Shown piece after piece: positions 1 to 64,000 of a DNA stretch of 64,000 bases. Position numbers and translations under genes: made by a program. The stretch comes from Nocardioides jiangsuensis (lineage in GTDB: Bacteria; Actinomycetota; Actinomycetes; Propionibacteriales; Nocardioidaceae): NCBI RefSeq assembly GCF_019679455.1, contig NZ_JAIEZQ010000002.1, forward strand, positions 62,001-126,000, given 5' to 3'. The stretch's first letter is position 1. Every line of letters starts with the position of its first letter. The notes beneath the pieces were generated by a model that was not told the origin of the DNA, ran no database searches, and worked only from the letters and a program-made list of their open reading frames with translations.

Positions 1-98
1 GCGCTTGGGCGGTTGAGGCATGGCCCAATATCGCATGGGGTGCACTCATGCGTCCGCATATCGGGAGATGAAGGCGGAGGAGCCCGAGGTCGACTGCT

Positions 99-512
99 TC
101 AGGCGACAAAGATGCAGAACGGATGCCCTGAGAGGTCGGCAAGGACGTAGAGCGGCTCGTTCGCGTCGTCCGTTCGGTCGAGCAGCAGCTCCGCTCCGAA
201 TGACTCAGCCCGGTCACGCTGTCGCCGCAGTTCCTCGAGACTTGAAACCGTGAAGTCCAGGTGCATCTGCATCGGCACGTCATGCCTGGGCCACGTCGTC
301 CGCTCCAGGCGCTCAACCTGCTGGAACGCCAACTTGCGGGCACCGTTGGTATCTACGAGGACGAGCCAGTCCGCATCGTCGGCCTCACCCTCCGCAGGGG
401 GCTCATCGCCCCGCCGGTACTGCAGTCCCAGGAGTTGTCGGTAGAACTCGGCAAGTGCCCGGGCGTCGGTGGTGTCGATGACAGTGTGCAGCAGCTGTGG
501 GTAATCAGTCAT
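99..512 (-). CDS. VOC (glyoxalase-fold) family protein
   Basis: A 137-residue protein with the vicinal-oxygen-chelate fold. The N-terminus (HTVIDTTDARALAEFY) is the typical first beta-strand and helix of a glyoxalase/bleomycin-resistance half. The second half has QMHLDFTV and ends PLYVLADLSGHPFCIF, as in the common actinobacterial family annotated only as VOC protein. Such proteins bind a metal between two beta-alpha-beta-beta-beta modules, but the substrate cannot be read from the sequence. I chose the ATG giving MTDYPQLL because the fold begins there; an in-frame ATG 21 codons upstream adds residues of no visible domain character. It stands alone, with the downstream terminator hairpin at 627-655 separating it from its upstream neighbour. 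Confidence 0.85.
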   Translation of the reverse strand: MTDYPQLLHTVIDTTDARALAEFYRQLLGLQYRRGDEPPAEGEADDADWLVLVDTNGARKLAFQQVERLERTTWPRHDVPMQMHLDFTVSSLEELRRQRDRAESFGAELLLDRTDDANEPLYVLADLSGHPFCIFVA

Positions 513-626
513 CACTGCCCCGCTTCGTTGAGCCGCAACCACGTGTTCGATCGGCGCTGGATCGGTTGGGCGCAAAGGGGAGTCTCCTCTCGCGCCCGGT
601 CACCTTCCGTGTTCGTAGACGCGAAT

Positions 627-655
627 GAGGCACCGCCGAGTCCCGGCGGTGCCTC
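627..655. terminator. Bidirectional intrinsic-type hairpin
   Basis: A perfect 12-bp stem (gaggcaccgccg and its complement) with a 5-nt loop. It lies downstream of the minus-strand membrane protein gene that ends at 776 and upstream of the VOC gene. There is no clear T-run, which is usual for actinobacterial terminators. The terminator role is inferred. Confidence 0.7.
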
Positions 656-775
656 TTCGCCCCTCTCCCAGGGTCCATGTCAGACAAGAGCCGCCCGGAG
701 AGGGAGGGCCGCTCGGTCCCGAGGTTGGGTGGCGCTTCGAGTGTTACCTCGATTCGGCGCCACGGGCCTCGCTGG

Positions 776-1438
776 TCACCACATGTCGGCGACCTGGATC
801 TGGGTGTATCCCTTGGGGAACCCAGAGTCGAAGGAGACGCAGTCCATCTTGGAGGACTGGCCGGCTTGCAGCTCGTTGCTGCTGCATTCGACCTCGCCCA
901 GGTTGGAGTTGCCCTTTACGAACGTGAAGGTGAGCTGCGCGATGCGGGCCTCGTCAGCGTTGTTGGTCACCGTAAGACTCTTGATCTCGGCGTCGCCGAG
1001 CGCGCCCTTGCCCACGCGCCACCCCTCCTCGGCCGCGAAGCCGTCGTGGGTGAACGCGGCGCCCTCGGTCACGGTGGTGGGCTTGTCGTTGGCCTCTTCG
1101 GCCTTGATGGATTTGTCGATCTCGTTGACTGCGGTGTCAACAGCGGCCACCGTGGCGGCGGTGACCAAGAAGAAGGTGAGGATTGAGGCCACCCCGAGAA
1201 CGAACCCGGCGATGGACTTGCCCTTTCCGACTCCGCGCTTGCGGGCCACCAGGAAACCGGCGATGGCCAGCGCGCACCCCACGCCACCGAGGAAGGCACC
1301 AAAGGCACCGATCAGCGGGATGAAAGCGAGGACCATGCCGATGATGCCCAGGACCAGGGCGGCGGTCGCCAGGCCGTTGCTGGGCGCCTTGACGTAGACC
1401 GGCTGGCCGGTATGGGGCTGGACAGGGGTGTTCGTCAT
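776..1438 (-). CDS. DUF4190-like membrane protein with extracytoplasmic domain
   Basis: A 220-residue membrane protein. A short hydrophilic start is followed by two hydrophobic segments at about residues 22-62 (GLATAALVLGIIGMVLAFIP then GAFLGGVGCALAIAGFLVA), a basic loop (RKRGVGKGK), and a third segment near 75-100. This is the DUF4190 pattern. The remaining ~120 residues are polar and probably outside the membrane, with a compact beta-rich end (IKSLTVTNNADEARIAQLTF) resembling FxLYD-type secreted domains. Two cysteines in that domain (ECSS, MDCV) may pair. The start has AGGAG about 8 nt upstream. Function is unknown, and no operon partner is visible. Confidence 0.8.
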   Translation of the reverse strand: MTNTPVQPHTGQPVYVKAPSNGLATAALVLGIIGMVLAFIPLIGAFGAFLGGVGCALAIAGFLVARKRGVGKGKSIAGFVLGVASILTFFLVTAATVAAVDTAVNEIDKSIKAEEANDKPTTVTEGAAFTHDGFAAEEGWRVGKGALGDAEIKSLTVTNNADEARIAQLTFTFVKGNSNLGEVECSSNELQAGQSSKMDCVSFDSGFPKGYTQIQVADMW

Positions 1439-1610
1439 GCGTGTGCTCCTTGGGAGAGAGATTCCGACTCACTGTCGGGGTCAACAACGCCTCATATGGT
1501 GCAGATGGGACAGAGGCTCCATTGTCGAAACTCGGAAACACAATGGGAATTGACTCAGAGGGGCCATGGACAGAGAGCCACCCTGACCATCGGAATGTAG
1601 CCCCATTGGG

Positions 1611-1859
1611 CTATCCGCTCGAATGGTGACGCGCGCAGACGCGAGGACAAGCCCCGCTGCTGCCTGGCACGCTGGGGCGTTTTCGATCACGCTGCCACGC
1701 ACGCCCGTCGAGTGGGGATGGCTTGCGAGCGGTCCAGTGCGGCACGGTCAGCTCGCTTGAGGCACGTTTGTAGGCCCCCACATCGGTGACCGTCACGCCG
1801 TCACTTATCACCGCAAGCACGGCCTGATATCGCTGCTGCACCACACTCAACTCCCGCAT
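1611..1859 (-). pseudogene. Truncated IS481-like transposase N-terminus
   Basis: The first ~29 residues (MRELSVVQQRYQAVLAVISD, then GVTVTDVGA) match the start of actinobacterial IS481-type transposases as I remember them, that is, the first helix of the helix-turn-helix. Homology stops abruptly. The reading frame then continues as YKRASSELTV with no transposase character to a chance stop. The junction coincides with a copy of the tRNA-Lys 3'-end sequence (positions 1767-1778). This is a remnant, not a functional gene; the family assignment rests on a short stretch. Confidence 0.5.
1767..1778 (+). repeat. 12-bp copy of tRNA-Lys 3' end (att-like)
   Basis: tttgtaggcccc is identical to positions 2098-2109, which span the 3' acceptor end of tRNA-Lys and the flanking bases. 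It lies exactly at the breakpoint of the transposase fragment. It probably marks a past site-specific recombination event. This is an inference, because no integrase gene is present in the window. Confidence 0.45.
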
Positions 1860-1868
1860 GATCGGGAG

Positions 1869-2088
1869 TGTCCGGGATCAGCCGAGGTAGGTGTCACCCA
1901 TCAGCCGGAACATTGTCCGGCCTCAGCCGAAACCCCGATGTCGGGGAGCTGAAGTAACACAGCAGATTTGTAGGCCTGTTCGGCTTCGGTTGATCCTGGA
2001 CGGAGTGGCTTCGGTTGATCGTTGACACTCAGCCGGCGCCACCGTCAAGCATCAGCCGGAGCCAGACTGTCAAGAATGACCCGGACTC
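1869..2088. repeat. Array of ~21-bp IS-end-like motifs in both orientations
   Basis: Eight variants of a motif close to TGTCAAGNATCANCCGGAG occur here. Direct copies start at 1869, 1892, 1914, about 2023, 2043 and 2068. Inverted copies lie at 1982-2002 and 2007-2027. Spacing within each group is 20-25 bp. Multiple terminal repeats of this size starting with TGT are typical of IS21-type and related element ends. Direct copies on the left and inverted copies at 1982-2027 face each other as the two ends of an element would, with no transposase body left between them. The element family is inferred. Confidence 0.55.
1962..1976 (+). repeat. 15-bp direct repeat of tRNA-Lys 3' end (att-like)
   Basis: gcagatttgtaggcc is identical to 2093-2107, which includes the 3' end of the tRNA-Lys gene. 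A duplicated tRNA 3' end a short distance downstream is the classic scar of an integrated element. It lies 131 bp from the native copy, so any cargo has been lost or has been replaced by the motif array that lies between them. Confidence 0.5.
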
Positions 2089-2101
2089 ATACGCAGATTT
2101 G

Positions 2102-2174
2102 TAGGCCCCGTGGGACTCGAACCCACAACCCGCGGATTAAAAGTCCGCTGCTCTGCCAGTTGAGCTAGAGGCCC
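2102..2174 (-). tRNA. tRNA-Lys(UUU)
   Basis: A 73-nt cloverleaf reads on the minus strand. It has acceptor arms GGGCCTC/GGGGCCT (first pair G-U), a D-arm GCTC..GAGC, an anticodon stem GCGGA/TCCGC with loop CTTTTAA (anticodon TTT), and a T-arm GTGGG TTCGAGT CCCAC. The CCA end is not encoded. The anticodon reads AAA/AAG lysine codons. Its 3' end is duplicated downstream at 1962 and partly at 1767. Confidence 0.95.
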
Positions 2175-2660
2175 GCGACATCGGGACCTCCATCGGAATG
2201 ATCCCAGGAGTCGTGCCCGCGTCGCGGGTGCAGTATGTCAGGTAGGCGGGGGACCACCTGCCGTGACCGTGCAGTTGCTCGTCCTGCCGGATCGGGAGAT
2301 CCTCGCGCCGGAGACCAGGTCAGCCTCACGGAGCTCCGTCGCCGAACCGCGGCAGACTTCACCGAGTGTGATCGGAGGAAGGCCAACCCCGACCTCCGCC
2401 CGCGTCTGCAACGACTCCCGCAGCGGACCCAGCTGCCGGATCAACTGTCCCCGCTGTGGTCCTTGACGTCATCGCCTGGATGCCGGGCACCCACGGCTAC
2501 ACCTGTCCATCGGGCTCTCTTTGACGCCCCGACGTGGATGCGAAGAGACCGTTTCTCGCTGCGGCTCCGCAGGGCCGGGAATTTCGGGTGAAGTGATGGG
2601 CCTTGACGGCCTTGCTGGTTATCCAGACGCGGCTTCTGCTCCGTACCTAAAATATCCGAA
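2175..2660. other. Gene-poor stretch upstream of tRNA-Lys
   Basis: I see no convincing gene here. Open frames on both strands are short and lack domain character or a ribosome binding site. Composition is slightly less GC-rich than the neighbouring genes. It may be eroded accessory DNA, like the downstream side of the tRNA. Confidence 0.5.
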
Positions 2661-3395
2661 GTGCCGCAATCGTCGGCAGGCCAAATAAGCCCAATGGAGA
2701 TGCCCGTGTCCTGGTCGATCGGGCGAACTGCGCTCTCGCCTAGAAGGTCGGCTGTCCGCCTCATCGTGACGACCACATTCGTGCTGACGGCGACCGGATG
2801 CGCATCGACGGACATGACACCGACCTGGCAGGACGAAGCCGCATCCACGACGACATGGGCTGAGCGGAGCGGCCGAGCGGATCCTCACACGCCCGAACGA
2901 ACGAACCGCCTGCGCCCGAACGCGCGACCAAATTGGCCCGGCACAGCCCTCAGCCAGCGACTTCGGTCGTGGTACCGCCAAGATGTGGTGTGGGTGCAGC
3001 AGCGCCTCAACCACCTGGGGTACGGGACCCTCGAGTCCGACGGCTATTACGGTCCCGCCACCGCGAGTGCGGTGAGTTGGTTCCAAGGGGATCAGGGGCT
3101 GGAGGTCGACGCAGTCGTCGGCCCACAAACGTGGCGAGCTCTTGCACAGGCAAGTCCAGGTTTCGCCTCCGAGGGCGCCCTCCCCGGCGCGGACGGAACC
3201 TGGGAGGAGCCGCTGGCCGAGCAAGCTCCTGACGGCGAAGGCTCGCTGTCCGAGAATGCGTACACAGACATGGATTGTTCCGACTTCGCATCCCATGAGG
3301 AGGCTCAGGACTACTACGAGGGTCAGATCGGCGACCCGGATGCGCTCGACCGGGACGGAGACAGCCTCGCATGCGAGTGGGGGCCGAACCCCTAG
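2661..3395 (+). CDS. Peptidoglycan-binding lipoprotein with Excalibur domain
   Basis: An exported cell-wall protein of up to 244 residues. A hydrophobic stretch ending LTATGC gives a lipobox cysteine at residue 47 of the longest form, so it is probably a lipoprotein. Residues ~110-165 form a PG_binding_1 domain (VWVQQRLNHLGYG, DGYYGPATASAV, VGPQTWRAL). The C-terminus is an Excalibur calcium-binding motif (MDCSDFASHEEAQDYY, DRDGDSLACEW). It probably sits on the outer membrane face and binds peptidoglycan without cleaving it, since no catalytic domain is visible. The start is uncertain: GTG at 2661, or ATG at 2694 or 2700, which leaves a more normal signal length. It converges on the SARP gene. 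Confidence 0.8.
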   Translation: MPQSSAGQISPMEMPVSWSIGRTALSPRRSAVRLIVTTTFVLTATGCASTDMTPTWQDEAASTTTWAERSGRADPHTPERTNRLRPNARPNWPGTALSQRLRSWYRQDVVWVQQRLNHLGYGTLESDGYYGPATASAVSWFQGDQGLEVDAVVGPQTWRALAQASPGFASEGALPGADGTWEEPLAEQAPDGEGSLSENAYTDMDCSDFASHEEAQDYYEGQIGDPDALDRDGDSLACEWGPNP

Positions 3396-3454
3396 GTCCG
3401 TCTAGGCTTCGGCGATCGCGCAGCTCCCAGCCGAGGTCCGCCAGCGACGCCGCG

Positions 3455-6271
3455 TCACAGCCCGTGTTCGTCGAGGAGCACGCTGAGGGACTGCCCCCTC
3501 CCGCGCGCGGTGACCGCCGCGAAGGCGTCCGGCTCGAGCCGGGGCCGGACCAGCTGCTCGCGGAGCAGGGCGTGGTGGATGAAGCTGGCTGTGTCGCGCT
3601 GGAGTGCTCCTCCGGCGGCGCCCAACAGTTCCGCGGCCTGTTCCCACTCGTCGCGGCAGGCAGCGGCGTACCCGAGTGCCAGCACCCAGTCGGCCTCGGC
3701 ATGCCGGCCCTCGGCTTCGGCCCGTTGTCGCGCGCGCCGCAGCTGCGGCAGGTAGTCCTCGCCGCCGCCGATCATGGCCAGCGCCTCCCAGTACATGGTG
3801 AGCCAGTTCTCGCGCAGTCCGCTGGCCATCAGGTCCGCCAGCTGCGCGTCCATGAGCTGACGCTGGCGGGGCCCGTCGCGGTCGACCAGCGCGACCAGGC
3901 TGGCGGACCAGATGCAGATGTAGCGGTCGTAGTCGCTCCCGGAGTCGGCCTCGACCAGGGCGTCGATCTCCTCTCCCAGTCCGTCGGTACGGCCGAGCAG
4001 CCGCAGGAGGACCACGCGGAAGGCCCGGGCGAGCCGTTCGAGCCCCGGCTCGCCCGCTGCGCGCGCCCGGGCGCACGCATCCTCCAGGCGCAGGACCGCA
4101 CGAGCCGGCGTCGAGAACTGGACCAACCCGTCGTAGATGGCCGTGATCACCGCCGCGCCGGGGTCGTCGAGCTGCGCGGAGAGCGCGGTGGCCTCCGCGG
4201 TGGCGTCGCGCATCATGCGCGGGTCGCCCGAGCCCAGTCCGACGTCGGCCGCGAGGATCAGCGTCCACAACCGGTCCGGAGGGGAGAGGTCCCGGGCTCG
4301 TAGCGCGGCCACCCACCGCCGGCCCTCGGTGTACGACACGGCGTTGCGCCACAGCGTGCTGATACCGAGTGCGACGTCGACGGCCGCGGTGAGGTCCCCG
4401 CGCTCGAGGCTCGCCTCGAAAGCCAGGCGGACGTTCTCCAGGTCGTCCCGGCTCCGGGCGGCCATGGAGGCGGACAGCCAGATCCTTACCCGGGGCATCG
4501 TCCGGCAACGCGCGACCACGTCCCGGCGAAGCAGCTCGGTGACCTCGCGCGTTCTCCCGGAGTCGACGAGGCGCCGCGCCGCGAAGAGCCGCAGGGTCTC
4601 CAGCAGCCGGTAGCGGTGCTGCGCGGGGTCGTGCACGACCAGGCTCTTGGTGACGAGGTCGCCGAGCAGGTTGGTCACCTGCCCGGGGTCGAGCTCGCCG
4701 GCGACGGCTTGGACCGCGTCGAGATCGAAGCTCGCCGGGAACACGCCGAGACGGTCGAAGAGGCTCCGCGCGTCGCCGGACAGCAGCCGGTGGCTCCACT
4801 CGATCGTGGCGGTGAGCGCGGAGTGCCGCTGTCCCGCCTTCGGCCGCCCTCCGACGAGCAGCGTGAGCCGGTCGTCCAACCGGTCGATCAGCTCCTGCAG
4901 GCTCAGGTGCCGGAGCTGGGCCGCGGCCAGCTCGATCGCCAGGGGGAGCCCGTCCAGCCGCTCGCACAGGTGGACGACGCGCGGGTCGTCCGCGGTCGCG
5001 GCGCCCGGCCCCGCAGCGGCGACGGCCCGCTCGGCGAAGAGCTCCGAGGACTCCGGCCCCAGCGACCCGATCCGATGCACCGCCTCACCGTCGACCCGCA
5101 GCGGCTCGCGGCTGGTCACGAGGATCCGGGCACGGGGGCCGGCGTCGAGGATGGCGTCGACCAGCGCGGCACTGGCGTCGAGGAGATGCTCGCAGTTGTC
5201 CAGCACCAGCAGCACCCGGCGGGGACCCAGGTTGACCGCCAGCGTGGCCGGGAGTACGGCGCCCTCACCCTGGACGCCGGCGGCCTCGGCGACCGCTCGG
5301 ACGACGTCCCCCTCCTCGCGCACCGGCGCCAGCTCGGCCAGGATCACGTCGGTGTCCGCCGACTCGGACCGGAGGCGGCGGGCCACGGCCAGGGCCAGCG
5401 TCGACTTGCCCGCCCCGCCCGGCCCGGTGATCGTCACGATCCGGTGCGGGTCGAGCAGCGCGGCGACCGCCTCCAGGTCGGCGCCCCGGCCGATCAACCG
5501 CGTCCTCTCCGCCGGCAGGGGAGTACGGCGGCGGCCGGGCGCACTCGGAACGGGCGCGGACCCCTGCTCCGGCGCTGCCTCCTCGACCGGGAGCGACTCG
5601 GCCTTGCGGCGGAGCGCCACGGCGGCCGGCCCAGGCTCGACCCCGAGCTCCCGGCGGAAGAGGTCCGCCATCCCGTCCAGCGCCCGGAGTGCGCTCTGGC
5701 GCCGGCCCTGTCGCAGGTGGTCCCTCACCAGCGCGAGCTGCGCGTCCTCGTCGAGCGGGTCGGCGGCCACGAGCTCCTCGTACCGACCCGCCGCTCTCAG
5801 CAGCTCCAGGTGACGGACCCGCAGGCGCTCGCGGGGCTCCTCCGTCCAGGGCTCGTAGAGGTCCTCGGGCAGCAGGGGCCCGGGGTAGCGCGCCGCGGCG
5901 TCGGCAGCCGTCTCCGGCCGCCCGTCGGCCCGGGCCGCGTCGGCGGAGCGCTCGAACTCGGCGACGTCGACTGTGACGTCCGTGGAGGGGAGGAGCGACA
6001 CGGTGCCGCCGGCGAGGACGACCGCGTCCCGGCAGCCCAGGGCGCTGCGGGCGTAGTGCGCGGCCACGTGCAGCCGGGGCGCGGCCTCGTCGAGCAGCAG
6101 GTCCGGCCACAGCGCGTCGACCACCTGCTCGCGCAGGAGGCGGTGTCCGGGCTGCAGCGCCAGCAGCTTGACCAGACCGGCCGCGGACCGTCGGCGCCAG
6201 CTCCGCGCGGGGATCGTCCGGTCGTCCACGGTCACGTCGAACCCGCCGAGCAGACGGATGTGGACGCGCAT
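3455..6271 (-). CDS. SARP/AfsR-type transcriptional regulator with NB-ARC-like ATPase
   Basis: A 938-residue multidomain regulator. The N-terminus (MRVHIRLLGGFDVTVDDRTI) is an OmpR-like winged helix, followed by a bacterial transcriptional activation domain to about residue 240. A P-loop (GPGGAGKST) lies at about 280-290, with a Walker B (RVLLVLDNCEH) near 355, as in AfsR/STAND ATPases. Helical repeats of TPR type fill roughly residues 600-938. Family members bind direct repeats overlapping the -35 region and often control secondary metabolism, but no biosynthetic cluster is present. The ATG at 6271 matches the family start; the frame extends 41 codons further without domain character. It is divergent from the DUF3237 and nitronate monooxygenase genes, its likeliest local targets. 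Confidence 0.88.
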   Translation of the reverse strand: MRVHIRLLGGFDVTVDDRTIPARSWRRRSAAGLVKLLALQPGHRLLREQVVDALWPDLLLDEAAPRLHVAAHYARSALGCRDAVVLAGGTVSLLPSTDVTVDVAEFERSADAARADGRPETAADAAARYPGPLLPEDLYEPWTEEPRERLRVRHLELLRAAGRYEELVAADPLDEDAQLALVRDHLRQGRRQSALRALDGMADLFRRELGVEPGPAAVALRRKAESLPVEEAAPEQGSAPVPSAPGRRRTPLPAERTRLIGRGADLEAVAALLDPHRIVTITGPGGAGKSTLALAVARRLRSESADTDVILAELAPVREEGDVVRAVAEAAGVQGEGAVLPATLAVNLGPRRVLLVLDNCEHLLDASAALVDAILDAGPRARILVTSREPLRVDGEAVHRIGSLGPESSELFAERAVAAAGPGAATADDPRVVHLCERLDGLPLAIELAAAQLRHLSLQELIDRLDDRLTLLVGGRPKAGQRHSALTATIEWSHRLLSGDARSLFDRLGVFPASFDLDAVQAVAGELDPGQVTNLLGDLVTKSLVVHDPAQHRYRLLETLRLFAARRLVDSGRTREVTELLRRDVVARCRTMPRVRIWLSASMAARSRDDLENVRLAFEASLERGDLTAAVDVALGISTLWRNAVSYTEGRRWVAALRARDLSPPDRLWTLILAADVGLGSGDPRMMRDATAEATALSAQLDDPGAAVITAIYDGLVQFSTPARAVLRLEDACARARAAGEPGLERLARAFRVVLLRLLGRTDGLGEEIDALVEADSGSDYDRYICIWSASLVALVDRDGPRQRQLMDAQLADLMASGLRENWLTMYWEALAMIGGGEDYLPQLRRARQRAEAEGRHAEADWVLALGYAAACRDEWEQAAELLGAAGGALQRDTASFIHHALLREQLVRPRLEPDAFAAVTARGRGQSLSVLLDEHGL

Positions 6272-6460
6272 CTCCACCCCCAGGAAACCGATCCACGAAT
6301 CTAACACCGGCCCCGCTGCGACGGCATGACCCGAGAGGGGTCCGTGCGGGCCGGGCGGGCCGTGGACCCAGGTGGGCAGGGGCGCCCGGGCCATTGATCG
6401 CTACGCCGCTGCGGACGACGGTGGAGGCGTAGGTCCGCTCTTTCAGGAAGGAGGCCCATC

Positions 6461-6916
6461 ATGAGCGACCAGGCACAGCTCCCGGTCGACCAGCTCTACG
6501 AGCTCACGCTGCAGGTCACGCGGGTGGTGGAGTACGGCGCGTCACTGGAGGCGCTGACCTCGGGGCAGGCGGCCCCGCCGGCGGAGGGGGCACGTTTCGA
6601 CGTCTACTTCGAGGGCCCGGTCACCGGGACGAAGATCAGCGGGTCCCTCACCGGCGTGGACTACCTCTACCTCCGCGCCGACGGGCGTCTCGAGCTGCAC
6701 GTGCACGCCGAGATCACCACCGATGACGGCCAGAGGATCGCGGTGGCCGCCGACGGCGTCGCGATGGGTGATGCGCCGGTGCTCCAGATCCGGGAGAACG
6801 TGACGCTGACGACCTGCCACCCGGAGTACTCCTGGGTGAACCCGATCCAGGTCTGGGCGCGGGGAACCGTCGACCTCGCGAAGGGCGAGATCAGGCTCGC
6901 GGGCTACGCGGCCTGA
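6461..6916 (+). CDS. DUF3237 family protein
   Basis: A 151-residue soluble protein matching the DUF3237 family in length and pattern: an LYELTLQV start, a central GPVTGTKISGSLTGVDYLYL, and a C-terminal TCHPEYSWVNPIQVWARG. The family forms a beta-barrel and often sits beside oxidoreductases, but its activity is unknown. A strong ribosome binding site (aggaaggagg) lies 6 nt before the ATG. The gene is followed 112 nt later, on the same strand, by a nitronate monooxygenase, and it is divergent from the SARP regulator. These two genes may therefore form a small regulated oxidative unit; that link is inferred from position. Confidence 0.8.
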   Translation: MSDQAQLPVDQLYELTLQVTRVVEYGASLEALTSGQAAPPAEGARFDVYFEGPVTGTKISGSLTGVDYLYLRADGRLELHVHAEITTDDGQRIAVAADGVAMGDAPVLQIRENVTLTTCHPEYSWVNPIQVWARGTVDLAKGEIRLAGYAA

Positions 6917-7028
6917 GGTCACCGCTCCGTACGACGTCGCAGCCGCCTGCTCGGTCCCCGTGCCGGAGCCCGCGGGACAGGTGCCCGTACCGTGTTGCCT
7001 CACGTGCCGGACGACGAGAGGCGGAGAC

Positions 7029-8060
7029 ATGACGGGTGTGCTCGACGGGCTCGGTGCGGGACTTCCGGTGCTGGCCGCGCCGATGGCCGGCGGCGCCGGC
7101 GGCCCGGAGCTGGTGCGGGCGGCCGCGCAGGCCGGGGGCCTGGGGTTCCTGGCCGCCGGCTACAAGACCGCCGAGGCCCTGGCCGCACAGATCCGGGAGG
7201 TCCGGGCGACCACCAGCAGGTTCGGCGTCAACCTGTTCGCGCCGAACCCGGTGCCCGTGGACACCGACGAGCTCGCCGCCTACGCCGCGGCGATCCAAGG
7301 CGAGGGGACGCCGTACGGGCTGGACCTGACCGCGGTGCCGGTGACCGAGGACGACGACGACTGGGACCGGAAGGTCGAGCTGCTGACCGGGGACCCGGTG
7401 CCCCTGGTCAGCTTCACCTTCGGGATCCCCGACTCCGCGACGGTGCAGCGGTTCCGGCGTGCCGGGAGCCTCACCGTCCAGACCGTGACCGACGCGGCCG
7501 AGGCCCGGGCGGCCACCGAGGCGGGGGTCGACGCGCTGGTCGTCCAGGCGGCGAGCGCGGGCGGGCACTCGGGCACGCTGACGCCGGACCGGCTGCCGGC
7601 CGATTTCGCCCTGCCCGAGCTCCTCGCCAGCGTCCGCTCCGCCAGTGCCCTGCCGCTCCTGGCTGCGGGCGGGATCGCGACCCCGGACGCCGTCCGAGAC
7701 GTGTTCGCGGCCGGCGCCGTCGCGGCGGTGGTCGGCACGGTCCTGCTGCGCTCTGAGGAGAGCGGCGCCTCGCCTCCGCACCGGGCCGCGCTGGCCGACC
7801 CGGCCCGCCGCGAGACCGTCCTCACCCGCGCCTTCACGGGGAGGCCCGCGCGAGCGCTGCGCAACAGGTTCGTGGAGGAGTACGACGCGATCGCCCCCGC
7901 CGGCTATCCCGCGGTGCACCACCTGACCGGCCCGCTGCGGAAGGCGGCCACCGCTGCCGGCGACCCCGAGCTCGTCCACCTCTGGGCCGGGACCGGGTTC
8001 CGGCAGGCGACGCGTGAGCCCGCGGGCGACATCCTGCGACGGCTCGCCTCGGGCCTGTAG
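7029..8060 (+). CDS. Nitronate monooxygenase family FMN enzyme
   Basis: A 343-residue TIM-barrel flavoprotein. The start LPVLAAPMAGGAGGPELVRA is the usual first strand with the flavin-contacting APMAG motif. VQAASAGGHSG holds the glycine-histidine loop in which the histidine is the catalytic base in nitronate monooxygenases, and LPLLAAGGIATPDAV with VVGTVLL forms the phosphate-binding end. Such enzymes oxidise alkyl nitronates using O2 and FMN; some paralogues act on other substrates. I chose the ATG at 7029, which has gaggcggaga upstream, over an earlier in-frame GTG. It follows the DUF3237 gene. Confidence 0.88.
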   Translation: MTGVLDGLGAGLPVLAAPMAGGAGGPELVRAAAQAGGLGFLAAGYKTAEALAAQIREVRATTSRFGVNLFAPNPVPVDTDELAAYAAAIQGEGTPYGLDLTAVPVTEDDDDWDRKVELLTGDPVPLVSFTFGIPDSATVQRFRRAGSLTVQTVTDAAEARAATEAGVDALVVQAASAGGHSGTLTPDRLPADFALPELLASVRSASALPLLAAGGIATPDAVRDVFAAGAVAAVVGTVLLRSEESGASPPHRAALADPARRETVLTRAFTGRPARALRNRFVEEYDAIAPAGYPAVHHLTGPLRKAATAAGDPELVHLWAGTGFRQATREPAGDILRRLASGL

Positions 8061-8091
8061 CAGCGGTGGCCCTCCGCCGGACGCCAGGAGG

Positions 8092-8715
8092 TCAGACGAG
8101 CTCCGGCACGTGCAGGTGCGCCAGCGCCAGCTCCATCTCCTCGACCCGGTCGACCGTCGCTCCGAGCTCGCCGCTGGCCGTGGCCCGGATGCGGGCGGCA
8201 GCATCGCGACTGCCCTCGAGCTGGGTCCGGCTGTCGAAGGTGATGGCGCCCACGGCGCGACCGGTCTCGCGGTTGATGAACAGGCTGCCGCTGCAGAAGC
8301 CGTCGAGCTCCTCGACCTTGGGGAGCACGGCCATCTTGAAGACGTCCACGGCGCGCTCCGCCATGGCCGGGTCGCCACTCAGCCAGGTCACCCGGGCGCA
8401 GGCGCCGTCCGGGCTGGCGTGGTCGCGGTGGACCACTGCGACCTCCCACGCGTCCACGGTGCTCGTGCTGGTTCCCAGGATCTGCTCCGCGCTGTCGCGC
8501 AGCGGGCGTACCTTCTCGGCACTGGCACGCAGCGCATCCGCGGACTCCCACGCGGTCGCCGCGATGCAGCGTGCGGACTCACGGTCCACGAGCAGCGACA
8601 TCCCGACGCAGCCGTCCAGCTCCATGACCGCGGGGATGATCCGGTCGCGGACGTACGCGATCCCGTCATCGATCTTCGTCGGGTCCGCCTGGATGATGGT
8701 GGTTCGTGCGTACAC
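8092..8715 (-). CDS. Duplicated ABM-like dimeric barrel protein
   Basis: A 207-residue protein built from two copies of an antibiotic-biosynthesis-monooxygenase-like (dimeric alpha-beta barrel) module. The repeats align as IPAVMELDGCVGMSLLVDRE against LPKVEELDGFCSGSLFINRE, each followed by a strand and a helix. Two such halves would form a whole barrel in one chain. The GTG start at 8715 has GAGGAG 6 nt upstream; the open frame runs 27 codons further without similarity between halves. It lies 144 nt downstream of the E2 gene on the same strand, so it may be the last gene of that operon. Its substrate is unknown. Confidence 0.7.
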   Translation of the reverse strand: MYARTTIIQADPTKIDDGIAYVRDRIIPAVMELDGCVGMSLLVDRESARCIAATAWESADALRASAEKVRPLRDSAEQILGTSTSTVDAWEVAVVHRDHASPDGACARVTWLSGDPAMAERAVDVFKMAVLPKVEELDGFCSGSLFINRETGRAVGAITFDSRTQLEGSRDAAARIRATASGELGATVDRVEEMELALAHLHVPELV

Positions 8716-8859
8716 GACGAGCTCCTCTGCTCGGGGCGGCGCCCCGACGGCGCTGCCGTCCCGTTCCACGCTGCTCGCCCGGCCGGGTGGCGGCAATAGT
8801 CATCTCGGGCTCGCCCGTCCCCGCCTGTGGGCGTGAGATCCCGGCGGACGACGCAGCGG

Positions 8860-10212
8860 TCACAGCCGTGCGATGACCGAGGCGGGGTTCTCCACGGCGT
8901 CGGCGACGCTGCGCATGAAGCCGGCCGCCGTACCCCCGTCGCAGACCCGGTGGTCGAAGACCAGCGACATCTGGGTGATCTTGCGGACGCAGATCTCGCC
9001 GTCCACCACCCAGGCCCGGTCCAGGATCCGGCCGAACCCGAGGATCGCCACCTGCGGGTGGTTGATGATCGCCGCGCTGCCGTCCACCCGGAAGCTGCCG
9101 TAGTTGTTCAGCGTGAACGTCCCCGCCGCCAGCTCCGCGGCGGTGGACCTGCCCTGGCGGGCGCGGTCGGTGACGCGGCGGATCTCCTCGTCGAGCCGGC
9201 GGGTCGTCAGGCCGTCCGCGCCCAGCACGGCCGGGGTGACGAGCCCGCGGTCGCCCTGGACCGCAAGGGCGAGGTCGACCCGGTCGTACTCCACGATCTC
9301 CTGCCGCTCGGTGTCCAGCCGCGCGTTCAGCACGGGGTACTCCTTCAGCGCGGCGACGGTGAACCGGGCGAGGTAGGCGAGCAGTCCCGGACCCGGGTCG
9401 GCCGGTGTCCGCAGGCTCTCGCGCAGCGCGACCAGCGCGGTGGCGTCGACGTCGACCCACACCGTCGCCTCGGGGATCTCCGAGCGGCTGCGGGACAGTG
9501 CCGCCGAGACCGCCTTGCGGAAGCCGTTCAGGGGGGTACGGCGCTCGCCGGCCGTCACCACGTCGTGCGGCCCGTCGAGACCGTCCGCGTGCGGGACGGA
9601 CGCGATGCGCCGCTCGACGTCCTGCCGCGTGATCACGCCGCCGCGTCCGCTGCCCTCGACGGTCGCGAGGTCCATCCCGTGGTCACGGGCCAGGCGGCGG
9701 ACCAGCGGGGAGACCACCAGCGGCACCCGACGACGCGAGGCGTCCGGAGCGGTGGGCGTGGCGACGGGTGAGGACGCCGCCGGCGTACCGGCCGGCGCGG
9801 GTCGCCCGGACGACCGAGGACGTCGGCGGCGGCCGGCGTGAGGGGTCGCCGCGGTGCCGTAGCCGATCAGCACGTTCCCCGAGCCCGCCTGCTCCTCCTC
9901 GCGGTAGGCCTCGGCCTCCGCGGACGGTGCGGTCCGAGACGACGTGCTCGGCGTGCTCGCGGCACGAGGCTCCAGGGCGGCGACCGTGACCAGCGGTCTC
10001 CCGACGTCGAGGGTCGCCCCCTCGGTGCCGTGGAGGACGGCCACCCGGCCGGCGTACGGCGTGGGCACCTCCACGACCGACTTGGCCGTCTCGACCTCGA
10101 CGACGGCCTGGTCGACCGCGACGACGTCCCCCTCGGCGACGAGCCAGCGGACGATCTCGGCCTCGGTCAGACCCTCGCCGAGGTCGGGCAGGAGGAAGAC
10201 CTGCTCGCTCAT
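8860..10212 (-). CDS. bkdC: Branched-chain 2-oxoacid dehydrogenase E2 (dihydrolipoamide acyltransferase)
   Basis: A 450-residue E2 core enzyme. Residues 1-80 form a lipoyl domain with the lipoylated lysine at 44 (VETAKSVVEV). A Ser/Thr/Pro/Ala linker follows, then the peripheral-subunit-binding domain (SPLVRRLARDHGMDLATVEG). The rest is the acyltransferase domain, ending with the catalytic FDHRVCDGG. It transfers the acyl group from E1 to CoA. The ATG overlaps the E1-beta stop by 4 bp (ATGA at 10209-10212), giving translational coupling. I prefer branched-chain over pyruvate specificity because of the separate alpha and beta E1 subunits and the adjacent Lrp-type regulator, but the substrate is not proven. 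No E3 gene lies in the window. Confidence 0.92.
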   Translation of the reverse strand: MSEQVFLLPDLGEGLTEAEIVRWLVAEGDVVAVDQAVVEVETAKSVVEVPTPYAGRVAVLHGTEGATLDVGRPLVTVAALEPRAASTPSTSSRTAPSAEAEAYREEEQAGSGNVLIGYGTAATPHAGRRRRPRSSGRPAPAGTPAASSPVATPTAPDASRRRVPLVVSPLVRRLARDHGMDLATVEGSGRGGVITRQDVERRIASVPHADGLDGPHDVVTAGERRTPLNGFRKAVSAALSRSRSEIPEATVWVDVDATALVALRESLRTPADPGPGLLAYLARFTVAALKEYPVLNARLDTERQEIVEYDRVDLALAVQGDRGLVTPAVLGADGLTTRRLDEEIRRVTDRARQGRSTAAELAAGTFTLNNYGSFRVDGSAAIINHPQVAILGFGRILDRAWVVDGEICVRKITQMSLVFDHRVCDGGTAAGFMRSVADAVENPASVIARL

Positions 10213-11198
10213 GAGTCCTCCCACTGGAGGTCGTCGACGGCGTCGAGGACCCGGTCCACCCCGGGCAGCTGGAAGTGCTCCAGCTTCGGAGGCGGGAACG
10301 GGATGTCGAAGCCGACGACGCGACGGATCGGTGCGGCCAGCGAGTGGAAGCAGCGCTCGGTCACCCGGGCCACGATCTCCGAGGAGACGCTGGCGAACCC
10401 GGTCGCCTCGGCGACCACCACGGCGCGCCCGGTGGAGCGCACCGCGTCGCAGACGGTGGCGTCGTCGAAGGGCACGATCGAGCGCAGGTCGACCACCTGA
10501 AGGCTGCGGCCTTCCTGGGCGGCGACCTCGGCGGCCTCGAGCGCGACCGGCACCGAGGGGCCGTAGGCGATCAGGGTGGCGTCGGTGCCCTCGCGGCGGA
10601 CGGCCGCCGTGCCGATCCCGGGCCGGTCGGCGTCGAGCTCGACCTCCTCCTTGCTCCAGTAGAGCTTCTTGGGCTCGAGGAACACGACTGGGTCCGGGGA
10701 GGCGATGGCCGCGCGCAGCAGCGTGTACGCGTCCGCGGCGGTGGAGGGGGCGACGACGTGCAGGCCGGGGGTGTGCGCGTAGTAGGACTCCGAGGAGTCG
10801 CAGTGGTGCTCGACGCCGCCGATCCCGCCGGCGTACGGCACCCGGATCACCATCGGGAGGGTGACCCTGCCGCGCGTGCGGTTCCGCATCTTCGCGACGT
10901 GGCTGACGATCTGCTCGAAGGCGGGGTACGCGAACGCGTCGAACTGCATCTCGACCACCGGGCGCATCCCGTTCATGGCCATCCCGACCGCCATGCCGAC
11001 GATCCCGGACTCCGCGAGGGGGGTGTCGAAGCAACGGTCCTCGCCGAGCTCCGCGGTCAGTCCGTCGGTGATCCGGAAGACCCCGCCGAGCGGCCCGACG
11101 TCCTCGCCGAACATCACCACCGAGGGGTCGTCGGCCATCGCGTCGCGCAGCGCCCGGTTCAGCGCCTGGGCCATGGTCAGCTTCTCGAACTGCGGCAT
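10209..11198 (-). CDS. bkdB: 2-oxoacid dehydrogenase E1 beta subunit
   Basis: A 329-residue transketolase-like subunit of the thiamine-diphosphate-dependent E1. The start is typical (KLTMAQALNRALRDAMADDP), followed by FGEDVGPLGGVFRITDGL and TPLAESGIVGMAVGMAMNGM. The C-terminal half has the VVDLRSIVPFDDATV segment of the transketolase C-domain. With E1 alpha it decarboxylates branched-chain 2-oxoacids and passes the acyl group to E2. It begins 1 bp after the E1-alpha stop region and overlaps the E2 start by 4 bp, so E1a-E1b-E2 is one tightly coupled operon. Confidence 0.93.
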   Translation of the reverse strand: MPQFEKLTMAQALNRALRDAMADDPSVVMFGEDVGPLGGVFRITDGLTAELGEDRCFDTPLAESGIVGMAVGMAMNGMRPVVEMQFDAFAYPAFEQIVSHVAKMRNRTRGRVTLPMVIRVPYAGGIGGVEHHCDSSESYYAHTPGLHVVAPSTAADAYTLLRAAIASPDPVVFLEPKKLYWSKEEVELDADRPGIGTAAVRREGTDATLIAYGPSVPVALEAAEVAAQEGRSLQVVDLRSIVPFDDATVCDAVRSTGRAVVVAEATGFASVSSEIVARVTERCFHSLAAPIRRVVGFDIPFPPPKLEHFQLPGVDRVLDAVDDLQWEDS

Positions 11199-11199
11199 G

Positions 11200-12291
11200 T
11201 CAGTGCCCTCCCTCTCGGGCGACCTCGTCGGCGACCAGCGCGGCCTGCTCGACCAGCTGTGGGGTCGGTACGGCGTACACGTGCGCGAACAGGTCCGCGG
11301 GGTCCGGTGTGACGTCCTCCGAGAGCCCCACGCGCATCGCCGCAGCGACCTCCTCGGCGTCGGCCGCGAACGCCGCGAGCCGCTCGTCGTCCAGCAGGTC
11401 GTGCTCGCACAGGTAGGCCTCGAGCCGGGTGACCGGGTCCCGCTCGACCCAGGCGGCGACCTCGTCGTCCTGCCGGTAGCGGGTGGCGTCGTCGGCGTTG
11501 GTGTGGGCCTGCATCCGGTAGGTGTGCGCCTCCACGAGCTGCGGGCCCTCGCCGGCGCGGGCGCGGTCGACCGCCGTACCCAGGACGGCCAGCAGCGCGG
11601 CCGTGTCGTTCCCGTCGACCCGCTCGCCCGGCACGCCGTACCCGATGCCCTTGTGCGCCAGCGAGGGCGCGACGGACTGGCGGGCCAGCGGCACCGAGAT
11701 CGCGTACTCGTTGTTCTGCACGAAGAACACGACCGGGGCCCGGAACACCGCCGCGAAGTTGAGCGCCTCGTGGAAGTCGCCCTCGCTGGTCGCGCCGTCC
11801 CCGCACATCGCCATGACCACGGTCGGCTCGCCGCGGAGCCGGGCCGCGTGGGCGACGCCGACCGCGTGCAGCAGCTGGGTGGCCAGCGGTGTGGCCTGCG
11901 GCGCGACGTGGTGCTCGGAGGGGTCGTAGCCCGAGTGCCAGTCGCCCTTGAGCAGCACCAGCACCTCGACCGGGTCGACGCCGCGCGCGACGGCCGCCAC
12001 CGTGTCGCGGTAGGTCGGGAAGAGCCAGTCGCCGTCGGCCAGCACCTGCGCCGCTGCCACCTGGCAGGCCTCCTGCCCGTGCGAGGAGGGGTAGACCGCG
12101 AGCCGGCCCTGACGCACCAGCGCGTAGGCCTGGTCGTTGATCCGGCGGCCGGTGACGAGCGCGGCGAACGCGGTGAGCAGCGCCTCCGGCGCGGGCATGG
12201 CGTGCGCGGCCCCCTCCACGGCGACGCCCCGGTGGTCCATGAGCGTCACCGGCCGGTCCGAGGGGAGCAGGTGATCCGGGTCACGTGTCAT
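11200..12291 (-). CDS. bkdA: 2-oxoacid dehydrogenase E1 alpha subunit
   Basis: A 363-residue E1 alpha subunit. The thiamine-diphosphate motif runs from GDGATSEGDFHEALNFAA to FFVQNNEYA. HGQEACQVAAAQVL and the phosphorylation-loop-like segment (YRMQAHTNADDATRY) are also family features. It carries out the first, rate-setting decarboxylation of the complex. I chose the ATG giving MTRDPDHLL, since the 12 codons before it lie in the intergenic operator region. It is the first gene of the operon and is divergent from the Lrp/AsnC gene. The 72-bp gap between the two starts contains an inverted repeat that could be the shared operator. Confidence 0.92.
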   Translation of the reverse strand: MTRDPDHLLPSDRPVTLMDHRGVAVEGAAHAMPAPEALLTAFAALVTGRRINDQAYALVRQGRLAVYPSSHGQEACQVAAAQVLADGDWLFPTYRDTVAAVARGVDPVEVLVLLKGDWHSGYDPSEHHVAPQATPLATQLLHAVGVAHAARLRGEPTVVMAMCGDGATSEGDFHEALNFAAVFRAPVVFFVQNNEYAISVPLARQSVAPSLAHKGIGYGVPGERVDGNDTAALLAVLGTAVDRARAGEGPQLVEAHTYRMQAHTNADDATRYRQDDEVAAWVERDPVTRLEAYLCEHDLLDDERLAAFAADAEEVAAAMRVGLSEDVTPDPADLFAHVYAVPTPQLVEQAALVADEVAREGGH

Positions 12292-12307
12292 GCGCAGATC
12301 CTCGCGA

Positions 12308-12328
12308 AGTGGCCATATGCTTTCCACT
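12308..12328. promoter_or_regulatory. Inverted repeat, candidate Lrp-type operator
   Basis: AGTGG-N11-CCACT with an AT-rich centre lies between the divergent E1-alpha and Lrp/AsnC genes. Lrp-family proteins typically bind such short palindromes and autoregulate. The assignment is from position and symmetry only. Confidence 0.45.
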
Positions 12329-12362
12329 ACCTGCCCGAAGCCGAGAAAAGGTCGACCCAGAC

Positions 12363-12881
12363 GTGCCCGATCAGAGCCATCCGTCCAGCCGAGGCGGGTC
12401 CGAAGCGACGAGCGCGAGACACCTGGCCCAGCCGCTCGACGCCGTCGACCGCCGCATCGTCGACCAGCTGACCGAGGACGGCCGGATGTCGATGCGGACC
12501 CTGGCCGAGACGCTGCACATCTCCCGCGCCAACGCCTACGCCCGGGTGGAGCGGCTGCGCGAGTCGGGCGTGATCCGCGGCTTCCGCGCGGACCTCGACC
12601 CGGTCGCCACCGGGCTGGGTACGTCGGCTTACGTCACGTTGAACGTCCGGCAGGCCGACTGGCGTGAGATCAGGGAGCACCTGCTCTCCCTGCCCGGGGT
12701 CGTGCACATCGCCCTGGTGGGCGGTGAGTTCGACGTGGTCCTCCTGGTCCGTGCCCGCGACAACGCCGACCTGGGTCGGCTCGTGCTCGACGAGATCCAG
12801 GGGCTGCCCGGCGTGGTGAACACCCGCACCCTGCTCGTCTTCGAGGAGCACTCCCCGCGGCACGCCCTCCTCTCGGACTGA
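12363..12881 (+). CDS. Lrp/AsnC family transcriptional regulator
   Basis: A 172-residue regulator. An N-terminal helix-turn-helix (LDAVDRRIVDQLTEDGRMSM then TLAETLHISRANAYARVERL) is followed by the RAM ligand-binding domain (SLPGVVHIALVGGEFDVVLL). The family forms octamers that sense amino acids. Divergence from a branched-chain 2-oxoacid dehydrogenase operon suggests it is the BkdR-type local regulator; that role is inferred. GTG at 12363 is preferred, with AAGG 11 nt upstream. A longer frame starting at 12285 would overlap the neighbouring start. Confidence 0.87.
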   Translation: MPDQSHPSSRGGSEATSARHLAQPLDAVDRRIVDQLTEDGRMSMRTLAETLHISRANAYARVERLRESGVIRGFRADLDPVATGLGTSAYVTLNVRQADWREIREHLLSLPGVVHIALVGGEFDVVLLVRARDNADLGRLVLDEIQGLPGVVNTRTLLVFEEHSPRHALLSD

Positions 12882-12940
12882 GCCAGGGGTCCCCGGCGTC
12901 GTACCCGACGGCTCGTGAGCCCGTGTGAGAGCCTGACCGC

Positions 12941-13591
12941 ATGAGTGAGCCCGTGGCCCCGCGCGCCCCGCGTCGGGGACGGCCGGGACACGACCAGGAG
13001 ACGGTCCTGCGGCGCGCGATCGACCTGTTCAACGAGCAGGGGTACGACGGCACCAGCATGGGCGACCTGGCCCGCGAGCTCGGGTTCACGAAGTCCGCGA
13101 TCTACCACCACGTGCCGAGCAAGTCCCACCTCCTGGAGCAGGCGCTCGACGAGGCGCTCGACGCGCTGACCGCCGTGATCGAGGAGGCCGCGTCGGCGAC
13201 GTCCGAGCAGAGCGCCTACGCCCGGCTCCGGCTGGCGGTCCGGCAGAGCGTGGAGGTGCTCGTCGCGCACCTGCCGGCGGTCACCCTGCTGCTCCGGGTG
13301 CGCGGGAACAGCGACATCGAGCTCAACGCGCTCCGGCGCCGCCGGGCGATCGACGACCGGCTCGCCGCGCTGGTCGCGGAGGCCGTCGCGGAGGGCTCGC
13401 TGCGCGGCGACCTGCCGCCGGACCTGGTCAGCCGGCTGCTCTTCGGCATGGTCAACTCCCTCGTCGAGTGGTACCGGCCCGGGGGCGCCGTCGACGCCGC
13501 GATGCTGTCGAAGGCGATCACCACGATGGCCTTCGACGGGCTGGCGCTGCACGAGACCGGGCCCGGCGACACGGGCACCCCGCCGGCCTGA
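12941..13591 (+). CDS. paaR: TetR family regulator, probable PaaR
   Basis: A 216-residue TetR protein. The helix-turn-helix spans about residues 20-65 (AIDLFNEQGYDGTSMGDLAR, ELGFTKSAIYHHVPSKSHLL). The C-terminal domain ends with LFGMVNSLVEWYRPGG, as in the TetR_C 'KstR2/PaaR' class. It lies convergent with paaE, 24 nt from its stop, at the end of the phenylacetate operon. It is the obvious candidate for binding the palindrome in the paaA/paaZ intergenic region, with phenylacetyl-CoA the usual inducer in this family. The gene symbol rests on context. Confidence 0.75.
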   Translation: MSEPVAPRAPRRGRPGHDQETVLRRAIDLFNEQGYDGTSMGDLARELGFTKSAIYHHVPSKSHLLEQALDEALDALTAVIEEAASATSEQSAYARLRLAVRQSVEVLVAHLPAVTLLLRVRGNSDIELNALRRRRAIDDRLAALVAEAVAEGSLRGDLPPDLVSRLLFGMVNSLVEWYRPGGAVDAAMLSKAITTMAFDGLALHETGPGDTGTPPA

Positions 13592-13615
13592 CCCGCCCCG
13601 GCGGGCGCGGCGGCC

Positions 13616-14710
13616 TCAGGCGTCGAAGTCGACGGTCACGCAGTCGCTGACCGGGTAGCTCTGGCAGGTCAGCACGAAGCCCTGCTCGACCTCGGCCTTC
13701 TCCAGCGCGTAGTTGCGGCGCATGTCGACCTCGCCCTCGCGGACCAGGGCGCGGCAGGTGCCGCACACGCCGCCCTTGCAGGCGAAGGGGAGGTCGGTCC
13801 GGGTCGCCTGCGCGGAGTCGAGGATGGGCCGGTCCCGGGGCATCGGCGCGGTGGCGGCGCGGCCCTCGAGGACCACGGTGACGTCGCTGGTCTCGCCGGT
13901 GACGGCCGGGTCCGCCCGTTGGATCTCCGGCGGCGGCTCGTCGACGTAGAACAGCTCGAAGTGCACCCGGTCGCCGGCGACCCCGAGCTCGCCGAGCACG
14001 TCACGGGCGTCGTTGATCATCTGGAACGGGCCGCACAGCCACGCGTGGTCGAGCCCGTCCAGCGGCACGAACGCGGTGAGCAGCCGGCGGAGCCGGTCGG
14101 CGTCGAGGCGGCCCGAGAACAGCTCGACGTCGCGGGGCTCGCGGGAGAGGACGTGCACCACCTGGAGCCGCGGGCCGTAGCGGTTCTTCAGGTCCGCGAT
14201 CTCCTCGGCGAACATCACCGTGCCGGTGGCCCGGTTGCCGTACAGCAGGGTGACCTCGGCGGTGGGGTGCGCGAGGACGCTGCTCGCGATCGAGAGCATC
14301 GGGGTGATCCCCGAGCCCGCGGCGATGCACAGGTGCCGCCCTCCCACGGCCGGGTCGGCGCGGAAGCTGCCGGTCGGGGTCTGCACCTCGATCTCGGTGC
14401 CGGGGGTCACCTCCCGCACCAGCCACGAGGAGAACATCCCGTCGGGGATCTCGCGGACACCGATCCGGGGCCGCTCGCCGACCGCCGAGCAGATCGAGTA
14501 CGACCGGCGCTCCTCCCGGCCGTCGACCCACTTCCGCAGGGTGAGCGACTGGCCGGCGGCGAAGGCGTAGGCGTCGGCCAGCTCGGGCGGCACGTCGAAG
14601 GTGATCGCGGCCGCGTCGTCGCACAGCCGCTCCACCGACGCCACGGTGAGCGCGTGGAACGCGGGGGCGGTACGCGCGCCGGGCCCGGTGACGGGTGCGG
14701 TCACGGTCAT
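13616..14710 (-). CDS. paaE: Phenylacetyl-CoA epoxidase reductase subunit PaaE
   Basis: A 364-residue electron-transfer subunit of the ring 1,2-phenylacetyl-CoA epoxidase. It has a ferredoxin-reductase module with FAD motif RSYSICS and NAD-side motif GSGITPML, and a C-terminal plant-type [2Fe-2S] ferredoxin with cysteines at 311, 316, 319 and 349 (CKGGVCGTC...C). It passes electrons from NADPH to the di-iron PaaA. It is the last gene of paaABCDE, beginning 1 bp after the paaD stop, and it is convergent with the TetR gene. Length and domain order match the family. Confidence 0.93.
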   Translation of the reverse strand: MTVTAPVTGPGARTAPAFHALTVASVERLCDDAAAITFDVPPELADAYAFAAGQSLTLRKWVDGREERRSYSICSAVGERPRIGVREIPDGMFSSWLVREVTPGTEIEVQTPTGSFRADPAVGGRHLCIAAGSGITPMLSIASSVLAHPTAEVTLLYGNRATGTVMFAEEIADLKNRYGPRLQVVHVLSREPRDVELFSGRLDADRLRRLLTAFVPLDGLDHAWLCGPFQMINDARDVLGELGVAGDRVHFELFYVDEPPPEIQRADPAVTGETSDVTVVLEGRAATAPMPRDRPILDSAQATRTDLPFACKGGVCGTCRALVREGEVDMRRNYALEKAEVEQGFVLTCQSYPVSDCVTVDFDA

Positions 14711-14711
14711 C

Positions 14712-15260
14712 TCAGATCTCCTTCACGTGCTCGAACGGCTCGAGGCAGTCCGAGCAGCGGTACAGCGCCTTGCAGGCGGTCGGGCCGAACTCCGAGGTGA
14801 GCTCCACGGCGGGGGAGCCGCAGCGCGGGCACTGCACCGCGCGACGGGTGGGCAGGAGCGACAGCGCGACGGGTCCGTCGTGGCGGGGCGCCGTACCCGG
14901 CGGGGAGATGCCGTGCTCGGCGAGCGCTCGCCGGCCGCGGTCGGTGATCCAGTCGCTGCTCCAGGCCGGGTGCAGCGCGACCCTGACCCGCACGTCGTCG
15001 AAGCCCGCGTCGGTGAGCCGGTGGACCAGGTCGTCGCGCATGGTGGCCATCGCCGGGCAGCCGGAGTAGGTCGGGGTGATCGAGACGACGACCGCGCCGT
15101 CCTCGGCGACCTCGACGTCACGCAGCACGCCGAGGTCCTCCAGCGTGAGCATCGGCATCTCCGGGTCGGTGACCGTGCGGGCGACGGCGACCGCCGTACG
15201 GCGCCGCTCCTCGCGGGTCGTGCCCACCGGGGCCAGGGTCTGGCCGGCCATCGGGGTCAC
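14712..15260 (-). CDS. paaD: Phenylacetyl-CoA epoxidase subunit PaaD
   Basis: A 182-residue protein of the MIP18/PaaD family, probably needed for iron-sulfur or di-iron assembly of the epoxidase. The N-terminal domain has the family's TVTDPEMPMLTLEDLGVLRD and TYSGCPAMATM motifs. The C-terminal zinc ribbon is CPRCGSPAVEL...CKALYRCSDC. The start is probably GTG at 15260, whose GTGA overlaps the paaC stop, giving coupled translation. The ATG three codons later (15251) would also work. Confidence 0.92.
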   Translation of the reverse strand: MTPMAGQTLAPVGTTREERRRTAVAVARTVTDPEMPMLTLEDLGVLRDVEVAEDGAVVVSITPTYSGCPAMATMRDDLVHRLTDAGFDDVRVRVALHPAWSSDWITDRGRRALAEHGISPPGTAPRHDGPVALSLLPTRRAVQCPRCGSPAVELTSEFGPTACKALYRCSDCLEPFEHVKEI

Positions 15261-16213
15261 CACCGGCCGAGGGGGTGTGCCCGGGCGACCACCTGCATCT
15301 CGGCGAGCATCCGGCTCAGCGCCTCGGTGTGCAGGCCGTCGCGCCCGGTCCGGCCGCGGACGCCGGCCAGCGGAGCGCCCTCGGGCCGCTCGACGCCGCT
15401 CATCGCGAAGACCTGCTCCAGCACCACGTCGACCTCGTCGGCGGCGGTGGCCGGGTCCACCCCGACGCCCGCGGCGGCGACCCGTGCCTCGACGTCGTGG
15501 GTGGCGGTCATCTCGGGGTACAGCGGCCAGAGCTCCTGCAGCGCCGCGAGCAGCCGGCGGCGGGACTCCTCGGTCCCCCGAGCGAGGGTGAGGAACCAGC
15601 GGCCGGCGTAGTCGCGGTGGTAGGTGACCTCCTTGACGCCCTTGGCCGCCACCGCCGCGAGCACGTGGTCCCGGCTGTGCGCGAGGCGCTCGAGCAGGGC
15701 CAGCCGGGCGGTGGCGAAGAGCAGCAGCCGGACCACGGTGTGGGCGAAGTCCCCGTTGGGGACCTCCACCAGCCGCACGTTGCGGAAGGCCTCCTGCTCC
15801 CGGAAGAACGCGAGCGCGTCCTCGGGCGGCACCGGGGAGCCCGCGGGCAGGGCCGGGGTCACGGCCGGGTCGGCGGCGGCCGCCCGGGCGAGCAGCAGCC
15901 GGGCCTGGCCGAGCAGGTCCAGCGCGATGTTCGCCAGCGCGATGTCCTCCTCCAGGTCCGGCGCGCGGCTGCACCACTCCGAGAGCCGGTGGGAGGCGAC
16001 CAGGGCATCGTCGGCGAGCATCAGGCAGTAGGCGGCGAGGTCGGCCGGCGCGACGCCGTCCGGGATGGTGGTGTCGACGCCGGCCAGCGGGTCCTCGAAG
16101 TCGGTGCCGAAGGCCCACTGAGACGCATCGCTCCCGAGCAGCCCGTCGAAGATGCTGCCGTGCTCGGCGTTCGGGTCCGGGGCGGGGTGCGACCCGTGGG
16201 TGGTGTCAGGCAT
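15257..16213 (-). CDS. paaC: Phenylacetyl-CoA epoxidase structural subunit PaaC
   Basis: A 318-residue ferritin-like, non-catalytic partner of PaaA. Typical segments are LADDALVASHRLSEWCSRAP, EEDIALANIALDLLGQARLL and KEVTYHRDYAGRWFLTLARG. It forms the stable PaaAC heterodimer core of the epoxidase. An unusually long N-terminal extension (to about residue 45, rich in Pro, Asp, Gly) precedes the conserved domain. It lies 12 nt downstream of paaB. Confidence 0.93.
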   Translation of the reverse strand: MPDTTHGSHPAPDPNAEHGSIFDGLLGSDASQWAFGTDFEDPLAGVDTTIPDGVAPADLAAYCLMLADDALVASHRLSEWCSRAPDLEEDIALANIALDLLGQARLLLARAAAADPAVTPALPAGSPVPPEDALAFFREQEAFRNVRLVEVPNGDFAHTVVRLLLFATARLALLERLAHSRDHVLAAVAAKGVKEVTYHRDYAGRWFLTLARGTEESRRRLLAALQELWPLYPEMTATHDVEARVAAAGVGVDPATAADEVDVVLEQVFAMSGVERPEGAPLAGVRGRTGRDGLHTEALSRMLAEMQVVARAHPLGRW

Positions 16214-16225
16214 GGGGAGGGGTCC

Positions 16226-16531
16226 TCACATGTGGGGGACGTCGGCGGGGATGGCGTAGAAGGTCGGGTGCCGGTACACCTTGTCGCCGCTCGGGGCGAA
16301 CAGCGGGTCCTTCTCGTCCGGGCTCGACGCGGTGATCAGGTCCGCGCGGACCACCCAGATGCTGACGCCCTCGTTCCGGCGGGTGTACACGTCGCGGGCG
16401 TGCCGCACCGCCATCTGGTCGTCGGCGGCGTGCAGGGACCCGACGTGCACGTGGTTGAGCCCGCGCTTGCCGCGCACGAACACCTCGTAGAGCGGCCACT
16501 CGGCGCGCACGCTCGGCTGCTCATCGGTCAT
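16226..16531 (-). CDS. paaB: Phenylacetyl-CoA epoxidase subunit PaaB
   Basis: A 101-residue subunit with the canonical PaaB pattern: [20 protein letters not shown], then [20 protein letters not shown] and [11 protein letters not shown]. It bridges PaaAC units in the multisubunit epoxidase. I chose the ATG giving MTDEQPSV, which overlaps the end of paaA by 11 bp; seven further in-frame codons upstream would lie deeper inside paaA. Confidence 0.93.
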
Positions 16532-17489
16532 GGGTCGTCTCCTCGGGCTCATGGGTTCGGGCGGCGAACGCCATCGCGGCCTCGCGCACCCAGGCGCCGT
16601 CCTCGTGGGCCTTGCGCCGGTGCGCGATGCGCTGCGCGTTGCAGGGGCCGTTGCCCTTGATGACCTGCTGGAACTCCGCCCAGTCGGGGGTGCCGAAGTC
16701 GTGCGCCCGGCGCTCCTCGTTCCACACCAGGTCGGGGTCCGGCAGGGTGACGCCGAGCGCCTTCGCCTGCGGGACGGTCATGTCGACGAAACGCTGGCGC
16801 AGGTCGTCGTTGGTGTTCCGCTTGATCCCCCAGGCCATGGACTGGGCGGTGTTGGGGGAGTCGTCGTCCGGCGGGCCGAACATCATCAGCGAGGGCCACC
16901 AGAACCGGTCGACCGACTCCTGGACCATCGCCCGCTGCTCGTCGGTGCCGCGCATCATCGTCATCAGCAGCTCGTAGCCCTGCCGCTGGTGGAAGGACTC
17001 CTCCTTGCAGACCCGGATCATCGCCCGGCCGTAGGGGCCGAAGGAAGTGCGGCACAGCGGCACCTGGTTGCAGATCGCGGCGCCGTCGACCAGCCAGCCG
17101 ATGGTGCCGACGTCGGCGTACGACAGCGTCGGGTAGTTGAAGATCGAGGAGTACTTCTGGGCGCCGGCGATCAGCTTCTCGGTCAGCTCGGTGCGCGAGG
17201 TGCCCAGGGTCTCGCAGGCGGAGTAGAGGTACAGCCCGTGGCCGGCCTCGTCCTGCACCTTGGCGAGCAGGATCGCCTTGCGGCGCAGCGACGGTGCCCG
17301 GGTGATCCAGTTGCCCTCCGGCTGCATGCCGATGATCTCCGAGTGCGCGTGCTGCGCGATCTGCCGGACCAGGGTCTTGCGGTAGCCCTCCGGCATCCAG
17401 TCCCGGGGCTCGATGCGGTCGTTCCGGTCGATCGTGGACTCGAAAGCCTCGAGCAGCTCCCGTTCGTCCGGCTGCGGCGAAACCGTCAT
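16521..17489 (-). CDS. paaA: Phenylacetyl-CoA epoxidase catalytic subunit PaaA
   Basis: A 322-residue di-iron oxygenase subunit that converts phenylacetyl-CoA to the 1,2-epoxide. Ferritin-like helices carry the metal-ligand segments ([49 protein letters not shown]). It is first in paaABCDE. The upstream 108 bp to paaZ contain a promoter and the dyad bound, presumably, by the TetR regulator at 12941. Confidence 0.95.
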
Positions 17490-17518
17490 GGCACTTCCAG
17501 CTGGGTTCGGTGAAGATA

Positions 17519-17547
17519 TTTACTGACCGATCGGTCTGGAATAGAGT
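17519..17547 (+). promoter_or_regulatory. paaZ promoter with TetR-type operator in the spacer
   Basis: A -35-like TTTACT (17519-17524) and a -10-like TAGAGT (17542-17547) are separated by exactly 17 bp. The perfect 12-bp palindrome gaccgatcggtc (17525-17536) sits inside the spacer. A repressor bound there would block RNA polymerase, and the site is close enough to paaA to control both directions. The palindrome resembles known PaaR sites. Assignment is from sequence alone. Confidence 0.6.
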
Positions 17548-17597
17548 CTGCCTGACGTGGCCGATCCGCGCAACGACCTGACGTGAGGAAGATCGAC

Positions 17598-19637
17598 GTG
17601 ACTGCACTGCTTGAGAGCTACGCCGCCGGCAAGTGGTTCCGCGCGAGCGACGAGGGCGCCCCGCTGCTCGACGCCGCCACGGGCGAGGAGGTCGCCCGGA
17701 TCTCCAGCACCGGGCTGGACCTGGCCGCGATGACCGGGCACGCGCGCCAGGTGGGCGGGCCGGCCGTACGGCGGCTGACCTTCCACGAGCGCGCGGGGCT
17801 GCTCAAGGCGCTCGCCAAGCACCTGTCGACCTGCAAGGACGAGCTCTACGCGCTCTCCACGCGCACCGGCGCGACGCGGCGCGACTCGATGGTCGACATC
17901 GACGGCGGGATCGGCACCCTGTTCAGCTACGCGAGCAAGGGCACCCGCGAGCTGCCCAACGACACCATCGTGCTCGACGGCGGGCTCGAGCAGCTCGGCC
18001 GCGGCGGCACCTTCGTCGGCCAGCACCTGTACACCTCGCGGCCCGGCGTCGCGGTGCAGATCAACGCCTTCAACTTCCCGGTCTGGGGGATGCTCGAGAA
18101 GCTCGCGCCCGCGTTCCTCGCCGGGATGCCGACGATCGTGAAGCCGGCCAGCCAGACCGCCTACCTGACCGAGCTCGCGGTCCGCCGGATCGTCGAGTCG
18201 GGGATCCTCCCCGAGGGCGCGCTCCAGCTGCTCTCCGGCAGCGCCGGTGGCCTCCTCGACGAGCTGCGGGTGCAGGACACGGTGGCGTTCACCGGCTCGG
18301 CGCACACCGCCGGGATGCTCCGCAACCACGTCAACGTCCTGCACGGCGGGGTCCAGCTCGGCGTCGAGGCGGACTCCCTGAACTGCTCCGTGCTCGGCCC
18401 CGACGTCACCGCCGAGGACCCGGAGTTCGACCTGTTCGTGAAGTCCCTGGTGAGCGAGATGACCGTGAAGGCGGGTCAGAAGTGCACGGCGATCCGCCGG
18501 GCGATCGTCCCCGAGGCGATCGCCGACCAGGTCGTGGAGGCCACCCGCGCCCGCCTGGCGAAGGTCGCCGTCGGCAACCCGGCCGACCCCGAGGTGCGGA
18601 TGGGGGCGCTCGCGAGCCTGGGCCAGCGCGACGAGGTGCGCAAGGCGGTCCAGGCGCTGCGCGGGTCGGCCGAGATCGTGTACGGCGACCCGGACCACGT
18701 CGAGCTGGTGGACGCCGACGCCGAGCGCGGCGCGTTCCTCTCCCCGGTGCTGCTGCGGGCGAACCCCGGCGCCGTCGAGCCGCACGACGTGGAGCCGTTC
18801 GGCCCGGTGAGCACCGTGCTGACCTACTCCACGCTCGACGAGGCCGTCGCCCTGGCCGCCCGCGGCAAGGGCAGCCTGGTCGGCTCGCTGGTCACCCACG
18901 ACCCCGACGTCGCGCGGACGGTCACCCTCGGGCTCGCCCCGTGGCACGGCCGGCTGCTCGTGCTGGACCGCGACGACGCCGGTGAGTCCACCGGCCACGG
19001 CTCGCCGCTGCCGATGCTGGTGCACGGCGGCCCGGGCCGCGCCGGGGGCGGCGAGGAGCTCGGTGGCGTCCGCGGCGTCCTGCACCACATGCAGCGCACC
19101 GCCGTACAGGGGTCGCCCGACATGGTCACCGCGATCACCGGGCGCTGGACCACCGGGTCGCAGCGGCGGGTGGACGACGTGCACCCGTTCCGCAAGAGCC
19201 TCGCCGAGCTCCGGGTCGGCGACACGATCTCCTCGGCGTCGCGCACGGTGACCCTGGAGGACATCGCCCACTTCGCGGAGTTCACCGGCGACACGTTCTA
19301 CGCACACACCGACGAGGAGGCGGCGCGGGCCAACCCGCTGTTCGGCGGCATCGTCGCGCACGGCTACCTGGTGGTGTCGCTGGCGGCCGGGCTGTTCGTC
19401 GAGCCCAACCCGGGCCCGGTGCTGGCGAACTTCGGCGTCGACAACCTGCGCTTCCTGACCCCGGTGAAGGCCGGTGATGAGATCGCGGTGACCCTGACGG
19501 TCAAGCAGATCACCCCGCGCACCAGCGCCGACTACGGCGAGGTCCGCTGGGACGCGGTCGTCACCAACGCGGCCGGCGAGCCGGTGGCGACGTACGACGT
19601 GCTGACGCTGGTCGCCAAGACCTGGCCGCCCGCCTGA
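17598..19637 (+). CDS. paaZ: Bifunctional oxepin-CoA hydrolase / semialdehyde dehydrogenase PaaZ
   Basis: A 679-residue fusion enzyme. An N-terminal aldehyde dehydrogenase (~residues 1-510; INAFNFPVWGMLEKLAPAFL, VAFTGS, catalytic cysteine in KAGQKCTAIRR) is joined to a C-terminal MaoC-like hydratase (~530-679; FTGDTFYAHTDEEAARANPL, FGGIVAHGYLVVSL). It opens the oxepin-CoA ring and oxidises the resulting semialdehyde. GTG at 17598 is preferred because AGGAAG lies 6 nt before it; a GTG five codons upstream is the alternative. It is transcribed away from paaABCDE under a shared control region. A strong hairpin follows at 19695-19731. Confidence 0.93.
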   Translation: MTALLESYAAGKWFRASDEGAPLLDAATGEEVARISSTGLDLAAMTGHARQVGGPAVRRLTFHERAGLLKALAKHLSTCKDELYALSTRTGATRRDSMVDIDGGIGTLFSYASKGTRELPNDTIVLDGGLEQLGRGGTFVGQHLYTSRPGVAVQINAFNFPVWGMLEKLAPAFLAGMPTIVKPASQTAYLTELAVRRIVESGILPEGALQLLSGSAGGLLDELRVQDTVAFTGSAHTAGMLRNHVNVLHGGVQLGVEADSLNCSVLGPDVTAEDPEFDLFVKSLVSEMTVKAGQKCTAIRRAIVPEAIADQVVEATRARLAKVAVGNPADPEVRMGALASLGQRDEVRKAVQALRGSAEIVYGDPDHVELVDADAERGAFLSPVLLRANPGAVEPHDVEPFGPVSTVLTYSTLDEAVALAARGKGSLVGSLVTHDPDVARTVTLGLAPWHGRLLVLDRDDAGESTGHGSPLPMLVHGGPGRAGGGEELGGVRGVLHHMQRTAVQGSPDMVTAITGRWTTGSQRRVDDVHPFRKSLAELRVGDTISSASRTVTLEDIAHFAEFTGDTFYAHTDEEAARANPLFGGIVAHGYLVVSLAAGLFVEPNPGPVLANFGVDNLRFLTPVKAGDEIAVTLTVKQITPRTSADYGEVRWDAVVTNAAGEPVATYDVLTLVAKTWPPA

Positions 19638-19694
19638 CCGTCGCCGGCCCCACGGGCGTCGCGACGTACGGCCTGAGCGACCCGGCTCCTGGCG

Positions 19695-19731
19695 GGGTCG
19701 ATCGCCCGCACCCGGTGCGGGGGATCGACCC
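19695..19731. terminator. Long near-perfect hairpin after paaZ
   Basis: Two 18-bp arms (19695-19712 and 19714-19731) pair with a single mismatch and a 1-nt centre, so the real loop must open the inner pairs. It lies between paaZ and the next gene. It is probably a terminator; with so little loop, a protein-binding site is also possible. Confidence 0.55.
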
Positions 19732-19777
19732 GGTTGTGCCCCGAGCGCCGTTGGGCCGCCTGCCTAGTTTGGGAGGC

Positions 19778-20149
19778 ATGACCTACCGCCTGAGCCGCCT
19801 GATGTCCACCGCCACCGCCTCGTACGGCGTCTACGCCCTCGCCCAGCCCCGGCACCTGGGCTCGGCGCTGGCCGAGAGCCGCAAGGAGCAGGCCCGGTAC
19901 GACGTCCTCGCCCGGACCTACGGCGCCCGCGACCTCGCCACGAGCGCCCTCGGCGTCCTCGGCCGGTCCGAGCGGACCGTGCGCGCCGCGATGCTGCTGC
20001 GCATCGCCGGAGACCTCTCCGACGCCGCGATCCTGTCCCGGGAGACCTCGGACCCCGCAGTCCGCCAGAAGGTGCTCGCGGTGACCCTCGGCTGGGCGTC
20101 GCTCAACGCGCTCGCGCTCCTGGTGGACAGCCGGCGCGCCAAGCGCTGA
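19778..20149 (+). CDS. Small hydrophobic protein of unknown function
   Basis: A 123-residue protein with an ATG preceded by GGGAGG. It has a moderately hydrophobic, alanine-rich composition with helices around ATASYGVYALAQP, LATSALGVLG, AMLLRIAGDLSDAAIL and KVLAVTLGWASLNALALL. The overall pattern resembles small four-helix membrane proteins of the DUF4267 kind, but I do not recognise it with confidence. It stands alone between the paa locus and the patatin gene. Confidence 0.6.
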   Translation: MTYRLSRLMSTATASYGVYALAQPRHLGSALAESRKEQARYDVLARTYGARDLATSALGVLGRSERTVRAAMLLRIAGDLSDAAILSRETSDPAVRQKVLAVTLGWASLNALALLVDSRRAKR

Positions 20150-20236
20150 CCCGCGGCTCGTCCCGCCCGGCCCCGCTGGTCCGACCGCGCACGGGTCCGG
20201 TGCCGCGCTCCGCCGCCGCGGCTTAGGGTTGTTGGC

Positions 20237-21205
20237 GTGGCCCGCGTGGGACTGGTGCTGGGGGCAGGCGGTGTGGTGGGCCAGGCCTACCACGCCGGCG
20301 TCCTCGCCGCGCTCGAGCACGACGTCGGCTGGGACCCTCGCGGCGTCGACGTGGTCGTCGGGACCTCCGCCGGCTCGATCACCGGCACGCTCCTGCGCAG
20401 TGGGGTCCCGGCCAGCGAGCTCGCCGCCTGGGCGGTGCGCGCCCCGCTCGCGGCGGAGGGTCACCTGCTGGCGGAGTGGTTCGGGGAGGAGTCGCCCGTG
20501 TTCGAGCCGTTCCGGTTGTGGGACGTGGTCCGGCGTCCACCCGCCCTGCCGGGTCGTCACATGGTGCAGCGTGCGCTGGTGAGGCCGTGGCACTTCCGGC
20601 CGATGACCGCGGCCCTGGCCCTCCTCGCGCCGGGCAGGTCCGACATCACCGAGCAGCTCACCGCGCTGCGGGAGGTCGAGGGGCGGGACTGGCCCGAGCA
20701 GGACCTGTGGATCTGCGCCGTACGCCGCCGGGACGGCCGTCGGGTCGTCTTCGGCAGGGAGGGCACGCCGCAGGTGCCGCTGCACCTGGCCGTGGCGTCG
20801 TCCTGTGCGGTGCCCGGCTACTTCGCGCCGGTCCACATCGGGCACGACAGCTATGTCGACGGCGGCGCGCACTCGCCCACGAACGCCGCAACGCTCCGCG
20901 GCCGCGAGCTGGACCTGGTGGTGGTGGTCTCCCCGATGTCCGGGCCGAGCGGGCTGCCGCGGGACCCGTACGGGACCTCCCGCTGGCATGCGGGCCGGCT
21001 GGCCCGCCGCGAGGTCCGGGCGCTGCGCGCGGAAGGTACGACGGTGGTGGCGCTCCGGCCCGGCGAGGTCGCACAGCGCGCCATGGGCAACGACTTCATG
21101 TCGGGTGAACGGGTGGAGGAGATCGTGCAGGCGGCGTTCTTCGAGGCCGGGGCGTACGCCGCGCAGCCGGAGGTCCGCGAGCTCCTGGCGCCGCTCCGGG
21201 ACTGA
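20237..21205 (+). CDS. Patatin-like phospholipase family protein
   Basis: A 322-residue serine hydrolase of the patatin/RssA type. It has an oxyanion loop LVLGAGGVVGQAYHAGVL, a nucleophile Ser44 in GTSAGS, and the dyad aspartate near residue 207 in SYVDGGAHSPTNA. These enzymes use a Ser-Asp dyad to hydrolyse acyl esters of lipids. There is no signal peptide, so it is probably cytoplasmic or membrane-associated. GTG start. It converges with the PLP decarboxylase gene, ending 9 nt from its stop. Confidence 0.88.
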   Translation: MARVGLVLGAGGVVGQAYHAGVLAALEHDVGWDPRGVDVVVGTSAGSITGTLLRSGVPASELAAWAVRAPLAAEGHLLAEWFGEESPVFEPFRLWDVVRRPPALPGRHMVQRALVRPWHFRPMTAALALLAPGRSDITEQLTALREVEGRDWPEQDLWICAVRRRDGRRVVFGREGTPQVPLHLAVASSCAVPGYFAPVHIGHDSYVDGGAHSPTNAATLRGRELDLVVVVSPMSGPSGLPRDPYGTSRWHAGRLARREVRALRAEGTTVVALRPGEVAQRAMGNDFMSGERVEEIVQAAFFEAGAYAAQPEVRELLAPLRD

Positions 21206-21214
21206 CCCCGCGGC

Positions 21215-22591
21215 TCAGACTGCGGCCGCCACCCGGAGGATCGCCTCGACGGAACGGTCGACGTCGGCCTCCGTCGTAGTCCAGTTCGACACCGAGATGC
21301 GCATCAGCCGCCGCCCCCGCCAGGTGGTGCCACCCAGCCAGCAGGTCCCCTCCCGCTGGACGCCCGCGATCACCCGGTCGGTGCGGGCGTCGTCGCCGAA
21401 GCCCACGAGCACCTGGTTGAGCACGACGTCGTTGGCCACCTCGACCCCACCGGCGGCCAGCGCCTCCGCGAAGCGACGGGCCAGCCGGCACGGCCGCTCG
21501 ACGAGGTCGGCGACCCCCTCCCGTCCGAGCTGCCGGAGGCCGGCCCAGGCCGCGAACCCGCGGGCCCGGCGCGAGGACTCCAGGGTCAGGTCGGACGGCC
21601 CCACGGCCGGGCCGTCCGAGCCCACGAGGTACGCCGCGGTGTAGGAGACCGCCGCGGCGTGCACCTGCGGGTGGGCGCAGAACGCGAAGCCGCTGTCGTA
21701 GGGCAGGTTGAGCCACTTGTGCCCGTCGCAGCCCCAGGAGTCGGCCTGCTCCAGCCCACGGACGAGGTGGCGGGTGGTCGGGCTCGCCGCGGCCCACAGC
21801 CCGAACGCACCGTCCACGTGCACCCAGGCGCCGTACCGGCGGGCGACCTCGCAGCCGGCCGCCAGGTCGTCGCACGCACCGGTGTTCACGTTGCCGGCCT
21901 GCAGGCACACGATCGTCGGCCCGGCGGGGCCGGAGGCCAGCACACGCTCGAGGTCGGCGACGTCGAGCCCGCCGTTCGCGTCCGCCCGGACCGGCTCCAC
22001 GCAGGCGGTGCCGAGGCCGAGGAGCCGCAGGGAGCGGTCGATCGTGGCGTGCCGCTCCTCGCCGGCCACCACGCGGACGGCGGGGGCGCCCAACAGGCCG
22101 TCCCGCTCCACGTCCCAGCCCGCCCCGGCCAGCACCTGGTGCCGCCCGGTGGCCAGGCCGACCGTGTTCGCCTCCTGGGCGCCGGTGACGAAGCCGACCG
22201 AGGCGCCCTCCGGGATGCCCAGCAGGTCCTTGAGCCAGCCGCCCGCGACCTCCTCCGCCGCGGCCGCCGCGGGGGACAGCGCCGCGTTGAACGCGCACTG
22301 GTCCCAGCCCGCCGCGACCATGTCCGCGGCGGTGGCGGCCGGCAGGGCGCCGCCGATCACGAACCCGAAGAACCGCGGCCCGGCGCTGGCCATCAGGCCC
22401 GGCTCGGCCGCCTCGACCAGCTGCTCGAGGACCTCCTCGGGAGGGGACGGGGTCTGCGGCAGCGGGCCGCCGAGGGCCTTGGTCAGGGCGCCGACGTCGC
22501 CCGGCGGTACGACGGACCGCTGCGCCAGGCTCGCGCGGAAGTCGGCCGCGTGCTGCGCGGCCCGGTGAAACAACGTGCTCGAGTCGTCCAC
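21215..22591 (-). CDS. PLP-dependent aromatic amino-acid decarboxylase family protein
   Basis: A 458-residue group II decarboxylase. The PLP lysine (near residue 292) is in DSWGCDGHKWLNLPYDSG, and the aspartate pairing with the pyridine nitrogen is in AWVHVDGAFGLWA. PRFFGFVIGGALPAATAADM is typical of the bacterial branch. The family makes amines from aromatic or acidic amino acids, though some bacterial members act as lyases or aldehyde synthases. Substrate cannot be fixed from sequence. It stands alone between the patatin gene and the CNNM pair. Confidence 0.85.
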   Translation of the reverse strand: MDDSSTLFHRAAQHAADFRASLAQRSVVPPGDVGALTKALGGPLPQTPSPPEEVLEQLVEAAEPGLMASAGPRFFGFVIGGALPAATAADMVAAGWDQCAFNAALSPAAAAAEEVAGGWLKDLLGIPEGASVGFVTGAQEANTVGLATGRHQVLAGAGWDVERDGLLGAPAVRVVAGEERHATIDRSLRLLGLGTACVEPVRADANGGLDVADLERVLASGPAGPTIVCLQAGNVNTGACDDLAAGCEVARRYGAWVHVDGAFGLWAAASPTTRHLVRGLEQADSWGCDGHKWLNLPYDSGFAFCAHPQVHAAAVSYTAAYLVGSDGPAVGPSDLTLESSRRARGFAAWAGLRQLGREGVADLVERPCRLARRFAEALAAGGVEVANDVVLNQVLVGFGDDARTDRVIAGVQREGTCWLGGTTWRGRRLMRISVSNWTTTEADVDRSVEAILRVAAAV

Positions 22592-22708
22592 GGCACGTCA
22601 CGCTACGCCGGTCGCGGCGGCACCGTCACCGGTTCGAGACGGCCACACCCGGCGTCCGGGGCCATGTCCCGCCGCAGCGTCGCGCCGACAGTGCCCCGCG
22701 CCTCCCCG

Positions 22709-23746
22709 TCAGGTGTGGGCGGCGTCGCGGATCTCGCCGACCAGCTCCTCGAGCACGTCCTCGAGCGCGACGAGGCCCTGGACGGTCCCGTCGTCCTCGA
22801 CCACGCGGGCCATGTGCGCGCCGCGCCGCTGGAAGGCGGCGAGCGCGTCGTGCAGCCGGGCGTCGGGACGGATCGTCGCGAAGGGACGCAGCCACTTGTC
22901 CGAGATCGGGTGGTCCTCGGCGGCCGGGTCGGGTTCGAGCACGTCCTTGATGTGCAGGTAGCCGAGCAGGTCGCCCTCTGGCGCCGCGACCGGGAACCGT
23001 GAGAAACCGGTGGTCGCGCAGAGCTCCTCGACCTCGGAGACGAGGGCACCGCGCGGGACCGTGACCAGTGTGTCCGGACGCAGCAGGACCGGGCTGATGG
23101 TGCGCTCGGTGAAGCCGAGGGCTCCCGCGAGCCGGTCGTACTCGTCGGTCTCGAGCAGCCCCTCGGCACGCGACTCGTCGACCATCGCGGCGACCTCGTC
23201 ACGGGTGAAGATGGAGGCGACCTCCTCGCGCGGCTGCACGCGCACGAGCCGCAGCAGGGTGTTGGCGACGGCGTTGAGCGCGACCACCACCGGCTTGAGG
23301 ACGACGACCACGACCATCATCGGCGGGCCGAGCAGGAGCGCCGCACGCTCGGGGCCGGCGAGGGCGATGTTCTTCGGCACCATCTCGCCGAGCACCACGT
23401 GCAGGTAGACCACCACGCTCAGCGCGATCACGAACGCGACCGGGTGGAGCAGGTGGTCCGGCACGCCGAGGGCGTGGAAGCCAGGCTCGATGAGGTGGGC
23501 CACCGCCGGCTCGCCGATCGCGCCGAGGCCCAGCGAGCAGGCGGTGATGCCCAGCTGCGCGCCGGCCATCACCAGCGACACGTTCTCCATCGCCTTGAGA
23601 GTGGTGCGCGCGGCCCGCGACCCGGCGGCGACACGGGGCTCGATCTGGGTGCGGCGTGCGGAGATCAGCGCGAACTCCGCGCCCACGAAGAACGCGTTCG
23701 CGGCCAGCAGCGCGACGGCGACGAGTACGGCGGTCGTGTCACTCAT
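22709..23746 (-). CDS. CNNM/HlyC-CorC family membrane protein (CBS pair)
   Basis: A 345-residue protein. A DUF21/CNNM transmembrane domain (about residues 1-185: ALLAANAFFVGAEFALISAR, VVYLHVVLGEMVPKNIALAG) is followed by two CBS motifs (TLVTVPRGALVSEVEELCAT, RFPVAAPEGDLLGYLHIKDV). Relatives are implicated in Mg2+/Co2+ transport or its regulation. The C-terminal CorC_HlyC domain present in the neighbour is absent here, so this is the short form. It overlaps the end of the long form by 8 bp and is surely co-translated with it. Confidence 0.88.
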   Translation of the reverse strand: MSDTTAVLVAVALLAANAFFVGAEFALISARRTQIEPRVAAGSRAARTTLKAMENVSLVMAGAQLGITACSLGLGAIGEPAVAHLIEPGFHALGVPDHLLHPVAFVIALSVVVYLHVVLGEMVPKNIALAGPERAALLLGPPMMVVVVVLKPVVVALNAVANTLLRLVRVQPREEVASIFTRDEVAAMVDESRAEGLLETDEYDRLAGALGFTERTISPVLLRPDTLVTVPRGALVSEVEELCATTGFSRFPVAAPEGDLLGYLHIKDVLEPDPAAEDHPISDKWLRPFATIRPDARLHDALAAFQRRGAHMARVVEDDGTVQGLVALEDVLEELVGEIRDAAHT

Positions 23747-25133
23747 CGCGGGTGCTCCGGGTCCGGGACCGGTCGGTGGCCGGTCGCTCGTCCGGGGTGT
23801 AGGTGCTGAGCCGGAGCCGGTCGATGCGCAGCCCGGACATCCGCTCGACCGTCAGTACGGCCACCTGCGCTGGCTCGGGCTCGCCGTCGGGGTCCAGGAC
23901 CGCGGGGAGCGGGATCTCGACGCGGTCGCCGGCCTCGGGCATCCGGCCGAGGTGCCGCAGGAGCAGGCCGGCGATGGTGTCGTAGTCCTCGTGCTCCGGG
24001 AGCGGGACGCCGGTGAGGGAGGACACCTCGTCGGGGCGGAGCAGCCCGGAGAGGGACCAGGAGCCGTCGGCCCGCTTGCGGGCGTTCGCGTCCACCGGGT
24101 CGTGCTCGTCGGTGATCTCCCCGACGATCTCCTCCACGACGTCCTCGAGGGTGACGACGCCGGCCGTGCCGCCGTACTCGTCGACGACGACCGCGACCTG
24201 GAAGCCCGCCTGGCGCAGCAGGGTCAGGAGCGGGTCGAGCTTGAGGCTCTCGGGGACGACGGTCGCCTCCACCATCAGCTCGCGGGCCCGGGTCGACCGG
24301 CGCTCGGCGCGGGGAACGGCGAGGGCGTGCTTGACGTGGATCGCGCCCACTACGTCGTCCGCCTCGCCGGCGACGACGGGGAACCGGGAGTGGCCGGTGG
24401 TCCGGGCGAGCTCGATGACCGTCGACGCCGGACGCGACGCCTGGACGCTGGCCATCCGCACGCGCGGGGTCATGATCTCGCCGGCCGTGCGCTCGCCGAA
24501 GGCCACCGACCGCTGCATCAGCCCCGCGGTGCCGGCGTCCAGGGCTCCCTCCGACGCGGACCGGTTGATCAGGGAGGCCAGCTCCTGGGAGGTCCGTGCG
24601 GAGCGGAGCTCCTCCTGGGGCTCGATCCCGAGCCGGCGGACCAGCGCGTTCGCGGAGCCGTTCAGCGCCCGGATCGGCAGGGCCATCGCGGTGGTGAAGC
24701 CGCGCTGGAACGCCTGGGTCGCCCGGGCCGTGCCGAGGGGCTTGGCGATCGCGAGGTTCTTGGGCACGAGCTCGCCGAACACCATCGTGGCGAGGGTGGC
24801 GAGGACCAGCCCGGTGCCGACGGCCACGCCCGGCACCGCACCCGCGGGCACCCCGGCCGCCTCCAGCGGTCCGTCGATGAGCGAGGCGATCGCCGGCTCG
24901 GCGAGGAAGCCGATGGCGAGGTTGGTGACGGTGATGCCGACCTGGGCCCCGGACAGCTGGGTGGACAGGGAGCGCAGCGCGGACCGGACGCCCTGGGCCG
25001 CGCGGTCGCCGCCGTCGGCGGCCCGGTCGACGGCCGCGCGGTCGACGGTGACGAAGGCGAACTCCGCGGCGACGAACGCGCCACAGGCCGCGATCAGGGC
25101 CACGGAGACCGCGAGCAGGACCCACTCGGTCAT
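23739..25133 (-). CDS. CNNM/CBS/CorC family membrane protein, long form
   Basis: A 464-residue protein. It has a DUF21/CNNM domain (FVAAEFAFVTVDRAAVDRAA, VFGELVPKNLAIAKPLG), two CBS motifs (RMASVQASRPASTVIELART, GDVVGAIHVKHAL-like) and a C-terminal CorC_HlyC domain (GYDTIAGLLLRHLG-like ending). It is a probable divalent-cation efflux or sensing protein; the term hemolysin in older annotation is historical. It is first of a two-gene unit with the short paralogue, with which it overlaps by 8 bp, suggesting the two act as a heteromer. Confidence 0.9.
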   Translation of the reverse strand: MTEWVLLAVSVALIAACGAFVAAEFAFVTVDRAAVDRAADGGDRAAQGVRSALRSLSTQLSGAQVGITVTNLAIGFLAEPAIASLIDGPLEAAGVPAGAVPGVAVGTGLVLATLATMVFGELVPKNLAIAKPLGTARATQAFQRGFTTAMALPIRALNGSANALVRRLGIEPQEELRSARTSQELASLINRSASEGALDAGTAGLMQRSVAFGERTAGEIMTPRVRMASVQASRPASTVIELARTTGHSRFPVVAGEADDVVGAIHVKHALAVPRAERRSTRARELMVEATVVPESLKLDPLLTLLRQAGFQVAVVVDEYGGTAGVVTLEDVVEEIVGEITDEHDPVDANARKRADGSWSLSGLLRPDEVSSLTGVPLPEHEDYDTIAGLLLRHLGRMPEAGDRVEIPLPAVLDPDGEPEPAQVAVLTVERMSGLRIDRLRLSTYTPDERPATDRSRTRSTRDE

Positions 25134-25232
25134 GGCGCGTCACCGCCCGCTGAGGTCGTCCGGTGACGCAGGGGACTCCGGGGGTTCATCGAGGCGTGTC
25201 GCTCCTCAGCGTCTGCGCGGCCGGGCGGCGGA

Positions 25233-25490
25233 TCAGACGTGGGACTTCTTGCCGGCGAGACCCTCGGCCGTGCCGATGAGCAGCACCGACGCGATCACGG
25301 CGACCACGAAGCCGAGGAAGTTCAGCTCGAAGATGCCGCCCGTGCCGAGCAGGTTCGCGATGACGCCGCCGATCACGGATCCGGCGAGGCCCAGCAGCAG
25401 CGTCCACAGGATGCTGAGGTTCTGCTTGCCCGGCTTGATCAGGCGGGCGAGCGCCCCGATGACCAGTCCGGCGACGATGAAGCCGATCAT
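25233..25490 (-). CDS. GlsB/YeaQ/YmgE family stress-associated membrane protein
   Basis: An 85-residue protein with three hydrophobic glycine-rich segments: MIGFIVAGLVIGALARLI, TLLLGLAGSVIGGVIANLL and FLGFVVAVIASVLLIGTAEG. This is the Transgly_assoc (YeaQ/YmgE) pattern. The family is stress-associated in many bacteria and has no known enzymatic role. The ATG at 25490 has GGGAGG 8 nt upstream; an earlier in-frame ATG lies outside the conserved region. It stands alone. Confidence 0.88.
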   Translation of the reverse strand: MIGFIVAGLVIGALARLIKPGKQNLSILWTLLLGLAGSVIGGVIANLLGTGGIFELNFLGFVVAVIASVLLIGTAEGLAGKKSHV

Positions 25491-25563
25491 GCGGTTCCTC
25501 CCAGTCGTGAGGGCGTCGTCGCCCTCTCCTGCCAGCCTAGCCAACCGCGGAGTCGGGCCCCGG

Positions 25564-25995
25564 TCAGGAGGAGACCGCCGGCTCGGCTGCGGGTACGACC
25601 CGGAACATGCCGGTCATGCCGGGGTGCTGGGCGAACCCGTGGCTCTCGTACAGGCCGACCGCCTGGTCGGTGGCGAACAGCCCGATGAACGCCTTCGGCG
25701 GCGCGACCCGTTCCACCTCGGCCACGAGATGCTCGACGATCCGCCGTCCCAGGCCGGCGTGCTGGTGCCCGGGCATCACCGCGACGTCCTGGACGTAGAA
25801 GTAGTACGCGCCGTCGCCGACCACGCGGCCCATGGCGACCGGCCCGCCCTCGCGCAGCACGACCACGCCGGCGAAGGACGCGGCGAGGGAGGCGGGCATG
25901 GCGTCCCAGGCGAACCCGTGGCCCCACCCGACGGACTCGGCGAGCAGCCGGTGCTCGGCCGGCGTGGGCGGACGGTGGAGGAACTCGTAGCTCAC
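25564..25995 (-). CDS. GNAT family N-acetyltransferase
   Basis: A 143-residue single GNAT domain. The acetyl-CoA motif A is VQDVAVMPGHQHAGLGRRIV, followed by AFIGLFATDQAVGLYESHGF and the C-terminal strand. Small-molecule or amino-group acetylation is likely, but the substrate is unknown. The GTG start at 25995 (VSYEFLHRPP) marks the natural beginning; the frame stays open far upstream only because it is antisense-compatible with the transglycosylase gene. Confidence 0.85.
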   Translation of the reverse strand: MSYEFLHRPPTPAEHRLLAESVGWGHGFAWDAMPASLAASFAGVVVLREGGPVAMGRVVGDGAYYFYVQDVAVMPGHQHAGLGRRIVEHLVAEVERVAPPKAFIGLFATDQAVGLYESHGFAQHPGMTGMFRVVPAAEPAVSS

Positions 25996-26102
25996 GCGCG
26001 GCAGCGTAGTGAGCGCAGCGGGTCGCCGTCCGGGATTCGCCGACGTCCGTACGGCGCCCCCGCCGGGGTCCGGCGTGGTGAAGGCGGCCGGACCGCGCAC
26101 GG

Positions 26103-27737
26103 TCAGACGAGGCGGACCGAGCGGACCACCCAGGCGCCCGAGGTCTTGTCGACGTCGAGGACCACGGGCAGGCCGACCAGGCCGGCAAGCTCCCCGGTCC
26201 GCGCCTCGATCCTGCCGTCCCCGTCGAGGTCGGTGCCGGCGTCGAGGGCGTCGAGGACCAGCGGGCGACCGTCGAGGCAGTAGCCGTCCGCGCAGGCCTC
26301 CCACAGTCCCGTCTCCCGGACCGTCGGGTCGTCGGGCGACGGCTCTCCCGACGGGTCCTTGGTCGGCTCCTTGGATGGGTCCTGGGTCGGGTCCGGGTCG
26401 GGCGACGGCTCCGGTGCGGGCTGCGGGTCCGGGGCAGGCTCCGGGGCCGGCGCGGGCTGTGGGGCGGGCTCGGGAGCGGGTGCCGGATCCGGGGCCGGCG
26501 CGGGCTGTGGGTCGGGCTCGGGAGCGGGTGCCGGATCCGGGGCCGGCGCGGGGTCCGGTGCGGGCGCGGGGTCGGGCCGGGGCGCGGGATCGGCCGGTCC
26601 CTCCGGCGCGGGCATCGGGTCCGGTGCGGGCGCGGGGTCCGGCGAGCGCGGCGGCCGGGCCGGGACACCGGGCGGCGCGGCGGGGAACAGCGGGATCGGC
26701 TCGACGGTCGGCCCGTCGCGCTGCTCCGGCACCACCGAGACGCGGGTGTCGCCCGCCGTACGGTCGCCGGCCGGCCGCTTGACGACGAGGGAGTCGATCC
26801 TGCGGGCCACCGTGGCCTGGCGGCGGACGACCTCCTCGCGGATCGACGGGTCGGCGGCCGCCCCGACGCCCGCCTTCAGCATCGGCAGGACGTTCGCGGC
26901 GGTCGGCACGGTCGGTCGCGAGAGCACCGTGTAGTCCCCGGTCCGGTAGCTGCGCTCGTAGGCCATCACCAGCGCGGCGTACGCCCCGGAGTTGTTGTAG
27001 CGCAGCAGCGCCTCGCGCATCGCCGCGGGCGCGTCGAGGGCGGCCGTGCCGGCGCAGAGGTACACCGCGGCCGCCATCGCGGCGTCGTCGATGTCGTGCG
27101 GGGAGCGGATGCCGTCGCTGTCGCCGTCCACGCCCGCGGCGGCCCAGGTGCTCGGGATGAACTGCATCGGGCCGACCGCGCGGTCCCAGATCGGGTCCCG
27201 GTCGAGCTCGCCGGCGTCGGTGTCGCGGATCGTCGCGATGCCGGGGGACCCGTCCAGCGGGAGGCCGATGACGGCGGGCCGGGAGACCCCGTCGGTGCCG
27301 AGCACCGCACCGCCGTACCGGCCGTGGTCGGACTCCACCCGACCGACCGCGGCGAGCAGCGTCCACGAGATCCTGCAGGCCGGGTCGACCGCACGGAGGA
27401 CCGTGGCCGCGCGCTGGTAGGCGTCGAGGGCGGTGGCGGGGATGTCGTGCGGGCCTCCGTCGCTCTCGGCGACGAGCCGGGTGCCCTTGGGGGAGACGAG
27501 CGAGACGCTCGTGGGCTGGCCGGGGGAGCCGGGTACGTCGACCACGGTCTCGGGGGTTTCGGGCAGGGTCCGGGGCGAGGCCTCGGCGCCGGCGACCTCC
27601 CCGGGCTGGGGGAGACGGAGCGTGCCGTCCACGGTCGTGGCCGGGGACGCCGTGGTCAGGGCCAGCGGCAGGACGACCAGCGCCGCGAGGACGTGACCCC
27701 GCCCGTGGCTGAACACCTTCGTCCACGTCTGTCGCAC
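26103..27737 (-). CDS. Secreted lytic transglycosylase with Pro-Ala repeat stalk
   Basis: A 544-residue exported protein. An N-terminal signal (HVLAALVVLPLALTTASPAT) leads to an SLT-like domain of the lytic murein transglycosylase type, with catalytic Glu135 in VGRVESDHGRYGG and with GPMQFIPSTWAAAGVDGDSD and AAAVYLCAG. After about residue 345 comes a stalk of PAPDP/PAPEP repeats, encoded partly by a 48-bp tandem repeat, then a small C-terminal domain with LDGDGRIEARTGE. It would cleave glycan strands during wall turnover. The stalk probably spans the wall. Confidence 0.88.
   Translation of the reverse strand: MRQTWTKVFSHGRGHVLAALVVLPLALTTASPATTVDGTLRLPQPGEVAGAEASPRTLPETPETVVDVPGSPGQPTSVSLVSPKGTRLVAESDGGPHDIPATALDAYQRAATVLRAVDPACRISWTLLAAVGRVESDHGRYGGAVLGTDGVSRPAVIGLPLDGSPGIATIRDTDAGELDRDPIWDRAVGPMQFIPSTWAAAGVDGDSDGIRSPHDIDDAAMAAAVYLCAGTAALDAPAAMREALLRYNNSGAYAALVMAYERSYRTGDYTVLSRPTVPTAANVLPMLKAGVGAAADPSIREEVVRRQATVARRIDSLVVKRPAGDRTAGDTRVSVVPEQRDGPTVEPIPLFPAAPPGVPARPPRSPDPAPAPDPMPAPEGPADPAPRPDPAPAPDPAPAPDPAPAPEPDPQPAPAPDPAPAPEPAPQPAPAPEPAPDPQPAPEPSPDPDPTQDPSKEPTKDPSGEPSPDDPTVRETGLWEACADGYCLDGRPLVLDALDAGTDLDGDGRIEARTGELAGLVGLPVVLDVDKTSGAWVVRSVRLV
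26418..26560. repeat. 48-bp in-frame tandem repeat (minisatellite)
   Basis: Blocks recur at a 48-bp period: ggggccggcgcgggctgt starts at 26443 and again at 26491, and gggctcgggagcgggtgccg starts at 26466 and again at 26514. Each unit encodes 16 residues of the Pro/Ala/Asp/Glu stalk, so gains or losses of a unit keep the frame. About three units are visible, with degenerate edges. Confidence 0.8.
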
Positions 27738-27921
27738 AGGGCCCCCTCGATCCGTGCCTCGACGCTATGTCGCGAGGCGCGGTGCGGGAACCCGACCGGA
27801 CGAAAATGGCGCGAGCAACCCGGGGGCCTGACTCAGCCGACCATGGTTGGCACCCCCCAACGGGGGGACCTCCGCCACGAGACGAGGGGAATGTCCGAAC
27901 CCGGCGGCGGTGGGGACCGAG

Positions 27922-28146
27922 CTAGCCCTCGGCGCCGGACCCCGCCGCGGGGTCGGTCGCGCCGCCGGTCGGTGCGGCGGCGTCGGCCTCGGCCACCTCC
28001 CGGGTGCTCACGTCGAAGGCGTGCAGCAGACCGGCGTCACGCTCGGTGTCGACCTGCTGGGGGAGTGCGCACTCCACGTTGGCCGCCTTGTCGTGCTCAC
28101 CGCGTGCGCGCAGCAGCTCGACGACCTCGTTCTTCTCCACCTGCAC
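27922..28146 (-). CDS. Small conserved-type protein of unknown function
   Basis: A 74-residue protein starting at GTG with GGAGG about 9 nt upstream. The first ~50 residues are helical and charged (VEKNEVVELLRARGEHDKAA, CALPQQVDTERDAGLL), the rest Ala/Gly-rich. I recall similar short proteins in related actinobacteria but cannot name a family. It has no signal peptide or membrane segment. It stands alone, divergent from the DUF1800 gene. Confidence 0.6.
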   Translation of the reverse strand: MQVEKNEVVELLRARGEHDKAANVECALPQQVDTERDAGLLHAFDVSTREVAEADAAAPTGGATDPAAGSGAEG

Positions 28147-28351
28147 CTGCGTCCCCTCCCAGGATGGTCTTGACGTGCCCCGGTCACCTACCCGGTTCCC
28201 GCGCGCGGTATGCCCGGGTCCGGCGGGTCGCCCCCGACAGGCGGGACGAGGTCAGCCAAACCACTCATTTCGATGCGAACCCGGTCGAAGGTAAAGGAAC
28301 ATGTCCGGCGAGGGTCGCGTCCGCGTGCGGCCGCAACGGTTGGGAGGCCGT

Positions 28352-29851
28352 ATGGCGACGTCTCCTGTGGCGCGCGTGGCGCTGCGCGCCCCGTCGTACC
28401 AGGTCAACCCCTACCGGGGGACCGCGATCCCCACCCGCGCCGAGCTGCACCTGATGAACCGGCTGGGCGTCGGCTACTCGCGTGCCACGTTCCTGCAGCT
28501 GCGACGCGCGGGTGGCGCCGAGGCCTGGCTCCGGCAGCAGATGCGGCCGGGAACGGTCGCGGAGAGCGACAAGGCCAAGGCTCTCGCGGACTGGTTCCCC
28601 GACCTGAGGGACAGCCCGGCCCGCAAGTGGGAGAAGCACATCTCGAAGACCCGGCCCGCCTGGGAGCACGCCCGGATCGTCGGCAACCACACGATGATGC
28701 GCCGGATGTACAGCAACCGGGTGCTGCTCGAGACGATGGTCGACTTCTGGTCCAACCACCTGCACGTGAAGGTCAACGCCGACCTCGCCTGGGTGCAGCG
28801 CACCGGGTACGACGCGGTGATCCGCAAGCACGCCCTGGGTCGCTTCGACGACATGCTGGTGGCCGCCACCCTGCACCCGGCGATGCTGCTGTTCCTCGAC
28901 AACTGGCGCTCGGTCAAGGACGCGCCGAACGAGAACCACGGCCGCGAGCTGCTCGAGCTGCACACCGTGGGCCGGACCTCGGGCTACACCGAGGAGATGG
29001 TCAAGGACTCGGCCAAGATCCTGTCGGGCTACACCGTCGACGTCTACGCGTCGTGGAACGGCTACTACGACAGCCGGAAGCACACCACCGGCCCGGTGCA
29101 GGTGCTCGGGTTCTCCGCCGCGAACGGCTCCGCCGACGGCAGCGCGCTGGCCCGTGACTACCTGCACTACCTCGCGCACCACCCGGCCACCGCGCGCACG
29201 ATCGCCCGCAAGCTCGCGGTGCGGTTCGTCTCCGACGCCCCCTCCGACGCGCTGGTCGACGAGCTCGCCGGCGTCTTCCGCCGCTCCGGCACCGACATCA
29301 AGAAGACCCTGGCCGCGCTGGTCGCGCACAGGGAGTTCAAGGCCTCGCGCGGCCGCAAGGTGCGCACGCCCATCGACGACATGGTGCACACGGTCCGGGT
29401 GCTCGGCGTCTCCGCGCAGAAGCCCAGCGGCCGGGAGGGCTCGTTCGCCGACGCCATCTCGTGGCTGCACCAGGGCGACCTGCTCTACAGCTGGCCGCGC
29501 CCGGACGGGCCGCCCGACCTGAACGCCTCGTGGGCCTCGGCCAGCCGGATGCTCGGCTCGTTCCGGATGCACTGGCACCTCGCGGGCGGCTACTGGCCCG
29601 ACGTCGACGTCACCTACCGCCGTACGACGTCGTGGCTGCCGCAGCGCCGGATCCGGTTCGACCAGTACGTCGACCACCTGTGCCGGATGATCCACGGCAA
29701 GGGGTCCACGTCGCTGCTGCTGAAGGCCGCCGTACAGGCCGTCGACGTCCGCCCCGGCGAGATCGTCACCAAGGACCACGCCGTCGCCACCTGGCGGTTC
29801 AACCGGCTGGTCTGCGTCCTGCTGGACTCTCCCGAGCACATGACCCGCTGA
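28352..29851 (+). CDS. DUF1800 domain protein
   Basis: A 499-residue protein of the DUF1800 family: HLMNRLGVGYSRATFLQLRR near the start, RVLLETMVDFWSNHLHV, NENHGRELLELHTVGRTSGY, and RKLAVRFVSDAPSDALVDEL later. The family is usually encoded next to a DUF1501 protein, as here, and its biochemical role is unknown. ATG at 28352 follows GGGAGG by 5 nt; the longer frame to 28301 lacks a comparable site. No clear signal peptide is visible, whereas its partner has a Tat signal. The next gene starts 10 nt after the stop. Confidence 0.87.
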   Translation: MATSPVARVALRAPSYQVNPYRGTAIPTRAELHLMNRLGVGYSRATFLQLRRAGGAEAWLRQQMRPGTVAESDKAKALADWFPDLRDSPARKWEKHISKTRPAWEHARIVGNHTMMRRMYSNRVLLETMVDFWSNHLHVKVNADLAWVQRTGYDAVIRKHALGRFDDMLVAATLHPAMLLFLDNWRSVKDAPNENHGRELLELHTVGRTSGYTEEMVKDSAKILSGYTVDVYASWNGYYDSRKHTTGPVQVLGFSAANGSADGSALARDYLHYLAHHPATARTIARKLAVRFVSDAPSDALVDELAGVFRRSGTDIKKTLAALVAHREFKASRGRKVRTPIDDMVHTVRVLGVSAQKPSGREGSFADAISWLHQGDLLYSWPRPDGPPDLNASWASASRMLGSFRMHWHLAGGYWPDVDVTYRRTTSWLPQRRIRFDQYVDHLCRMIHGKGSTSLLLKAAVQAVDVRPGEIVTKDHAVATWRFNRLVCVLLDSPEHMTR

Positions 29852-29861
29852 GGTGCCGACG

Positions 29862-31142
29862 ATGAACGACCCCCAGAGCTGCTGCGCCGACTTCGCGCGC
29901 GCCTCCGGCCTGAGCCGCCGCCGCTTCCTCCAGGGCGTCGCCGCCACCGGGGCCGGCGCGGTGGCGACCACGATGTTCGGCGACGCGCTGCGCCAGGCGT
30001 CCTTCGCGGCGACGACCGGCGGCAACGTGCTCGTGGTGATCAGCCTCCGCGGCGGCATCGACGGGCTCGGCATGGTCGTCCCGCACGGCGACCCGGCCTA
30101 CTACGCCGCCCGCCCGACGATCGCGGTCCCGGCGTCGACGCTGGTCGCGAAGGACGGCATGTTCGGCCTGCACCCGGCGATGAAGCCGCTGGAGTGGCTC
30201 TACAACGGCGGCGAGCTCGCCGCCGTCCACGCGGTCGGCATGGACCAGCCGAACCGCTCGCACTTCCTGGCGATGGAGGAGATCGAGGACGCCGACCCGA
30301 CCTCGAGCGTCCGCCGCGGCTGGGTGAACCGGATGGTCGGCCTCGACGCCGGCAGCAGCCCGATCGAGGCGGTGCACCTGACCACCTCGATCGTGCCGAC
30401 CCTGCTCACCGGACCGTCGCCGACGCTGTCGGCCACTCACCTCGGCGAGTTCTCGCTGCCGGGCACCTCCGACACGTGGGGGGCGCGGCGCCGCCAGCAC
30501 CTCAACACGGTCTGGGGTGGCGCGTCGGGCGTGCTCGGTGCCGCCGGACGGTCCGCGCTCCAGGTGGTCGACCGGCTCGGTCCGGTCGCCGCCCAGACCT
30601 ACCAGCCGTCGAACGGCGTGGTGTACCCCAAGGAGTGGCCGGCCGGCGACCTCGCCGCCGCGCTCGCGGACACCGCGCAGCTGATCCGGGCCGACCTCGG
30701 CACCGAGATCATCTCCATCGACTACGGCTCGTGGGACATGCACAGCGAGTACGGCACCACGGCGTACGGCGAGATGTACTCGATGGTGACGGGCTTCGCG
30801 CTGGCGCTGAACGCGTTCATGCGCGACCTGGGCAGCCTCCGGTCGCGGGTCACGGTCGTGACGATCAGCGAGTTCGGCAGGAGGGTCGAGGAGAACGGCA
30901 ACAAGGGGCTCGACCACGGCTGGGGCAACATGATGCTCGTCGCCGGCGGCGGTGTCCGCGGCGGCCGGTACTACGCCCAGTGGCCGGGGCTGGGCTCCGG
31001 GAGCCTCCTGGACGGCGACCTCAAGGTGACCACCGACTACCGCAACGTGCTCGGCGAGGTCGTCGGGAAGCGCTTCCCGGACCGGTCGGTGACGAAGGTC
31101 TTCCCGGGCCTGACCTACCGCCCGCTCGGCGTGATGTCCTGA
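29862..31142 (+). CDS. DUF1501 domain protein, Tat-exported
   Basis: A 426-residue protein with a twin-arginine signal (SRRRFLQGVAATGAGAVATT). The DUF1501 core resembles the alkaline-phosphatase/sulfatase superfamily: VLVVISLRGGIDGLGMVVPH, HAVGMDQPNRSHFLAMEEIE, IISIDYGSWDMHSEYG and TISEFGRRVEENGNKGLDHG, whose Asp/His residues could bind metal. The start ATG has gagg 8 nt upstream. It is co-transcribed with DUF1800. One possibility is that the DUF1800 partner is carried out with it, since that protein has no export signal of its own. Confidence 0.88.
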   Translation: MNDPQSCCADFARASGLSRRRFLQGVAATGAGAVATTMFGDALRQASFAATTGGNVLVVISLRGGIDGLGMVVPHGDPAYYAARPTIAVPASTLVAKDGMFGLHPAMKPLEWLYNGGELAAVHAVGMDQPNRSHFLAMEEIEDADPTSSVRRGWVNRMVGLDAGSSPIEAVHLTTSIVPTLLTGPSPTLSATHLGEFSLPGTSDTWGARRRQHLNTVWGGASGVLGAAGRSALQVVDRLGPVAAQTYQPSNGVVYPKEWPAGDLAAALADTAQLIRADLGTEIISIDYGSWDMHSEYGTTAYGEMYSMVTGFALALNAFMRDLGSLRSRVTVVTISEFGRRVEENGNKGLDHGWGNMMLVAGGGVRGGRYYAQWPGLGSGSLLDGDLKVTTDYRNVLGEVVGKRFPDRSVTKVFPGLTYRPLGVMS

Positions 31143-31150
31143 AGCTCCCG

Positions 31151-31299
31151 CGTTGAGGCGTCACTCGTTCGGCGTTGAGACGTCACTCGTGCGGTGACGA
31201 GACGTCAGTCGTTCGGGAGCGGGACGTCCGCGGCGGAACGAGTGACTCCTCAACGCCGCACGACTGCCCTCTCAACGCGGCACGACTGCCCTCTCAACG
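31151..31299. repeat. Symmetrical array of 22-bp repeats
   Basis: Three inverted units (31151-31172, 31173-31194, 31195-31216) and three direct units (31234-31255, 31256-31277, 31278-31299) of one 22-bp sequence face each other across a short degenerate centre. The unit core is close to GAGTGACCTCTCAACG. The arms can pair into a long hairpin. The same unit occurs twice at 54640-54683. No spacers exist, so this is not a CRISPR. It lies directly after the DUF1501 stop. Confidence 0.85.
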
Positions 31300-31585
31300 C
31301 GTGAAGGCATCGCCCCCAGGCGCATCGGGGGACCGCGCCTGGGGGCGACGCCGGCGGACCGAGGGGGCGGTCACGCGGCGGTGCATGCTCACGACCGGCG
31401 GCGCGAAGGCCGCCCGGCAGGCGGGTCCGAGGGGGGAGGACCCGTTTCGTGGAGCACCTGTGGAGAGAGTAACCAGAGCGACTGTTGTGACGGATGGTCT
31501 TGACCAAACCGTGATGTCGCCCGTGTACGGCGAGCAGCCCCGGGTACCTCGAAGGCGCACCCGAACCCAGGAGGTACGACAGCTC
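31300..31585. other. Gene-free region between repeat array and SRPBCC gene
   Basis: No gene is supported. Its last part is slightly AT-richer and probably holds the promoter and leader of the SRPBCC gene, which has AGGAGG upstream of its start. Open frames here have no domain character. Confidence 0.5.
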
Positions 31586-32053
31586 ATGAGCACCATGACC
31601 GAGTCCGTGGACGTCAAGGTCCCCGTCAGCACCGCCTACAACCAGTGGACCCAGTTCGAGTCCTTCCCGCAGTTCATGGAGGGTGTGGAGAAGGTCGAGC
31701 AGCTCGACGACAAGCGCACGCTGTGGACCACCAAGATCGGCGGCCAGACGCGGCAGTTCCACGCCACGATCACCGAGCAGCACCCCGACGAGCGGGTCGC
31801 CTGGGCCTCCGAGAACGGGCCCCAGCACGCCGGCGTGGTCACCTTCCACCGGCTCAGCGACACCGAGTCCCGGGTGACCGCCCAGATGGACATCGACCCC
31901 GAGGGCTTCGCGGAGACCGCGGCCGACAAGTTCGGGCTGATCGAGCGCCGGGTCAAGGCCGACATGGAGCGGTTCAAGACCTTCATCGAGAAGCGCGGCG
32001 TCGAGGAAGGCTCCTGGCGCGGGGACGTGGAGGCGCCGCCGCAGCACGGCTGA
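31586..32053 (+). CDS. SRPBCC family (START-like) protein
   Basis: A 155-residue single-domain protein of the polyketide cyclase/SRPBCC fold: VDVKVPVSTAYNQWTQFESF, PQFMEGVEKVEQLDDKRTLW, RVAWASENGPQHAGVVTFHR, and a long C-terminal helix (ADMERFKTFIEKRG). Members bind hydrophobic ligands in a deep cavity. The specific role is unknown. ATG at 31586 has AGGAGG at about 13 nt; the second ATG (codon 4) is an alternative. A hairpin terminator follows at 32070-32105. Confidence 0.85.
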   Translation: MSTMTESVDVKVPVSTAYNQWTQFESFPQFMEGVEKVEQLDDKRTLWTTKIGGQTRQFHATITEQHPDERVAWASENGPQHAGVVTFHRLSDTESRVTAQMDIDPEGFAETAADKFGLIERRVKADMERFKTFIEKRGVEEGSWRGDVEAPPQHG

Positions 32054-32069
32054 GGCGGTTCGCAGGGAC

Positions 32070-32105
32070 GACGGGTGTGGCACCTCAGGGGGTGCCGCAC
32101 CCGTC
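32070..32105. terminator. Bidirectional hairpin between SRPBCC and ackA
   Basis: A 15-bp stem (32070-32084 with 32091-32105, one G-U/mismatch position) with a 6-nt loop tcaggg lies between convergent genes. The position and stability fit a shared terminator. Confidence 0.7.
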
Positions 32106-32126
32106 TGACGTCGTACGGCGGGTCGC

Positions 32127-33323
32127 CTACCGCCGTACGACGGTGAGCGCCTGCCGCGCGATCTCCCACTCCTCGTTCGTCGGCACCACCAGCACCGCGA
32201 CCGGGCTGTCGTCGGCCGAGACCACGACCGGCTCGCGCCCGGAGGTCGCGGCGTTGCGTCCGGCGTCGAGGTGGATGCCGAGCCCCTCGAGACCCCGCAG
32301 CGACGCCTCGCGGGCCGGCGCGGCGTGCTGCCCGACCCCGGCGGTGAACACCACGGCGTCCACCCGGCCGAGCACGGCGTAGTAGGCGCCGACGTACTTG
32401 CGGACCCGGTAGCAGTACACGTCGAAGGCGAGCCGGGCCGCCTCGTCCCCGGCGTCGACCAGCCGGGTCAGCTCCCGGAAGTCGTTCTCCCCGGCCATGC
32501 CCTTGAGGCCCGACTCCCGGTTGAGCACCCGGTCGATCTCCTCGAGCGACCAGCCGACCTGCCGGTGCAGGTGCGCGTGCAGCGCCGGGTCGAGGTCACC
32601 GGAGCGGGTGCCCATCACCAGGCCCTCGAGCGGGGTCATCCCCATCGACGTGTCGACCGACCGGCCGCCCGCGACCGCGGCCGCGGAGCAGCCGTTGCCG
32701 AGGTGCAGGACGATCACGTTGACGTCCTGGGGCTCCCGGCCGAGCACCCGCGCGGCCTCCCGGGACACGAACGCGTGCGAGGTGCCGTGGAAGCCGTAGC
32801 GGCGCACCCGGTGCTCCTCGCGCCACGACCGGGGCACGGCGTAGGTGTAGGCGTGCTCGGGGAGGGTCTGGTGGAAGGCGGTGTCGAAGACCGCCACCTG
32901 CGGCAGGTCGGGGAACAGCCGGCGCGCGACCTCGATCCCCTCGAGGTTCGCCGGGTTGTGCAGCGGCGCCAGCGGGACCAGGTCCCGCACCGCGGCGACC
33001 AGGTCGTCGTCGATCAGCACCGGGTCGGCGAACCGGTCGCCGCCGTGCACCACGCGGTGCCCGATCGCGGCGAGCTCGGCCTCCTCCAGCGACGGCCCGT
33101 GCTTGGCGAACGCCTCCGCGACCGCGCCCAGGGCGTCCTCGTGCGAGTCGACGCGCCGCTCGCTGCGCTCCTCGCCGTCCGCGCTGCGGTGGGTGAGGAT
33201 CCCGTTCGCCTCACCGATCCGCTCCACGGTGCCGCCCGCGACCGCGTCGCCGGAGGAGGCGTCGACCAGGCTGTACTTCAGGGAGGAGGAGCCGGCGTTG
33301 ATCACCAGCACGCGGTCGCTCAC
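32127..33323 (-). CDS. ackA: Acetate kinase
   Basis: A 398-residue enzyme interconverting acetyl phosphate and acetate with ADP/ATP. Signature motifs are VLVINAGSSSLKY, RRYGFHGTSHAFV, VLHLGNGCSAAAVAGGRSVD, MTPLEGLVMGTRSGD and VFTAGVGQHAAPAREA. GTG at 33323 overlaps the pta stop (GTGA at 33320-33323), so the two are translationally coupled. Together with Pta this makes the acetate overflow and assimilation pathway. Full family length. Confidence 0.95.
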   Translation of the reverse strand: MSDRVLVINAGSSSLKYSLVDASSGDAVAGGTVERIGEANGILTHRSADGEERSERRVDSHEDALGAVAEAFAKHGPSLEEAELAAIGHRVVHGGDRFADPVLIDDDLVAAVRDLVPLAPLHNPANLEGIEVARRLFPDLPQVAVFDTAFHQTLPEHAYTYAVPRSWREEHRVRRYGFHGTSHAFVSREAARVLGREPQDVNVIVLHLGNGCSAAAVAGGRSVDTSMGMTPLEGLVMGTRSGDLDPALHAHLHRQVGWSLEEIDRVLNRESGLKGMAGENDFRELTRLVDAGDEAARLAFDVYCYRVRKYVGAYYAVLGRVDAVVFTAGVGQHAAPAREASLRGLEGLGIHLDAGRNAATSGREPVVVSADDSPVAVLVVPTNEEWEIARQALTVVRR

Positions 33324-35521
33324 GCGTCTGCCTTCCGCTCGGCGCCGGCCGGCCGGGCAGCCGCCTGCTGGGCTACGTCCTGCCGGCCGTCGGCCGGCGG
33401 GCTGTCGGTCGGCGGGGAGCCCGCCTGCTGGGTGCCGGCCTGCTGGGTGCCGGCCTGCTGGGCCTGGATCGCGGTGATCGCGACGGTGTTCACGATGTCG
33501 CGCACCGTCGCGCCCCGGGACAGGTCGTTGACCGGCCGCCGCAGCCCCTGGAGCACCGGTCCGACCGCGACGGCGCCGGCCGAGCGCTGTACCGCCTTGT
33601 AGGTGTTGTTGCCGGTGTTCAGGTCCGGGAAGACGAAGACCGTGGCCCGCCCGGCGACCTTCGAGTCGGGCAGCTTGGTGTGCGCGACGGCGGCGTCGAT
33701 CGCGGCGTCGTACTGGATCGGCCCCTCCACGAGCAGCTCCGGCGCCCGCTCGCGGACCAGCGCGGTCGCCTTGGACACCTTCTCCACGTCGGTGCCCGCG
33801 CCGGACGACCCGGTGGAGTAAGACAGCATCGCCACCCGCGGCTCGACCCCGAAGGCGGCCGCGGTCGCCGCGGAGGAGATCGCGATGTCGGCCAGCTGCT
33901 CCGCGGTCGGGTCCGGGTTGACCGCGCAGTCGCCGTACACCAGCACCTGGTTCTCCAGGCACATGAAGAACACCGAGGACACCACCGAGACCCCGGGCCT
34001 GGTCTTGACCACTTCCAGGGCCGGCCGGATCGTGTGGGCCGTGGTGTGTACGGCGCCCGACACCATGCCGTCCGCGAGGCCGAGCAGCACCATCATCGTG
34101 CCGAAGTAGGAGACGTCGGTGACGATGTCGCGGGCGTCGTGGAGGTCCACGCCCCTGTGCTTGCGGCGCTCGGTGTAGTCCCGGGCGAACCGCTCGCGGA
34201 GCTCCTCGTCGAACGGGCTGAGCAGGGTGGCCCTCGACACGTCCGCGCCGATGCTCGCGGCCTTCGCGCTGATCGCGATCGGGTCGCCGAGCAGGGTCAG
34301 GTCCGCCACGCCGCGCCGGAGCAGGATGTCCGCGGCGCGGAGCACCCGCTCCTCCTCGCCCTCGGGCAGCACGATGTGGCGCCGGTCGGCGACCGCGTCG
34401 TCGATGAGCTGGTGCTCGAACATCAGCGGGGTCACCGCGGCGCTGCGGGCCACCTCCAGCCGGTCGAGCAGCACGTCGCCGTCCACGTGGGTGGAGAACA
34501 GCGCGAGCGCGGTCGCCACCTTGCGCGGCGCGTCCTTGGTGAGCCGGCCGCGGACCGCGGTGAGCGCGGCGGAGGTGGCGTGGGTGCCGAGCGCGGTCGC
34601 GATGAGCGGCATGGTCACGCCGAGACCCTCGATCAGCCGGGTCACCGGCTCGGGCATCTCGAAGCCGCCGTTGAGCACGACCGCGGCTACCTGCGGGAAG
34701 TTGGGGGAGGCGTGCGCCATCAGCACGCCGAGCACCACCTCGGGCCGGTCGCCGGGGGTGATCACCACGCCGCCCTCGATCAGCCGGTCGAGCACGTTGG
34801 GCATCGTCATCGCGGCCACCACCAGGCCGGTTGCCTCGCGGTGCAGCAGCGACTCGTCGCCGCTGACCAGCTGTCCGTCGACGGCGTGCATCAGGTCGGC
34901 CACCGAGGGGGCGCTGAGCAGCGGCTCCTCGGGGATCGCGAACGCCGGCACGTCGTCGCTGCCGAGCGCGGACACGTCGGCGGCGACCTCGGCGGCGTCG
35001 ACCCGGTTGGCGATGATCGCGAACAGGGTGCCGTGGTTGGCGTGGAGCTCGGCGACCGCCATGTCGGTCACGGTGTGCAGCTCCTCGGGAGTGCGGCCGG
35101 CGCCGTTGAGGACCAGCAGCACGGGGGCACCGAGGTTGGCCGCGATCCGGGCGTTGTAGGAGAACTCGGTCGGCGTGCCCACGTCGGTGTAGTCGCTGCC
35201 GACGACCACCACGACGTCGCAGCGGTCGGCCACCTGGTGGTACCGCTCGACGATCCGGTCCAGCGCCGCGACCGGGTCCTCGTGCACCTCCTCGTAGGTG
35301 ACGCCCACGCAGTCGTCGTACGACAGGGTGACCGCGTCGTGCGCGGTGAGCAGGTCCAGCACGTAGTCACGTCCGCCGTACACGTCACGGTCGGCCCGCA
35401 CGATCGGGCGGAACACACCCACCCGCTCGACCCGCCGCGACAGCTGCTCGAGCACCCCCAGGGCCACGGTCGACTTCCCCGTGAACCCCTCCACCGACGC
35501 GACGTACACACTGCTGCCCAT
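33320..35521 (-). CDS. pta: Phosphate acetyltransferase
   Basis: A 733-residue long-form Pta. The N-terminal P-loop domain (VYVASVEGFTGKSTVALGVL) and the central DRTGG domain are followed by the catalytic PTA_PTB domain (RHIVLPEGEEERVLRAADIL, YGDCAVNPDPTAEQLADIAI, FVFPDLNTGNNTYKAVQRSA). It forms acetyl phosphate from acetyl-CoA. After the normal end (DIVNTVAITAIQAQ) it carries an odd ~45-residue tail of QQAGT/PPADG repeats, which looks like a local 15-bp repeat expansion. It overlaps ackA by 4 bp. Confidence 0.94.
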   Translation of the reverse strand: MGSSVYVASVEGFTGKSTVALGVLEQLSRRVERVGVFRPIVRADRDVYGGRDYVLDLLTAHDAVTLSYDDCVGVTYEEVHEDPVAALDRIVERYHQVADRCDVVVVVGSDYTDVGTPTEFSYNARIAANLGAPVLLVLNGAGRTPEELHTVTDMAVAELHANHGTLFAIIANRVDAAEVAADVSALGSDDVPAFAIPEEPLLSAPSVADLMHAVDGQLVSGDESLLHREATGLVVAAMTMPNVLDRLIEGGVVITPGDRPEVVLGVLMAHASPNFPQVAAVVLNGGFEMPEPVTRLIEGLGVTMPLIATALGTHATSAALTAVRGRLTKDAPRKVATALALFSTHVDGDVLLDRLEVARSAAVTPLMFEHQLIDDAVADRRHIVLPEGEEERVLRAADILLRRGVADLTLLGDPIAISAKAASIGADVSRATLLSPFDEELRERFARDYTERRKHRGVDLHDARDIVTDVSYFGTMMVLLGLADGMVSGAVHTTAHTIRPALEVVKTRPGVSVVSSVFFMCLENQVLVYGDCAVNPDPTAEQLADIAISSAATAAAFGVEPRVAMLSYSTGSSGAGTDVEKVSKATALVRERAPELLVEGPIQYDAAIDAAVAHTKLPDSKVAGRATVFVFPDLNTGNNTYKAVQRSAGAVAVGPVLQGLRRPVNDLSRGATVRDIVNTVAITAIQAQQAGTQQAGTQQAGSPPTDSPPADGRQDVAQQAAARPAGAERKADA

Positions 35522-35822
35522 GGGCCCAGGCTAGTAGTGCCCGGGGGCCGTTCCGGGCGTGCATCGCGGGCGCGCGACGTCCCGTTGGCCGAGATGTCTA
35601 CCGCTGTTCTCGTCCCGCTCTCGGCATCTGGCCGAATAGTTGGTAGGGTCGTCACCGCAGCAGATGCAAGTTCCAGCAGGTAGACGCCCGCGGAGTTTGT
35701 GATCCGACGGCGTTTCTTCTCAGATTTGCTCTTGGCTTTTCGAGGGGGCACGGCGTTTCACCGCATCTGATGCGGGGCCGTCGAAGTGACGGTTCCACGC
35801 CCCGTATGAGGAGTAACAGAGC
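35522..35822. promoter_or_regulatory. cspA upstream region with long 5' leader
   Basis: The 301 bp between divergent pta and the cold-shock gene hold no ORF. A weak promoter may be TCGGCA (35621)-17 bp-TAGGGT (35644), giving a leader of ~165 nt. It can fold locally: ccgcatctgatgcgg (35761-35775) and ccgtcgaagtgacgg (35778-35792) are small hairpins just before the ribosome binding site. Long structured leaders are typical of cold-shock genes. The promoter call is weak. Confidence 0.4.
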
Positions 35823-36026
35823 ATGGCTCAGGGCACTGTCAAGTGGTTCAACGCTGAAAAGGGTTTCGGCTTCATTGCGCAGGAGGACGGCGGCGACGAC
35901 GTCTTCGTGCACTACTCGGCGATCCAGACCAACGGCTACAAGTCGCTGGACGAGAACCAGAAGGTCGAGTTCGACGTCACGCAGGGCCCCAAGGGTCCCC
36001 AGGCGGAGAACGTTCGCCCGCTCTGA
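35823..36026 (+). CDS. cspA: Cold-shock protein CspA family
   Basis: A 67-residue single cold-shock domain with RNP-1 (KGFGFIAQ) and RNP-2 (DVFVHYSAI). It binds single-stranded nucleic acid and acts as an RNA chaperone. GAGGAG lies 9 nt before the ATG. Codon use is more selective than in its neighbours (AAG/AAC/GAG bias), as expected for an abundant protein. A perfect terminator follows at 36063-36091. Confidence 0.96.
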
Positions 36027-36062
36027 TCAGCAGAGGAAACGTCTAGCACGCTAGACATTCGA

Positions 36063-36091
36063 GAGGCCCCGACGGATCCCGTCGGGGCCTC
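36063..36091 (+). terminator. Intrinsic terminator after cspA
   Basis: A perfect 13-bp stem (gaggccccgacgg with its complement) and a 3-nt loop, followed by ttcggtttg, a short T-containing tail. It lies 37 nt after the cold-shock stop codon. Confidence 0.85.
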
Positions 36092-36217
36092 TTCGGTTTG
36101 TCCCAAATGACTATGGGTATGAGGACCGGTGTCCCCGACAATGAGTCCACCAAGCGGATCGGCCGGCGGACACGAGGACGGAACACACAGATGATCATGG
36201 AGGGGAGGGACGCTTTC

Positions 36218-36412
36218 GTGGACGACAAGCTGAACGTCCCGCTCGAGGACGCCGAGCTGCTCGCCGAGGTCGAGCTGACGACCAACCTGATCATCGCCGC
36301 GAGCGAGTCGGACGCGGAGCTGACCCAGGCCCAGGTGGACATGCTGCTCGGTCTCGAGCAGGTCGCCGAGGGCGGGCCCGGCGGTATCCCCGCACAGCCA
36401 CGCCGTCCCTAG
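36218..36412 (+). CDS. Small acidic protein of unknown function
   Basis: A 64-residue protein beginning VDDKLNVPLEDAELLAEVEL and continuing TTNLIIAASESDAELTQAQV. It is acidic and predicted helical. GTG at 36218 has GGAGGGA 7 nt upstream, which decides this start over several upstream in-frame ATGs. I recall near-identical short ORFs in relatives but know no function. It converges on copA. Confidence 0.65.
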   Translation: MDDKLNVPLEDAELLAEVELTTNLIIAASESDAELTQAQVDMLLGLEQVAEGGPGGIPAQPRRP

Positions 36413-36430
36413 CCTGCTCGGGCGGCGGGC

Positions 36431-38665
36431 TCAGCCGCGGGAGGGCTTGAAGCCCCGCAGCCGCAGTGAGTTCGCCACCACGCACACGCTCGACGCCGCC
36501 ATCGCGGCCCCCGCGATCATCGGGTTCAGCAGGCCGAGCGCGGCCACCGGGATCCCCACCACGTTGTAGGCGAAGGCCCAGAAGAGGTTCTGCCGGATCG
36601 TGCGCAGGGTGCGCCGGGAGAGCTCGATCGCGTCGCCGGCCGCGCGCAGGTCCCCGCTCATCAGCGTGATGTCGCTGGCCTCGATCGCGACCGCCGTACC
36701 CGTGCCCATCGCCACCCCGAGGTCGGCCTGCACGAGCGCGGCGGCGTCGTTGACCCCGTCGCCGACCATGGCGACGATGCGCCCCTCGGCGCGGAGCCGC
36801 TCGATGGTGGCCGCCTTGTCCGCGGGCAGCACCTCGGCGATCACGTGGTCGATGCCGACCTCGGCCGCGACGTGCCCGGCCGCGGAGGCGTGGTCACCGG
36901 TGAGCAGGTAGGTCTCGAGGCCGAGCTCCTTCAGTCGGGCCACGGCCTCCGCGCTCGACGGCTTGACCGTGTCGCCGACGCTGAACACCGCCGCCGGTCG
37001 CCCGTCGAGCTCGACGAGGACGGCGGTCCGGCCGGCCTCCCGGCCGCGGTGCACGGCCTGCGCCAGCGCGAACGGCAGGCTGGTGCTGCGGTACTGGTCG
37101 TGGGCCCGGTCGGGCGTACCGACATCGGAGGGGGCCCGGCCCACGCTGACCTTGCGGCCGTTGACCCGGCCGGAGACCCCGATGCCCTCGTGGTTGGCGA
37201 AGTCCTCGAGCGCGGCGGCGGGGGCGGCCTGCCAGGGGCGCGGGCCGGTGCGTGCCACGTGGTCGGCGATGGCCCGGCCGATCGGGTGCTCGGAGGCCTG
37301 CTCCAGTGCCCCGGCCAGGGGTACGGCGTCCGCGTAGTGGCTCGAGACGTCGTGGACGCTCATCGTCCCGGTGGTCACGGTGCCGGTCTTGTCGAGCACC
37401 ACGGTGTCGATGCGCCGGGTGGACTCGAGCACCTCCGCGCTGCGGATCACGATGCCGAGCTGCGCTGCGCGGCCGGTGCCGACCAGGAGCGCGGTGGGGG
37501 TGGCCAGGCCGAGGGCGCAGGGGCAGGCGATCACCAGCACCGCGACGGCGGCGGTGAACCCGTGCTCGGGCCGCCCGGCGAGGGCCCAGACGCCGTAGGT
37601 CAGCACGGCCACCGCGAGCACGGCCGGCACGAAGACGCTGGAGATCCGGTCGGCGAGGCGCTGCACGGGCGCCTTGCTGGACTGCGCGGCGGTGACCAGT
37701 GCGGCGATCCGGGACAGCGCGGTGTCCCGGCCGATCCGGGTCACCTCGACCACCAGCCGGCCGCTGGTGTTCAGGGTGGCGCCGATGACCTCGTCGCCGG
37801 CGGACTTGTCGACCGGCAGGCTCTCGCCGGTGAGCATCGACTCGTCGACGCCCGAGCGACCCTCGAGGACGCGGCCGTCGGTGGCGATCTGCTCGCCGGG
37901 ACGCACCGCGAAGCGCATCCCTGGGCGCAGCGCCTCGACGTCGACCTCGCGCTCGGACCCGTCGTCCTCGACCACCGTGGCGCGCTTGGCGCCCATCTGG
38001 AGCAGCTCGCGCAGCGCCGAGCCGGCCTGCCGCTTCGCGCGCGCCTCGCTCCACCGGCCGAGCAGCAGGAACGTGGTGACCGTCGCGGCCACCTCGACGT
38101 AGCTCTCCATGCCGCCGGTGACCGCCTGGTACAGCGACCAGGAGTAGGCCACGAGCGTGCCGAGCGAGACCAGGGTGTCCATCGTCGACGCGCCGTGCCG
38201 GGCGTTGACGAGCGCGGCCCGGTGGAACGGCCAGCCGCCGTACACCACCACCGGCGTGGCGAGCAGCAGGGCGATCCAGCGCACGAGTGGGGTGTCGGGG
38301 ATCCCGGGCGCCATCATCAGCACCAGGACCAGCACGGTCAGCGGCGCGCTGACCAGCAGCCGGCGGCGCAGGTAGGCCCCGGCGGCGTCCGCGTCGGTCT
38401 CCTCCGCGTGCTCCGCGGCCAGGGAGGCGGTGTAGCCGGTGCGCTCGACGGTGCGGATCAGCGTGTCGGGGTCGGCCAGGTCCGGGTCGAAGTCCACCGA
38501 GGCCGACGCGGTAGCGAGGTTCACCGTCGCGGTGACCCCCTCGATCCGGTTCAGCTTCTTCTCGACCCGGCCCACGCACGAGGCACAGGTCATCCCGCCC
38601 ACCAGCAGGTCGACGTGGCCGGTCGGGTGGGGGTCGTGCTTCGTCGGCCGGGCCGTCGTACTCAT
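36431..38665 (-). CDS. copA: Copper-translocating P1B-type ATPase
   Basis: A 744-residue heavy-metal ATPase. One N-terminal HMA domain ([19 protein letters not shown]) is followed by eight membrane helices with the transport motif CPC ([15 protein letters not shown]), phosphorylation motif DKTGTVTTG, the SEHPIGRAI histidine motif and [10 protein letters not shown]. The CPC motif and HMA fit Cu(I) export. The ATG at 38665 lies 7 nt after copZ. It is the last gene of csoR-copZ-copA. Confidence 0.95.
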
Positions 38666-38672
38666 GGGGTCC

Positions 38673-38873
38673 TCAGGCGACCGCGTAGCCGGCCTCGTCG
38701 ACGGCCTCACGGACCGCGTCGTCGCTCACGTCCTCGCCGTGCACGACGACGGTGCCGCTCTCGACGCTGACGTCGACCGACGTCACGCCGGCGACCTCGG
38801 AGACCTCGCGGGTGACCGCGTCGGCGCAGTGCCCGCAGGTCATCCCGGTCACGGTGTAGGTGGTCGAGCTCAT
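38673..38873 (-). CDS. copZ: HMA-domain copper chaperone
   Basis: A 66-residue single HMA domain with metal-binding cysteines 13 and 16 (GMTCGHC). It would hand Cu(I) to CopA or CsoR. It lies 29 nt downstream of csoR and 7 nt upstream of copA, in one operon. A longer frame upstream runs through csoR antiframe and is not real. Confidence 0.93.
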
Positions 38874-38902
38874 GGGGTTCTTCTCCTCGCTGGGGGTGCG
38901 GT

Positions 38903-39190
38903 TCAGGTGCGGAGCAGGCGGGCGATCGCCGCGGTGGCCTCGGCCACCTTCGCGTCGGCCTCGGTGCCGCCGTCGGCGAGGGCGTCGCGGACGCAGTGGT
39001 TGAGATGGTCCTCGACCAGGCCCACGGCGACGCCCTGGAGCGACTTGGTCACCGCGGACACCTGGGTGAGGATATCGATGCAGTAGGTGTCCTCGTCGAC
39101 CAGGCGCTGGAGACCCCTGACCTGGCCCTCGATCCGGCGGAGCCTGGCCAGGTAGGCATCCTTGCCCTGGTAGTACCCGTGCTGCGTCAT
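38903..39190 (-). CDS. csoR: CsoR-type copper-sensing repressor
   Basis: A 95-residue all-helical DUF156 protein. It has the Cu(I) ligand set C37, H62 and C66 with the family spacing (TYCIDI and DHLNHC), and the RRIEGQVRGLQRLV helix. When Cu(I) binds it releases DNA. A GGGGGTAT palindrome-like operator sits 11 bp upstream at 39201-39218. It heads the csoR-copZ-copA operon. Confidence 0.94.
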   Translation of the reverse strand: MTQHGYYQGKDAYLARLRRIEGQVRGLQRLVDEDTYCIDILTQVSAVTKSLQGVAVGLVEDHLNHCVRDALADGGTEADAKVAEATAAIARLLRT

Positions 39191-39200
39191 GGCCGCAGTC

Positions 39201-39218
39201 TATACCCACGGGGGGTAT
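39201..39218. promoter_or_regulatory. CsoR operator
   Basis: tatacccacggggggtat contains the inverted ATACCC / GGGTAT halves characteristic of CsoR boxes, just upstream of csoR. It gives copper-dependent autoregulation of the copper operon. It may also overlap the upstream region of the divergent DUF47 gene. Confidence 0.8.
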
Positions 39219-39335
39219 CGGGCCAGGGGCGGCGGCGACGAGGGAGCGACGGCGTGGCGGGCCGCCGATGTGTTCCATGGTCCGCCCAGGACCTACCATT
39301 GCGCAGGTTATCTTCCGGTTCGTCAGGAGTTCGCT

Positions 39336-39953
39336 GTGCCGTTCCGCTTCCGTCCCGTGGACACCACGTTCTACGACCTCTTCGCCCAGCTGGCCAACCA
39401 CCTCGTGGGAGGCGCCGAGCTCCTCGCCGAGATGCTCTCCAACGGGGGCGACCGGGAGGGCGTGGCGCAGCGCATGCGCGACGCCGAGCACCACGCCGAC
39501 GAGACCACGCACGAGATCGTCCGCCGCGTGAACAGCACCTTCGTCACCCCGTTCGACCGGGAGGACATCTACGCGCTCGCCTCCGGGCTGGACGACGTGA
39601 TGGACCACATGGAGGAGGCCGTCGACCTCGTCCTGCTGTACGGCGTCCACGAGCTGCCGAGCGAGCTCGCCCACCAGGTCGAGGTGCTCCAGCGCGCCGC
39701 CGAGCTCACCGCGGAGGCGATGCCGCGGCTGGAGACGATGAAGAACCTCGACGAGTACTGGATCGAGATCAACCGCCTGGAGAACTCCGGCGACAAGAGC
39801 TACCGGCGGATCCTCGCCAAGCTGTTCAGCGGCCAGTACGAAGCCCTCGAGGTGCTCAAGCTCAAGGACGTCGTCGACTCGCTCGAGGCCGCCATCGACG
39901 CATTCGAGACCGTCGCGAACACCGTCGAGCAGATCTCCGTCAAGGAGTCCTGA
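39336..39953 (+). CDS. DUF47 family (PhoU-like) protein
   Basis: A 205-residue all-helical protein of the DUF47 family, related to PhoU: FYDLFAQLANHLVGGAELLA, HHADETTHEIVRRVNSTFVT, PFDREDIYALASGLDDVMDH and ENSGDKSYRRILAKLF. It nearly always accompanies a PiT transporter and is thought to regulate it. GTG at 39336 has AGGAG 8 nt upstream. Three nt separate its stop from the PiT start, so the two are coupled. Confidence 0.92.
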   Translation: MPFRFRPVDTTFYDLFAQLANHLVGGAELLAEMLSNGGDREGVAQRMRDAEHHADETTHEIVRRVNSTFVTPFDREDIYALASGLDDVMDHMEEAVDLVLLYGVHELPSELAHQVEVLQRAAELTAEAMPRLETMKNLDEYWIEINRLENSGDKSYRRILAKLFSGQYEALEVLKLKDVVDSLEAAIDAFETVANTVEQISVKES

Positions 39954-39955
39954 GG

Positions 39956-40960
39956 GTGGAGCTCGCGATTGTCATCGCGGTCGTCGTCGTCGCCCTCGTC
40001 TTCGACTACACCAACGGCTTCCACGATGCCGCCAACGCGATCGCCACGTCGGTCTCCACCCGGGCGCTGACGCCCCGCGTGGCCCTGGTCATGGCGGCGA
40101 TCATGAACTTCGTCGGCGCGTTCCTCGGCCAGGAGGTCGCCAACACGGTGGGCAGCGTGATCGCGCCACCGTCGGGCACGCACGGCCTGGTGATCGTGAT
40201 GTCCGGTCTCATCGGCGCCATCGTCTGGAACCTGATCACCTGGTACTTCGGCCTCCCCTCCTCGTCCTCGCACGCCCTCATCGGCGGCCTGGTCGGCTCC
40301 GCCGTCGCCTCCGGGACGCTGGTGAAGTGGGACGTGATCGTGGACAAGATCGTGATCCCGATGGTGGCCTCGCCGCTGTTCGGGTTCGCGGCGGCGTTCG
40401 CGCTGATGCTCGCGATCATGTGGATCTTCCGCCGGCGTAACCCCTCCCGCACCTTCCGCGGCTTCCGCCTGGCGCAGACCGTCTCTGCCGCAGCGATGGC
40501 GCTCGGCCACGGGCTCCAGGACGCGCAGAAGACGATGGGCGTGATCTTCCTGGCCCTGGTCACCGGTGGGCTCGTCAGCGCCGACGAGGACCTTCCGACC
40601 TGGGTGATCCTGGCCGCGGCCACCGCGATCTCGCTGGGCACCTACTCCGGCGGGTGGCGCATCATGCGGACGCTCGGCCGCCGGATCATCCACCTCGACC
40701 CGGCCCGGGGCTTCGCCTCCGAGACCATCGCGGCGGGCGTGCTCTACACCACCGCGTTCGTGTTCGAGGCGCCGATCTCCACCACGCACACGATCACCTC
40801 CGCGGTGATGGGCGCCGGCGCCACCAAGCGCTTCTCGGCGGTGCGCTGGGGCGTGGCCCGCTCGATCGTGATGGCCTGGGTGCTCACCTTCCCGATGGCC
40901 GGCCTCGTCGCCGCCGCGGCGTACTGGGTCAGCCACCTGCTGCTCGAGGTCATCCCGTAG
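39956..40960 (+). CDS. pit: PiT family inorganic phosphate transporter
   Basis: A 334-residue multi-pass membrane protein with the two PiT signatures: DYTNGFHDAANAIATSVSTR in the N-terminal half and the inverted-repeat counterpart AMALGHGLQDAQKTMGVIFL in the C-terminal half, plus GLPSSSSHALIGGLVG and APISTTHTITSAVMGAGAT. It carries metal-phosphate with protons at low affinity, complementing PstSCAB. GTG at 39956 has AAGGAG 8 nt upstream, lying at the end of the DUF47 gene. Confidence 0.94.
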   Translation: MELAIVIAVVVVALVFDYTNGFHDAANAIATSVSTRALTPRVALVMAAIMNFVGAFLGQEVANTVGSVIAPPSGTHGLVIVMSGLIGAIVWNLITWYFGLPSSSSHALIGGLVGSAVASGTLVKWDVIVDKIVIPMVASPLFGFAAAFALMLAIMWIFRRRNPSRTFRGFRLAQTVSAAAMALGHGLQDAQKTMGVIFLALVTGGLVSADEDLPTWVILAAATAISLGTYSGGWRIMRTLGRRIIHLDPARGFASETIAAGVLYTTAFVFEAPISTTHTITSAVMGAGATKRFSAVRWGVARSIVMAWVLTFPMAGLVAAAAYWVSHLLLEVIP

Positions 40961-41023
40961 CCCACTCCCGGCCACTGGGCCGGGCGGGTCGCCTGCGCCC
41001 GGTCCACGGCCGGCGGCGGCCGG

Positions 41024-41803
41024 TCAGCCGAAGCGGCCCGAGATGTAGGCCTCGGTGGACGGCTCGTCGGGGTTGGAGAAGATCTTGCGGGTCGCGTTCA
41101 TCTCCACCAGGCGGCCCGGCTTGCCGGCACCGGCGAGGTTGAAGAACGCGGTGTCCTCCGAGACGCGGGCGGCCTGCTGCATGTTGTGGGTGACGATCAC
41201 GATCGTGTAGTCGCTCTTGAGGTCGTGGATCAGGTCCTCGATCGCGCTCGTGGAGATCGGGTCGAGCGCCGAGCAGGGCTCGTCCATGAGCAGCACCTGC
41301 GGCTCGACAGCGATCGCCCGGGCGATGCACAGCCGCTGCTGCTGCCCGCCGGAGAGGCCGGCGCCCGGCTTGTCGAGCCGGTCCTTGACCTCCTCCCACA
41401 GGTTCGCGCCGCGCAGCGACTTCTCGACGATCTCGTCCGCGGCGTGCTTCTTCAGCTTCTTGGCGTTCAGCCGCGACCCGGCGAGGACGTTCTCGTAGAT
41501 CGACATCGTGGGGAACGGGTTGGGGCGCTGGAAGACCATGCCGATCTGCCGGCGTACCTCCACCGGGTCCACCTCGGGGGCGTACAGCTCCTGCCCGTCG
41601 ATGACGACCTTGCCGTCGACCCTGGCGCCGGGGATCACCTCGTGCATCCGGTTCAGGGACCGGAGGAAGGTCGACTTGCCGCACCCCGAGGGCCCGATCA
41701 GGGCCGTGACGGAGCGGGCGGGGATCGTCATCGAGACGCCCTCCACGGCGAGGAAGTCGCCGTAGTAGATGTTCAGGTCGGAGACGTCGATGCTCTTGGC
41801 CAT
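41024..41803 (-). CDS. pstB: Phosphate ABC transporter ATPase PstB
   Basis: A 259-residue ABC ATPase: Walker [10 protein letters not shown], signature [15 protein letters not shown], Walker [14 protein letters not shown], and the PstB-specific [16 protein letters not shown] and [14 protein letters not shown]. It powers high-affinity phosphate uptake. It lies 39 nt downstream of pstA at the end of pstSCAB. Confidence 0.96.
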
Positions 41804-41842
41804 TGCGATGGTTTCCTTGTCGATTCGGTCGTTGTCGATCGG

Positions 41843-42967
41843 TCAGCGACCGGACTTGGGGGCGAAGACCTTGCCCAGCACGCGGGCCAGCAGGTTCAGC
41901 GCCATGACGATGACGATCAGCACGAGGGCCGCGCCCCAGGCGCGCTCGATCCCGTACTCCGGCGGGACGCCCGGCTGGGTGTAGGAGTAGTAGATGAAGA
42001 CCGGCAGGGTGGTCATCCGCTCGGCGAACAGGTTGAAGTTCAGCGAGTCGGTGAAGCCGGCGATGATCAGCAGCGGCGCGGTCTCGCCGATGACGCGGGC
42101 GACGGCCAGCGTGACACCGGTGATGATCCCGGCCATGGCCGTGGGCAGCACGATCTTGACGATGGTGCGCCACTTCGGGACACCGAGGGCGTACGCCGCC
42201 TCGCGGAGCTCGTGCGGGACGAGCTTGAACATCTCCTCGCAGGAGCGGACCACGACCGGGATCATCAGCAGCGACAGCGCGACCGCGCCGCCGAGGCCCA
42301 TCCGGACGCCCTCGCCGAAGAACAGCACGAACAGCGCGTAGGCGAAGAGCCCCGCGACGATCGAGGGGATGCCGGTCATCACGTCCACGAGGAAGGTGAT
42401 CGTGCGCGCCATCGTGGACCGCTGGCCGTACTCCACGAGGTAGATCGCGGTGAGCAGGCCCACCGGCACGGAGATGACCGCCGCCATCAGCGTGATCAGC
42501 AGCGTGCCCATGATGGCGTGGTAGATGCCGCCGCCCTCGCCGACCACGTTGCGCATTGAGTAGGTGAGGAACTCCGCGTTGATCGCCGGCAGGCCCTGCG
42601 AGACGACCTGCCAGACCAGCGAGACCAGCGGGACGAGCGCGAGCCCGAAGGCGGCCCACACCAGCACGGTGACCAGCCGGTCCTTCGCGGCGCGGGAGTT
42701 CTCCACGACCCGGGACCACGCGGGCAGCGCCACGGCGAACAGGACGATGCCGACGACCGCCCAGGCGACGAGACCCCAGCCGAGGCTCAGCGCGAGGAGC
42801 CCTGATGCCGCGCCGGCAAGGACCGCGACCAGCGCGGGGGCCCACCGGGGAAGCCGGGCATGGGTGAGCGGGATGTGCCTGCGGAGGTCCTCGTCGGTCC
42901 CGGCCGCGCGGCCGGGACGGTCCTCGGGGGCGCGGGGGGTGATCTTCGGTGGCCTGACCTCGGTCAT
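41843..42967 (-). CDS. pstA: Phosphate ABC transporter permease PstA
   Basis: A 374-residue permease with an N-terminal cytoplasmic tail and extra helices before the conserved core, longer than the usual ~290 residues. The BPD_transp_1 core has DVMTGIPSIVAGLFAYALFV, RSCEEMFKLVPHELREAAYA (the EAA loop) and GETAPLLIIAGF. It overlaps the pstC stop by 4 bp (ATGA). Confidence 0.94.
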   Translation of the reverse strand: MTEVRPPKITPRAPEDRPGRAAGTDEDLRRHIPLTHARLPRWAPALVAVLAGAASGLLALSLGWGLVAWAVVGIVLFAVALPAWSRVVENSRAAKDRLVTVLVWAAFGLALVPLVSLVWQVVSQGLPAINAEFLTYSMRNVVGEGGGIYHAIMGTLLITLMAAVISVPVGLLTAIYLVEYGQRSTMARTITFLVDVMTGIPSIVAGLFAYALFVLFFGEGVRMGLGGAVALSLLMIPVVVRSCEEMFKLVPHELREAAYALGVPKWRTIVKIVLPTAMAGIITGVTLAVARVIGETAPLLIIAGFTDSLNFNLFAERMTTLPVFIYYSYTQPGVPPEYGIERAWGAALVLIVIVMALNLLARVLGKVFAPKSGR

Positions 42968-43893
42968 CGGTTCCCCTTCTCGGTGCGGGCGACGATCGCG
43001 CGGGCGGTGAAGTTGACGGCGAAGGTGACGACGAACAGGACCAGGCCGGTCGCGATCAGCGCGTTGACGCCGAGGCCGGTCGCCTCCGGGAACATCAGCG
43101 CGATGTTCGCGGCGATGGTCGAGGGGTTGTCGCTGCTGATCAGGTTGAACGTGACGATGCCGCTGGCCGACAGGACCATCGCGACCGCCATCGTCTCACC
43201 GAGCGCGCGGCCGAGGCCGAGCATCACCGCGGAGACGATGCCGGACCTGGCGTACGGGAAGACCGCCAGCCGGACCATCTCCCAGCGCGTCGCGCCGAGC
43301 GCGAGTGCCGCCTCCTGGTGGAGGGTGGGGGTCTGCGCGAAGATCTCGCGGCTGATCGCGGTGATGATCGGCAGGGCCATGATCGCGAGCACGATGCCCG
43401 CGGTGAGGATCGTCTTGCCGGTCGAGGAGGCGGGGCCGGCGAAGAACGGCAGCCAGCCGACGTTCTGCTCGAGCCACTCGTAGACGGGGACCAGCTGCGG
43501 GCCGAGGAAGCCGATGCCCCAGAGGCCGTAGACCACGCTGGGGACGGCGGCGAGCAGGTCGATCGCGTAGCCGAGGCTCTTGCTGACCCGGCGCGGGGCG
43601 TAGTGCGAGATCACCAGGGCCACGCCCACCGCCAGCGGGGTGGCGATGAGGAGCGCGATCGCCGAGGCGAGCAGCGTGCCGAAGAGCAGCGGCCCGATGT
43701 AGGCGACGATGCTGTCGGCGCCCTGGAGCTTCTCGGGGCCGGCCTCCAGGGCAGGGAGCCCCTCCAGCGTCAGGAAGATGGCGACCCCGGCGAGTGCGAG
43801 CAGGATCGTGAGCCCTGCGATGCGGGTCGCCCCGGAGAAGATCAGGTCGCCCTTGCGCTGCCTGGTCTTGCCCGTGGTGGCTGTGGTGGTCAC
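42964..43893 (-). CDS. pstC: Phosphate ABC transporter permease PstC
   Basis: A 309-residue permease with the core motifs DLLAAVPSVVYGLWGIGFLG, LHQEAALALGATRWEMVRLA (EAA loop) and GRALGETMAVAMV. GTG at 43893 with aagaggga upstream is preferred over an in-frame ATG 23 codons earlier in the intergenic hairpin region. It overlaps pstA by 4 bp and follows pstS after a 153-bp gap. Confidence 0.94.
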   Translation of the reverse strand: MTTTATTGKTRQRKGDLIFSGATRIAGLTILLALAGVAIFLTLEGLPALEAGPEKLQGADSIVAYIGPLLFGTLLASAIALLIATPLAVGVALVISHYAPRRVSKSLGYAIDLLAAVPSVVYGLWGIGFLGPQLVPVYEWLEQNVGWLPFFAGPASSTGKTILTAGIVLAIMALPIITAISREIFAQTPTLHQEAALALGATRWEMVRLAVFPYARSGIVSAVMLGLGRALGETMAVAMVLSASGIVTFNLISSDNPSTIAANIALMFPEATGLGVNALIATGLVLFVVTFAVNFTARAIVARTEKGNR

Positions 43894-43974
43894 CTGTTCC
43901 CTCTTCCCATGGTCGGCGCCCCTTGGCTGGTCGAGCCGGGGAGGCGCCGCTGTTCCCTGCATCTGACACGGCTG

Positions 43975-44013
43975 AGGGTCCGTGCGTCAGCTCGAGGCTG
44001 GCGCACGGACCCT
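43975..44013. promoter_or_regulatory. Hairpin between pstS and pstC
   Basis: A 17-bp stem (43975-43991 with 43997-44013, one G-U/mismatch) and a 5-nt loop tcgag lie in the pstS-pstC gap. Such intercistronic hairpins can protect or terminate the upstream message so that the binding protein is made in excess over the permeases. Function is inferred. Confidence 0.6.
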
Positions 44014-44046
44014 ACCGGTGTTCGTCAGGCCTGACGTTTCGACCTC

Positions 44047-45162
44047 TTAGCTCTTAGCCGAGATCTTCTCGACGATACCGAGAGCCTTCTCCTGCAGCGA
44101 GGCCGGGAGCGGCGCGGAGCCTGCGGTCTCGGCGGCGGCCTGCTGGCCCTCGTCGCCCACGACGTAGGTCAGGAAACCCTTGACCAGGTCGGCCTCGTCC
44201 TTGCTCTCGTAGGTCTGGCAGGCGATCAGGTACGACGTGAGCACGACCGGGTAGGCGCCGGCCTCCGTCGTCTTGCGGTCGAGCTCGAAGGCCATGTCGA
44301 CCTCGGCGCGACCCTCGACGGGGGGCGAGACCTCGAGGACCTTGGCCGCGGCCTCGGGGGTCGGCTGGACGTACTCCTCGCCGACCTTCACCGAGGCGAC
44401 GCCGAGGTCACCGGCCTGGCTGGCGTCGGCGTAGCCGATGGTGCCGGTGCCGTTCTTGACCGCGGCCACGAGGCCGGAGGTGCCGGACGCGGCCTCGCCA
44501 CCCTTCGTCGGCCACAGGCCCTCGGGCTCGTGCGGCCACGCGCCCTCGCCGGCCTGGCTCAGGTAGTCGGTGAAGTTGTCCGTCGTACCCGAGTCGTCGG
44601 CGCGGTGGACGGGGGTGATCGTCTCGGCCGGAAGGTCCGCGTCGGGGTTCTCCGCGGCGATCTTCGGGTCGTTCCACTTGGTGATCTTGCCGTCGAAGAT
44701 CTCGGCGATCACGGGAGCGGAGAGCTGAAGGTTGTCGACGCCCTCGAGGTTGTAGACGACCGCGATCGGGCTGACGTAGTTCGGGACCTCGATCGGGTCC
44801 TCGTTGAGGCAGCGCTTCTTGGCGCCGCTGAGCTCGCCCTCCTCGTCGTCGAGGTAGGAGTCGGAGCCGGCGAACTCGACGCCGCCTGCGATGAACTGCT
44901 CGCGGCCGCCGCCCGAGCCGACCGGGTCGTAGTTCACGGTGACCTCGGGGTTCGCGGTCTGGAAGCCGGCCTGCCAGGCGGCCATGGCGGCCTCCTGCGA
45001 GCTGGCGCCGGCACCGTTGAGCGTGCCGCTCGCGCCCTCGACGGTCGCGGCGGAGTTGGTCGAGGCCTCCTCGTTGCCGGCGGCGCAGCCGGTGAGGCCG
45101 AGGCCGAGGGTGAGCACCGCGATGCCGGGGGCGGCCGCTCGGCGGAAGGAAGTGCGTGTCAC
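44047..45162 (-). CDS. pstS: Phosphate-binding lipoprotein PstS
   Basis: A 371-residue periplasmic-type binding protein, lipid-anchored through the cysteine in LGLGLTGCAAG. Phosphate-contacting segments are NGAGASSQEAAMAAW, DPVGSGGGREQFIAG, FAGSDSYL and the DSGTTDNFTDYL loop. It delivers phosphate to PstCAB. GTG at 45162 has AGGAG 7 nt upstream. A PHO-box array lies ~60 bp upstream. Confidence 0.96.
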   Translation of the reverse strand: MTRTSFRRAAAPGIAVLTLGLGLTGCAAGNEEASTNSAATVEGASGTLNGAGASSQEAAMAAWQAGFQTANPEVTVNYDPVGSGGGREQFIAGGVEFAGSDSYLDDEEGELSGAKKRCLNEDPIEVPNYVSPIAVVYNLEGVDNLQLSAPVIAEIFDGKITKWNDPKIAAENPDADLPAETITPVHRADDSGTTDNFTDYLSQAGEGAWPHEPEGLWPTKGGEAASGTSGLVAAVKNGTGTIGYADASQAGDLGVASVKVGEEYVQPTPEAAAKVLEVSPPVEGRAEVDMAFELDRKTTEAGAYPVVLTSYLIACQTYESKDEADLVKGFLTYVVGDEGQQAAAETAGSAPLPASLQEKALGIVEKISAKS

Positions 45163-45205
45163 TTCGGATCTCCTGTGCTGGGGATTCAGACTCTTGTCAC
45201 GATCG

Positions 45206-45264
45206 AACGTAGGGAGCCCAGGTGAAGCGATCCGGCGGCGTAGGTGAACGACGGGTGAACGGTG
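45206..45264 (-). promoter_or_regulatory. PHO box array and promoter of pstS
   Basis: On the minus strand, copies of GTTCACC lie at 11-bp spacing (45243-45249 and 45254-45260 on plus as ggtgaac). A third, degenerate unit (ggtgaag, 45221-45227) is in the same 11-bp register, two steps away. This is the PhoP direct-repeat operator of actinobacteria. TACGTT (45206-45211) 10 bp beyond is a plausible -10. Activation under phosphate limitation is the expected outcome. Confidence 0.8.
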
Positions 45265-45407
45265 GCGCCCTTTTCGGCCACCGGGGGCCGGCGTTGAGAC
45301 GGCGGTCACGTGAACAGCGCCGCGCGAGGCTGGCGGAAAGTAAAGAGCGACGGTAAAAGGGGGGGGGCGCCTGGCCCCGTTGTCGGCGCTGTTCGGGGAT
45401 GGCCACG

Positions 45408-46283
45408 CTAGCGGAAGCTGACGTCGTGCTCCTCGGTGGCGACCACCTTGCCGTTGCGGTGGTGGGCGATGAACAGCGTGCCGGGCTCGATCGGGTGCGG
45501 ATCCACGCCGAGCGCCTCGAACACCCAGGGAAGCACAGGTCGGTGCGTGCACAGCACGGCGGCCTCCTTGCGGCCCAGGAGCGTCCGGACCTGCGCGGTG
45601 ACCAGGTCCTGCGTGGCGTCCTCCTCGGACAGGTCGTCGGTCATCTCCACCTCGAGGTCGGCCACCTCGGCGTACGGCGCCACCGTGGTCCAGCAACGGC
45701 GGCTGCTCGAGCTCACCACCCGCTGGACGCCGTACGCGGCCAGCAGCGGGACCACCTGCTCGGCCTGGAACTCGCCGGCCTTGGTGAGGATGCGCTGGCG
45801 GTCGTCGCCGCGCCAGGACTTCCGGGAGCGGGCCCGGCCGTGGCGGAGGACGACCACCGGGTACGACTTCGCCCGGCGCTGCTCGAACTCCTCGAGCGTG
45901 GCCCGGTCGTAGTCGTAGGTCAGCTTCGCGCGGGCCTCCTCGAGCGGGAGCCAGAGCACCTCGTCGATCTCGTCGTTCGGCCGGTACGTCGACACGTCGT
46001 GGTCGCCGACGACCCGGCCCACCCAGTAGTGCACGTCCTTGGTCTTCGGCGTGCCGTTGCCCGCCATGTACCGCTGGGTGCTCAGCGGCGGGCCGAGCCG
46101 GATGTCGAGCCCGGTCTCCTCGGCGACCTCGCGCACCGCGGCGGCGAGCACGTGCTCGCCCGGGTCGAGCTTGCCCTTCGGGAAGGACCAGTCGTCGTAC
46201 TTCGGACGGTGGACGAGCAGGACCTGCCCACCCCTGCGTGCGACGACCGCGCCGGCGGCGACGATCTCGGCTGAGCCTGGCAT
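45408..46283 (-). CDS. mutT1: Nudix hydrolase fused to histidine phosphatase (MutT1-like)
   Basis: A 291-residue two-domain protein. The N-terminal Nudix domain has the box running from GKLDPGEHVLAAAVREVAEE to TG. A C-terminal phosphoglycerate-mutase-like domain starts VVVLRHGRARSRKSW, with the second histidine in LCTHRPVLPW. Mycobacterial MutT1 with this fusion cleans oxidised nucleotides (8-oxo-GTP and diadenosine polyphosphates). Linkage to pstS and the polyphosphate kinase gene fits nucleotide and phosphate balance. It is divergent from the next gene. Confidence 0.9.
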   Translation of the reverse strand: MPGSAEIVAAGAVVARRGGQVLLVHRPKYDDWSFPKGKLDPGEHVLAAAVREVAEETGLDIRLGPPLSTQRYMAGNGTPKTKDVHYWVGRVVGDHDVSTYRPNDEIDEVLWLPLEEARAKLTYDYDRATLEEFEQRRAKSYPVVVLRHGRARSRKSWRGDDRQRILTKAGEFQAEQVVPLLAAYGVQRVVSSSSRRCWTTVAPYAEVADLEVEMTDDLSEEDATQDLVTAQVRTLLGRKEAAVLCTHRPVLPWVFEALGVDPHPIEPGTLFIAHHRNGKVVATEEHDVSFR

Positions 46284-46329
46284 GCCGTTAGTCTCACATC
46301 AGTACCGCCGTGGAAAGGGCCAACCCACC

Positions 46330-47412
46330 GTGCAGAGACGTGTCGTCGTCGTGGGCGTGGTGATCGCCGTGGTCGTCGTGCTCGCCGGGGGCGGTCTGCT
46401 CGCGTGGCGGACGGCGAGCCGGACGCCGTACGAGCAGGCGGTCGCCTGGATGCCGGCGGAGACGCTGCGTGCGACGTACACCGACTGGGCCGCGGTGCGG
46501 GGGCTGGCCGACGGCACGGACCTCGGCGCGGCGTCGTCGACCCGCGACGTGGGCAGCTTCCTGGATCGCGCCTACGACCAGGACCTGGTGTCCGCGTCCG
46601 CGGTGGCCGACTCGACCTACGCGATGAACGAGCAGTACGGGCTCTCGCCCGTCGACGCGGCGTGGGAGATGTACGGCCAGTCGCGCGAGGGCGCGGTGGT
46701 CGTGATGGCGATGACCGACGAGGTCGACCTGGACGGGGTGGAGCGCAACCTCCGGAGCCTCGGCTACCGGGCCCCGGCCGAGGGCGCCGGAACGGGCGGC
46801 ACCTGGGCGGGGTCGGCCGACCTCGTCGCCACGATCGACCCCTCGCTCACGCCGGTGCTGCAGAACGTGGTGGTGCTGCCCGACGAGCACGTGGTGCTCC
46901 TCTCCGACAACACCTCCTACGTCTCGTCGGCGGCGTCCGTGGTGACCGGCTCAGCGGAGAGCCTCGAGGACGCCACGGAGGGCACCGCGGCGCTGGCGGA
47001 GCTGGCCGGCGAGCCGGTGTCGGCGATGCTGTACGCCTCCGACTTCGCCTGCGAGGCGCTGAGCATGGGCTCCGCGGACGAGGAGGACCGGGCCGTCGCC
47101 GAGGACCTCGTGAACCGGGTCGGCGGGGTCAGCCCCCTGTCCGGCCTCGTGCTCGCGATGCAGCGCGACCGCGGGCTCACCGTCGGCATGCACTTCGAGA
47201 GCGACGAGCAGGCCTCCGACAACGTCGAGCCGCGCGTGCGCCTGGCCTCCGGCGAGGCGGTCGGGCAGGGCGGGACGTTCGCGGACCGCTTCCGGGTACG
47301 GGAGGGGCGCTCGGACGGCCAGGAGGTCGTGCTGGACCTGGTCCCCGTGGACCAGACGCAGTCCCTGCTCAGCGACCTGTCCCAGGGCCCGGTCCTCTTC
47401 GCCACCTGCTGA
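46330..47412 (+). CDS. Membrane-anchored extracytoplasmic protein of unknown function
   Basis: A 360-residue protein with an N-terminal membrane anchor (VVVVGVVIAVVVVLAGGGLL) and a large external domain without recognised motifs. Segments such as YEQAVAWMPAETLRATYTDW and ASDFACEALSMG are seen; two or three cysteines (including the last residue but none in CxxC form) are present. GTG start. Its 3' 462 bp are antisense to the extended end of the next gene on the minus strand. Confidence 0.7.
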   Translation: MQRRVVVVGVVIAVVVVLAGGGLLAWRTASRTPYEQAVAWMPAETLRATYTDWAAVRGLADGTDLGAASSTRDVGSFLDRAYDQDLVSASAVADSTYAMNEQYGLSPVDAAWEMYGQSREGAVVVMAMTDEVDLDGVERNLRSLGYRAPAEGAGTGGTWAGSADLVATIDPSLTPVLQNVVVLPDEHVVLLSDNTSYVSSAASVVTGSAESLEDATEGTAALAELAGEPVSAMLYASDFACEALSMGSADEEDRAVAEDLVNRVGGVSPLSGLVLAMQRDRGLTVGMHFESDEQASDNVEPRVRLASGEAVGQGGTFADRFRVREGRSDGQEVVLDLVPVDQTQSLLSDLSQGPVLFATC

Positions 47413-48444
47413 GACCCCGACGGTGGCTGGCTGGGTCAGGTAGTTCGTGAGCAGATGGCAGGTCGGGGTGCGCCACGCGGGCGGCCGGGTCGTCCAGGCA
47501 CGCCGGTCCTCGGGTAGCCATCGTGCGCGCGCCCGAGTGGCCAGGATCCGGTCGAGGACCCGGCCCGGCGACCGCAGGTCCGGCCCGACCACGGTGAGGT
47601 ACTCCAGCCCGACGCGACGGAGCGCGTCCTGTCGCGCCACGTCCCGGCTGTGCCGGAGCGCGCTGCGATGCTCCGCGCCGTCGTACTCGCCGACCACTCC
47701 GGCGACCGGGTCGAGCAGGTCGGCGATCCCGAGCAGCCGGCCGTCCCGGTCGTAGACCTCCTGGTTGACCAGCGGTGTGGGCAGGCCGGCGTCGAGCACC
47801 CAGAGCAGTCGCAGCCGGGTCTCGTTCGGCGACCGGCTGTGCTCGCTCGCCAGGGGGAGCGCCCGGCGTACCTGCCCCACGCCTGCCCAGGCGGGCCGCT
47901 GCGCGACGTACGCCCGCATCTGCGCGACAGACACCAGCTCGGCCGCGGCCATCATGTCCATCGCGACGACCGCCTCGCGCACGTCGCCGACCCGGCGCAT
48001 CTCGTCGAACAGCGCCCGGCGTGCGGCTGTGCACCGGACGCCGAGCCGCGTGACGACCTCTGTCCCGAGCAGGCGCTCGCGGGAGACCGTGCATCCCGGA
48101 GCCGGTGCGAGCTGACCGCGGGCCCCGAGGACGAGGGGGACCGGGAGCCGCGTGGCGCCGTCGGTGGCGAGCCCGTCGAAGAACGAAGCGCGGTGCAGCC
48201 GGCAGGCCGCCCAGCCGGTGACCGCGCCGTCGCGTGGCAGCCGGGCGGCCTGCTCGAGGATCCGCTGTTCGGGCACGGTCGGGTCGACGTACGACGGCAC
48301 GTAGAGGCCGTGCGACGACTGCCGCCACCCCGGCCCACGAGCGCGCCCACGCGTGGGGCCCGCGAGGCCGCGCGGGTCGACGGGGACGGGGTGGACGAGG
48401 CCGCGCGGCGGCGAGCAGACGGGATCCCACCGGTGCCGTGACAT
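46951..48444 (-). CDS. AbiEi/DUF559-like protein with unusual C-terminal extension
   Basis: A 497-residue open frame. Residues 1-~330 look like a common actinobacterial family: an N-terminal AbiEi-like antitoxin region (GLYVPSYVDPTVPEQRILEQ, GAVTGWAACRLH) and a C-terminal Vsr/DUF559-like nuclease fold (LLGIADLLDPVAGVVGEYDG, then RHSRDVARQDALRRVGLEYL). The protein family appears to end near the RRAWTTRPPAW stretch (about position 47470). No stop codon occurs there, and the frame continues ~165 residues antisense to the neighbouring gene, with composition typical of antisense frames. The extension is probably not conserved; a lost stop or a frameshift is possible. Confidence 0.7.
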   Translation of the reverse strand: MSRHRWDPVCSPPRGLVHPVPVDPRGLAGPTRGRARGPGWRQSSHGLYVPSYVDPTVPEQRILEQAARLPRDGAVTGWAACRLHRASFFDGLATDGATRLPVPLVLGARGQLAPAPGCTVSRERLLGTEVVTRLGVRCTAARRALFDEMRRVGDVREAVVAMDMMAAAELVSVAQMRAYVAQRPAWAGVGQVRRALPLASEHSRSPNETRLRLLWVLDAGLPTPLVNQEVYDRDGRLLGIADLLDPVAGVVGEYDGAEHRSALRHSRDVARQDALRRVGLEYLTVVGPDLRSPGRVLDRILATRARARWLPEDRRAWTTRPPAWRTPTCHLLTNYLTQPATVGVSAGGEEDRALGQVAEQGLRLVHGDQVQHDLLAVRAPLPYPEAVRERPALPDRLAGGQAHARLDVVGGLLVALEVHADGEPAVALHREHEAGQGADPADPVHEVLGDGPVLLVRGAHAQRLAGEVGGVQHRRHRLAGQLRQRRGALRGVLEALR

Positions 48445-48585
48445 GCGGCCGCCCTGAGGGGAGAACCGCCACCTCGCGAGCGTTCCTCCACGAACTACCT
48501 GACAGGGGCGCGCCGCAGGGCCGCCCGCCGTACGACGGACCGCACGCGGCGGGTCAGCGCCCGTACGGCGCCGGGGCGGGTCGCC

Positions 48586-50772
48586 TCAGGGACGGCGGCG
48601 GCGCTTGGTCGTGATCAGCAGCTCCTGCATGTCGCGCAGCGCCACGCCCTCGGCGTCCTCCGCATGCCGCTCCCACAGGCCCGACTCCTGCAGCCACCAC
48701 GACGCCGTACCGTCGTCGAACGCGAGGTCGAGCAGACGGCCGATCTCCTCCACCTGGAGCTCGCCGGGCAGCCGCACCAGCGCCTCCACGCGGCGGTCGA
48801 GGTTGCGGTGCATGAGGTCCGCGGAGCCGATCCAGACCTCGGGGTCGCCGGCGTTCTCGAACCAGAAGATCCGGGAGTGCTCCAGGAAGCGCCCGAGCAC
48901 CGAGCGCACGCGGATGTTCTCCGACAGCCCGGCCATGCCGGGCCGCACCGCACAGATGCCGCGGGTGAGGAGGTCTACCGGCACACCCGCCTGGGAGGCG
49001 CGGTAGAGCTCGTCGATGGTCCGCTCGTCGACGATGGAGTTCGCCTTGATCCGGATCCGCGCGGGCGAGCCGTCACGGTGGTGCGCGACCTCGTTGCGGA
49101 TCCGGGCGATGAGCCCGTCGCGGACCGTGTCGGGGGCGACGAGCAGCCGCTGGTACTCGGTGTGCCGGGAGAACCCGGACAGGTTGTTGAACAGGTTCGC
49201 GACGTCCTCGCCGATCTCGGCGTTGCTGGTCAGCAGCCCGAAGTCCTCGTAGAGCCGCGCCGTCTTCGGGTTGTAGTTGCCGGTGCCGATGTGGGTGTAG
49301 CGGCGGATCCCCTCGGGCTCGTCGCGCACCACCATCGCGAGCTTGCAGTGCGTCTTGAGCCCGACCAGCCCGTAGACCACGTGACACCCGGCGTGCTCGA
49401 GCTTGCGCGCCCAGCGGATGTTGGCCTGCTCGTCGAAGCGGGCCTTGATCTCCACGAGCACCAGCACCTGCTTGCCCGACTCGGCGGCGTCGATCAGGGC
49501 GTCGATGATCGGCGAGTCGCCGGAGGTGCGGTACAGCGTCTGCTTGATCGCGAGCACGTGCGGGTCGGCCGCGGCCTGCTCGATGAACCGCTGCACCGAG
49601 GTGGAGAACGAGTCGTAGGGGTGGTGCAGGAGTACGTCGCGGCGCTGGAGCGCGCTGAAGACGTCCACCGGGGACGCCGACTCGACCTCGGCCAGCGCGG
49701 TGTGCGCCGAGGGGACGAAGGCCGGGAACTTGAGGTCGGCCCGGTCGAGGTCCGCGATCCCGTTGAGGCCGCGCAGGTCCAGCGGGCCGGGCAGCCGGAA
49801 CACCTCCGCCCCCGACACGTCGAGCTCGGAGACGAGCAGCTCGAGGACGTGGTCGTCGATCGACTCCTCGACCTCGAGGCGCACCGGCGGGCCGAAGCGG
49901 CGACGCAGCAGCTCCTTCTCGAGCGCCGCGAGCAGGTTCTCCGCGTCGTCCTCCTCGACCTCGAGGTCCTCGTTGCGGGTGACTCGGAACGTGTGCACCG
50001 CGACCACGGTCATGCCGGGGAACAGCGACTTGAGGTGCTCGGCGATCACGTCCTCGAGCGGGACGAACCGCTGCCCGCCGAGCGGCACGAACCGCGAGAA
50101 GATCGGCGGCACCTTGACCCGGGCGAAGTGCTCCTTCTGGGTCTGCGGGTTCCGCACCAGCACGGCGAGGTTGAGGGAAAGGCCGGAGATGTAGGGGAAC
50201 GGGTGCGCCGGGTCCACGGCGAGCGGGGTGAGCACGGGGAAGAGCCGCTCCTTGAACAGCTTCTTCATCTGCTTCTGCTCCTCGCGCGACAGCTCGGGCC
50301 AGCGGAGCAGCTCGATGTCCTCCTTGGCCAGCGCCGGGACGAGGTCGTCGCGGAACAGCGCGGCCTTGCGGTGCATCAGCTCGTCCGTCGTACTCCAGAT
50401 CTGCTCGAGCACCTCGCGCGGCAGCAGGCCGGACGCGGCGCGGACGGCCACCCCGGCGGCGATCCGGCGCTTCAGGCCGGCCACCCGGACCATGAAGAAC
50501 TCGTCGAGGTTGGAGGCGAAGATCGCCAGGAACCGGACCCGCTCGAGCAGCGGCTGGTTCGGGTCCTCGGCGAGCTCGAGCACGCGGGTGTTGAAGCGCA
50601 GCCAGGACAGCTCCCGGTCGAGGAACCGGTCGGCGGGGAGGTCGTCGAGGTCGGGGACGTACGGCGGCTCGATGTCGAACGAGTCGGAGCGCGGCGTGCT
50701 CTCCGAGGGGCCCTCCTCGACCGCGCCGCCGACGGTCGCGGTGAAGGCGGTCCGGGCGGGGTCTGTAGGCAT
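48586..50772 (-). CDS. ppk1: Polyphosphate kinase 1
   Basis: A 728-residue enzyme that polymerises ATP gamma-phosphate into polyphosphate. It has the N-domain ([40 protein letters not shown]), [20 protein letters not shown] with the phospho-accepting histidine region, and the second catalytic segment [20 protein letters not shown]. The ATG at 50772 matches the family; a longer frame lies in the divergent promoter. Close linkage with mutT1 and the Pst operon suits phosphate storage. Confidence 0.95.
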
Positions 50773-50866
50773 GTGCCCATCGTGACACCACGGCATGAAC
50801 GAGCGGTAACGATCTCGGCGATCCCCCGCAGGCGTACGGCGCCGGGGGCCGGGTAGTTTCCGGACC

Positions 50867-51976
50867 ATGACGTCTCGAACCCCCACGTTCTCCCTGCCCG
50901 TCCTCGCAGAGAAGGCCCAGGCCGTGGTGTTCCGCGGTCTGATGGGTCTGCCCGGGCCGGTGCAGCGCCGGTTGGCCGGCAGGCCGGTCGTGGTCGACGG
51001 GCAGGTGCTCGACGCGCAGACGCAGTGGATGCTGCGCCTCCAGCAGTGGGTCCGGGAGCCTGCCGTCGAGACGCTGCCGATGGAGAAGGCGCGCGAGGGT
51101 CTGCGCCGGCAGTCGATGCTCGTGGGCGGCCGGCAGCCGGTCGGCGAGGTCCGCGAGCTGACCCTGCCCGGTGCCGACGGACCGATCGCGGCGCGGCTCT
51201 ACGCGCCGCGCTCGCAGGTCGACGCCGCCGCGGCCGGGGCGGCCGCGGGGGACGGCGCGGTGGCCGCGGGCTCGCCGCTGCTGTTCTTCATCCACGGCGG
51301 CGGGATGATGTACGGCGGCCTCGACAGCCACGACGCGCTGTGTCGGTTCCTCGCCGAGCGGGCCGACCTGCGCGTCCTGTCCGTGGACTACCGGCTCGCG
51401 CCGGAGCATCCGTTCCCGGCCGCGGTCGAGGACTGCTGGGCGTCGTACCAGTGGGTCAGCGAGAACGCGGAGACCCTCGGCGTGGACCCGGAGCGGATCG
51501 CGGTCGGCGGCGACTCGGCCGGCGGGTACCTCAGCGCGGTGACCGCGATCCTAGCGGCGGAGGCGGGGGTGCCGGTGAAGCACCAGATGCTGATCTACCC
51601 GGTGACGAACATGGCGGACAAGAGCGAGAGCCGGCACACGTTCGGCGAGGGGTTCTTCCTCACCGCCGACTTCATGGACCTCGCTGAGACCTCCTACCTG
51701 CTGCCCGACCAGGACCGCCGCGACCCCCGGGTGTCGGTGCACTTCACCGAGAAGATCCCCGAGAACCTCGCCCCGGCCTCCGTGGTGACCGCCGGGTTCG
51801 ACCCGCTGCGCGACGAGGGGGAGGCCTACGCCCGGCTGCTCGCCGACGCCGGGGTCGAGGTGGACCTCAAGCGGTACCCGTCGTTCGTGCACGGGTTCGC
51901 GAACATGGTCGGCGTGGGCCGTGCGACGCGGGCGGCGGTCGCGGAGATCGCGGCGAAGCTCAAGGCGGCGGTCTGA
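50867..51976 (+). CDS. Alpha/beta hydrolase, hormone-sensitive-lipase (LipN-type) family
   Basis: A 369-residue esterase with the HSL oxyanion motif [12 protein letters not shown], nucleophile elbow [12 protein letters not shown], and the later acid and histidine in [17 protein letters not shown] and [11 protein letters not shown]. The first ~110 residues form a cap. It would hydrolyse short-to-medium acyl esters. Cytoplasmic by absence of a signal. It is divergent from ppk1 and convergent with mshD. Confidence 0.9.
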
Positions 51977-52016
51977 CGCTCGCCGCGGGCCGTCGGTGTC
52001 GGGGAGAGCGCCGCGC

Positions 52017-52988
52017 TCAGGCGGGGGCGGACCGCCGGTACATCACGTCGGTGTCCTCCTCGGCGTGGGTGAACCCGAGTCGCGAGTAGACCTTCACCGC
52101 GGGCGCGTTGTCGGCCTCGACGTACAGGATCACCTCGCCGAGCCCGCGCCCGCGCAGGTGGTGGAGGCCGGTCAGCGTGAGCAGCGAGCCGAGCCCCAGA
52201 CCCTGCGCCGCGGGCGAGACGCCGACCACGTAGACCTCGCCGTACGCCGCGGCGCCGTCCTCGGCGGCATGGGTCTTGGTCCAGTGGTAGCCGAGGAGCT
52301 CGCCGGTGCCCTCGGCCTCGGCGAGGAAGAACCCGGCCGGGTCGAACCACGCCTCCGCCTCCCGCTGCTCGAGGTCCGCGCGGGTCATCTGCCCCTGCTC
52401 GGGATGGTCGGCGAACGCGGTGGCGTTGAGCGCGATGAAGGCGTCCTCGTCGCGGCCGGGCTCGAAGGTGCGTACGACGACTCCGGCCGGTGTCACGACC
52501 GCGGGCAGCGGGGCCGCGTCGTCGGACAGCGACCGCCGCATCACCCACAGGTCGCGCACCCGGGCGAACCCGAGCGAGCCGGCCAGGCGCGCCGCGGCGG
52601 GGTGGTTGGTGTGCGACCACGCGGACAGCGCGCTCGCGGGGAACGCCTCCAGCACGGTCTCGGCGAGCCGTCGTCCCACGCCGGCGCCGCGGGCCTCCGG
52701 GGCGACGACGAGGTTCACCTCGACCGTTTCGCCCTGAACGTCGGCGGGGCGGTCGGCGAGCGCGAACCCGACGACCTCACCGGCGGGATCCTCCGCAGTC
52801 CACAGGGTGGCGGCGGCGAGCCCGTCGTGCCGGAGCGCCAGCAGCGCGGCCTCGTTCAGCGGGCTGCGGGGGTCGGCGGCCGCGGACCGGTCGACGACGC
52901 CGCGCAGCCCTGCCCCCGGGCCGTCGGATGCGGCGAGGTCGAAGGCGGCCGGGTCGGCGCGGGTCACGCGGAGGGGGGACGTAGTCAC
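52017..52988 (-). CDS. mshD: Mycothiol synthase
   Basis: A 323-residue enzyme made of two GNAT domains. The N-domain has VEVNLVVAPEARGAGVGRRL, and the active C-domain has EVYVVGVSPAAQGLGLGSLL and ILYVEADNAPAVKVYSRLGF. HPEQGQMTRADLEQREAEAW and FFLAEAEGTGELLGYHWTKT are hallmarks of MshD. It acetylates Cys-GlcN-Ins to complete mycothiol, the actinobacterial thiol. It is taxonomically informative. It overlaps nothing and converges with the hydrolase. Confidence 0.94.
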   Translation of the reverse strand: MTTSPLRVTRADPAAFDLAASDGPGAGLRGVVDRSAAADPRSPLNEAALLALRHDGLAAATLWTAEDPAGEVVGFALADRPADVQGETVEVNLVVAPEARGAGVGRRLAETVLEAFPASALSAWSHTNHPAAARLAGSLGFARVRDLWVMRRSLSDDAAPLPAVVTPAGVVVRTFEPGRDEDAFIALNATAFADHPEQGQMTRADLEQREAEAWFDPAGFFLAEAEGTGELLGYHWTKTHAAEDGAAAYGEVYVVGVSPAAQGLGLGSLLTLTGLHHLRGRGLGEVILYVEADNAPAVKVYSRLGFTHAEEDTDVMYRRSAPA

Positions 52989-53085
52989 GCGGACCAGCCT
53001 AAGAGGACCCGGAAGCGACGCATGCCTGCGCCGGGCCTGGGCACCTCACACCCAGTCGCATTCTCGACAACATGGAGATCTCGTC

Positions 53086-53358
53086 ATGAACCCTGCGTGG
53101 TCACTCGCCTTCGCCGCGCTGGTCCCGCTCCTGTGCCTGGGCATGCTGCTGTGGCTGTCCTGGCTGGAGGAGACGCTGGCCGACGACGTCGCAGCCGCTC
53201 AGAAGCGCCGCACACCGAAGCCGGTCCTCGCGATCGCGACCCCGGTGGACACCAGCCCCGCCCCGCGGACGGAGCAGCCTGCGGTCGCGCCGGTCCCCGC
53301 CGCGAAGAGCAGCACTCCGGTGGAGACCGCGGCCCCGGCTCTCGCCCCGGTCGCCTGA
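53086..53358 (+). CDS. Small single-span membrane protein
   Basis: A 90-residue protein: one hydrophobic segment (WSLAFAALVPLLCLGMLLWL), then a charged stretch (LEETLADDVAAAQKRR) and a Pro/Ala-rich tail. GGAG lies 8 nt before the ATG. No recognised family. It lies between mshD and glnR, convergent with the latter. Confidence 0.6.
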   Translation: MNPAWSLAFAALVPLLCLGMLLWLSWLEETLADDVAAAQKRRTPKPVLAIATPVDTSPAPRTEQPAVAPVPAAKSSTPVETAAPALAPVA

Positions 53359-53407
53359 CGCCGACCCGCCGCGCCCTGCCGCAGCGAGACCGCCCGCGGT
53401 GCTCGCG

Positions 53408-54193
53408 TCAGTCGCGTGGACCCCGCGCCCGTACGGCGTCGGGCTCGTCCACCGGCTCCGCGACGTCCGCCATGTCCGTCGTACCGGCGGCCGCCCCGGA
53501 GGCGCCCCGGTCGCTCGGCGGCAGCACGAACCGGTAGCCGACGTTGCGGACCGTGCCGATGAGCACCTCGTTCTCCGGGCCGAGCTTCGCGCGGAGCCGG
53601 CGTACGTGCACGTCGACGGTGCGGGTGCCGCCGAAGTAGTCGTAGCCCCACACCTCCTGCAGCAGCTGCTGGCGGGTGAACACGCGGCCCGGGTGCTGGG
53701 CGAGGAACTTGAGGAGCTCGAACTCCTTGAACGTCAGGTCGAGCGGGCGTCCGCCCAGCTTTGCGGTGTACGTCGCGTCGTCCACGGTGACCTCGCCGGA
53801 GCGGATCACGTGCGCCTCCGGATCCTCCGGGTCGCGCTTCGCGGCGAGCCGCCCGATCGAGAGCCGGAGCCGCGCCTCGACCTCGGCGGGTCCGGCGGTG
53901 GCGAGGAGGACGTCGTCCATGCCCCAGTCGGCGGCGACGACCGAGAGGCCGCCCTCGGTGACGATGAGCAGCAGCGGCGCGTCGGACCCGGTCGTGCGGA
54001 TCAGCCGGCACAGGTCACGAGCCTGCGCGAGGTCCTGGCGGCCGTCCACGAGCGCCACGTCGGTCTCCGGCGCCTCGAGCAGCGCGCTTCCCTCGGCGGG
54101 AAGGATCTTGACCTGGTGGGGGAGCAGGGCGAGTGCGGGCAGCACCTCGGCCGACGGCTGCAGGGCGCTCGTCAGCAGGAGCAGGGTGCTCAT
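53408..54193 (-). CDS. glnR: GlnR-type orphan OmpR-family regulator
   Basis: A 261-residue regulator. The N-terminal receiver-like domain starts [20 protein letters not shown], as in actinobacterial GlnR, with Asp50 in [11 protein letters not shown] but without the other phosphorylation-pocket residues. The winged helix includes [40 protein letters not shown] and [15 protein letters not shown]. GlnR controls nitrogen assimilation (glnA, amtB) and acts without a cognate kinase. AGGAGG lies just before the ATG. No nitrogen genes are in the window, but the similarity to Streptomyces GlnR is strong. Confidence 0.85.
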
Positions 54194-54308
54194 GGCACCT
54201 CCTCGGGAAGAGGTCATCCTCCGACTCGCCGTTGAGCCGCTGGGCGTGGTCCGGTCGGCCGCGGAAGGCGGTCTTGCCCGGGAGACGCGATAAGGCAGGA
54301 TACCGAAC

Positions 54309-54617
54309 ATGGGTGACGAGGCTTCGGCAATCCGCGAGGGCGAGACGGCACAGTCCGTTGTCGTGCACTTCTGGGCAGCGGCCCGAGCGGCCGCCGGGAC
54401 CGGCCAGGAGCGGGTGCCCCTGGACGAGGCGAAGACGGTGGCCGACCTGCTCGAGACGGTACGGCGGCGGCACGCGGACCGTCCCCGGCTGGCCGACGTG
54501 CTCTCGGTCTGCTCGGTGCTCGTGGGTGACCGGCCGGTCGGTACGACGGACCCGGCGGACGTCGTGCTCCAGGACGGGGACACCGTGGAGCTGCTCCCGC
54601 CGTTCGCCGGAGGCTGA
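54309..54617 (+). CDS. MoaD/ThiS family sulfur-carrier protein
   Basis: A 102-residue ubiquitin-like protein: [20 protein letters not shown], a helix ([13 protein letters not shown]), and the terminal PPFAGG whose Gly-Gly is adenylated and thiocarboxylated. It resembles a MoaD subunit of molybdopterin synthase, but no moa genes are adjacent. It is divergent from glnR. Confidence 0.85.
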
Positions 54618-54639
54618 CCCGGCCTGACCCGGCCTCCCG

Positions 54640-54683
54640 CCGAACGAGTGACCTCTCAACGCCGCACGAGTGACCTCTCAACG
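54640..54683 (+). repeat. Two tandem 22-bp repeats (same family as 31151-31299)
   Basis: Units at 54640-54661 and 54662-54683 share the ACGAGTGACCTCTCAACG core seen at 31234-31299. They lie directly after the MoaD gene. Confidence 0.85.
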
Positions 54684-54895
54684 TGGAAGTTATGCGGTGG
54701 TTCGGGGGATTTTCGCGTGCAAGTTTCGGGAGTTCCGCCCTCATAAAGTAAAACCTGGCCCGAATGGGCCATATCGGCGTGACCACGGGAACCACTCGTC
54801 GTTGAAGATCGCACGAACGTACAACGAACTGCGTTCGCGGTTCCTGGCTCCGAAGCTGAGCCGGGGGGGAAATCTTTACAGGTAGGGAGCACGCG
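54684..54895. promoter_or_regulatory. AT-richer leader region of the LPXTG gene
   Basis: This stretch is noticeably less GC-rich than its surroundings. It contains the palindrome tggcccgaatgggcca (54756-54771) and no convincing gene. It probably holds the promoter and leader of the surface protein. I could not match it to a known riboswitch. Confidence 0.4.
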
Positions 54896-55804
54896 ATGCA
54901 GCACGCCCTTTTCCGGGTGGCCACGGCCACCTTCGTCACCGTCTTCGCCACCGTCGGGGTCGTCGGCCCCGTCCATGCGGAGCAGGCCTCCAGCCACGCG
55001 AGCGGCACCGCCGCCACGCAGGGGGACCCGACCGAGCCGCAGCCCGAGAGCAAGGCCGACAAGAACGACGGCGGCGCCAACTCCTACGACTGTGAGAACG
55101 GGCCCGAGGGTCCGTACTGCTCGACCCGCGACGGGTCCCCGTCGGAGAACGGCAAGGGCGACGGTGAGGCCACCGGCCGTCCCGCCGCCGGCAGCGTCGG
55201 CAAGGCCGACAACAAGAACCCGCAGGGCCAGGAGCCCGGTCCGAGCGACCGGAACAACGGCTACGAGTGCGACGGCAACCAGGGCATCGCCCAGGGCAAC
55301 CCCGCCCACACCGGCTGCACCGACTCCACCCCGCCGGTGGAGGAGGAGCCGGAGAAGACCTGCCCCGACGGCACCCCGATGTCCGAGGACGGCAACTGCG
55401 GCACCCCGGAGACCCCGACCACGCCCGAGACCCCGACCACGCCGGAGCAGCCGACGACCCCTGAGGAGCCGAGCAACCCCGGCACCCCCGAGGAGCCCAC
55501 CGTTCCGATGACCCCGGAGCAGCCGGCCGTGCCGGGTGGCCCCGCGGTCCCCGGCTTCGTCGAGGAGGAGATCGGCGGGCCCGAGGTGCTCGGCGTAGAG
55601 GGCGAGATGGCCGCCACCGCGAACCGCGCCCCGGTCACGGTCGCTCCCGCTGCCGTGGCTCCCGCCGCCGCTGTGGCGCCGGCCGAAGGCGTCCTGCCCG
55701 CGACCGGCGCCGACGACCTGGCCCTGGTGGCGCTCGGTGGCCTCGGTCTCCTCGCCGCCGGCGGCGTGATGGTCGCCCGCAAGCGTCCCCAGAGCAGCCG
55801 CTGA
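54896..55804 (+). CDS. LPXTG-anchored surface protein
   Basis: A 302-residue sortase substrate. An N-terminal signal (VATATFVTVFATVGVVGPVH, cleavage after AHA-like VHA) is followed by a charged region with paired cysteines (SYDCENGPEGPYC, GYECDGNQGIAQGNPAHTGC). A Pro/Thr/Glu stalk (TPETPTTPEQPTTPEEP) precedes LPATG (267-271), a hydrophobic helix and a basic tail (ARKRPQSSR). It should be linked covalently to the wall. The YECDGNQGIAQGNPAHTGC-type motif is recurrent in actinobacterial surface proteins. No sortase gene lies in the window. A strong terminator follows. Confidence 0.87.
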   Translation: MQHALFRVATATFVTVFATVGVVGPVHAEQASSHASGTAATQGDPTEPQPESKADKNDGGANSYDCENGPEGPYCSTRDGSPSENGKGDGEATGRPAAGSVGKADNKNPQGQEPGPSDRNNGYECDGNQGIAQGNPAHTGCTDSTPPVEEEPEKTCPDGTPMSEDGNCGTPETPTTPETPTTPEQPTTPEEPSNPGTPEEPTVPMTPEQPAVPGGPAVPGFVEEEIGGPEVLGVEGEMAATANRAPVTVAPAAVAPAAAVAPAEGVLPATGADDLALVALGGLGLLAAGGVMVARKRPQSSR

Positions 55805-55834
55805 CCTCCCACAGTTGCTGATCCGAGGCGCACA

Positions 55835-55869
55835 GGCCCCCGCCGGACCTCCGTGGTCCGGCGGGGGCC
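55835..55869 (+). terminator. Intrinsic-type terminator after LPXTG gene
   Basis: A perfect 15-bp stem (55835-55849 with 55855-55869) and 5-nt loop tccgt lie 31 nt after the stop. No T-run. Confidence 0.8.
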
Positions 55870-55960
55870 GACTCGTTCCCGGGGGCGACGAGGAGCGCCG
55901 GCGCCGACCGTGCCGCGGATGCCGGGAATGCCCGGCGGGCCGGCGTGGTTGAGTGCGGAC

Positions 55961-56404
55961 GTGAGCCAAGGAGCCTGGGTACTCGTCGTCGCGCTCGTCC
56001 TCGCGACGGCGTTCGGCGTCTACCGTGCCGCCCGCGACGGTCGCTTCCGCGGCACGCACCGGGTGAAGGGCGCGGTCGAGGAGGAGGTCGTGGAGAGCGT
56101 GCTGGCCGGCAGCGACATCGACCACGAGCTCGGGGAGCGGGCCACCCTGCTCCAGTTCTCGTCGGCGTTCTGCGCTCCGTGCCGGGCGACCCGGCGCATC
56201 CTGGCCGACGTCGCGGACGTCGTGCCCGGCGTCGTCCACGTCGAGGTCGACGCCGAGCACCACCTCGAGCTGGTCCGGCGCCTGGGCGTCGCGCGCACGC
56301 CCACGACGCTGGTCCTCGACCGGCACGGCCGCGAGGTGACCCGGGCCAGCGGTGCCCCGAAGAAGGACGAGGTGCTCGCCACCCTCGCCCGCGAGCTCGC
56401 CTGA
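55961..56404 (+). CDS. Membrane-anchored thioredoxin-like protein
   Basis: A 147-residue protein with an N-terminal hydrophobic segment (AWVLVVALVLATAFGVY) and a thioredoxin fold with redox motif CAPC at 71-74 (LLQFSSAFCAPCRATRRIL) and the cis-proline segment (ARTPTTLVLD). It is tethered to the membrane with its redox site on one face. GTG at 55961 is the best start; a longer frame runs into the terminator region. It is followed by the sulfur operon. Confidence 0.82.
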   Translation: MSQGAWVLVVALVLATAFGVYRAARDGRFRGTHRVKGAVEEEVVESVLAGSDIDHELGERATLLQFSSAFCAPCRATRRILADVADVVPGVVHVEVDAEHHLELVRRLGVARTPTTLVLDRHGREVTRASGAPKKDEVLATLARELA

Positions 56405-56485
56405 TGTTCCGCATCCTGGGACGGCTGTCCATATTTCAAGACGGCCATTTCCGGAGCATCGGCCCCGACCTCTAGTCTCAGGTCC

Positions 56486-56563
56486 ATGATCTCGACCATG
56501 CTGACCAAGCGCCGCGCGGTGGACCACTGCCGCGTGCGCTCGTCGCTGTGTCGAATGTCCTGA
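56486..56563 (+). CDS. Cys/Arg-rich leader peptide of the sulfur operon
   Basis: A 25-residue ORF, MISTMLTKRRAVDHCRVRSS then LCRMS. The C-terminal R-V-x-S-x-L-C-R core matches the actinobacterial cysteine-responsive leader family. TAGTCT (56473-56478) ends 7 bp before the ATG, a textbook leaderless promoter. A second ATG at 56498 is possible. It lies 200 bp upstream of DUF4395-sulfurtransferase-SseC. Stalling at its Cys codons could couple the downstream genes to cysteine supply. It is too short for routine gene calling. Confidence 0.65.
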   Translation: MISTMLTKRRAVDHCRVRSSLCRMS

Positions 56564-56774
56564 CGGGACGTCGCAGCCGCCGCTGAGCCAGGAGACAGGG
56601 TCTCCCGCTCGAGGAGCCGGTTCTGCCCCGGATCCCCGACCCGCCCGGGTCGGCCCGCGCGCCGACGTACCCGTGCCTCCCGAGGCCGCCCACCCGCACG
56701 CCCCCGGCCCGACCCGACCGCTCCGGTCGGAGTCCCGGACCGCCCCGGACGTGCTCCCGACGCAGGAGAACCCC

Positions 56775-57305
56775 TTGCCAGCCACCACCCGCATCGACCC
56801 GCGAGGCCCGCGGTTCGCAGCGACCCTCACCACCGTGCTGCTCGCGGCCGTGCTGCTCACCGCCCCCTCGGGGACGGCGACCACGCTGCTCGCGGTGCAG
56901 ACCGTCCTGTTCGGCATCGGCGCGGCGGCCGGCATCCAGCACACGCCGTACGCCTGGCTCTTCAAGACCGTGGTCCGGCCGCGGCTGGCGCCGCCGACCG
57001 AGATCGAGGATGCCGGCCCGCCGCGTTTCGCCCAGGCCGTGGGGCTCGGCTTCGCGGTCGTGGCGGTGGTCGGCTTCCTGTCCGGCGCCACCACCGTCGG
57101 CGTCGTGGCCACCGGGTTCGCCCTGGCCGCGGCGTTCCTCAACGCGGCCTTCGGGTTCTGCCTGGGCTGCGAGCTCTACCTGCTCGTCCGCCGGGCGTTC
57201 CCCGACTCCGCGCGCCCCACGGCCCCACGCACCACCACGACTGCACGCACCGCCACCACCGAAGACACCAGCGCCGGTCCGATCCCGGTCGCAACGAAAG
57301 GTTAG
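56775..57305 (+). CDS. DUF4395 membrane protein
   Basis: A 176-residue membrane protein of the DUF4395 family: IDPRGPRFAATLTTVLLAAV, AAAGIQHTPYAWLFKTVVRP, and a C-terminal CLGCELY motif in FGFCLGCELYLLVRRAF. It usually neighbours thiosulfate sulfurtransferase genes. A TTG start at 56775 is preferred because AGGAG lies 6 nt before it and the family begins at this residue; upstream in-frame starts would add a proline-rich, non-conserved part. The last ~30 residues are Thr/Ala-rich. It is first in the operon with sulfurtransferase (5-nt gap). Confidence 0.83.
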   Translation: MPATTRIDPRGPRFAATLTTVLLAAVLLTAPSGTATTLLAVQTVLFGIGAAAGIQHTPYAWLFKTVVRPRLAPPTEIEDAGPPRFAQAVGLGFAVVAVVGFLSGATTVGVVATGFALAAAFLNAAFGFCLGCELYLLVRRAFPDSARPTAPRTTTTARTATTEDTSAGPIPVATKG

Positions 57306-57310
57306 AAGCA

Positions 57311-58159
57311 ATGAGCCGCGAATCCGCACTCGTCGACGCCGACTGGGTAGCCGAGCACCTCGACGACCCGAAGGTGGTCCTGGTCGAGGTCGACGAGGAC
57401 ACCAGTGCCTACGACAAGGGCCACATCAAGGGCGCCATCAAGCTCGACTGGACCACCGACCTGCAGGACCAGGTCCGTCGTGACTTCGTGAACAAGGACC
57501 AGTTCTCCGCGCTGCTCTCCGAGCGCGGCGTCAGCAACGACGACACGGTCGTGCTGTACGGCGGCAACAACAACTGGTTCGCCGCCTACGCCTACTGGTA
57601 CTTCAAGCTCTACGGCCACGAGGACGTCAAGCTCCTCGACGGCGGTCGCAAGAAGTGGGAGCTCGACAGCCGCGAGCTCACCGAGGACGCGACCACCCGT
57701 GAGGCCACCACGTACACCGCGAAGGAGCAGGACCACTCGATCCGCGCCTTCCGCGACGAGGTCGTCGCCGCGATCGGCGTCCAGAACCTGGTCGACGTCC
57801 GGAGCCCCGACGAGTACGCCGGCCGGCTGATGGCCCCGGCCCACCTCCCGCAGGAGCAGGCCCAGCGCGCCGGGCACATCCCGACCGCGGCCAGCGTCCC
57901 GTGGAGCAAGGCGGCCAACGACGACGGCACGTTCAAGTCCGACGACGAGCTGCAGAAGATCTACAGCGAGGCCGGCGTGGACTGGAACAAGGACACCATC
58001 GCCTACTGCCGGATCGGAGAGCGCTCCTCGCACACGTGGTTCGTGCTCAAGGAGCTCCTCGGCCAGCAGAACGTGAAGAACTACGACGGCTCGTGGACCG
58101 AGTACGGCTCCCTCGTCGGCGTCCCGGTCGCCCTGGGCGACGAGCGGGGTGAGGCCTGA
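57311..58159 (+). CDS. sseA: Thiosulfate/3-mercaptopyruvate sulfurtransferase
   Basis: A 282-residue double-rhodanese protein. The inactive N-domain has VVLVEVDEDTSAYDKGHIKG, GVSNDDTVVLYGGNNNWFAA. The active C-domain has the persulfide cysteine near residue 233 in TIAYCRIGERSSHTWFVL. It moves sulfane sulfur to cyanide or thiol acceptors and resembles mycobacterial CysA2/SseA. Its stop overlaps the next start (TGATG). Confidence 0.92.
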   Translation: MSRESALVDADWVAEHLDDPKVVLVEVDEDTSAYDKGHIKGAIKLDWTTDLQDQVRRDFVNKDQFSALLSERGVSNDDTVVLYGGNNNWFAAYAYWYFKLYGHEDVKLLDGGRKKWELDSRELTEDATTREATTYTAKEQDHSIRAFRDEVVAAIGVQNLVDVRSPDEYAGRLMAPAHLPQEQAQRAGHIPTAASVPWSKAANDDGTFKSDDELQKIYSEAGVDWNKDTIAYCRIGERSSHTWFVLKELLGQQNVKNYDGSWTEYGSLVGVPVALGDERGEA

Positions 58160-58455
58160 TGTGCGGCGCCACCACCGGCGGCGTCTCGCTCGAGGGCGTC
58201 AACGTCGCCAAGGAGTCCGTGATCCAGGGCATCGTCACCCGCGATGACGAGCCGGTCGGCAACGCCTACGTGCGCCTGCTCGACCGCACCGGCGAGTTCA
58301 CCGCCGAGGTGCCCACCTCCGTGACCGGCCACTTCCGGTTCTTCGCCTCCCCGGGCGAGTGGACGCTGCGCACGCTGGCCCCGAAGGCCGACCCGGTCGA
58401 CCGCACCGTGGTCGCCCAGCAGGGCTCGGTCGCCGAGGTCACGGTCGCGATCTGA
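58159..58455 (+). CDS. sseC: DUF1416 protein (SseC-like)
   Basis: A 98-residue protein: MCGATTGGVSLEGVNVAKES, VTRDDEPVGNAYVRLLDRTG, FTAEVPTSVTGHFRFFASPG. This is the DUF1416/SseC family, almost always just behind a thiosulfate sulfurtransferase gene. Role unknown, probably in sulfur transfer. A one-base overlap (TGATG) couples it to the sulfurtransferase. A terminator follows. Confidence 0.92.
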   Translation: MCGATTGGVSLEGVNVAKESVIQGIVTRDDEPVGNAYVRLLDRTGEFTAEVPTSVTGHFRFFASPGEWTLRTLAPKADPVDRTVVAQQGSVAEVTVAI

Positions 58456-58472
58456 CGCAGTCCCACGACGAG

Positions 58473-58507
58473 GCCCCCGGGCCGGCTCACGCAGCCGGCG
58501 CGGGGGC
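58473..58507 (+). terminator. Terminator after the sulfur operon
   Basis: A 15-bp stem (58473-58487 with 58493-58507, one mismatch) and 5-nt loop cacgc, located 18 nt after the sseC stop. Confidence 0.7.
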
Positions 58508-58608
58508 GCTCGCACGTCCGGGGCCGCCCAGGGCGGACCTCCCGGCGCCGGTCCACCGGTCTATCGCCGGTTGGCTCCTGGGTGGCGCGTTTCGTATCGT
58601 GAATACCC

Positions 58609-59712
58609 ATGTCCGGAGATAACCCGCCCAGTGACAGCCAGTCGGACCTGCCGTCCGACCTGCCCCCGGAGTACGCCGAGGCCTACCGGCGCGGGTACGA
58701 GCGCGCACTGCGCGAGGGACCCGGGGCCGCCGGCGCCGCGCCGCCCACCGCAGCGGGACAGCCGGCCGAGCGCCGACCGGAGCCGCCGGTGCAGCAGGCA
58801 CCGGAGTCCGCCGAGCCGACGCAGGCGTGGTCCGTGGAGCAGTACCACGGACTGCACCGCGCCTCCGCGAGCGAGCCGACCCGGGCCGTCGAGCGTCCCG
58901 CGCCGGACGACCTGCCGGTCTACGCCGGGTACGTCGAGCGGGACGACCGGCCGTTCCTCCCCGGCACCGACGACCCGTCGAGGGACGCCGACCGGCAGGA
59001 CGACCCGGACGAGCGCAGGCGGAAGCTGCTGCCCCCGCTCCTGCTCGTGGGGCTCGCGCTGCTGCTCGTGGTCACCGCCTACGGGCTCGGCCGGGTCTTC
59101 TCCAGCGGGGTCGGTGAGGCCGACGCGACCGTGGAGGAGCCCGACGGCGTCACCCTGTCCGAGGACGGCGCGGCCACCCCGAGCCAGAGCGCCGAGGGCG
59201 GGCCGGCGAAGAAGCCCGCCCCGTCGACGTACCGCGGGCCGGTCGACGCGGTGGCCGTCGGGTCCGCGACGGCCTCGTGCCAGTCCGACGACTCCGTGGA
59301 CTCGGCCGGCAGGGCGGTCACCTACGAGCCGGCCAAGGTCTACGACGGCGACCTCTCCACCGCGTGGCGCTGCGACGGCTCCGGCGCAGGGGAGCAGGTC
59401 AGCCTCGCGCTGCCCGAGGAGGTCACGGTCGGCGAGGTCGGGCTGGTCCCGGGCTACGCGAAGACCGACCCGGCCAGCGGCGTCGACCGCTACGCCGAGA
59501 ACAACCGGCTCACCAAGGTGCGGTGGACCTTCGCCGACGGCACGTCCTTCGTGCAGACGATGAGCGGCTCGGCCACCGACCGGGACATGCGCCGGGTCCG
59601 GATCCCCCGGACCACATCGGACCAGGTCACCCTCGAGATCCTCGGCTCCGAGCGCGGGGCGCGGAACACCGTCGCGATCAGCGAGGTGTGGATCGGGGCC
59701 GCTCGCGCCTGA
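58609..59712 (+). CDS. Single-span membrane protein with discoidin-like C-terminal domain
   Basis: A 367-residue protein. An acidic, Pro-rich cytoplasmic region (~residues 1-140) precedes one membrane helix (LLPPLLLVGLALLLVVTAYG). The external part (~210-367) resembles the F5/8-type NADase-glycan-binding fold: AKVYDGDLSTAWRCDGSGAG, SLALPEEVTVGEVGLVPGYA, DRYAENNRLTKVRWTF and a final AISEVWIGA. Such domains bind glycans or zinc-ribbon partner proteins. Ligand unknown. Its 3' end overlaps the convergent gene by 35 bp. Confidence 0.8.
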   Translation: MSGDNPPSDSQSDLPSDLPPEYAEAYRRGYERALREGPGAAGAAPPTAAGQPAERRPEPPVQQAPESAEPTQAWSVEQYHGLHRASASEPTRAVERPAPDDLPVYAGYVERDDRPFLPGTDDPSRDADRQDDPDERRRKLLPPLLLVGLALLLVVTAYGLGRVFSSGVGEADATVEEPDGVTLSEDGAATPSQSAEGGPAKKPAPSTYRGPVDAVAVGSATASCQSDDSVDSAGRAVTYEPAKVYDGDLSTAWRCDGSGAGEQVSLALPEEVTVGEVGLVPGYAKTDPASGVDRYAENNRLTKVRWTFADGTSFVQTMSGSATDRDMRRVRIPRTTSDQVTLEILGSERGARNTVAISEVWIGAARA

Positions 59713-60280
59713 CCGGCGCCGTCCAGCCCTTGGGGTTCGGGCCGCTCGTGTGCGGGTTGTCGAAGTGGTAGAGACCGCCGACCCGGCGGGCCACCGCGCT
59801 CGTGAACTCCAGCGAGGCCGGGCCGCCGACGCAGCGGGCGGGGAAGCCGACCCGAAGCAGGTCGCGCCGCGGGTCGACCCGGTGCCGCACCGCGCAGTCG
59901 ACCGGCGTGAAGTGGTAGTCGGTGAGCCGGGCCACCCCGTCCGGGTGACGGCGGGTCACGCTGACGCCGACCACGTGCCGCACGCCGTCGCCGGCACGCA
60001 TCCGGGTGCGCACGTGCAGCGGGCCGCCGCCCGGGCCGAGCTCGGCGAGGCGGACGGTGACCGTGACCCGGCGGTCGGTGAGGGTGTACGTCGCGCGGGT
60101 GACGTCGGCCCGCGTCACCTCCGGCGCGCGCCGGTAGGTCTTCGGGCTCTGCGGGTCGACGTCGTAGGTCCACACGTCCCCGCGGCCGTCGACGACGTCG
60201 AGCGACGCCGCCGCGGCGGGCCCGGCAGGCGCCAGGACGGCCGCAGCGAGCAGGACCACGAGAGCCCGGCGCCGGCTCAC
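59678..60280 (-). CDS. Secreted protein of unknown function
   Basis: A 200-residue exported protein. It has a signal (ALVVLLAAAVLAPAGPAAAA) and then a beta-rich domain with segments such as DVVDGRGDVWTYDVDPQSPK, TRADVTRATYTLTDRRVTV. Two cysteines (VDCAVRHRV and ARCVGGPAS) may form a disulfide. GTG at 60280 overlaps the sulfatase stop (GTGA). Co-transcribed with the sulfatase, so perhaps it works on the same extracellular substrate. Confidence 0.75.
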   Translation of the reverse strand: MSRRRALVVLLAAAVLAPAGPAAAASLDVVDGRGDVWTYDVDPQSPKTYRRAPEVTRADVTRATYTLTDRRVTVTVRLAELGPGGGPLHVRTRMRAGDGVRHVVGVSVTRRHPDGVARLTDYHFTPVDCAVRHRVDPRRDLLRVGFPARCVGGPASLEFTSAVARRVGGLYHFDNPHTSGPNPKGWTAPVRRERPRSTPR

Positions 60281-61743
60281 CGGCCGGCCAGCGGCTTGGG
60301 CAGCGGGCCGAAGCGCTGGCGGCAGAACGAGCCCGCGCACTCGCCGAGCAGCAGCGCGCGCTGGGTCAGCTCGGCCTCGATCGCGGCGTACCGCGGGTCG
60401 CCCGAGACGTTCCGGAGCTGGTTCGGGTCCCGCCTGCGGTCGTAGAGCTCGGTGGTTCCGGCGGTGGCGAAGTACACGTAGGTGTACCGCGCGGTGCGGA
60501 CCCCGCGGTAGCGCCAGCCGTCGTTCTCGAGCTCGGCCTGGCGGGACGTGCCGGCCTGGATGAGCACGGTGTCGTACGACGGGGCGGAGCGGCTCTTGGC
60601 CATCGGCAGCATGCTCCGGCCGTCGACGGTGAGCCCGGGCCGCACGTTGGCGAGGTCGGCGATCGTGGGCGCGATGTCGACCGTGGTGACCGTCTGCGGC
60701 CGGCTGACGCCCCGGGGGATGCCGGGGCCGCGCATCAGCATCGGCACCTGGAGCGCCTCCTCGTAGGGGACGTCCTTGCCGTAGAAGCGGTGCTCGCCGA
60801 GCAGGAAGCCGTTGTCGGAGGTGAACAGGATGACGGTGTTCGCGAGCTCGCCGGCCTCGTTCAGGGCGCGGACGGCGTCGGCGACGGACGCGTCGACGGC
60901 CTGCAGCGACCGGATCCGCTGCCGGAACTGGTAGGTGATGTCGTCGGCGTCGCGGAGCGGCAGGTCCTGGATGTAGCCGGGCTTGTCGCTGACGTCGGCC
61001 TCGTTGAACGACGGGGAGGTCACCGAGGGGGAGACGGCGTCCGCCAGCACGTTGCGGTGCCGGCGGGCCGGGAGCGGCGGCTGCCAGCAGGTCTCCTTGG
61101 TCGCGCAGGAGGTGTGCGGGGCGACCTGGGAGGCCCAGATGAAGAACGGGCGGCGGCCGCTGAGCTGGCGGATGTACTCCACGGTCTTCTGGCCGACGAG
61201 GTCGGCGTTGTGCAGCGTGGAGTAGTGCTTGAACCGGCCGTTGTTGAACATCGTGTAGTCGAAGTAGCCGTACACGTTCTTGATCGTCGGGTTCCAGATG
61301 TCGAACCCGGGGACCCGGCCGTCGGCGGCCCGGTAGCCGTTGAGGAACTTGCCGACGTACGCGGTCCGGTAGCCGGCGCCGTCGAGCCAGGTGGCGAGGG
61401 TGTTGCGCTCCTTCAGCACCTTGTAGCCGCCGTACGGGCCCCGGTTGTGCCGGACGCCGCTGTTCTGCGCGAACTGGCCGGTGAGGATCTCCGCTCGCGC
61501 CGGGCAGCACAGGGGGTGCGGCGAGATCGAGCGCGGGAAGGTCACCCCGCCCTCGCCGAGGAGCCGCCTGGTCCGCGGCATCCAGCGCAGGTCGCTCAGC
61601 GACTGGTCGTCGGTGGTGATCAGCAGGATGTTGGGCTGCGGCGCGGGCGCCGCCTGTGCGGTCGTCGACGGGGCCGCCGTGACGGCGGCGGTGCCGGCCA
61701 GGATGAGTACGGCCGCGACCATCCCCCGAATGATCGTGAGCAT
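60277..61743 (-). CDS. Secreted type I sulfatase
   Basis: A 488-residue exported sulfatase (signal MLTIIRGMVAAVLILAGTAA). It has metal-binding ILLITTDDQS, the formylglycine site C79-x-P-x-R (PLCCPARAEIL), and the later FTSDNGFLLGEHRFYGKDVP. It also has the FIWASQVAPHTS loop. It would hydrolyse sulfate esters of glycans or steroids. It needs a formylglycine-generating enzyme, not in this window. ATG at 61743; it overlaps the next gene by 4 bp. Confidence 0.9.
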   Translation of the reverse strand: MLTIIRGMVAAVLILAGTAAVTAAPSTTAQAAPAPQPNILLITTDDQSLSDLRWMPRTRRLLGEGGVTFPRSISPHPLCCPARAEILTGQFAQNSGVRHNRGPYGGYKVLKERNTLATWLDGAGYRTAYVGKFLNGYRAADGRVPGFDIWNPTIKNVYGYFDYTMFNNGRFKHYSTLHNADLVGQKTVEYIRQLSGRRPFFIWASQVAPHTSCATKETCWQPPLPARRHRNVLADAVSPSVTSPSFNEADVSDKPGYIQDLPLRDADDITYQFRQRIRSLQAVDASVADAVRALNEAGELANTVILFTSDNGFLLGEHRFYGKDVPYEEALQVPMLMRGPGIPRGVSRPQTVTTVDIAPTIADLANVRPGLTVDGRSMLPMAKSRSAPSYDTVLIQAGTSRQAELENDGWRYRGVRTARYTYVYFATAGTTELYDRRRDPNQLRNVSGDPRYAAIEAELTQRALLLGECAGSFCRQRFGPLPKPLAGR

Positions 61744-61917
61744 GTTGAGGTCCTCGCAGGGTGACGTGGGTGCGTGATGGCGCACGTGTCCCCGGGCCGG
61801 CGGCACCGTCCGAGTACGGGCGTCACCTCATGGTAAAGAGAAGCGGACCGGTTTTGTCGCAGAATGCGGCGAACGCTCCCGGCGTCGCCGCCCCGGAGCC
61901 TCCCACCCGCACGGCAC

Positions 61918-63030
61918 CTACTGGACCTCGGTGGCCTTGCCGAGCACGTCGTCGGAGCCGAACTTGCGGATGTAGGCGCGGATCTTGTCGTTCTCGACCG
62001 CCCGGAACAGGGCCTTGGTCTGCTGCTCGTCGTGCAGCACCACGCTCTGCCCGTCGGGGGTGGTCCCGTAGCCGGCCTTGGGCACGGTCACGAAGGTGAC
62101 GTCCTTCTCGTCCAGGGACCGGAGCGAGAGCGCGAGGCTCTGGATCTCGCTGTTGTCGAAGTCGGAGTCGACGGTCAGGTACTTCACGATCGCCTCGACG
62201 GAGTTGGTCACCTTGAGCGGGTTGCTCGTGGTGCCGTTGGACAGCATCTTCTTCATGAACGAGCGCAGGAAGTTCTGCTGGCGCTTGATCCGGTCGAAGT
62301 CGCCCTCCTCGAGGCCGTAGCGCATCCGCACGTACTGGAGCGCGCGCCGGCCCTCGAGCTCCTCGGTCCCGGCGTTCCACTGCACGTCCTGGGACGGGTC
62401 GTAGATGTCCTCGGGGATGTAGACGGGGACCCCGCCGATCGCGGTGGTGAGCTCGCGGAAGCCCTCCCAGTCGATGATCGCGAGGTGGTCCATCCGCAGG
62501 CCGGTGAAGTCCTCCATGGTCTGCACGTAGAGGGAGGGGCCGCCCTCGGAGAACGCCGCGTTGATCTTCGACCGGCCGACGCCGTCGATGTCGACGTAGG
62601 TGTCGCGGGGGACCGAGACCAGGTAGGCCTTCTCCCGGTCGGCGGTGATGTGCAGGACCATGATGGTGTCGCTGCGGTGCGAGCCGGAGTCCCAGGCGCC
62701 GTCGGCGACCGCCTGGGCGATCGAGGGGCCCTCCCCGGCGTCCGCGCCGGCGAGCAGGATGTTCATCGCGCCGTCGGTGGCCGCGCCGGCGCGCGCCGGC
62801 CGGCGGTCCTCGTCGAGGTCGAGGGCGACCCGCTCGACGTTGCCGATCTGGTTGTTGAGGTACAGCACCCAGGAGCCGAGCGCGCCCACCAGCAGCGCGC
62901 CGGCCGCGACGAGGCACACCGCCACGAGGTGGCGGCCGAACCAGGTCTGGTCGGCCATCCGGCGTCCGTGACCGCGGCCGTCGGCCACGGTGCTGAACCC
63001 CGGTGAGCTCTCGTTGTCGGTCCTGCTCAT
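61918..63030 (-). CDS. LytR-CpsA-Psr (LCP) family ligase
   Basis: A 370-residue membrane protein with an N-terminal cytoplasmic arm, one membrane helix (LVAVCLVAAGALLVGALGSW) and an LCP domain: DTIMVLHITADREKAYLVSV then PRDTYVDIDG, KINAAFSEGGPSLYVQTMED, ALQYVRMRYGLEEGDFDRIK. The conserved Arg and Asp residues contact pyrophosphate of a polyprenyl carrier. The family attaches wall polymers to peptidoglycan or galactan. ATG at 63030. It stands alone, ahead of the sulfatase. Confidence 0.9.
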   Translation of the reverse strand: MSRTDNESSPGFSTVADGRGHGRRMADQTWFGRHLVAVCLVAAGALLVGALGSWVLYLNNQIGNVERVALDLDEDRRPARAGAATDGAMNILLAGADAGEGPSIAQAVADGAWDSGSHRSDTIMVLHITADREKAYLVSVPRDTYVDIDGVGRSKINAAFSEGGPSLYVQTMEDFTGLRMDHLAIIDWEGFRELTTAIGGVPVYIPEDIYDPSQDVQWNAGTEELEGRRALQYVRMRYGLEEGDFDRIKRQQNFLRSFMKKMLSNGTTSNPLKVTNSVEAIVKYLTVDSDFDNSEIQSLALSLRSLDEKDVTFVTVPKAGYGTTPDGQSVVLHDEQQTKALFRAVENDKIRAYIRKFGSDDVLGKATEVQ

Positions 63031-63163
63031 CGGTCTCCCAGGTCGCTGTCGCGTCGAGTCGCCGTGCGCGGTGCACGCGTCCCGCACAGCGCGGGAAAGA
63101 CGGCATCTCACGCATGCTACGGAAATCGGGCCCATGGCTCGAATTCCGAGTCACATGCGTCAC

Positions 63164-63589
63164 TCACGTCTCCAGGATCACCGTGACCGGGCCGTCGTTC
63201 TGCAGGGAGAGCAGCATGTCCGCCCCGAAGACGCCGCGGGCCACGGTCGCGCCGAGCCGCTCGAGCTCAGCGCAGACGTCCTCGTAGACCGGCTCGGAGA
63301 CCGGTCCGGGCGCGGCGGCGTTCCAGGTCGGGCGGCGGCCCTTCCGGGCGTCGCCGTACAGGGTGAACTGGCTGACGACCAGGATCGGCGCGTCGACCTC
63401 GGAGGCGGAGCGCTCCTCGCGCAGGATCCGCAGCCCCCAGATCTTCCGGGCCATCCAGGACACCTGGTCGGGACCGTCGTCGTGGGTGACGCCGAGGAGT
63501 ACGACGAGCCCCGGACCGGGGAGCGAGCCGACGACCTTCCCGTCAACGGAGACAGATGCCTCAAGAACACGCTGAACAACGGCTCGCAT
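63164..63589 (-). CDS. dtd: D-aminoacyl-tRNA deacylase
   Basis: A 141-residue enzyme with [13 protein letters not shown] near the start, the SQFTL motif ([15 protein letters not shown]) and the Gly-cis-Pro-like [11 protein letters not shown] end. It removes D-amino acids (and Gly) misattached to tRNA. Full length. Divergent from the BKACE gene. Confidence 0.96.
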
Positions 63590-63639
63590 CGGGAAATCTT
63601 CCTGTGTCGAGATCGACGGGCGGTGGGAAGTCTGACACG

Positions 63640-64000
63640 ATGACGCGCATGAGCGTGACCTCCGACCGCCCCGCCGCGCCGACCGCCGGCACCCCCAGGA
63701 CCCCCGGCAACCTGCTGGTCACCGTCGCCCCCACCGGCGCGGAGACGAGCAAGGACGACTGCCCGGCGCTGCCCACCACGCTCGAGGAGCTCGTCGAGAC
63801 CGCGCAGCGCTGCGAGGCCGCGGGCGCGGCGATGGTGCACGTGCACATCCGGGACGGGGAGCACCGGCCCACGCTCGACCTGGTCCGGCTCACCGAGACC
63901 GTCGACGCGCTGCACGCCGAGACCGACCTGGTGGTGCAGCTGTCCACCGGCGGCTCCGTGCACGACCCGCTCGAGAACCGGCTCAAGGTGCTCGACGCGC
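63640..64000 (+). CDS. BKACE family protein (3-keto-5-aminohexanoate cleavage), 5' part
   Basis: A 3'-truncated gene running off the window: 120 codons are visible. After a short Pro/Thr leader the core begins [20 protein letters not shown], then [20 protein letters not shown] and [20 protein letters not shown], which carries the histidine metal ligands (HVHIRD). These TIM-barrel enzymes cleave beta-keto acids with acetyl-CoA. The start could be ATG 63640 or 63649. Substrate unknown. Confidence 0.82.

Follow-up and report, generated by a model that had tools for sequence, protein, structure and literature searches.

What does a symmetrical array of a short repeat do behind a bacterial gene? 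In a 64,000-nucleotide stretch of the Nocardioides jiangsuensis genome, called the window here, a 22-bp unit follows a DUF1501 gene in three copies, which are faced by three opposed copies. A first-pass annotation made from the letters alone had described this arrangement, together with two tandem copies of the same period behind a MoaD gene, and both sites are recovered (Table 1). It had also stated that the units carry no spacers: they indeed abut at 22 bp with no unique sequence between them, which excludes a CRISPR array. The window holds ten motif matches with at most three mismatches, seven of them exact, where 1.85 are expected and the largest of 100 shuffles gives seven; the weight model found no unit in five shuffles of the window.

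Table 1 Features of the window that bear on the 22-bp arrays.
Feature	Position	Strand	Remark
DUF1501 gene (PF07394)	29862..31142	+	Arrays 1 and 2 at its 3' end
Array 1: three 22-bp units, third degenerate	31149..31214	+	Sense of upstream DUF1501 gene
Centre between opposed arrays 1 and 2	31215..31235	.	
Array 2: three opposed units	31236..31301	-	Sense on - strand; without convergent gene behind
Possible lone degenerate unit	44025..44046	-	At 3' end of - strand gene 44047-45117; single weak unit
MoaD/ThiS-family gene (PF02597)	54309..54617	+	Upstream of array 3
Array 3: two tandem units	54642..54685	-	Antisense to upstream MoaD/ThiS gene

In the weight-model frame, array 1 starts 6 nt past the DUF1501 stop codon. 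Array 3 is one of the 11 out of 60 own-genome arrays with an exceptional orientation; the product of the gene that follows it (54896-55801) bears an LPXTG cell-wall anchor motif (PF00746). Elsewhere in the window, dense short-period tandem repeats (periods 12-60) lie inside predicted genes at 26340-26642 and 33337-33463.

The two sites, 23 kb apart in the first account, are both real but turn out to be part of a genome-wide family. In the 3.97-Mb genome (4 contigs, Nocardioidaceae) the exact motif has 96 matches and its reversed control none. A weight-model scan of 35 stretches, the window and 34 others around motif matches, yielded 207 units, which group into 64 arrays. Most have three copies (30 arrays) or four (17); two copies occur in 7, five in 5 and six in one, and 4 consist of a single unit. 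These counts are slightly low, with at least three loci (C1:686433, C1:1254807 and C2:127148) outside the scanned stretches. In sense orientation the unit reads approximately CGTYGAGRSGTCASTCGTKCGG; at positions 8-9, GC, AG and AC are common and GG is rare (4 of 203 units). The arrays are spread over contigs C1, C2 and C3, which rules out a plasmid iteron or origin, a single cluster by a Rep gene or origin.

The period is strict. Among spacings of up to 34 bp counted in 11 genomes, 358 of 361 are exactly 22 bp. As for placement, which the annotation had proposed to tabulate relative to stop codons, arrays adjoin the 3' ends of genes: 104 of 124 sense-side starts fall within -10 to +15 nt of a stop codon, compared with only 16 of 40 where single arrays are measured on their antisense side. 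The first core supplies the stop codon, as its TGA, in 14 of 47 own-genome cases, 13 of 29 in G296, 9 of 16 in G399, 3 of 7 in G484 and 1 of 2 in G411, but in none of 10 in G319 and none of 6 in G298 (counts read from distance lists; relatives are cited by G numbers). A three-frame stop cassette, in which 22 mod 3 = 1 would bring TGA into three frames, is weakened as an explanation by 48 of 202 copies that read TCGA, not TTGA, and by dialects reading CGCCGAG.

Own-genome arrays of at least two copies (n = 60) divide into 31 convergent, 18 sense-tandem, 9 antisense-tandem and 2 divergent cases. Counted by gaps, in stretches that were chosen for holding arrays, arrays occupy 22 of 47 gaps between convergent genes, 23 of 177 tandem and 2 of 49 divergent ones (p=2e-6 for convergent against tandem). 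Gene calls came throughout from a home-made caller based on codon usage, and single gene contexts may be wrong; G435 was left out of the weight-model array counts for its spurious matches and enters only the distance set described below, by way of a dialect-free finder. In all 47 cases where opposed arrays are neighbours, they point towards each other and never apart. Of 156 classified arrays, 62 are unpaired. The orientation of single arrays in tandem gaps, 19 sense versus 9 antisense, is only a trend (p=0.09) and a polar function is not proved. A home-made finder located T-tract terminators after 1 of 47 array ends versus 10 of 128 array-less ends (p=0.29); arrays neither clearly replace nor need such terminators.

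The distances between facing arrays carry further information. We define D as the distance between the innermost opposing cores. In the own genome, the weight model gives 13 pairs with D of 49 (four times), 60, 61, 71 (twice), 82, 83, 87, 93 and 147, for which R(11)=0.82 (p=2e-4). A dialect-free core finder gives 10 pairs, nine with D equal to 5 mod 11 and one to 4, in two classes mod 22; none of 200,000 random sets equalled this regularity. The window pair, with its innermost cores 60 bp apart (60 mod 11 = 5), has the phase of the genome's other pairs. The dialect-free finder reports 109 "arrays" in the own stretches versus 64 by the weight model, meaning that it splits or over-calls, and it was applied to distances only.

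Among the relatives, 73 pairs from 12 of 14 genomes show a best period of 10.5 bp (R=0.66, p=1.6e-14), with R near 0 at 21 and 22 bp; the other two genomes, G159 and G411, were examined and yielded no pairs. Limiting the set to D of at least 35 gives the same R of 0.66 (n=55). The phasing was first seen in G000, G296, G399 and G319; 60 more loci were then fetched, and the 32 pairs obtained afterwards, from ten genomes, have R=0.59 at 10.5 bp (p=1.2e-5). Their phase is 8.7, where the first set predicts 0 mod 10.5, so that the expectation held only roughly (V(0)=0.27); the two finders differ in which innermost units they pick, and this may account for the mismatch. Counting each distinct D once per genome gives p=1.5e-10, the 29 pairs outside G296, G399, G484 and G499 give p=2e-4, and of 5000 trials in which every D was jittered by as much as 10 bp none attained the observed R. 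Of the 73 pairs, 66 deviate by no more than a quarter turn from the common phase, itself estimated from the same data; the exception is G298, with 3 of 6 in phase.

The centres between paired arrays are mostly unlike one another. Alike centres were found in 1 of 45 comparisons in the own genome, 6 of 153 in G296, 1 of 36 in G399 and 0 of 36 in G499; because of this shared ancestry, and of some orthologous loci of G296 and G399, the phasing p-values are too small. We interpret helical phasing across mostly unlike centres as the signature of a DNA double helix that is read along one side, and the reading of the arrays at the level of DNA is well supported.

Altogether, we propose, at a probability of roughly 45%, that these are protein-binding DNA arrays marking the 3' ends of transcription units, likely as a boundary. 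A protein-binding array was one of the options of the first-pass annotation, and it is the one favoured by the strict 22-bp spacing and the helical phasing; the protein itself is putative. A sequence-specific protein would occupy a core, CGTYGAGNNG with added dialect bases, at each 22-bp step (about two turns of the helix), and its successive molecules would line up along one side of the double helix. Two arrays would often stand head to head, mostly between convergent genes, and their mutual helical register suggests contact between two filaments. The likely job of such a structure would be to halt RNA polymerase, or slow it down, as it moves out of one gene, which would prevent read-through into the next gene or antisense to it.

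That DNA-bound proteins act as polymerase roadblocks is established, according to an excerpt of one paper (PMC10310618). The array family may be a gene-boundary signal of an undescribed kind. We are more doubtful about the stronger version of this idea, namely a boundary dedicated to Nocardioidaceae, in which putative protein filaments on one DNA face at gene ends are often paired head to head and the recognition sequence, in step with the protein, drifts between species. Such a boundary would be a bacterial counterpart of the roadblock terminators, bound to DNA, of eukaryotic polymerases.

How far does the family extend? The exact own-genome motif has no match in 38 relatives, because their dialects differ and not because the repeat is missing. 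A scan for three copies of the core CGTYGAGNNG every 22 bp, with at most three mismatches, matched 128 of 294 sampled Nocardioidaceae genomes in 15 of 26 genera, as dialects around this core, and a hand count of the table gives 46 genomes with at least ten (overlapping) matches. A dispersed intergenic repeat family, another option of the annotation, is thus borne out by these matches and the 64 own-genome arrays. The annotation had further held that a search of the genome and its relatives would decide between such a family and chance duplication: the period is conserved and the loci are many. A match is missing from 166 of the 294 genomes, which weighs against the boundary reading; they can either do without the system or have dialects that the pattern overlooked.

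The reversed-pattern control is low in most matched genomes and high in some (e.g. G159, G198 and G296), where it is not independent because a 22-bp lattice can match the reversed pattern too. Beyond Nocardioidaceae, the order sample gave two single matches (G191 and G291; at most two mismatches); the class sample, scanned with a two-copy pattern and one mismatch at most, gave five. Copy number differs strongly between genomes and presence is patchy. One genome of another genus (g20), G382, has a local run of 22-bp repeats at C2:424801-425565, where all eleven of its listed matches lie.

An array stands at only 1 of 7 homologous DUF1501 gene ends examined in other genomes: in the congener G002, a DUF1501 homologue (74% identical protein) is followed by three copies in another dialect, placed as in the window, and the remaining six ends (two each in G001 and G008, one each in G005 and G007) have none. 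A 118-kb sample of G003, too small to judge by, contains no period-22 array. In 14 clusters of homologous genes, some of them broad families such as ABC transporters and response regulators and therefore not all orthologues, arrays occur in at least two genomes; in a MoaA cluster, recognised by eye, the arrays of G296 and those of G298 belong to different dialects. When orthologous arrays of G296 and G399 are set side by side (five comparisons), differences affect 22 of 180 sites in the core (positions 1-12) and 57 of 150 in the remainder (p=6e-8). Selection on a recognition site is a better fit to this than neutral copies.

This core conservation bears on the first of the alternatives, which we consider unlikely: that the arrays are selfish or neutral dispersed repeats, REP- or MITE-like, without host function and settled at gene ends that tolerate insertion. 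Their dispersal between genes, variable copy number and patchy presence would suit such a repeat, as would the copies within one array, which are slightly more alike than copies from different loci (18.2 versus 17.7 of 22). However, a single insertion would not place the first core on both convergent stop codons, as is the case at L132, L135, L144 and L163, and neither the helical phasing despite mostly unlike centres nor the conserved core is accounted for. Nor was a RAYT-type transposase found in the genome: PF01797 has no match in it, and matches in 5 of 14 control genomes.

REP and BIME elements are described, in excerpts of two papers (PMC3733652; PMC2817692), as dispersed, intergenic and multicopy, with species-specific variants and located mainly downstream of genes. 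The arrays share with them the downstream placement and the convergent and unidirectional gaps counted above. In contrast to their regularly spaced alternating palindromes, the arrays are 22-bp direct repeats, have no hairpin tendency of their own (mean z from -0.87 to +0.32 in seven genomes; -0.04 in the own genome), and their own-genome arms match worse than shuffled ones. The missing hairpin and the missing transposase rule out a REP element, and the REP-like option of the annotation fails in this strict sense. REP palindromes, 20-40 bp long and able to form a hairpin by themselves, bear a GTAG or CGTC tag at one end; own units with C at position 9 do contain CGTC internally, but no adjoining palindrome was seen.

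An RNA element is somewhat more improbable than a selfish repeat. Here, inverted arrays would form one long hairpin in the transcript, terminating transcription both ways or protecting the 3' end. The window pair folds strongly as RNA (z -6.9), as inverted repeats do, and L139 and L158 are near-perfect inverted repeats. The long hairpin that the annotation saw at 31 kb is imperfect: the third left copy is degenerate and the arms differ. Across the own genome, arms of one locus match each other worse than permuted arms (12 pairs, 16.25 versus 16.99 of 22; 0 of 2000 permutations as low), form weaker duplexes (-52.0 versus -57.3 kcal/mol, P=0.004) and tend to have different variants at positions 8-9 (P=0.005). 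This avoidance of perfect palindromes may reflect palindrome instability. In G399 the arms are slightly more alike than shuffled ones (p=0.03), whereas G296, G319 and G484 show no significant effect.

Arms that are in general not covarying, and that in the own genome do the opposite of what is expected, together with arrays that are unstructured on their own, lead us to reject a covarying RNA hairpin; the structured RNA suggested by the annotation is not supported. The unpaired arrays also count against an RNA element, as does the 10.5-bp phasing, which hairpins do not need. An Rfam scan of window positions 31000-31650 gave three matches, all below cut-off, the best at 19.2 bits versus a cut-off of 69, which excludes a known Rfam family at the 31-kb site.

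The least probable of these alternatives is a topology site, where arrays would bind gyrase or a nucleoid protein as positive supercoils pile up downstream of genes. Gyrase binding at supercoil-prone gene ends has been proposed for BIMEs in E. coli. The position of the arrays between convergent genes and after transcription units would agree with such a site, as would phasing at the DNA level. Against it, the arrays are confined to one family in the searched samples and change sequence between species, unlike gyrase, which is to our knowledge nearly universal. More broadly, a supercoiling role, or no role, is possible for the arrays. A mini-transposon with cargo is dismissed by what lies between opposed arrays, predicted genes where they are widely spaced and short sequence where they are close.

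For protein-binding arrays, the closest known parallels are in spacing rather than in place. Plasmid iterons are spaced by 22 bp on the same helical face. BvgA dimers likewise lie on one helical face with 22 bp from centre to centre, as stated in an excerpt of one paper (PMC7250471), and the arrays share this same-face geometry, with a constant spacing near whole helical turns and opposed arrays in 10.5-11 bp phase. BvgA and iteron arrays belong to promoters or replication origins; ours are placed at the 3' ends of dozens of genes and frequently meet head to head.

Two other repeats resemble the arrays in part. The MIRU repeats of mycobacteria overlap a stop codon, as the arrays often do, and differ by their longer, co-directional units inside operons. 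In Beggiatoaceae, TAACTGA direct repeats form many intergenic sets of two to six copies, their function being unproven in the excerpt at hand; unlike the arrays, they have a 7-bp unit, lie mostly just upstream of start codons and are suggested to act in translation (PMC4679880). The open-licence PMC papers that were searched contain no match to the array motif strings, and among them we found no paper on such repeats in Nocardioides. The arrays are akin to known kinds, namely dispersed 3'-end repeats and phased binding arrays, and there is a real chance that they are something more.

In this high-GC genome, the few T-tract terminators found by our home-made finder, even at array-less ends, make it a question how transcription units end, and an array system at stop codons and between convergent genes would be a directly testable answer to it. 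The helical ladder between opposed arrays predicts an effect of shifting one array by five bases, and the dialects lend themselves, as a natural experiment, to the study of how protein and DNA coevolve.

Two further repeats were noted in passing. The palindrome CCGTACGG occurs about 0.3 times per kb near arrays and equally in other intergenic DNA of the own stretches, and an apparent link to the arrays was not borne out; outside array neighbourhoods overall it has only 0.10 occurrences per kb, and it is perhaps part of a hairpin family. Viral contigs L129 (7550-7638) and L130 (123-167 and 553-597) carry 11-bp repeats that look like CGTTGARCG, and those of L130 form an opposed pair. We judge them unrelated to the 22-bp array family; they are possibly replication iterons.
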